Assembly (NCBI GenBank): GCA_023250585.1 | Contig: JAHFAK010000006.1 | Location: forward strand, 21,049-41,386 | Reading direction: 5' to 3' | Length of the DNA: 20,338 bases | Origin: Deltaproteobacteria bacterium | GTDB lineage: Bacteria > Bdellovibrionota_F > JAHFAK01 | Part shown: in pieces, positions 1-20,338 of the stretch | Layout of the letters: the number at the start of each line of letters is the position of its first letter | Position numbering within the stretch: position 1 is the first letter of the stretch | The notes under the pieces: generated by a model | Told to the model about the DNA's origin: nothing | The model's input: the letters and a program-made list of their open reading frames with translations, nothing else | Databases searched by the model: none | Program-made: the position numbers and the translations under genes

Positions 1-2
1 TA

Positions 3-9
3 TAAGGAG
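3..9 (+). promoter_or_regulatory. Ribosome binding site of the first ATPase gene
   Basis: TAAGGAG lies 5 bases before the ATG at 15. A second ATG at 11 overlaps it in another frame and is too close to the site, so the start at 15 is preferred. No promoter is visible because the window begins here, so the gene may belong to an operon that starts upstream. Confidence 0.7.
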
Positions 10-14
10 CATGC

Positions 15-1271
15 ATGCAGATTGATAAAACAATAGCACGACGAGTAATTGAAACAGTTGGGGCAAATGGAATTCCACCTGAGGGAGGTTTTGAATACTT
101 CTCTTTTGGTCTTGATAATTATTTAAAACTTTTTGAAAGTGAATATTTTAAAGATTTTATTAAAAATGGCGGTTCAAGTTTTAAGATGATCTTAGGAGCA
201 TACGGCGGAGGAAAAACACATTTTCTCTATTCGCTTCGTGATATCGCCTGGAAAAATAATTTTGTGGTCAGTTATGTATCGCTGAGTGTTAATGAGGCCC
301 CACTTGCAAAGCTCGAACTCGTATATCGAGCGATTATGGCAAACTGCATGCATCCAAGTCCATTTGATGAAGTTATTACGGTGGGTATTGAAAAAGGATT
401 TAACCCAATTCTTACTAAATGGTATCACGATCTTCGTACTGCTCTCCAAGAAAGAAAAGTCCCCAAAGAAGATGAATATGATTTATTTTCAAAAGAAGTT
501 GAAAGCAAACTTGAACTCATCGAAAATGTTAATTTTAAACATGCCATAAGTGCAATTATGGAAAATCTCTTTTATGAACGGCCCGAAAAAGTGAAAGAGA
601 TTTTGCAATGGCTTGGTGGTTTTGGTTACGAAAAGCATGTACACAAACAATATAATATTCTCTATCCCATCACACGGACAAATGCATTTTCAATGATCAG
701 ATCGCTTGTACAATCTGTACGGAGCCTTGGTTACAGCGGATTAATTATTCTCTTTGATGAAGCTGAATCAATTCCAAGTATTTCTACCAGGGAAAAAGAT
801 CTCATGCTGTCAAATCTACGCGAGCTCATTGATTCATGCGCTCAAGTGTCATTTAGCAATGTAATGCTTTTCTATGCAGTGTGCGATGAAAATTTTCTCG
901 AAGGTAAAACACATATTTATGAAGCGCTTAAACAAAGGACATCATCAGTATTTAGCTTTGTTAATCCTAGTGGGGTAAAAATAAATCTCGAAGATCTACA
1001 CAAAGATCCCATTGAGCTTCTCACCGGTATTGGAAAAAATTTATGTTCTATTTATCAAAAAGCATATGAAGCAGATTTTACCACACAAAAGCTCGATGAT
1101 CTTATTACAATCCTTGCAGACAGTGCATTTGAACGTCGCTTTGGCGATATTGGTTATAAGCGCCTTTTTGTTCAAGGGGCAATAAAATTATTTCATTATA
1201 TTCGGTTCTATCCGGATGCAATCCTTGATGCACATGCGATTCATAAATTACTGGATGGTGAGACATTGTGA
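15..1271 (+). CDS. BrxD/DUF2791-like P-loop ATPase (first of two)
   Basis: This is a 418-residue cytosolic P-loop ATPase. Walker A is GAYGGGKT at residues 61-68, followed by a helix with HFLYSLRD. Walker B is LIILFDEAES at about 243-252. A conserved-looking segment LKQRTS at about 305-310 is followed by a P-S-G turn. This arrangement matches the ATP-binding proteins labelled DUF2791 or BrxD in BREX-type phage defence loci, where they accompany an Lhr-like helicase. The next gene starts with GTG overlapping this stop by 4 bases, so the two are translationally coupled and the products probably work together. The role in DNA processing or defence is inferred from the family and the helicase neighbour. 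The substrate and any partner upstream of the window are not visible. The ATPase call is firm; the BREX relationship is moderate. Confidence 0.8.
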   Translation: MQIDKTIARRVIETVGANGIPPEGGFEYFSFGLDNYLKLFESEYFKDFIKNGGSSFKMILGAYGGGKTHFLYSLRDIAWKNNFVVSYVSLSVNEAPLAKLELVYRAIMANCMHPSPFDEVITVGIEKGFNPILTKWYHDLRTALQERKVPKEDEYDLFSKEVESKLELIENVNFKHAISAIMENLFYERPEKVKEILQWLGGFGYEKHVHKQYNILYPITRTNAFSMIRSLVQSVRSLGYSGLIILFDEAESIPSISTREKDLMLSNLRELIDSCAQVSFSNVMLFYAVCDENFLEGKTHIYEALKQRTSSVFSFVNPSGVKINLEDLHKDPIELLTGIGKNLCSIYQKAYEADFTTQKLDDLITILADSAFERRFGDIGYKRLFVQGAIKLFHYIRFYPDAILDAHAIHKLLDGETL

Positions 1272-2605
1272 AAACAAAAAAAGGCGATCGTATTTTCCAT
1301 ACAAAATATGGAGCAGGATTAGTTTTGGGTATACGTTTTGGAGGCTATCGGACGCTCATTCAATTTGATAATGGACTCTCATGCTCGGTTAATACTGATG
1401 AAATCGAAGTGAGTGAAATACACAATGAGACCTCCGACCCCATAAGCACAGTAGCTAACTCACATAGTTATAAAACTGCAATTGAATCATTACGCTTGGG
1501 AATAGTTCCAAATCTTTCTATTAATGAATGGACCTTTGGGCGTGATCACGAAATATCGCAGATTAGTACGTGGCTCCAAGATGAATCGAGTGGCTCATTA
1601 GTGATTGAAGGAGCATATGGATCAGGAAAAAGCCATTTACTCAATTATATATATCATTATGCACTCAAAAATAATTTCATTGTATCATTAAGCAGCATTA
1701 ATCCATTATCATCTCCCATTTCATTTCCAAAGAAAATTTACCGCAATATCATGGATAATCTAGCTTACAAAACTCCGTGGGGGTATGGGAATGTATATGA
1801 TCTTATCTTTACCATTATTAATAGCGGCAGTTATAAACAATTAGAAGATCATAAAATTCTCGGCACGGTTTTTTCTCTCTTTCATGAAACAAAACATATT
1901 GATCTCTTACTTGATTACCTAACCGGTAAAGATATTAAACGTAGAAATTTACAGAAAGAAAATATTGATTTGCCCATGCTTCCTGATCATACCACCGCAG
2001 CAAATGTCTATTGTTATTTACTGAGTGGTATTTCATGGCTCGCCGTTAAATTGTTAGGCTACAATGGATTTCTTATATTACTTGATGAAATGGAAATGGC
2101 TAAAACGTATCGTTACTATTATGAATGGGAACGAGGAACAAATTTTCTCGAAGGTCTTTCATTAGTTGCCAGTGATGAAGATGGAGTTACCGACGAACGA
2201 ATTATTAAAAAAGGTAATGTTAAAAGAGGAACAATTACCAATTTAATTTATTCCGGTTTCACTCCTTTGCCATATGCATATATTGAACCATCATTTCTAA
2301 AAATTATTGTTGGCATTACTCCATCATTTCTACCCTACTTTGCTGGGTTCAAATATGATAAACATATAAAAATCGACAATCTTGATGAAACAGTAATCGA
2401 AAAGGTATTTTTTAAAGTTCTTCAGAGCTATGATGAATTATATGGAGTTCGCCTCAACTACGATGAAAAATTATGGCTTCAGAATTTTATGAGCCATCAA
2501 ACATTTGATTCAACCAGAAGAAAAATTAAAACAGTAATTGAAGCTCTTGATTTCAAAAGATACTACCCTACTCGATCGCTGACCGAGTTAGGAGAATATG
2601 CCTAA
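1268..2605 (+). CDS. BrxD/DUF2791-like ATPase with N-terminal Tudor-like domain
   Basis: This 445-residue protein begins with GTG at 1268, overlapping the previous stop (GTGA). Residues about 6-47 contain GDRIFHTKYGAGLV and then alternating hydrophobics, a pattern seen in the small beta-barrel at the C-terminus of UvrD/PcrA helicases and in CarD-like domains, which bind RNA polymerase or nucleic acid. The ATPase follows: Walker A GAYGSGKS at 115-122 and Walker B FLILLDEMEM at about 268-277. The segment before Walker A, with SLRLGIVPN, resembles the start of DUF2791 proteins. It is therefore a diverged partner of the upstream ATPase with an added interaction domain. Its stop overlaps the helicase start by one base. 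The ATPase assignment is secure. The barrel is a sequence-pattern call, and its binding partner is unknown. Confidence 0.78.
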   Translation: MKTKKGDRIFHTKYGAGLVLGIRFGGYRTLIQFDNGLSCSVNTDEIEVSEIHNETSDPISTVANSHSYKTAIESLRLGIVPNLSINEWTFGRDHEISQISTWLQDESSGSLVIEGAYGSGKSHLLNYIYHYALKNNFIVSLSSINPLSSPISFPKKIYRNIMDNLAYKTPWGYGNVYDLIFTIINSGSYKQLEDHKILGTVFSLFHETKHIDLLLDYLTGKDIKRRNLQKENIDLPMLPDHTTAANVYCYLLSGISWLAVKLLGYNGFLILLDEMEMAKTYRYYYEWERGTNFLEGLSLVASDEDGVTDERIIKKGNVKRGTITNLIYSGFTPLPYAYIEPSFLKIIVGITPSFLPYFAGFKYDKHIKIDNLDETVIEKVFFKVLQSYDELYGVRLNYDEKLWLQNFMSHQTFDSTRRKIKTVIEALDFKRYYPTRSLTELGEYA

Positions 2606-4179
2606 TGGATATACGTGGAGTTAAAAAAAAGCTCCCGCGCGCTTTCTCACTTTTTTTTGGCACTATTGGTACAGTAAATTCCATGCAGCTTGAGGTTATG
2701 CCAAAAATTATTGATGGAATGAACATAGTTCTCATGAGCCCTACCGCCAGTGGAAAAACTGAAGCCATTCTTGCACCACTCGTTGAAAAAATTTTAGATA
2801 TACAAAAAAAGGGGATCAAACTTCTCTATATCACTCCAACGCGAGCGTTAGTAAATGACATGTATGATCGTACTCATGGGCTTATTCGAAAAGCACACCT
2901 TTCTATTGCACGCAAGACAGGAGATCATCCAACACTGAATTCAAAAGATGTCGAAGATATTATTATCACTACTCCTGAATCGCTTGATTCAATGATCACC
3001 CGATACGGACATATCTTTCATACACTACGGGGAGTTGTTTTAGATGAGTTACATTTAATTGATAATACCACTCGCGGAGATCAATTACGCATACTTTTAC
3101 GAAGGCTTGAAAAAGATTACTTAAACGGACAAGCACAATATGCAATACTTTCAGCTACAATTGCTGATCCACTTGCACTGGGCAAAAGATATTTTGATAA
3201 TCCCGTAGTCGTAAAAGCAGGAAAGCCTCGTCCGATTGAATTAACGCTTCATGAGAATCTCAAAAATGCAATTACTGAATGCAAAATAAAAAAATTACTC
3301 AAAATTCTTATTTTTTGTAATACGCGTAAAACAGTTGAAGAACTGATGCAAGAACTTTCATCATTGTGGCCAAAAGACAAGCTCTTTGCGCATCATGGGT
3401 CACTTTCAAAAAAAGAACGTGAAGAAACAGAGAAAGCATTGAAACTTAATTCTTGGGGAATTTGTGTTTCCACGATGACTTTAGAAATTGGTGTGGATAT
3501 TGGAGACATTGACATTGTTATCTTGTATCGGCCACCACATGATTTTTCATCATTTTTACAACGCGTCGGACGTGCATGCCGACGAAAAGATATCATTAAA
3601 ACGATTGGAATTTACGAAAACGATGAGGATAAAGACCTTTTTTTAATATTTGAAAAATTAGCACGTGAAGGAAAAATACTCGCGAGTGAATATGAAGCTG
3701 ATATTTCCGTATGTGTGCAACAAATCTTCTCGCTTTTGTATGGAAAACGGCAAGGTATCGAATCTAATGAACTTGTAAAAATTTTTGAAAATATTTTTTT
3801 ACGTGAAACTGTTCTTCTGATCATTGGCCATTTACAAAAACTTGGATTTCTTACCACGCGCAGAGATAGAATACTGGCCGAAACTAAACTCATTAATTTA
3901 GGGAACTCTGGGCTCATTCATTCAAATATTAGCTGCGCAAAAGAATATACGATTATTAATCAGGCAACGAATGCTCCTATCGGCAAACTCGATTTCTCGC
4001 CTGAATTTGGCAAGTTGATTCTTTTGAAAGGCGCTGCATGGGAGGTTATGCAAATTACTTCAACCAGTGTCTATTGCAAAAAAAGTGCTACACATATTGA
4101 TGCAAAAACATACTTTGCAAAGAAACAAACCCATGGAGCATTCGCCCAATACTTACCAAAGGAATTGCAAAAGGAATAG
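2605..4179 (+). CDS. Lhr-like superfamily 2 DEAD/DEAH helicase
   Basis: This 524-residue helicase shows the SF2 motifs in order: I SPTASGKTE (45-53), Ia TPTRALVND (78-86), II DELH (147-150), III SAT (183-185), IV FCNTR (237-241), V STMTLEIGVDIGDID (289-303) and VI QRVGRACRR (319-327). A region from about 370 to 425 looks like a winged helix. It is followed by a beta-rich stretch with FGKLILLKGAAWEVMQI, as in the Lhr core. It is shorter than full-length Lhr and closer in size to the BrxHI helicases of BREX systems. It should translocate on nucleic acid using ATP; its target is not evident. The ATG at 2605 overlaps the ATPase stop by one base, with GGAG at 2591-2594 as ribosome site. It ends 23 bases from a convergent toxin gene, so the operon probably ends here. 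Confidence 0.85.
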   Translation: MDIRGVKKKLPRAFSLFFGTIGTVNSMQLEVMPKIIDGMNIVLMSPTASGKTEAILAPLVEKILDIQKKGIKLLYITPTRALVNDMYDRTHGLIRKAHLSIARKTGDHPTLNSKDVEDIIITTPESLDSMITRYGHIFHTLRGVVLDELHLIDNTTRGDQLRILLRRLEKDYLNGQAQYAILSATIADPLALGKRYFDNPVVVKAGKPRPIELTLHENLKNAITECKIKKLLKILIFCNTRKTVEELMQELSSLWPKDKLFAHHGSLSKKEREETEKALKLNSWGICVSTMTLEIGVDIGDIDIVILYRPPHDFSSFLQRVGRACRRKDIIKTIGIYENDEDKDLFLIFEKLAREGKILASEYEADISVCVQQIFSLLYGKRQGIESNELVKIFENIFLRETVLLIIGHLQKLGFLTTRRDRILAETKLINLGNSGLIHSNISCAKEYTIINQATNAPIGKLDFSPEFGKLILLKGAAWEVMQITSTSVYCKKSATHIDAKTYFAKKQTHGAFAQYLPKELQKE

Positions 4180-4202
4180 AATGTTGATATTTCTTGCTAT
4201 TA

Positions 4203-4490
4203 TTAGTTGAGGCGTTTCAAAAATGTATGTACATATTTATAAATATCTTTTCGATGATTAATTGCAAACACAGTAATTACTTTTTTAGCACCATTGACAG
4301 AAAATAGAATTCTATAATCTCCGCTTCTCATACGATATACATTTAATCCAATACCCTTAAGTTGTTTAACATTAGAACTTTGAGGAAAGTTTTTTAATGT
4401 TTTAATTTTACTCATACATTGATCAACTGTTTTTTTATCTAATGATACAATATCTTTTTTCAAAACTTCTTCTTTGATATTAATGTGCAT
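4203..4490 (-). CDS. RelE/ParE-type toxin
   Basis: This is a basic protein of 95 residues when started at the ATG at 4490. The body, with IKTLKNFP, VKQLKGIGLNVYRMRSGDYRILF and a final strand VITVFAINHRKDIYK, fits the RelE/ParE fold, whose members cleave ribosome-bound mRNA or poison gyrase. The GDYRILF and NHRKDIY segments are the most diagnostic. A start ten codons further upstream (4520) would overlap the antitoxin gene by 41 bases. The inner start leaves an 11-base overlap, has AGGTG six bases before it and gives the usual family length, so it is preferred. It is the second gene of an antitoxin-toxin pair. Whether it acts on ribosomes or gyrase cannot be told from sequence alone. Confidence 0.8.
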   Translation of the reverse strand: MHINIKEEVLKKDIVSLDKKTVDQCMSKIKTLKNFPQSSNVKQLKGIGLNVYRMRSGDYRILFSVNGAKKVITVFAINHRKDIYKYVHTFLKRLN

Positions 4491-4722
4491 CCGAAGCACC
4501 TTTTTTAATCTTTTTTTCAAATTCAGCTAAGCTCATAGTCTTACTTGCAGCACGTTCAGCAATCATCGAAATCGCCCATTCTTCTTCTGCCATTTCCTCA
4601 AGCCTATTTCTAATTGCTTCCTCGAGAATTTTCGCTTTAATAAGGTTTTTTCGTTTGCAAACCTCTGTAAAAAGTTCAAGCAGCTCGGTATTAATTTTTA
4701 CTGAAAAAGTTTTTACACTCAT
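4480..4722 (-). CDS. Ribbon-helix-helix antitoxin of the RelE-type toxin
   Basis: This 80-residue protein precedes the toxin gene. The N-terminus SVKTFSVKINTELLELFTEVCKR fits a ribbon-helix-helix DNA-binding fold: an alternating strand, then a helix and a second helix with ILEEAIRNRLEEM. The acidic, helical C-terminus with SLAEFEKKIKK would wrap the toxin. Such antitoxins dimerise, bind an operator in their own promoter and neutralise the toxin. A purine-rich AAGGA lies about eight bases before the ATG. A promoter and a palindrome lie just upstream. Pairing with the overlapping toxin gene supports the call; the exact antitoxin family is not clear. Confidence 0.78.
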   Translation of the reverse strand: MSVKTFSVKINTELLELFTEVCKRKNLIKAKILEEAIRNRLEEMAEEEWAISMIAERAASKTMSLAEFEKKIKKGASDAH

Positions 4723-4745
4723 ATTTATTTCCTTTCTTTAAATAT

Positions 4746-4773
4746 AGTATACACAATTATATATATTTTGCAA
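4746..4773 (-). promoter_or_regulatory. Promoter of the antitoxin-toxin pair
   Basis: On the minus strand TTGCAA (4768-4773) and TATACT (4746-4751) are separated by 16 bases, giving a sigma-70-like promoter that starts transcription shortly before the antitoxin gene. An inverted AAGTA/TACTT pair (4772-4787) overlaps the upstream edge of the -35 box. Confidence 0.55.
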
Positions 4774-4780
4774 GTATTTT

Positions 4781-4812
4781 CTTACTTTGTAAGTATATAC
4801 TTATCAAGTAAG
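4781..4812. promoter_or_regulatory. Imperfect 32-bp palindrome, candidate operator of the toxin-antitoxin operon
   Basis: The centre TAAGTATATACTTA (4790-4803) is a perfect 14-bp palindrome. It is extended on both sides by CTTACTT and AAGTAAG after two mismatched positions. AAGTA half-sites recur nearer the -35 box. Symmetric tandem half-sites beside the promoter are what a ribbon-helix-helix antitoxin would bind for autoregulation. The binding itself is inferred. Confidence 0.5.
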
Positions 4813-4843
4813 ACAACTTGATCACTGAATGGAAAGATACTAA

Positions 4844-4971
4844 TAATACTAAGTTGCATTCAAACGCTAACTGCGTTGGCTTCGTCGTCGGCTCCTCAAC
4901 GTACTATTTACGTACGTTTGCGTCGCCTTCTCCTTGCCGCCTTGTTATCATTTGAATGCAACTTAGTATTA
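4844..4971. repeat. Structured palindromic repeat, copy 1
   Basis: This element has perfect 21-bp terminal inverted repeats (4844-4864 and 4951-4971, core AAGTTGCATTCAAA). It has an internal hairpin with 7-bp arms AACGTAC and GTACGTT (4898-4904, 4912-4918). A second copy lies in opposite orientation at 5645-5768 and is similar over its full length. It carries no open reading frame of note and is clearly richer in G and C than its surroundings. It is probably a non-autonomous palindromic or MITE-like family; I do not recognise a named family. Confidence 0.75.
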
Positions 4972-4991
4972 AAAGATTAGTTTAAAACCAT

Positions 4992-5645
4992 ATGATAAAA
5001 CAAAGCGAATTAAGTAATCAGCTTCGAATATACGTAATTACCGATCAGCACATGTATTGGAAAAAAAATCCAATTGATCTTATGTGGCAATCGATTAACG
5101 GCGGTGCCACGTGTATTCAATTGCGCCACAAAGGAGAGCTTTCTCGACATGTTATTGAATTTGGCAGGTGCATTAAAAAACTTTGCGATCTCAAAGGAGT
5201 GCTTTTCATTGTTAATGACCATATTACATTATTTGAACTCGTTAATGCAGATGGATTCCATGTAGGAAAAAATGATCTCAACATCGTTGAAGCACGTTTG
5301 AGAATTGGACATCGGAAAATACTTGGTAGAACATTAGGGAAAGATGATACTCTTGATTTTCCGACTGCTCTTGTTGATTACCTTGGCGTGGGACCTATTT
5401 ACGAAACGTCATCTAAAAGAGATGCAGGATCTCCATGTGGAGTTGCTTTCCCTGATTACGCTAGAGCTCAATTCAAAAAACCAATTGTTGCCATTGGTGG
5501 AATAACCGAAAAAAATATACACGAAATATCGCCGCATACCGATGGTGTTGCTTTTATAAGTAGTGTTGCTCGTAGCTCAGATCCACTACTGACCATACAA
5601 AATATGCGCCTTAAATTTTATGAAGCTCAAAAAGTAATCAATTGA
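4992..5645 (+). CDS. thiE: Thiamine-phosphate synthase (ThiE/TenI family)
   Basis: This 217-residue TIM-barrel protein probably joins HMP-pyrophosphate to the thiazole phosphate to make thiamine phosphate in the cytoplasm. Family blocks are present in order: GGATCIQLRHK (37-47, with Q43, R45 and K47), FIVNDH (72-77, N75 and D76 for the pyrophosphate and metal), GFHVGKNDL (88-96, D95), GVGPIYETSSKRDAG (132-146, K142), and VAIGGI (166-171) before a final GVAFISS. The small residue usually a serine in the GxS block is a threonine (GRTLG). Keeping the N75-D76, D95 and K142 set favours ThiE over the TenI isomerase. No other thiamine gene is in the window. There is no clear ribosome site before the ATG. 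The gene sits alone between two inverted copies of a repeat. The symbol is assigned by family resemblance. Confidence 0.75.
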   Translation: MIKQSELSNQLRIYVITDQHMYWKKNPIDLMWQSINGGATCIQLRHKGELSRHVIEFGRCIKKLCDLKGVLFIVNDHITLFELVNADGFHVGKNDLNIVEARLRIGHRKILGRTLGKDDTLDFPTALVDYLGVGPIYETSSKRDAGSPCGVAFPDYARAQFKKPIVAIGGITEKNIHEISPHTDGVAFISSVARSSDPLLTIQNMRLKFYEAQKVIN

Positions 5646-5768
5646 ACTCAGATGCATTCAAAATGATAACGAGGCGGGCGAGGAAGAAGCGCCGCAAGCG
5701 TACGTAAATAGTACGCTGAGGAGCTTCTGACGAAGCCAACAAAGTTAGCGTTTGAATGCGACTGAGTT
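5645..5768. repeat. Structured palindromic repeat, copy 2 (inverted)
   Basis: This is the same element as at 4844-4971, in the opposite orientation. Terminal repeats of 18 bases (5645-5662 and 5751-5768) pair with two mismatches. The internal hairpin has arms AGCGTAC and GTACGCT. It fills the gap between the convergent thiE and kinase genes, touching the stop codon of each, and may act as a bidirectional transcription barrier. Confidence 0.75.
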
Positions 5769-8049
5769 ACTTCACCTTCACGTCACCGTTTTGCATGTTT
5801 CCAATTACTTTTATTGTTGCGTCTTTTGTGATTTCGATATGGGCATGAACATCAGGATATGAAGGATTTTTAAAGGTAACCGTATATTTTCCTTTGCGGA
5901 CTTTGAGTTTTTTTGGCGTGCTATCCTCAAGAGATTTCCCATCAATAAAAATATTTGCCCAAGGTTTTGCTTGAAAGAAAACATAGCCATATTCAGGCGG
6001 ACGAGGCTTTAGAGTTTCATTCACGGTTTTTACTGCATCAGTATTTTCAACAGAATATGTCTTTACAAAAGGATAATAATCACGATCATCTTGATACGAG
6101 AGTTTAACGTTATATTTCTTATAAGGAATTATATCTTTTATTTCTTGAGGAGTTTTTCCCACTTTTACATTGTTAAGATATACATCTGCACCTGATGGCG
6201 TAGATGTAATCTCCAACGTACCTTTGTGTACTGCTAGTTTTGTAGGCAGATCAATAGTCTCACGATCAGGATTAATAACCTGTTTTGAGGTTTCATAATT
6301 TTGTTTTCTAATTTCAATCGTATATTCTTCTCCTTGCACAAGATCTTCAATTTTACACGGAGTTGTTTTTCCTGTGAAAACATCATTAATATACACTTCT
6401 GCACCCTTTGGATCGCTGATCATATTAAGTGAGGCATACTTAACAATACTTTCAAGAGCATATTTTTTTTCACTCTTGAAAGGTTCGCCACTTTCATTGC
6501 CTTTAATAACTATCAGATCAACAATTGGCTTATATTCGTCTTTTACAATTTGGATGCTATATTCTCCTTCATGAAGTTTATAGTCTGTGACAGGAGACAC
6601 CCCAATAAACGTAAAATCTTCTTTGGTAGGCTCATGAATTCCAATCCGTGCGCCTAGAGGATCAGTTGTAATAGATAGATAACCAAATTTCTCGACCGCT
6701 GTCTTGTCTTCTGGCGATTTTCTTAGACTCTCAGGAACATCATGTGCGTCTGCACGATTATGTACCTGCGCTTTATCTCCATTGTTAGTCTCCCTCTCAT
6801 GTCGCCATTCCTTGAAAAAAGTAAGCCCAATACCAAAACAAAAAACAACAAGACCAATAAGTATCCATTTCTTAAAAGGTGAAAGCTCAAACTTATTTTT
6901 CTCCTGAGGAGACTCAAGTGTGGGAATTTGATTTTTATTCGTCACCTCACGAAATACAAAATCACTCGGAACATCGTCACTCGATGTTTTTTCATCTAAT
7001 GTTTGAGGCTTTTTAAGAAGATCTTTTTTACTTTCACTTATATCAATTGTTGAGGTTTTAATGTTTTCTTCAGAGAGTTTATGATCGAGCATCTCAGTTT
7101 TAATTTCTTCTTTAAAAAGTGATTTTAAAAAGTTAGAAAGTTTATTTGAAGTAAAATCATACGAAATTGAATAGAGATATTTGGTAAGATCAACTTGAAA
7201 TTCAGCCGCATTTTTATATCTTTTAGGCAAGTCGCGTGCCAAAACCTTCATGACAATAGCGTCAAGCTCTTTAGGAATTTCAGAATTAAATTCCGATGGA
7301 GGCCGTATTTTATCTTTTTTTACTTTTTCGAGCGTTTCAAAATCAGTATCTCCAGAAAAAAGTTTTTTATTGGTCAGCATTTCCCAGAAGATTATACCCG
7401 TAGAAAATATATCGCTTTGGGCGTCGATTTCTAATCCTTGAGCCTGTTCAGGAGACATATAACCAAACTTACCCTTTAAAACACCAACTTGAGTTCTCGA
7501 AATTTTTCCTTTGGCTTTAGCAATACCAAAATCGACGATTTTTACCTCTCCCTCATAGGAAATCATAATATTTTGAGGGCTAATATCTCTATGAATAATG
7601 TGTAAACTCTCACCGGTTATTGGATTCTTTTTGCGATGTGCATAATCAAGAGACTTACAAACTTCCATCATAATAAAAATAACCTGATCAGTAGACATAC
7701 GCATAGAAGCATCAGAGCATTTTTTAAGGATCTCCCGAAGATTTTTACCCTCTATATACTCCATAGCAATAAAGTAGTTATCTTCAATTTGTCCTAATTC
7801 ATATACTTGTGCAATATTGGAATGAGATAAAGTGACCGCAATTTTAGCCTCATCAATGAACATATCGATGAACTCTTTGTCTTCAGAAAGATGAGGCAGA
7901 ACTTTTTTAATGACGAGGAGTTTTTCAAATCCTCCGATTCCGTATTGTTTTGCTTTATATATTTCAGCCATACCCCCTACGGCAATTCTATCAAGAAGAT
8001 AGTATTTCCCAAAAGGCCGAGGCTCAAAATATTCATTAGAATAACTCAT
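5767..8049 (-). CDS. Membrane Ser/Thr protein kinase with four PEGA repeats
   Basis: This 760-residue Hanks-type kinase has a cytoplasmic catalytic domain (about 14-290). It contains glycine loop RIAVGGMAEIYKA (21-33), catalytic lysine in VIKK (K48), helix C glutamate E67, HRDISPQN (153-160), DFG (173-175) and SPE (199-201), so it should be active. A variable charged linker (310-390) leads to one membrane segment (about 394-412). The outer part carries four PEGA-type beta modules starting near 456, 538, 609 and 688. PEGA domains are common in surface proteins and are thought to bind cell-wall or surface ligands, so this is a plausible envelope sensor. It is divergent from the AMIN-domain gene. 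A strong promoter is present at 8090-8118, but no good ribosome site precedes the ATG. The signal sensed and the substrates are unknown. Confidence 0.9.
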   Translation of the reverse strand: MSYSNEYFEPRPFGKYYLLDRIAVGGMAEIYKAKQYGIGGFEKLLVIKKVLPHLSEDKEFIDMFIDEAKIAVTLSHSNIAQVYELGQIEDNYFIAMEYIEGKNLREILKKCSDASMRMSTDQVIFIMMEVCKSLDYAHRKKNPITGESLHIIHRDISPQNIMISYEGEVKIVDFGIAKAKGKISRTQVGVLKGKFGYMSPEQAQGLEIDAQSDIFSTGIIFWEMLTNKKLFSGDTDFETLEKVKKDKIRPPSEFNSEIPKELDAIVMKVLARDLPKRYKNAAEFQVDLTKYLYSISYDFTSNKLSNFLKSLFKEEIKTEMLDHKLSEENIKTSTIDISESKKDLLKKPQTLDEKTSSDDVPSDFVFREVTNKNQIPTLESPQEKNKFELSPFKKWILIGLVVFCFGIGLTFFKEWRHERETNNGDKAQVHNRADAHDVPESLRKSPEDKTAVEKFGYLSITTDPLGARIGIHEPTKEDFTFIGVSPVTDYKLHEGEYSIQIVKDEYKPIVDLIVIKGNESGEPFKSEKKYALESIVKYASLNMISDPKGAEVYINDVFTGKTTPCKIEDLVQGEEYTIEIRKQNYETSKQVINPDRETIDLPTKLAVHKGTLEITSTPSGADVYLNNVKVGKTPQEIKDIIPYKKYNVKLSYQDDRDYYPFVKTYSVENTDAVKTVNETLKPRPPEYGYVFFQAKPWANIFIDGKSLEDSTPKKLKVRKGKYTVTFKNPSYPDVHAHIEITKDATIKVIGNMQNGDVKVK

Positions 8050-8089
8050 CGGTACGTGTATATCCCTGGTTAACTTTTAAAACATACTC

Positions 8090-8118
8090 ATTATATATTG
8101 CTTCGCGCTAAATGACAA
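8090..8118 (-). promoter_or_regulatory. Promoter of the PEGA kinase gene
   Basis: On the minus strand TTGTCA (8113-8118) and a perfect TATAAT (8090-8095) are separated by 17 bases. The expected transcript begins about 34 bases before the kinase ATG. Confidence 0.7.
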
Positions 8119-8143
8119 GTACAATTATTTAAACCATCAGGTG

Positions 8144-8167
8144 TACTCCCTCAGTTATGAGGGAGTA
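8144..8167. repeat. 10-bp-stem hairpin at the left end of the intergenic palindrome
   Basis: The arms TACTCCCTCA (8144-8153) and TGAGGGAGTA (8158-8167) pair perfectly around a GTTA loop. The right arm also forms the start of the 36-bp inverted repeat, so two alternative foldings compete. There is no T-run that would make it a clear terminator. Confidence 0.6.
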
Positions 8168-8291
8168 GGCATGTTCCCAAAAAGTATTTATATCGACGTC
8201 GCTTCCATAATACTATTAAGAACAGGAAAGCGCGCTCGATATAAATACTTTTTGGGAACATGCCTACTCCCTAACTCTCCCATTAACTGAG
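8150..8291. repeat. 142-bp palindromic element with perfect 36-bp inverted repeat
   Basis: The arms 8161-8196 and 8236-8271 are perfect reverse complements of 36 bases, with a 39-base loop. Outside them CTCAGTTA (8150-8157) and TAACTGAG (8284-8291) form a further inverted pair at the ends. The element occupies most of the gap between two divergent promoters. It has no open reading frame. A MITE-like or palindromic repeat is likely; the family is not recognised. Confidence 0.75.
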
Positions 8292-8317
8292 CTGTTACCG
8301 TCAGATACCTTTACTAT

Positions 8318-8346
8318 TTGAAATCTATGGATTTCTGTGCTATAGT
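8318..8346 (+). promoter_or_regulatory. Promoter of the AMIN-domain gene
   Basis: TTGAAA (8318-8323) and TATAGT (8341-8346) are separated by 17 bases. The ribosome site AAAGGAG (8364-8370) follows, eight bases before the GTG start at 8379. Confidence 0.65.
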
Positions 8347-8378
8347 GTAATTATAATACTTTTAAAGGAGTCTTTAAA

Positions 8379-9656
8379 GTGAAAAAGAAATTATGTATAG
8401 TATTGGGCGTCCTTATTATAGCAGTTCTTATCCTTTTTTCGCTAGAAACCTGTGAGAAATTAAGCTCGCTTTTTAATGGCCAAAAATCAGAAGATGAAGA
8501 AGATCTTGTTTTTCAAGATACAGACAATAAGGACAAACCTAACTTTAAGATACAAGAAGAACAAAAACCTGCCAATAATGAAATAGTTGATCTCTATAAA
8601 TCAGAATTAGAACCAAAAGAAGAAATTGAACATATAACACCTCCTGCAACTCCACCTCAACCGGCTACACCTCCTCCGCAACCTCCCGTGCAGAATCCTC
8701 CGCCTGCTCCTATAAAAAAGGTAGAAGAAAAATCTGCAGTTGATACTTTTTATAAAAATAATCCCCCTGCTCAAAAACCCACTCATCCGGTAAAAATTGG
8801 CGCTCCAACACCGAAAAAAGAGGTGGCAAAACCAAGAATTGAAAAGCCAAAAAAAATAGCACAAAAATCCAAAGATGTGGGGAAAAAAGTTACACCTATG
8901 CACGTAGAGCAGTCAAAACCTAAAGTTGCAGAAAAACCAAAAAAAGTAAAAAAAGAAAAATCGAAACCTCTTCCACCTGCTCCAGCAACAGATGAAGCAG
9001 CGGAACTTGATTCACTTATATCAAGTATTCCTTTGGAAAAAGAAGAAGCTCCTCTAAAAAAAGAGGATAGTATGCCGAAACCAGAACCCAAACAAGAAAT
9101 ACCCGAAATAGCTGCACCAATGCCAGAAAAAACTCCTGAAAAAGAAAAAGATGCATCAAAAGATTCAGGAGATATTGATCTCGAGAACCTTGGCCTCAAT
9201 GATTTTACTGAGGATACAGGCTTTGTTGAAGAACCAAAGAATTTTGTTCCTACAGAAGCACCTGAAAAAGAAAGCCTCACCGCAGCTGATTACGATAAGT
9301 ATAATATCATTCTTTCGATCACTCCAAAATATGAAGGCTCAATCTTTACTATTGAACTACAGGGAACAAAAGATTTTATTTTAGGTAATCGAAACCCAAA
9401 AGTTACCGCAAAAATATATAAATTGAAGACTCCCTATCGAACAGCGATTGATTTTGTAAATGCCAAATTTGCGAGCATCCCTGAAACAATAGAAATCTCT
9501 CATATCGAATCGCCCATTGAAAAGATTACAACAAAATACTTTGAAGAAAAAGATAAACATCGAACAATTGCACGTGTTGTAATTCACCTCAAAAGACAAG
9601 CTATTTTCAAAAAGGATTTAAAATCGAATACTCTGTTAAAGATTTCGTTTAGATAG
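8379..9656 (+). CDS. Envelope protein with membrane anchor, Pro/Lys-rich linker and C-terminal AMIN-like domain
   Basis: This 425-residue protein starts with GTG after a strong AAAGGAG. Residues 5-22 form a single hydrophobic anchor. There follows an acidic stretch (36-60), a proline-rich stretch (88-111), a long Lys/Pro region (112-200) and an acidic Pro region (205-300). Together these look like a TonB-type extended spacer crossing the periplasm. The last 115 residues (about 310-425) are beta-rich, with IILSITP, IFTIELQG, RTAIDFVN, ARVVIHLK and LLKISF, and fit an AMIN domain. AMIN domains bind peptidoglycan in AmiC amidases and PilQ secretins. The role is probably envelope anchoring, possibly in a pilus, secretion or division complex. 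The gene is divergent from the PEGA kinase. Its last 20 bases are duplicated downstream of the AbiE genes. Confidence 0.7.
   Translation: MKKKLCIVLGVLIIAVLILFSLETCEKLSSLFNGQKSEDEEDLVFQDTDNKDKPNFKIQEEQKPANNEIVDLYKSELEPKEEIEHITPPATPPQPATPPPQPPVQNPPPAPIKKVEEKSAVDTFYKNNPPAQKPTHPVKIGAPTPKKEVAKPRIEKPKKIAQKSKDVGKKVTPMHVEQSKPKVAEKPKKVKKEKSKPLPPAPATDEAAELDSLISSIPLEKEEAPLKKEDSMPKPEPKQEIPEIAAPMPEKTPEKEKDASKDSGDIDLENLGLNDFTEDTGFVEEPKNFVPTEAPEKESLTAADYDKYNIILSITPKYEGSIFTIELQGTKDFILGNRNPKVTAKIYKLKTPYRTAIDFVNAKFASIPETIEISHIESPIEKITTKYFEEKDKHRTIARVVIHLKRQAIFKKDLKSNTLLKISFR
9636..9655 (+). repeat. Left 20-bp direct repeat flanking the AbiE cassette
   Basis: TTAAAGATTTCGTTTAGATA encodes the last six residues (LKISFR) of the AMIN-domain protein and the first two bases of its stop. 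The identical 20 bases recur at 11894-11913. This is a candidate attachment site or target duplication. Confidence 0.85.
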
Positions 9657-9682
9657 CCATAGCACATTAACTTTTCACGGTA

Positions 9683-9704
9683 TCATCTCCACGAAGACGG
9701 GGAT
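9683..9704. repeat. Degenerate REP-like half element
   Basis: The stretch around CCACGAAGACGGGGAT resembles the first hairpin of the REP-like repeat at 20259-20334, with several mismatches, and can still form a weak stem. It lies just inside the left boundary of the AbiE cassette. Confidence 0.35.
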
Positions 9705-9732
9705 AACAAACTCAAATCATCATGATATCTTA

Positions 9733-9761
9733 TTGATTATATTATATTAGTATGCTATATT
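9733..9761 (+). promoter_or_regulatory. Promoter of the AbiE operon
   Basis: TTGATT (9733-9738) and TATATT (9756-9761) are separated by 17 bases in a very AT-rich stretch, 38 bases before the abiEi start. AT-richness makes chance matches likely. Confidence 0.45.
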
Positions 9762-9798
9762 ATTTTTAATTTGTAATTTAACCTAGATATAGGCTTTT

Positions 9799-10581
9799 AT
9801 GGAAATTAAAAATAATAAATCAAAAGCACTAACTTCTCAAGAAATAGACTTGTTATCGTATCTTGAGCTTAAATCAGAGGAAGTTTATACACGTGATGAA
9901 ATAAATGAATTTTTTAATGATAATAAAAAAACCGCTGGATATATTATAAAAAAACTACTCGAAAAAAAACGATTGTTGAGTCTTATCAAAAATACTTATT
10001 TAGTAGTTCCATTGAAAGCACCTCCAGGATTATGGTCAGCTAATGAATATAGTATCGCAAAAAAACTAATTAAAAATAGTACGTACTATATTGGCTACGC
10101 AGGAGTTTTTAATTCCTACGGTTTTACCGAACAAGTCGCTCAGATGGTACATATTCTTAATGATACTTATTCGGGTGAAAAAATAATTCTCGGAATAAAA
10201 TATAAAATGATTAAAGTATTAAAAAATAGATTTTATGGCCTTGAGGAGCGCATAATTGATAATAAAATAGTTGTGTTTCCCAAAAAAGAAAGAGCAATGA
10301 TTGATGTTTTTGAATTTTATAAAAACAATCCAAGAAAAGCATTTAAAATTTTAAACGAACACATAGCAAAACTAAACATTAAAGTTTTTGTAAATTTTGT
10401 TTCAAAATATCCAGTTCAAATTATACGGAGGCGAATTGGCTATTTTCTTAACCAATTAAATATAGTCGATACGTTATTAGATAAAATAGATTCGGGTAGA
10501 AAAGGATATTCTCCTTTGTATGAAAAAATTTCTTTAAAGGGAAGAATAAACAAACGATGGAGAGTAATTATCAATGAATAA
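9799..10581 (+). CDS. abiEi: AbiEi-family antitoxin/transcriptional regulator
   Basis: This 260-residue protein has an N-terminal winged-helix region (about 12-70: EIDLLSYLELKSEEVYTRDEI, then LLEKKRLLSLIKNTYLVV). An AbiEi-type core follows with YYIGYAGVFNSYGFTEQV (97-114) and AMIDVFEFY (166-174). Type IV antitoxins of this family do not bind the toxin protein. They counter its nucleotidyltransferase activity and repress their own operon by binding inverted repeats. The toxin gene overlaps this one by 8 bases (ATGAATAA), and its ribosome site GGAGAG (10559-10564) lies within this coding sequence, so the two are coupled. The ATG at 9799 has only a weak AGG before it. Codon use is strongly biased to A and T, unlike the flanking metG and AMIN genes, consistent with transfer. 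Confidence 0.8.
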   Translation: MEIKNNKSKALTSQEIDLLSYLELKSEEVYTRDEINEFFNDNKKTAGYIIKKLLEKKRLLSLIKNTYLVVPLKAPPGLWSANEYSIAKKLIKNSTYYIGYAGVFNSYGFTEQVAQMVHILNDTYSGEKIILGIKYKMIKVLKNRFYGLEERIIDNKIVVFPKKERAMIDVFEFYKNNPRKAFKILNEHIAKLNIKVFVNFVSKYPVQIIRRRIGYFLNQLNIVDTLLDKIDSGRKGYSPLYEKISLKGRINKRWRVIINE

Positions 10582-11887
10582 AGAACAATTTATTAATATA
10601 ATCAAAATACTTTCGGCAAAAGAAAATTTTAGGCAAGATAAAGTAGAAAAAGACTATTATTTAACTTTAATATTAAATGAAATCAAAGCTAATTTTGGGA
10701 ATGAAATCGCATTCAAAGGAGGGACACTCTTAAATAAAGTTTATCTAAATTATCATAGGCTTAGTGAGGATTTAGATTTTACTTATTCAGGTTCAAAAGA
10801 AATTTTAACACGCTCTCAGAGATCAAATACAATGAAACCTATAAGAGAAAAAATGAAAATTTTAATAAAAAATCTCAATCTAAAATCTAATAATCCAAAA
10901 GGGGAGGGATTTAATAATTCAACTCAGTATTCATTTAGTATATCATATCCTTCTATCATCACTGGAAAAGATGAAGAAATAAAACTTGAAATTGGATTAC
11001 GAAACAAACCAATTGACTCTCTTTTCGAAAACACTGTTTTCCATTTTTATAAATACCCAGTTACAAATAAAAATTTAATTCCAGAAAACAAAATATATAC
11101 ACTATCAGTAAATGAAACAGTAGCAGAGAAGTTAAGATGCGCAATCACAAGAAAAGAAAAAGCTATTCGTGATTTTTATGATTTAAAGAAAATATATGAA
11201 ACGGGTTTTGATTTTAATGATAAAAATTTTCGAACTGTTTTTATAGAGAAACTGAAAGAAGAACATTATAACAATGATTACGCAAATAATTTTGGATTAG
11301 ATGGAAAAACAATATTGGAAATTAAAAAACAAATTAAAGAGGATTTAATTCCGGTAATTAAGTTTGATGAAAATTTTGATTTGGAAGAAGTTTTTAAAAT
11401 GTATAATAAATTGTTTAAAGAAAAAAAAGTGACTAAATGGAGTATTGAAATAAAATGGGCTGATGATCAAAGTGAAAATACTTTCAATCAACGGCTTGGA
11501 AGCAGAGGAATAATTTGGATTGCTCAAATTTATGCAAAAAAAGAACAGTTAAAATCTCGATTAGCTTTTAATATTGAATTTAGTGAAGAATTGATTGCAT
11601 CTAACAAATATTTAAACAAAGAATATCCCAGAAATTATGAAAAGCTAGAAAATCTTTTTGCACATAAAGATACTTTTACGCAATGGATTATTATAAAACT
11701 TGAAAACTTATTTGAAACAAATGAGTTTATGGCTCTTCCCAGAAATGAAGACAGAATAAGAGAAATAGTGTTTGATACTTCTACTTTAAATTGGGCACGA
11801 AATAGTATCGAAAATAATAAAACTAATAAAGGGTATAAAAGTGAAAAAACTGGCGAGAATGCGTTTGAGTTTACTATTAATTACTAA
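10574..11887 (+). CDS. abiEii: AbiEii-family nucleotidyltransferase toxin with long C-terminal extension
   Basis: The 437-residue product has the AbiEii nucleotidyltransferase core. It includes FKGGTLLNK (47-55), SEDLDF (64-69, two catalytic aspartates D66 and D68), a third-strand acidic segment IKLEIGLR (136-143), and ETVAEKLRCAITRKEKAIRDFYDL (181-204), whose lysine and RDFYDL are typical. Family toxins transfer nucleotides, for example to tRNA acceptor ends, and block growth as part of phage abortive infection. The core seems to end near residue 280. Residues about 285-437 form an additional region rich in Lys, Glu and aromatics (KWSIEIKWADD, RGIIWIAQIYAKKEQ, TQWIIIKLENLF) that I do not recognise and that usual AbiEii proteins of about 300 residues lack. 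All core motifs are intact, so activity is expected. Confidence 0.82.
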   Translation: MNKEQFINIIKILSAKENFRQDKVEKDYYLTLILNEIKANFGNEIAFKGGTLLNKVYLNYHRLSEDLDFTYSGSKEILTRSQRSNTMKPIREKMKILIKNLNLKSNNPKGEGFNNSTQYSFSISYPSIITGKDEEIKLEIGLRNKPIDSLFENTVFHFYKYPVTNKNLIPENKIYTLSVNETVAEKLRCAITRKEKAIRDFYDLKKIYETGFDFNDKNFRTVFIEKLKEEHYNNDYANNFGLDGKTILEIKKQIKEDLIPVIKFDENFDLEEVFKMYNKLFKEKKVTKWSIEIKWADDQSENTFNQRLGSRGIIWIAQIYAKKEQLKSRLAFNIEFSEELIASNKYLNKEYPRNYEKLENLFAHKDTFTQWIIIKLENLFETNEFMALPRNEDRIREIVFDTSTLNWARNSIENNKTNKGYKSEKTGENAFEFTINY

Positions 11888-11893
11888 TCGCTT

Positions 11894-11913
11894 TTAAAGA
11901 TTTCGTTTAGATA
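11894..11913 (+). repeat. Right 20-bp direct repeat flanking the AbiE cassette
   Basis: An exact copy of 9636-9655, placed four bases before the metG stop codon (11918-11920). In this copy the frame equivalent to the AMIN gene would close with TAA instead of TAG, so either copy can supply an intact gene end. Confidence 0.85.
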
Positions 11914-11917
11914 AAAA

Positions 11918-13423
11918 TTACTCGAGTTTCGCAAAGAGTATTCTTTTCTCCGCAAGAACCTTGCTTCCCGCCGAATATTTGAAGTCAAAATCTAAATTTA
12001 TATTCATTGTTCCCAATGATTTTCGTATTTCTTGAGCTTTTATGGGAATAAATGGGTCTAGCTGTAAACTTAAAAAGCGTATCGATTCACAAATCATCGC
12101 AAGAGTTTTTTCTCCGCGACTTTTATTACTGTGTTTAAAATCATCCCACGGCTTTCGATCGGTTATGTATTTATTGAGTTCAGCAAATTTTTCAATTACA
12201 TCAAACAGAGCATTCCGTATAGTATAGGATGAAATTTCATCAACATATTTTTTGTTATCTTTGATTATTTCAATAAACTTTTTTTCTTCTGGATCAAACT
12301 CAGTAATCATTGGAATTGTTCCATTGCAGTATTGATTGAGTAGTGTAACGACACGTGAAACTAAATTGCCAATGTTATTCGCAAGAACAGCATTGTTTTG
12401 TTGTTTTAATTCAGCCAGACTAAAATTTGAATCACTTCCCATATGCGCATTGTACATCAAATAAAATCGAAAGACGTCGCTTCCATATTCACGTGACATT
12501 TCAAAAGGATCAATGACATTGCCTAACGTCTTTGACATCTTGTCGCCTTCGACCGTCCACCATCCATGAATGAGTACTTGCTTGGGCAATGAAATTCCAG
12601 CCGATAAAAGAAGCGCTGGCCAAATCACCGTATGAAACCAAGAAATATCTTTTCCAATAATCTGCACATCAGGTGGCCAAAAACGAGCAAATGTTGATGT
12701 CTTTATACCATCAAGCCCCGAAATATAGTTACATAAAGCATCGACCCAAACATAGAGGACATGCTTGTGATCAAAGGGAAATCGTACGCCCCAATCAAAG
12801 CTTGTTCTTGTTATCGACAAATCATCTAATCCTGCTTTTACTCGATTATAGATTTCTGAAAAACGCGTTTGGGGTAAGATAAAGTTGGGATTCTTTTCAT
12901 AATACTCGAGAAGCTTGTCTTGATATTTACCTAATTTAAAAAAATAAGTGTCTTCCTCAAGTTCTCTCACTTCTTGTTGATGCGTAGGACAACGATTACC
13001 ATCAATTAAATCATCCTTTGAGTAATACGCTTCGCATCCAACACAATAAAGACCTCTATATGTACCTGCATAAATATCACCGTTGCTATATATCGACGTA
13101 ATAATCTCGGTAACCACTTTTTTATGAAGATCTGAACTGGTTCTAATAAAATTTGAATTACTTATATTCAACAATGTATTCATCTCTTTGAATTCCTGCG
13201 CACGAGCATCGATAAAATGAGCAAGCGGGCTTCCAGATTTCTGTGCTGCCTCAACGATCTTTTGTCCATGTTCATCGGTTCCGGTAAGAAAAAAAACATC
13301 TTTACCGAATAATCGATGCGCACGTGCAATGACGTCAGCAATAATACTTGTATATGCATGTCCTAAATGAGGTGAGCCGTTGATGTAGTAAATTGGTGTC
13401 GTAAGATACAATGTTTTATTCAT
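11918..13423 (-). CDS. metG: Methionyl-tRNA synthetase
   Basis: This 501-residue class I aminoacyl-tRNA synthetase charges tRNA-Met with methionine. The N-terminal PIYYINGSPHLGHAYT has the HIGH motif as HLGH (19-22). GTDEHGQKI (48-56) follows. A zinc knuckle is present with CVGC (127-130) and CPTH (145-148), so the fourth ligand would be a histidine. KMSKTLGN (295-302) is the KMSKS loop, and the alpha-helical anticodon domain occupies about 350-500. It is a short form without the C-terminal EMAP-like tRNA-binding domain found in some MetG proteins. It lies 17 bases after the outer-membrane protein gene on the same strand, with no clear ribosome site, so it may be co-transcribed and translationally dependent on that gene. 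Function is certain from motifs. Confidence 0.95.
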   Translation of the reverse strand: MNKTLYLTTPIYYINGSPHLGHAYTSIIADVIARAHRLFGKDVFFLTGTDEHGQKIVEAAQKSGSPLAHFIDARAQEFKEMNTLLNISNSNFIRTSSDLHKKVVTEIITSIYSNGDIYAGTYRGLYCVGCEAYYSKDDLIDGNRCPTHQQEVRELEEDTYFFKLGKYQDKLLEYYEKNPNFILPQTRFSEIYNRVKAGLDDLSITRTSFDWGVRFPFDHKHVLYVWVDALCNYISGLDGIKTSTFARFWPPDVQIIGKDISWFHTVIWPALLLSAGISLPKQVLIHGWWTVEGDKMSKTLGNVIDPFEMSREYGSDVFRFYLMYNAHMGSDSNFSLAELKQQNNAVLANNIGNLVSRVVTLLNQYCNGTIPMITEFDPEEKKFIEIIKDNKKYVDEISSYTIRNALFDVIEKFAELNKYITDRKPWDDFKHSNKSRGEKTLAMICESIRFLSLQLDPFIPIKAQEIRKSLGTMNINLDFDFKYSAGSKVLAEKRILFAKLE

Positions 13424-13440
13424 ACTATGATAGATTAATA

Positions 13441-15336
13441 TTAAAAGAATTTATAGAGAACACTCAAGAAAATATTATGATAACGGTCATAGGAATCCGC
13501 TTTAGAAACGTCTTGAAGAAAACGTGAACCATTTCCTAAATAATCGACATGGAATAATTCATATTCGTATCCTACACGCCCACTAATGCTTTTGTAAATG
13601 TGCACAAGAACGCTTCCACCAAATGAATAAGCATTGGCAAGTGGATCTCTACCGGTAGATTCTTCAGGACTTTCTTTGCTAACGGGAAAGATCCAATAAC
13701 TCAAGCTTCCTTCAACACTCAACCGATTTTCTATAATGGGAAATCCTAACAACGTGGTAACAATTGCCCCATGATAGAGCTGCGAAGTGAGATATGCTAG
13801 TTCATTCGTATCCCCTGCCCTAATTTCATCAAAATCCATGGTAAAATATCCATATCCGACATGAAGATCAGCATAAGGCGAAAGTAAATTTTTGCGTAAG
13901 ATATACCATCGGCCAATAAGATTGAATTCCAATTTTCGTTTACTAATGAGTATTTCTTGTGGTTCATCGATATTTAAATCAACGGTGTTTTTTAATAATC
14001 CCTGGGTGAATTGAAGATCTACTCCAAAATATTTTCTTAAAAAAAATGTACCGGAAAGACCAAAATCATAAATCCCATTTGTATTTACTCCACCTTTAAT
14101 AACATCTGATCCATTACTTTCTAAGTTATAATTATTAAAACTCACTCCACTTCTAAAACCCACTTCTAAAGAATACTTTTGCTTAGATCTCTTATATAAT
14201 AATCGTCTGGCGAGAATCTGATTATTTTGATTATTAGAATCACTTAAACTATTCTCATCCTTTTTTTCTGCAGGTTCTTGTGCTTCTGAAGATTGACGAC
14301 CTTCTTTAATCATAAATTCACTATCATATTCTTTTTCAATCTCTTCTAAAGTCGTAGGTCCATCGTTAGAAGTGGCCGTCTGTACTTCATGATTTTTTTG
14401 TTGAGGGAGTGCTGTCTCTTCTACTTGATTATCTGAAATACGCTCAGGAGCACTGTCATTTTGTGCAACAACTTCTGTGGGAGGAGTAATTGGTTCATCG
14501 TGAATGTGATCTTTGAGAGAGGATTCCACAAAGTCTACAAGTTGTGAAACACTTATATCGTATTCAGGTTTGATATACCGAAGTTTTCCCATAAGAATAG
14601 GAGGATTCAATTCACCAATTTCAATAACTCCTATTTCCTCTTTTGAAAATCCCATAACTCTTTGTTTGATTAATGAATTCTTTTGAACTTCACGTAAGAG
14701 TAGCAAGCGAACATATTTAGGATGTGATTGATTAAATGATTGCGTATCAATACGCATGATAAGGTTATCGCCATTCGCATTCGTAATAATCCCTTGATAA
14801 GGAACTTCCTGAATCATTTGATGAACTGCTTTGGCAATATCATCTTTAATTGATTCAGGTGAATACCATTCACTGATATTAATAGTAATAGCTGAAAGTT
14901 CTTCCATTGTTTTTAAGTTTTTAAATTTAACAACTATTTTTAACTTACTTCCCAATTTCAATATATTTCCATAAATAAGGCCATCTGCTTTTAGATCTTT
15001 AGTAATAAGTGCAATATGCTGTGCGGTTAAAGTTTTATTTCTTCCAAAATGAAGTTTTTTTAGGAGTTCCGTGACTTTTTTATCATCACTTAATTCAAAA
15101 AGTGTACTTTCCTGCGATAAAACACGACGAATTTCGTCTTTAACAAAATTTTCTATACCTATTTTTGAGGTATCAATAAAAGGCAACACTGCTACCACTT
15201 GAATCTTATATAAGCTATTATTAGGAAAAGAAAATGCATGTGCTTGGTAGATTAATAAAATTCCCAGCAAAAAAACCAAAAATTTCATAACAGGTATAAA
15301 AACTTTTCCTACTCTTTTTAATTCTACGTGAGTCAT
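13441..15336 (-). CDS. Outer-membrane beta-barrel protein with periplasmic TolB-N/CsgG-like domain
   Basis: The start chosen is the ATG at 15336, because GGAG lies six bases before it; a TTG at 15348 would destroy that site. The product has 631 residues. An n-region (to K18) and hydrophobic core FLVFLLGILLIY (19-30) end in AHA (32-34), a signal peptidase I site. Residues 45-150 (VVAVLPFID, DEIRRVLSQ, LKADGLIYGNI, KLKIVVKFKN) resemble the alpha/beta domain of TolB-N or CsgG-type proteins. A polar linker rich in Glu, Gln, Ser and Pro spans 280-380. From about 385 to the end, alternating strands close in FLSVLYKFF, with the terminal Phe typical of Bam-inserted barrels. It is likely a surface or periplasm-spanning protein. 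Its cargo or ligand is unknown. Confidence 0.7.
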   Translation of the reverse strand: MTHVELKRVGKVFIPVMKFLVFLLGILLIYQAHAFSFPNNSLYKIQVVAVLPFIDTSKIGIENFVKDEIRRVLSQESTLFELSDDKKVTELLKKLHFGRNKTLTAQHIALITKDLKADGLIYGNILKLGSKLKIVVKFKNLKTMEELSAITINISEWYSPESIKDDIAKAVHQMIQEVPYQGIITNANGDNLIMRIDTQSFNQSHPKYVRLLLLREVQKNSLIKQRVMGFSKEEIGVIEIGELNPPILMGKLRYIKPEYDISVSQLVDFVESSLKDHIHDEPITPPTEVVAQNDSAPERISDNQVEETALPQQKNHEVQTATSNDGPTTLEEIEKEYDSEFMIKEGRQSSEAQEPAEKKDENSLSDSNNQNNQILARRLLYKRSKQKYSLEVGFRSGVSFNNYNLESNGSDVIKGGVNTNGIYDFGLSGTFFLRKYFGVDLQFTQGLLKNTVDLNIDEPQEILISKRKLEFNLIGRWYILRKNLLSPYADLHVGYGYFTMDFDEIRAGDTNELAYLTSQLYHGAIVTTLLGFPIIENRLSVEGSLSYWIFPVSKESPEESTGRDPLANAYSFGGSVLVHIYKSISGRVGYEYELFHVDYLGNGSRFLQDVSKADSYDRYHNIFLSVLYKFF

Positions 15337-15558
15337 TATATACTCCAACCTATTGTTTTTAAAAGATTAAAAATCATTCCCCCTCGTAGTCCTTACCTTA
15401 TATACTTTAAAATGAGCAAGATTGGTGCCAAAAAAGAAAATTTTTCATAGTAGAACAATGTTTTCATAGAACATTACGGACATCTGCCTATAACTAGCTA
15501 ATTTTTAATGATTTTTTTTTATAAAAGTTGGCATAGAGAATGCATATTTAATACGATG

Positions 15559-15646
15559 TGAGACATATGCTAGGTATTTAAATGTGTTTCATAAATACAC
15601 TATGAGATAGACTTGAATACCTCCCCCTTCCCTAGCATATGTCTCA
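15559..15646. repeat. 88-base hairpin element
   Basis: The arms TGAGACATATGCTAGG (15559-15574) and CCTAGCATATGTCTCA (15631-15646) are perfect reverse complements of 16 bases. Pairing continues inward with GGTATT/AATACC after an offset. It lies between divergent genes, as does the 142-bp element at 8150-8291, though the arms differ in sequence. Confidence 0.65.
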
Positions 15647-15700
15647 TGAAACTTTAACGTCTTATTTTTATCCCCACACACGCATAATTATAATGCATTT

Positions 15701-15730
15701 TTGACACAAAATTATTTAATCCTATTGACT
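15701..15730 (+). promoter_or_regulatory. Candidate promoter region for the exported-protein genes
   Basis: TTGACA (15701-15706), a perfect -35 box, is followed 16 bases later by TATTGA, and overlapping this a TTGACT (15725-15730) is followed by TAAATA after 17 bases. Neither -10 box is good, so which is used is unclear. Confidence 0.3.
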
Positions 15731-15789
15731 CTCATCTTAGATTTACATAAATAGCTTATTGAGATTGTATAACTTTTCTGGAGGCATTA

Positions 15790-16401
15790 ATGAAACAAGG
15801 TCTATGTTTATTCGCAGGATTATTAATTTCTTTTAACGCATTTGCAGTTGATTGGAATGTAATTTCCCACAAAGATTATCATTTGAAAAGTACGGTAGAA
15901 TTAGGAAGACTCTATAAGGCAGTAGGAGACATAACCGTAAACTTTTCAAAAAATACCGATAACACATTACAAACACGTGCTCAAATTAACAGTTTACGTA
16001 TAATACCTAATAATAATTATTTACCAGAGCCTACCATCACATTACCAGCTGATGCAGAAAAACAAATTACAGATATGAATGGTATATTTGAAAACTCTCT
16101 AATCAAAACTCCCAGGGAACTCGCATTCAGTTGGAAAAACGTACTTCTCAAAGCAAATGAATTCGATAGTGGTTCACCCATTACTTTAGATTTTTCGTTT
16201 ACTTTCCAAGGCTCCATTAATGATCAAAATGAACTCATACAAACGGTGCTTCCTACGTTAACTATCAAAATTACTCCTGAATCTGAAAATCTACAGGCAG
16301 AGTTATTATCTTTATTTACTAAGAGTCTTCAAGCTTCTCAAGAAGGAAAAAGCCTGATTATACGCCAAACGAATGTGAAGACAGAAAGTATCAAAAAGTA
16401 A
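15790..16401 (+). CDS. Exported protein of unknown function
   Basis: The 203-residue product starts with a clear signal peptide: MKQG, a hydrophobic core LCLFAGLLISF and cleavage after AFA before VDW. GGAGG ends six bases before the ATG, giving a strong ribosome site. The mature part looks beta-rich, with alternating strands (AVGDITVNFSKN, LDFSFTFQGS, LTIKITPE). It ends in an amphipathic segment ELLSLFTKSLQ. The final pattern ITPE, then L-x2-LF, also occurs near the end of the next protein, so the two may be distant relatives. The 19-base gap to the next gene implies one operon. It is probably periplasmic or surface-associated. I do not recognise a family. Confidence 0.65.
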   Translation: MKQGLCLFAGLLISFNAFAVDWNVISHKDYHLKSTVELGRLYKAVGDITVNFSKNTDNTLQTRAQINSLRIIPNNNYLPEPTITLPADAEKQITDMNGIFENSLIKTPRELAFSWKNVLLKANEFDSGSPITLDFSFTFQGSINDQNELIQTVLPTLTIKITPESENLQAELLSLFTKSLQASQEGKSLIIRQTNVKTESIKK

Positions 16402-16420
16402 TATTATTGGGGAGATTAGC

Positions 16421-17122
16421 ATGTTTCAAAGAAATAAAATAGTTTACTTTACCATAGGCATTTTTCTCTTCATTTTTTCTTCTTTAGAAGCGAATGAAAC
16501 ACCCTTTAACGGAACATTCATATTTAAAGGAATTATTTCGACTCATGAGAAGAATAGTAATGATTACAGCAAAGATATGATTATTGCCTACTTAGAACTT
16601 TTAACGCAATTTCAAGAAAAAACTGATAAAATTATTGAATCAGACCTTGAATGTACTGCCTTTAGACTTAACCCATGCCTTGAGCCTAATAAAATGAACT
16701 TTTGCCCAGAAAAAAACCAATACTCATCGTTTGATATTCTTAATACAACAATAGAAAGTTTACAAATTGATTTTAAACAATATCAAAAAAATGCACAAGC
16801 AGCAAGCAATAGGATACAAGGTATACGTAATGGAGATATAATAACAGTATCAAATTTTAATTTAACTCTTCCCAATATTCCATTAAAATTCTTTAACTCA
16901 AATCTTATCACTACGATAAACATTAATCTGAATATTACAAGCACATTGGATAGCGATCATCGTTCTATTACTAAGGTGGATATGAAGGTTAATGCAATAG
17001 ATCTAATTACAATCACACCTGAACCGGGTTCAGAATTTCCAGCTAATGTGAAAGATAAGCTGATGCGTCTTTTTAACACGAAGCAAATTATTGCAAAATT
17101 TAACGCATTTAAAGCAAATTAA
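16421..17122 (+). CDS. Exported protein of unknown function, second of a pair
   Basis: This 233-residue protein has a signal-peptide-like start (MFQRNKIVYF, then TIGIFLFIFSSLEA) with likely cleavage near SLEA. GGGGAG six bases before the ATG gives a strong start. The mature part has three cysteines in a short acidic stretch (ECTAFRLNPC and FCPE), possibly one disulphide. A beta-rich half follows with FNLTLPNIPLKFF and TININLNITSTL. A tail ITPEPGSEF with LMRLFNTK echoes the end of the upstream protein. The spacing and shared tail suggest a duplicated, jointly expressed pair. Location is probably periplasmic; function is unknown. Confidence 0.65.
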   Translation: MFQRNKIVYFTIGIFLFIFSSLEANETPFNGTFIFKGIISTHEKNSNDYSKDMIIAYLELLTQFQEKTDKIIESDLECTAFRLNPCLEPNKMNFCPEKNQYSSFDILNTTIESLQIDFKQYQKNAQAASNRIQGIRNGDIITVSNFNLTLPNIPLKFFNSNLITTININLNITSTLDSDHRSITKVDMKVNAIDLITITPEPGSEFPANVKDKLMRLFNTKQIIAKFNAFKAN

Positions 17123-17160
17123 GCTCTATTAATTTTGCGTTATAAAATCGCATAAAAACA

Positions 17161-17187
17161 TTGATTTGATTAAAGATAGTATATAAT
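17161..17187 (+). promoter_or_regulatory. Promoter directly before the lipoprotein gene
   Basis: A perfect TATAAT (17182-17187) lies eight bases before the ATG at 17196, with TTGATT (17161-17166) 15 bases upstream of it. Transcription would begin at or next to the ATG, implying a leaderless message. There is no ribosome site to contradict this. The -35 spacing is short. Confidence 0.5.
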
Positions 17188-17195
17188 TAAATCCT

Positions 17196-19580
17196 ATGTT
17201 GTTCTCATCAAAAAAAGCTACGATAATAAACGTTCTTCTATTTTTCATCTTCTCCTGTTCTAATCAAAATAAACATGATTCGCTAACTATTCCACATTCT
17301 TCAAATCCGACCATCTCTAATAGTTCAGAATTTATATATATTAATCCGCTTCCTTCTTCTTATAGTAATAAGTCTACTCTTTCTTTAGCAGGTTATGTAA
17401 GTAACAAAGGACAAAAATTACTTATTCAAGGAAAAGAGGTTGATCTTAAAAATAATGGAGATAAAAAATATTTTGAAACGACTGTTCCACTAGATCATGA
17501 TGATGTGTATACATTTTCTCTTGAAGCATATTTTAGCGATACGAGTTCTGAAAAAAAACAATTGCGTATTATAAAGGATACCGAAAAACCAACTATTACG
17601 ATTCTGAATGCCCCAATAAACCATGAATTATGTTCATATATCCCAAAAATAGAAATCAAAGATAAAAATTTGGATACAGACTCCATCAAGTATCAACTAA
17701 ACAATAATCTATTTGTTCCTGACACAAAAATTAATACACCCGGAACGTATATTTTAAGAATATATGCTGCCGATAAAGCAGGCAACTCTGCAGAAGTAAC
17801 AGAAAATTTTACTATTTCAGATAGTCTTTACTGTAAAAGTGAACGATTAAGTAACGCATATACAAGCTCTCACAAAGAATTTACTCGAAAAGTATTAGAT
17901 TTTTTAACACAACCTCATGAAAATCCGTTTACTCAAGAACCATTATTGAAACATTTACAATCAGAGAAGTCATTCCAAGAATTAATAAGAACCGCTCTAT
18001 TGAATCAAACAAATGCCGATACTACACCTTTTCAATTATTTACTCTCGATATACTCAAAACCGTTCAATCGCAGAAAGAATTTCGAGATCGCCTTCAAAA
18101 AACCCTCGCCTCTCTTTCATCTTTTTTTAAAAATAATAAAAAACCACTATTCTCCCATTTCTTTTTATCGTTGTATGACAAAAAAGTTAAAGAGAATAGA
18201 TCTATTATAGAAGAGTTAACTTCAGTTAGCCAGGAATTCCTTGGTCCATTATATATTAAAGATAAAGAAAATATTATTAAAAATAATTTACCGTTTTTTC
18301 TCTATGTGCTGAGCTACAGAGATATCAAAGAAGTTTCCACAAAACTCCGTCATGTGTTTGAATCAACTGGACCTATTATTTTGAAAATACTGATTGATTC
18401 AGCCTACAAATCACAACCAGATTTAAATTCCATTCGTGATTGCATTCTCAATCCAAGAACCAAATCAAGCGCAACAAGTGTCAATGCATTAAAGGTATTA
18501 ACAACGAATTTATTATTTTTAGAAAATACTGAAGCCTTAAGCAAAATTATTACTCAAAATTTTTCTGAGATAGGCCAAAAAGAAGTATATCCTTATATTC
18601 AACTTATTCTTGCTTTATTAGATAATAACTATAATTCTTCACTATTTACGAGCTATGGTTCACAAATAAGCCAAGACAAAATTTATAGTCTTATCGAAAA
18701 TTTACACTCATGTGCTCTCTATTCTTGCTCGTTAAATACTATAAGAAATACAATTAATTCCCTATTTGGAATAGAATTAGAATACAAAGTACTTGTTCCT
18801 CTCTTTACTGAAACAAATAAAGATCTTACATATCTGTTATTGAAAAGTGTTACCGAAGTATTAACTGATACGAAAAATCAGAGAAGAACCGAAGCATTGA
18901 TCACCTCATATATCTCTCTTTTTACTCATGACACTTCCTGCTCAACAAAGATTATTACCGAAGCAAGAAAACCTATTGACAAGATTGCGGGTACTGATGG
19001 ACAAGCTCTTAACGGCATCATTTCACTGTATCTTTCTGCACAAACTGATGAGGCCAATGCCTTTTCATGGCGGGAGCTGATTACTTACTTATCAGTCAAT
19101 AATGTCAGTAGCTCTGATTTGCTCATGCGTTTCTTAGATACTAATGTTTTAGATTCACTCTACACAAATAAGATGGAATTTATTCCCCTCATTCAAAAAG
19201 CAGCCATACTCTTTGATACCATTATTCAAAGCCAAGAGTTTAATGAATTACACATGCTCCTCAATACCAATGATATTATTCCATCGGTAGATATGCTGCT
19301 TTCTTTTATAGAAACCCACGAATCATTTAAAGCTCTCATGGACGAGCTACAACAAAGTATTTCGGCAAATCCTTCTCCTCTTATTGCTCACCAAGATAAG
19401 ATCAGACTTTTACTCCAAAAAAATGCGCTGGAAAAGTTCATTATCTGGGCTGACTCTGCTTTTGAGAAACAAATCGTAGAAGATACCATCGAATTTTTAT
19501 TACAATTAGAAAAAGAAGGCCTTGCAGTTGAATTCTTTGATAACCTCATGCAAAAAGATATCCATCTTGACAAAGACTAA
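17196..19580 (+). CDS. Large lipoprotein with Ig-like domains and helical body
   Basis: This 794-residue protein starts with a lipoprotein signal: KK, then hydrophobic INVLLFFIFS and the lipidated cysteine C21. Residues about 45-125 and 127-208 look like two Ig-like beta-sandwich domains. The second contains DTEKPTITIL and YAADKAGNSAEVTENF, the motif of bacterial Ig or HYR-like surface domains. From about 215 to the end the protein is mostly helical, with no motif I recognise; it contains several scattered cysteines, including CALYSC. It is probably attached to the outer membrane, with the sandwich near the lipid anchor. It may have its own leaderless promoter and is separated by 73 bases from the exported pair upstream. 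It could bind a partner or a surface; function is unknown. Confidence 0.7.
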   Translation: MLFSSKKATIINVLLFFIFSCSNQNKHDSLTIPHSSNPTISNSSEFIYINPLPSSYSNKSTLSLAGYVSNKGQKLLIQGKEVDLKNNGDKKYFETTVPLDHDDVYTFSLEAYFSDTSSEKKQLRIIKDTEKPTITILNAPINHELCSYIPKIEIKDKNLDTDSIKYQLNNNLFVPDTKINTPGTYILRIYAADKAGNSAEVTENFTISDSLYCKSERLSNAYTSSHKEFTRKVLDFLTQPHENPFTQEPLLKHLQSEKSFQELIRTALLNQTNADTTPFQLFTLDILKTVQSQKEFRDRLQKTLASLSSFFKNNKKPLFSHFFLSLYDKKVKENRSIIEELTSVSQEFLGPLYIKDKENIIKNNLPFFLYVLSYRDIKEVSTKLRHVFESTGPIILKILIDSAYKSQPDLNSIRDCILNPRTKSSATSVNALKVLTTNLLFLENTEALSKIITQNFSEIGQKEVYPYIQLILALLDNNYNSSLFTSYGSQISQDKIYSLIENLHSCALYSCSLNTIRNTINSLFGIELEYKVLVPLFTETNKDLTYLLLKSVTEVLTDTKNQRRTEALITSYISLFTHDTSCSTKIITEARKPIDKIAGTDGQALNGIISLYLSAQTDEANAFSWRELITYLSVNNVSSSDLLMRFLDTNVLDSLYTNKMEFIPLIQKAAILFDTIIQSQEFNELHMLLNTNDIIPSVDMLLSFIETHESFKALMDELQQSISANPSPLIAHQDKIRLLLQKNALEKFIIWADSAFEKQIVEDTIEFLLQLEKEGLAVEFFDNLMQKDIHLDKD

Positions 19581-19596
19581 AAAAGAGTTACCTAAT

Positions 19597-19608
19597 AGAG
19601 CATGCTCT
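19597..19608. promoter_or_regulatory. 12-bp palindrome upstream of the peroxiredoxin gene
   Basis: AGAGCATGCTCT is a perfect palindrome that touches a TTGAGA -35-like box (19608-19613). It may be an operator for a redox or stress regulator. A good -10 at proper spacing is not seen, so this is tentative. Confidence 0.25.
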
Positions 19609-19662
19609 TGAGAGAGACGCATATTAATAGTAACTACTTATGATATTTTAAGGAGGTCATGT

Positions 19663-20247
19663 ATGGGTGTATTAGTTGGAAAACAAGCCCCTGATTTTAC
19701 TGCTAAAGCGGTTGATGGGGGAAAAATTGTCGATAATTTTAAGCTCTCAAATTACAAGGGAAAATATATTGTATTATTTTTCTATCCACTCGATTTTACA
19801 TTTGTGTGCCCTACTGAGCTTCATGCATTTAATGACAAACTCACCGAGTTTAAAGAACGAGGCGTTGAACTCATTGGTTGCAGTGTGGATTCTCATTTTT
19901 CACACCTCGCATGGCTCAATACTAAAAAAGCAGATGGTGGTATTCAAGGCGTAAAATATCCCATTGTTGCAGATCTTAATAAAACAATTGCACGCGATTA
20001 TGATGTATTAGTAGAGACTGCGGGAATTGCGTATCGAGGCCTTTTTCTTATTGATAAAAATTTCATTGTACGCCATCAAGTAGTGAATGATCTTCCATTG
20101 GGACGAAACGTTGATGAAACATTGCGAATGGTTGATGCGCTTCAATTCAATGAAAAAAATGGCGAAGTTTGCCCTGCTAACTGGACCAAAGGAACAAAAG
20201 CCATGAAGCCAAACCAAGAAGGTCTCAAAGAATACTTTAAAGCTTAA
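19663..20247 (+). CDS. Typical 2-Cys peroxiredoxin (AhpC/Prx1 type)
   Basis: This 194-residue thiol peroxidase reduces hydrogen peroxide and organic peroxides in the cytoplasm. The peroxidatic site PLDFTFVC has C49 with P42 and T46, and R125 probably completes the site. The resolving cysteine is C170 in EVCPANW. The protein has an extended C-terminus ending in EYFKA, with the YF pair, and a DGGIQG loop in the place of the GGLG motif, as in peroxide-sensitive Prx1-type enzymes. AAGGAGG ends six bases before the ATG at 19663; a nearer ATG at 19659 is out of frame and too close to the ribosome site. No reductase gene is adjacent, so the electron donor (thioredoxin or AhpF-like) is not visible. 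The gene stands alone. Confidence 0.92.
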   Translation: MGVLVGKQAPDFTAKAVDGGKIVDNFKLSNYKGKYIVLFFYPLDFTFVCPTELHAFNDKLTEFKERGVELIGCSVDSHFSHLAWLNTKKADGGIQGVKYPIVADLNKTIARDYDVLVETAGIAYRGLFLIDKNFIVRHQVVNDLPLGRNVDETLRMVDALQFNEKNGEVCPANWTKGTKAMKPNQEGLKEYFKA

Positions 20248-20258
20248 TTGATTTCTAG

Positions 20259-20334
20259 TGTCATTCCCGCGAAGGCGGGAATTCAGAAACAAAGTTTACT
20301 AAGACTGGATCCCCCCACCTATGTGGGGATGACA
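20259..20334. repeat. REP-like intergenic repeat with two hairpins
   Basis: The ends TGTCAT (20259-20264) and ATGACA (20329-20334) are inverted. Inside are two hairpins: ATTCCCGC/GCGGGAAT with a GAAG loop (20263-20282), and ATCCCC/GGGGAT (20309-20330) with a partly paired loop. This is the layout of the GTCATTCCCGCG-type repeat common in intergenic regions of many proteobacterial genomes. It may protect the peroxiredoxin message 3' end. Confidence 0.75.
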
Positions 20335-20338
20335 GATC

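Follow-up and report, generated by a model that had tools for sequence, protein, structure and literature searches.

We found that the element present twice in the window (the whole stretch of 20,338 nucleotides that was analysed) is probably a non-autonomous MITE of the ERIC superfamily which is mobilised by IS630 transposases and whose folded strand acts as RNA, and we place the probability of this reading at roughly 0.78. Such an element would consist of ~20-bp terminal inverted repeats, matching IS630-type ends, around a conserved ~70-nt core whose fold is a bulged hairpin. A transposase of the IS630 family (a winged-helix protein with DDE_3) would recognise these ends in trans and insert the element at TNA, duplicating three bases. 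The inserted element, mostly between genes, would presumably be carried in transcripts, in which the purine-rich strand would fold as an RNA hairpin containing G-U pairs and A-G mismatches. Compensatory changes would keep this fold, which would in turn explain the conservation of the core. The likely benefit would be a structured, processable mRNA spacer which makes insertions tolerable, by analogy with what is reported for Yersinia ERIC RNA.

Two copies of the element bracket thiE

The features of this region are listed in Table 1. The initial annotation had described two copies in opposite orientation which are similar from end to end, and alignment bore this out: 104 of 125 aligned columns were identical and none of the shuffles of one copy (0/1000) aligned as well. 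The stems it had quoted for the apical hairpins were correct, as were the paired changes in the terminal arms (CTAAG/CTTAG vs CTCAG/CTGAG). The trinucleotides flanking copy 1 are inverted rather than direct, and copy 2 occupies the whole gap between the stop codon of thiE and that of a convergent kinase gene. Any remainder of the BREX-like cluster at the start of the window would lie upstream of it.

Table 1 Features in and around the two copies, in window coordinates
Feature	Position	Strand	Details
BrxC/BrxD-type ATPases (two) and BrxHI-like helicase, in a row	15-4179	+	Belong to a defence cluster, BREX-like or related
ParE-like toxin gene and overlapping upstream antitoxin-sized gene	4203-4722	-	Adjoins copy 1
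Target-site trinucleotide outside left end of copy 1	4844-4846		TAA (from sequence)
Copy 1	4847-4968	minus (folding, purine-rich strand)	122 bp; covariance model R1, 124.1 bits
Copy 1, left terminal arm	4847-4866	+	TACTAAGTTGCATTCAAACG
Copy 1, conserved core	4873-4941	-	GGCGGCAAGGAG..GCGACGC..apical hairpin..GAGGAGC..GACGAAGCCAACGC; alignment A1
Copy 1, apical hairpin	4898-4918	-	AACGTAC/GTACGTT (4898-4904 / 4912-4918)
Copy 1, right terminal arm	4949-4968	+	..TTTGAATGCAACTTAGTA; inverted repeat
Trinucleotide outside right end of copy 1	4969-4971		TTA (from sequence)
thiE (thiamine monophosphate synthase), between the copies	4992-5645	+	Pfam TMP-TENI, E 5.7e-43
Copy 2	5645-5768	plus (folding strand)	124 bp; covariance model R1, 112.3 bits
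Copy 2, conserved core	5673-5741	+	Alignment A1
Copy 2, apical hairpin	5697-5717	+	AGCGTAC/GTACGCT (5697-5703 / 5711-5717)
AbiEi/AbiEii type IV toxin-antitoxin pair	9799-11887	+	

The pair had also been likened to a composite transposon around a lone biosynthetic gene. A single gene within an inverted arrangement does have this appearance, but no target duplication is common to the sequences outside the pair (ACTAATAA preceding copy 1 and ACTTCACC following copy 2), the copies are only 83-84% identical (21 of 125 columns differ) and each has nearer relatives elsewhere in the genome. This reading is already contradicted and we give it almost no weight: the copies differ in age or subfamily and thiE is a bystander between them. 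As there are ~40 copies in the genome, two around one gene are unremarkable, and further close pairs were found on contigs C14 (~450 bp apart) and C43 (~400 bp apart).

Copy number and mobility

The element is not limited to the two copies in the window, so the condition under which the initial annotation would have been refuted does not hold. Searching the 2.24-Mb genome (164 contigs) with either copy recovered at least 36 near-full-length copies of the ~122-bp imperfect palindrome, up to 98% identical, as well as fragments. The total was ~40 copies, and internally deleted or truncated copies were also present. The youngest group of copies was 95-98% identical, whereas copy 2 falls in a set which is older and has diverged further. 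The element has the features of a MITE, being short, without coding capacity and bounded by terminal inverted repeats with ~20-bp arms. Among the 29 copies with both sides visible, 26 lay between genes under a simple ORF rule; in tandem contexts the orientation relative to transcription (9 same vs 4 opposite) showed no significant bias. Rfam models gave no match to the element at gathering threshold or at E ≤ 1, and nor did the phage collection searched with the element; two pattern matches in viral contigs were rejected as chance, having the pattern alone in common. It should also be noted that L037, L040 and L156 are internally deleted derivatives of ~70-85 bp.

With the element defined as TAC...GTA, 21 copies in this genome were flanked by TNA on both sides, and the middle base agreed, giving a direct duplication, in 15 of them (permutation p < 5e-5). 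Copies from other genomes behaved in the same way, with direct TNA flanks in 27 of 32 (permutation p < 5e-5). A nested insertion was found in a Magnetococcales genome (L131, element near 2829), where one copy lies inside an element of a different subfamily with TGA on both sides, and an uninterrupted paralogue (L086) has a single TGA at the matching site. The pair provides an empty-site comparison for a 3-bp duplication, although the paralogue has diverged and the right-hand TGA is followed by one extra base. Judged from these flanks and paralogues, the element inserts and duplicates TNA, and its mobility is well supported.

The six remaining TNA-flanked copies in this genome had no direct duplication, and four of them, copy 1 included, had inverted flanks. 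Inverted rather than direct trinucleotides were seen at L008, L010, L017, L020 (second copy) and L036, with pairing extending 1-2 bases into the flank at L008, L010 and L017. We did not take the inverted flanks as proof that one arm had been copied from the other, since four of six are too few.

A probable IS630-type partner

The first 15 nt of the left arm of copy 1 were identical (15/15 nt) to the end of a truncated IS630-like element on contigs C65 and C27. On both contigs this end precedes the start of a gene, in the order terminal repeat, AT-rich promoter-like stretch, AAAGGAGG and ATG; both sequences stop at contig ends and are 98% identical to each other. The same 15-nt end also adjoins the end of a gene with a transposase-like C-terminus on contig C155. 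A complete partner IS was absent from this assembly, and the three fragments, all of which stop at contig edges, are candidate pieces of a single IS. Assembly covers 35 aa at one end of the protein and ~25 aa at the other. The 35-aa N-terminus alone matched no Pfam or NCBIfam family, and among plasmids, phages and viral contigs P0001 gave matches at chance level. The IS630 proteins which NF033545 detected in this genome (contigs C118 and C103) had no matching ends and were rejected as the partner.

Complete elements of this type were found in other genomes. A Nitrospirae genome which also carries the repeats (G064) contains an IS630-type element (L205) encoding winged-helix and DDE_3 domains in two reading frames (HTH_29/HTH_23; DDE_3 E 3.3e-17), with ends TTCCAATTC and TTA/TTA flanks; its transposase matched the N-terminal peptide of our genome weakly (E 0.002) and the C-terminal peptide at E 5e-5. 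Close relatives among complete IS630-type elements were flanked by TTA/TTA in Paraburkholderia (two) and Caballeronia and by TGA/TGA in Polaromonas. The Polaromonas element, with end TACCACTTTGCATTCAA, was the nearest to that of this genome, including at the N-terminus (..AEYQRIQCV vs ..ADFQRVQCM). An IS of this group in A. caldus had TAA..TTA flanks and no direct repeat. The Caballeronia and A. caldus elements are annotated as IS630. We saw no hairpin core next to the ends of the complete IS630-type copies. Where such ends stood alone, in genomes of Nitrospirae, Geobacteraceae, Desulfuromonadaceae and Magnetococcales, they were element copies, fragments or chance, with no transposase.

The target duplication of IS630 elements is usually a 2-bp TA. 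Here, in place of the duplication typical of the family, both the IS and the MITE have a 3-bp TNA, and a literature search on IS630 elements with TNA found nothing. As the elements have the same ends as the IS630-like genes of this genome and the same TNA duplication as complete IS630-type elements elsewhere, we classify them as MITEs. The common ends and common duplication also point, with fair support, to a transposase of the IS630 family. The complete partner would be expected to be of IS630 type, to have TACTAAGTTGCATTC at its ends and to be flanked by TNA.

Relation to ERIC and distribution across bacteria

The layout GCGTTGGCT...apical hairpin...CTTGCCGCCTT is that of ERIC (enterobacterial repetitive intergenic consensus). 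We compared the two using covariance models in both directions. R1 was built from 38 elements without enterobacterial sequences, and it matched five of six ERICs chosen beforehand, on the same strand and over the full length (best 38.5 bits, with a rough E-value of 7.5e-8). Scores for single ERICs were modest (22-39 bits), and an E. coli ERIC copy (L225) was missed. In 5.7 Mb of enterobacterial records R1 gave three matches, and all three were ERIC copies (80-84% identical to ERIC). The ERIC-only model R2, built from eight ERICs, matched copy 1 over its full length (45.2 bits, rough E-value 3.6e-10) and copy 2 (36.1 bits, rough E-value 1.7e-7), with match limits at those of the copies or within one base. 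All 22 matches of R2 in 142 kb fell at elements already found by R1 or by the pattern. The E-values of both models are rough; their specificity is not.

ERIC and our element are of similar length (127 bp vs 122-128 bp), are bulged palindromes over their whole length with an apical hairpin, have the core motifs AAGGCGGCAAG and AGCCAACGC in common, are largely intergenic and match each other's covariance models end to end on the same strand. ERIC (IRU, RU-1) differs in its enterobacterial hosts and in its terminal repeat sequences. The ERIC copies which we inspected often have TA outside TAC..GTA, as opposed to TNA in the window family, and the target duplications of ERIC are TA (PMC2759123), so the window elements are related to ERIC but are not ERIC. 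The most distant carrier reported for the RU-1f-type repeat is Vibrio (Delihas 2007, PMC2759123). An orientation-dependent RNA role in Yersinia, involving RNase E and host-transcript stability, is ascribed to ERIC in work cited in PMC2229807. Homology between ERIC and the window elements is strongly supported by the reciprocal matches.

In GTDB genomes the core pattern was present in 77 stretches, which came from Geobacter and relatives, Syntrophus, Nitrospirae, Magnetococcales and one betaproteobacterium; a few of these (e.g. L148) have the pattern alone in common with the element. The core was nearly invariant, and the ends varied by subfamily (TACTAAG, TACCAAG, TTCCAATT, TTCCGTTTC and others), each being self-complementary. 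In a sample of 290 genomes from across Bacteria, 20 had R1 matches at E ≤ 1e-4; these nearly always spanned the whole model, and many genomes had more than one copy; the copy counts of this domain-wide survey are lower bounds (at most 12 candidates were scored per genome). Neighbouring pairs of different ERIC-like subfamilies occur at L242 and L243. In a Nitrospirae genome (L185, 237-470) the apex is replaced by an unrelated second sequence, GGGCAACGCAAGCCAGAGTAC..., which is also present in L182.

Other short repeats resemble the element to different extents. Like our element, RUP of Streptococcus pneumoniae is, by description, small (~107 bp) and non-autonomous with IS630-like ends, but its target is TA (PMC2229807); the same source reviews ERIC, RUP and other repeats, and notes that IS630-Spn1 has been proposed to mobilise RUP (Delihas, PMC2229807). 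Aklujkar et al. (PMC2700814) described 24 "predicted short RNA elements" in G. metallireducens whose apex palindrome is GRCGTAGCGCTGCTACGCC. Of 141 genomes from the order to which G059 belongs, 62 contained this palindrome, with up to 98 copies, and five of ten of its loci matched R1 over the full length (E 8e-6 to 1e-3). These elements, published as predicted RNA and not as a transposon, are a distant subfamily. No paper in the open-licence literature was found to link them with ERIC-type repeats. The Chunjie MITE comes from Geobacter uraniireducens, a member of a bacterial group in which many of our copies were also found, but it measures 178-235 bp (PMC10969869). Integron attC sites were rejected as an identity for the element, as the conserved AAC/GTT is absent from most subfamilies.

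Conservation of the fold on one strand

Both strands folded far more stably than dinucleotide shuffles, and the purine-rich strand most of all: z was -10.96 for the minus strand of copy 1 and -9.30 for the plus strand of copy 2, vs -7.81 and -7.26 for the opposite strands. Alignment A1 had 29 invariant columns, nearly all of them within the core. Covariation across the family was very strong. In a 38-sequence alignment, in which kinship inflates the figures and subfamilies are mixed, 26 of 39 pairs had changed on both sides and 89% of cells were paired. The covariation score of the same alignment, also inflated by relatedness, was 0.409, vs 0.166 for shuffled alignments and 0.05-0.15 with the partners slid. 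This pattern held inside the core and in the arms, and double substitutions within the core included GATAGC/GCTATT, GGTGGC/GCCACT and GGTTGC/GCAACC.

We also used a strand-neutral test, in which the arms were aligned with Watson-Crick matches alone rewarded and the remaining mispairs were counted. Among copies which are related to one another, the outer 24 nt contained 79 G-T vs 22 A-C and 100 A-G vs 6 C-T mispairs, and the whole element 107 G-T vs 34 A-C and 164 A-G vs 8 C-T. As the copies are kin, p values for these counts are overstated. Such asymmetry shows folding of one strand, in the direction expected of a purine-rich strand which folds as RNA. A MITE does not require a conserved core, so transposition alone leaves the conservation of the core unexplained. 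The hairpin is far better conserved internally than at the ends needed by a transposase, the reverse of a plain MITE, which points to a functional role for the folded strand. The fold has been conserved in a strand-specific manner; the folded molecule is inferred, with moderate support, to be RNA rather than single-stranded DNA, and the benefit of the fold is likewise an inference. The initial annotation had offered selection for the folded form or parallel transposition of related elements as alternatives, and both hold: TNA duplications, the nested insertion and the ~40 copies speak for transposition, and the fold of one strand has been kept across distant bacteria.

Alternative explanations

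Folding of one strand would also leave asymmetric mispairs if the folded molecule were DNA, either in a cruciform or exposed at a replication fork, and recognised or moved in that form as in IS200/IS605 or integron attC, with no part for RNA. The palindrome spanning the whole element suits this explanation, as do the inverted flanks with pairing into the flank at L008, L010 and L017. We nevertheless consider it unlikely, given the 3-bp target duplications and the ends held in common with IS630, a double-strand cut-and-paste family; no link to Y1/HUH or to an integron integrase was found, and the AAC/GTT of attC is not conserved.

The element could instead be an IS630 MITE without function, in which covariation arose because one arm served as template for the other (template switching in quasi-palindromes), and recent horizontal spread accounts for the conserved core. 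Arm copying could account for the inverted TNA flanks (four of the six which are not direct) and for compensated changes even among near-identical copies, e.g. TAG/CTA at L010. It predicts equal numbers of G-T and A-C mispairs, however, which is not what was observed in the outer arms or overall, and the core persists over a divergence as deep as that of ERIC, with double substitutions inside it. We judge this explanation to be improbable as well, to the same degree as single-stranded DNA folding, and prefer an IS630-mobilised MITE of the ERIC superfamily with a folded strand which acts as RNA.

Implications

ERIC has been in use for bacterial typing since the 1990s, and to our knowledge its origin and mode of movement have so far been unexplained. 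A broader proposal, which we put forward tentatively and at somewhat less than even odds, is that ERIC represents a single branch within a superfamily of mobile RNA-hairpin modules in bacteria, in which an RNA-selected core may have repeatedly acquired different IS630-type ends (TNA or TA cutters) and spread between phyla. The covariance model offers an annotation route for a repeat family which is missing from Rfam, and the existence of core-sharing relatives in distant bacteria, with identifiable IS630-type ends, makes the movement and origin of ERIC testable.

Follow-up and report, generated by a model that had tools for sequence, protein, structure and literature searches.

The question raised by this locus is how a small AbiE cassette that encodes no recombinase came to lie between two copies of the end of a neighbouring gene. 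The window, which is the whole 20,338-bp stretch of DNA that was analysed, carries the target of the insertion as an ORF on the + strand (8379–9656) encoding a protein of 425 amino acids with an AMIN domain (PF11741, E-value 0.00099, just under the curated cut-off). The 3′ end of this gene is duplicated on the far side of the cassette. Following the AMIN gene is an AT-rich leader on the + strand (9656–9798, 28% G+C), and the start of the first cassette gene lies 143 bp past the left repeat copy. This gene (9799–10581, + strand) encodes an AbiEi-type antitoxin of 260 amino acids (PADLOC AbiEi PDLC02267, E-value 1.9e-39). The next gene (10574–11887, + strand) encodes an AbiEii-type nucleotidyltransferase toxin of 437 amino acids (Pfam AbiEii PF08843, E-value 2.1e-29; PADLOC AbiEii, E-value 5e-35) and shares 8 bp with the antitoxin gene, an overlap that is usual in AbiE operons. 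The AbiEii domain scores above the curated cut-off and adjoins an AbiEi-type gene in the same operon, which makes the pair a predicted type IV toxin-antitoxin (AbiE) system. It resembles the systems described by PF08843 and PADLOC AbiE in its overlapping antitoxin-toxin pair and its AbiEii nucleotidyltransferase domain, and differs from them in a C-terminal extension of approximately 150 amino acids on AbiEii that has no Pfam match. The AbiE pair is presumably active. The native downstream neighbour is metG (11918–13423, - strand; Pfam tRNA-synt_1g, E-value 5.7e-101), which encodes methionyl-tRNA synthetase and is convergent with the AMIN gene. The cassette has a G+C content of 26.6%, lower than the 36% of the neighbouring AMIN gene and metG, and its DNA matches the host genome once only, with no second copy found there. 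Neither the ORFs nor the profile matches gave a third gene between the repeats, and the AbiE cassette without a recombinase described in the original prediction therefore consists of abiEi and abiEii only.

The repeat itself is an exact 20-mer, TTAAAGATTTCGTTTAGATA, which a search of the window placed at 9636–9655 and 11894–11913, both on the + strand. The left copy is formed by the closing 20 bp of the AMIN gene, short of the third base of its stop codon, while the right copy begins after an interval of 6 bp from the abiEii stop and is followed at 4 bp by the convergent end of metG. Both copies encode LKISFR followed by a stop, TAG on the left and TAA on the right, and the third base of each stop codon falls outside the repeat. 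Reading both copies in this manner bore out the expectation that the AMIN gene stays whole whichever copy is used. Joining the flanks without the cassette gives an AMIN gene that ends in LKISFR-TAA, with the metG stop 3 bp away. The repeat extends to 23 bp (9633–9655 and 11891–11913) with one mismatch, which falls in a codon that is CTG on the left and CTT on the right, both encoding Leu. No third site for the 20-mer was found in the window with up to two mismatches allowed, or in the whole 2.24-Mb genome with up to three. The exact duplication at both cassette ends was thus upheld as a feature of two sites only, and the same 20-mer does not stand next to other cassettes in the host genome, where it occurs nowhere else. 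The pair appeared in 0 of 100 dinucleotide-preserving shuffles of the window, and a rough estimate from composition gives a chance expectation of approximately 0.0015 such pairs per window.

The layout is repeated elsewhere in the same genome with other cargo and other target genes. Stretches totalling 1.38 Mb of the 2.24-Mb genome were searched for direct repeats 0.4–9 kb apart, and approximately 12 further small cassettes were found there between direct repeats that measure from 22 to ~250 bp and mostly duplicate the 3′ end of a gene. The cargo includes HEPN/MNT and VapBC-like modules, DUF4143 ATPases, DUF4160/DUF2442 genes and a bacteriocin-like operon. A DUF4143 ATPase follows rpsG (67-bp repeat), thiG is followed by HEPN/MNT and then by a DUF4143 ATPase (repeats of ~236 and 130 bp), and truA is followed by HEPN/MNT (49–73-bp repeat). 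A DUF4160/DUF2442 cargo lies at an nrdB-type reductase gene (90-bp repeat), a PIN-like pair at a class I aldolase gene (96-bp repeat), VapBC at the phosphate butyryltransferase gene ptb (103-bp repeat), a nucleotidyltransferase-like pair at lepA (52-bp repeat) and HEPN with a nucleotidyltransferase at the sodium-translocating pyrophosphatase gene hppA (138-bp repeat). An icmF-like gene carries HEPN/MNT at a 22-bp repeat of its 5′ end, 48-bp repeats enclose an ABC exporter and a gene for a short peptide that follow a peptidase gene, and 24-bp repeats enclose a DUF4143 ATPase together with VapBC. The names thiG and icmF-like and those of several cassette proteins without a database match (PIN-like for L101, nucleotidyltransferase-like for L062) are putative and come from a reading of the sequence. 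The AMIN-AbiE locus is accordingly one member of a series of such insertions in this genome, which agrees with its earlier description as a small defence insertion. Some strong direct repeats were judged to be of a different nature and left out of the series: a 31-bp repeat in a UvrD-type paralogue motif (L028), repeats internal to large proteins (L055, L079 and L092), a dispersed element of 52 bp located at a different AbiE pair (L031) and a tRNA-Asp duplication (L070).

Within the 1.38 Mb, 18 direct and 4 inverted repeats are unique, reach a length of 18 bp or more and have flanks that are not alike, and among the repeats of a looser search those with at most one copy within an ORF comprise 25 direct and 5 inverted ones. 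These counts bear on whether the pair at the AMIN gene is a chance match, or an artefact of strain mixing in a short-read draft. The host assembly is indeed a draft (164 contigs, 2.24 Mb), and some repeats elsewhere in it adjoin runs of N. However, the pair is in none of the shuffles, the layout recurs and direct repeats exceed inverted ones, and since the window contains no N, the cassette-to-repeat junctions are not products of scaffolding. Coincidence or artefact is accordingly regarded as very improbable.

The association of the layout with toxin-antitoxin and defence families was assessed with all AbiEii, DUF4143, HEPN and PIN loci that Pfam searches gave across the genome. A flanking direct repeat with a score of at least 20 was found at 7 of 63 family loci, compared with 14 of 600 genes in the control set (Fisher p 0.002), a comparison in which the families were partly picked after repeats had already been noticed around them and in which the control matches, judged by eye, are mostly paralogous or internal coding repeats. 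The layout was absent at family loci on contigs outside the stretches read earlier, and the share of family loci that carry it is modest (~11%) because none was added by these newly scanned contigs. The family-based scan replaced a first one seeded from the repeat-flanked cassettes themselves (11/62 versus 5/400), which was circular.

The recombination genes of the host offer few candidates for an enzyme that could have placed the cassettes. The tyrosine recombinases in the genome are of the Xer type only, namely two XerC/XerD-like proteins and one fusion of an Xer-like protein with another region, and no serine recombinase and no Ku were found in the genome. ComEC is encoded. No motif common to the duplications was found beyond what occurs in shuffled sequence, and no prominent microhomology was found at the junctions. 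The cassette might nonetheless be a cis-mobilisable or satellite element moved by a recombinase in trans, with the repeat as its att core and the enzyme encoded elsewhere or since lost. Elements with a tyrosine integrase classically insert at a gene 3′ end in such a way that the gene is restored, and a draft genome could miss the helper. Against this stand the recombinase inventory and the absence of the 20-mer from any other genomic site; moreover, as the targets are unrelated, the repeats range from 22 to ~250 bp and no motif is shared, an integrase acting in trans would have to differ for each cassette. This explanation is therefore held to be improbable, and the same evidence speaks against the proposal that the locus has the layout of site-specific insertion. 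The recombinase-independent origin that was also proposed gains from the lack of a recombinase in the cassette, the variable duplications and the missing common motif. Replication slippage, another suggestion of the original prediction, does not account for the locus, as simple slippage leaves no foreign insert between the copies.

The differences between paired copies provide a record of where each copy has resided. Nine pairs contain 35 coding differences, 29 synonymous and 6 non-synonymous, for a binomial p of 1e-12 against 0.25, the approximate synonymous share for random changes; the excess persists without thiG (p 2e-10). All differences are synonymous in ptb (8/8), hppA (6/6) and lepA (4/4), while the copies of rpsG and nrdB are identical in their coding part and have diverged past the stop. 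This synonymous bias suggests that most of the divergence arose while both copies sat in working genes, that is, in different lineages. One gene end probably travelled in alongside the cassette, or else a copy was replaced later by the allele of another lineage. The thiG locus has three copies of the gene end and shows two successive insertions there, with a 22-bp deletion common to the second and third copies and absent from the intact gene. At the AMIN gene, the 20-bp repeat is identical and the 23-bp version holds one synonymous difference that may be due to chance, which is too short a stretch to discriminate between origins.

These patterns bear on a true target-site duplication, in which a staggered break, or a replication template switch that first copied the foreign DNA and then returned slightly upstream, would duplicate a variable length of resident sequence and the cassette would bring no gene end of its own. 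Lengths that vary from 20 to ~250 bp with no common motif fit such a process, and the shortest cases are exactly identical. The shared deletion in thiG fits it too, since it looks as though a remnant already resident there, and decayed by then, had been duplicated. However, copies formed in this way start out identical and the outer one should decay randomly, yet 29 of the 35 coding differences are synonymous, and this bias argues against plain target duplication followed by decay in place. Target-site duplication is therefore considered unlikely, though with somewhat more in its favour than a recombinase in trans. Donor-borne gene ends and duplication of resident sequence may both be at work.

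Relatives that could give the state of the locus before insertion were sought in several collections. No relative of the AMIN protein was found in 84,980 species genomes or in the nearest genomes compared, and searches of viral and species genome collections for relatives of the AMIN and AbiEii proteins gave none. The plasmid search returned two distant AbiEii proteins only. Neither a cassette-free relative with an empty site nor a donor was found in the genome collections searched. The nearest comparison genome (G001), of the same class, has a MetG approximately 30% identical and is too distant for synteny; 0.39 Mb sampled from it contained 2 direct and 1 inverted repeats outside ORFs, which is little excess.

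On balance, the explanation that appears most probable is that the AbiE cassette arrived on foreign DNA, or on DNA of a divergent strain, and was joined beside the AMIN gene by host recombination without a dedicated recombinase. In its favour are the recurrence of the layout at approximately 12 other cassettes, the excess of direct over inverted repeats, the synonymous bias between copies, the lack of a shared motif, the recombinase inventory, the absence of Ku and the presence of ComEC. Shared sequence would let the incoming DNA pair with the gene end already present, which provides the homologous side, and the other side would be joined illegitimately; alternatively, a circle could cross in once through a short shared segment. 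With either route, the last codons of the AMIN gene would stand at each end of the cassette. Survival of the insertion would be owed to the kept gene end, and addiction to AbiE would aid its retention. DNA uptake and the exact joining steps are inferred in this scheme, and the AMIN case is presumed to have arisen in the same way as the cases with longer repeats. Several points count against host recombination of this kind: the AMIN repeat of 20–23 bp is at or below the usual needs of RecA, the icmF-like case is at a 5′ rather than a 3′ end, microhomology is not prominent at the junctions, the collections searched gave neither an empty-site relative nor a donor, and the layout is found in only 7 of the 63 family loci. 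A broader and more doubtful suggestion, offered tentatively, is that this lineage spreads toxin-antitoxin and defence cassettes in a recombinase-free manner, in which short gene ends travel with the cassettes as homology arms that let them enter the same gene end in other strains and stack there. The movement of solitary toxin-antitoxin and defence genes that have no transposase or integrase is a long-standing question, and this one genome presents a series of different cargoes inserted at known gene ends. Synonymous divergence between the copies distinguishes gene ends brought by a donor from plain duplications of the target and is a measure that can be used on any genome.

Among known systems, cis-mobilisable and integrative elements at gene 3′ ends restore the gene end and are bordered by direct repeats at both edges. 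The AMIN-AbiE locus shares the restored gene end and the direct repeats at its edges, but the cassettes of this genome have no integrase and no common att core, vary in repeat length and occupy many target genes. No report of a genome-wide series like the one that includes the AMIN-AbiE locus was found in the open-licence literature. The ParE/ParD-like module of Microcystis aeruginosa, which lies downstream of MaOC1 between two identical 152-bp direct repeats (PMC7935541), is likewise a toxin-antitoxin pair just past a gene with direct repeats on both sides. Unlike the repeats described here, those of M. aeruginosa lie 14 bp beyond the gene rather than inside it and contain an inverted repeat.

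Insertion with long, variable target duplication was described from the comparison of two Helicobacter pylori genomes, often for restriction-modification genes, and is known from other species as well (Nobusato et al. 2000, cited in PMC1643837 and PMC3031569). The cassettes in those cases are small, selfish or defensive, lack a recombinase and are bordered by direct repeats of variable length derived from the target, and a recombinase-less cassette between direct repeats of variable length is also what is found here. Compared with those insertions, the cargo here consists of AbiE and further modules of the toxin-antitoxin or defence type instead of restriction-modification genes, and the repeats are mostly gene 3′ ends, are as short as 20 bp and have copies that differ mainly at synonymous positions. 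Homology-facilitated illegitimate recombination during DNA uptake has been proposed for the T6SS effector-immunity arrays of Vibrio cholerae (PMC5361080). Those arrays resemble the present series in the homologous anchor on one side, the illegitimate joining on the other and the stacking at one gene end, with the process itself being inferred for the cassettes described here. Homology-facilitated illegitimate recombination is predicted to delete sequence at the target (PMC3240628), whereas at the AMIN gene the gene end is duplicated. In an experiment in E. coli, which gives the proposed route a precedent, the common product was the integration of a plasmid by a single crossover, which duplicated 109–950 bp of the target (PMC3240628).

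The toxin-antitoxin and defence gene content of the 2.24-Mb host draft genome (164 contigs) is heavy for its size, with Pfam searches of the whole genome giving 34 matches to DUF4143 (AAA_14-type) ATPases, 15 to HEPN, 14 to AbiEii and five to PIN. Within the window, a row of genes (15-4179) encodes two ATPases of the BrxC/BrxD type along with a BrxH/SngC-like helicase and is followed by a RelE/RelB-like pair on the minus strand (4203-4722), and together these genes probably form a further defence cluster. The AbiEii toxin carries approximately 150 additional C-terminal residues (window 11429-11884) that have no Pfam match, and sequence comparison of AbiEii with solved structures identified none matching.

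Short dispersed repeats are also numerous, occurring on many contigs of the genome (for instance, 39 copies of GACGTCGCTTCCATA and 23 of ACGTGCCCGGCAACT), and some are located at cassette edges.

Elsewhere in the genome, the 3' end of thiG is present in three stacked copies (L088 11990-15820) with a HEPN/MNT pair and a DUF4143 ATPase lying between them, and copies 2 and 3 have a 22-bp deletion in common. The insertion at the icmF-like gene contains a long palindrome and DUF4143-type ATPase remnants (L033 6265-6820), which together suggest several insertions and decay. In stretch L007, a Xer-like recombinase domain is fused to a long C-terminal region (1174-3411), with no catalytic tyrosine evident by eye. 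Downstream of a peptidase gene in stretch L032, 48-bp near-identical repeats flank a bacteriocin-like set of genes (12985-15783), which encode an ABC exporter, a protein with an HExxH motif and a short peptide.
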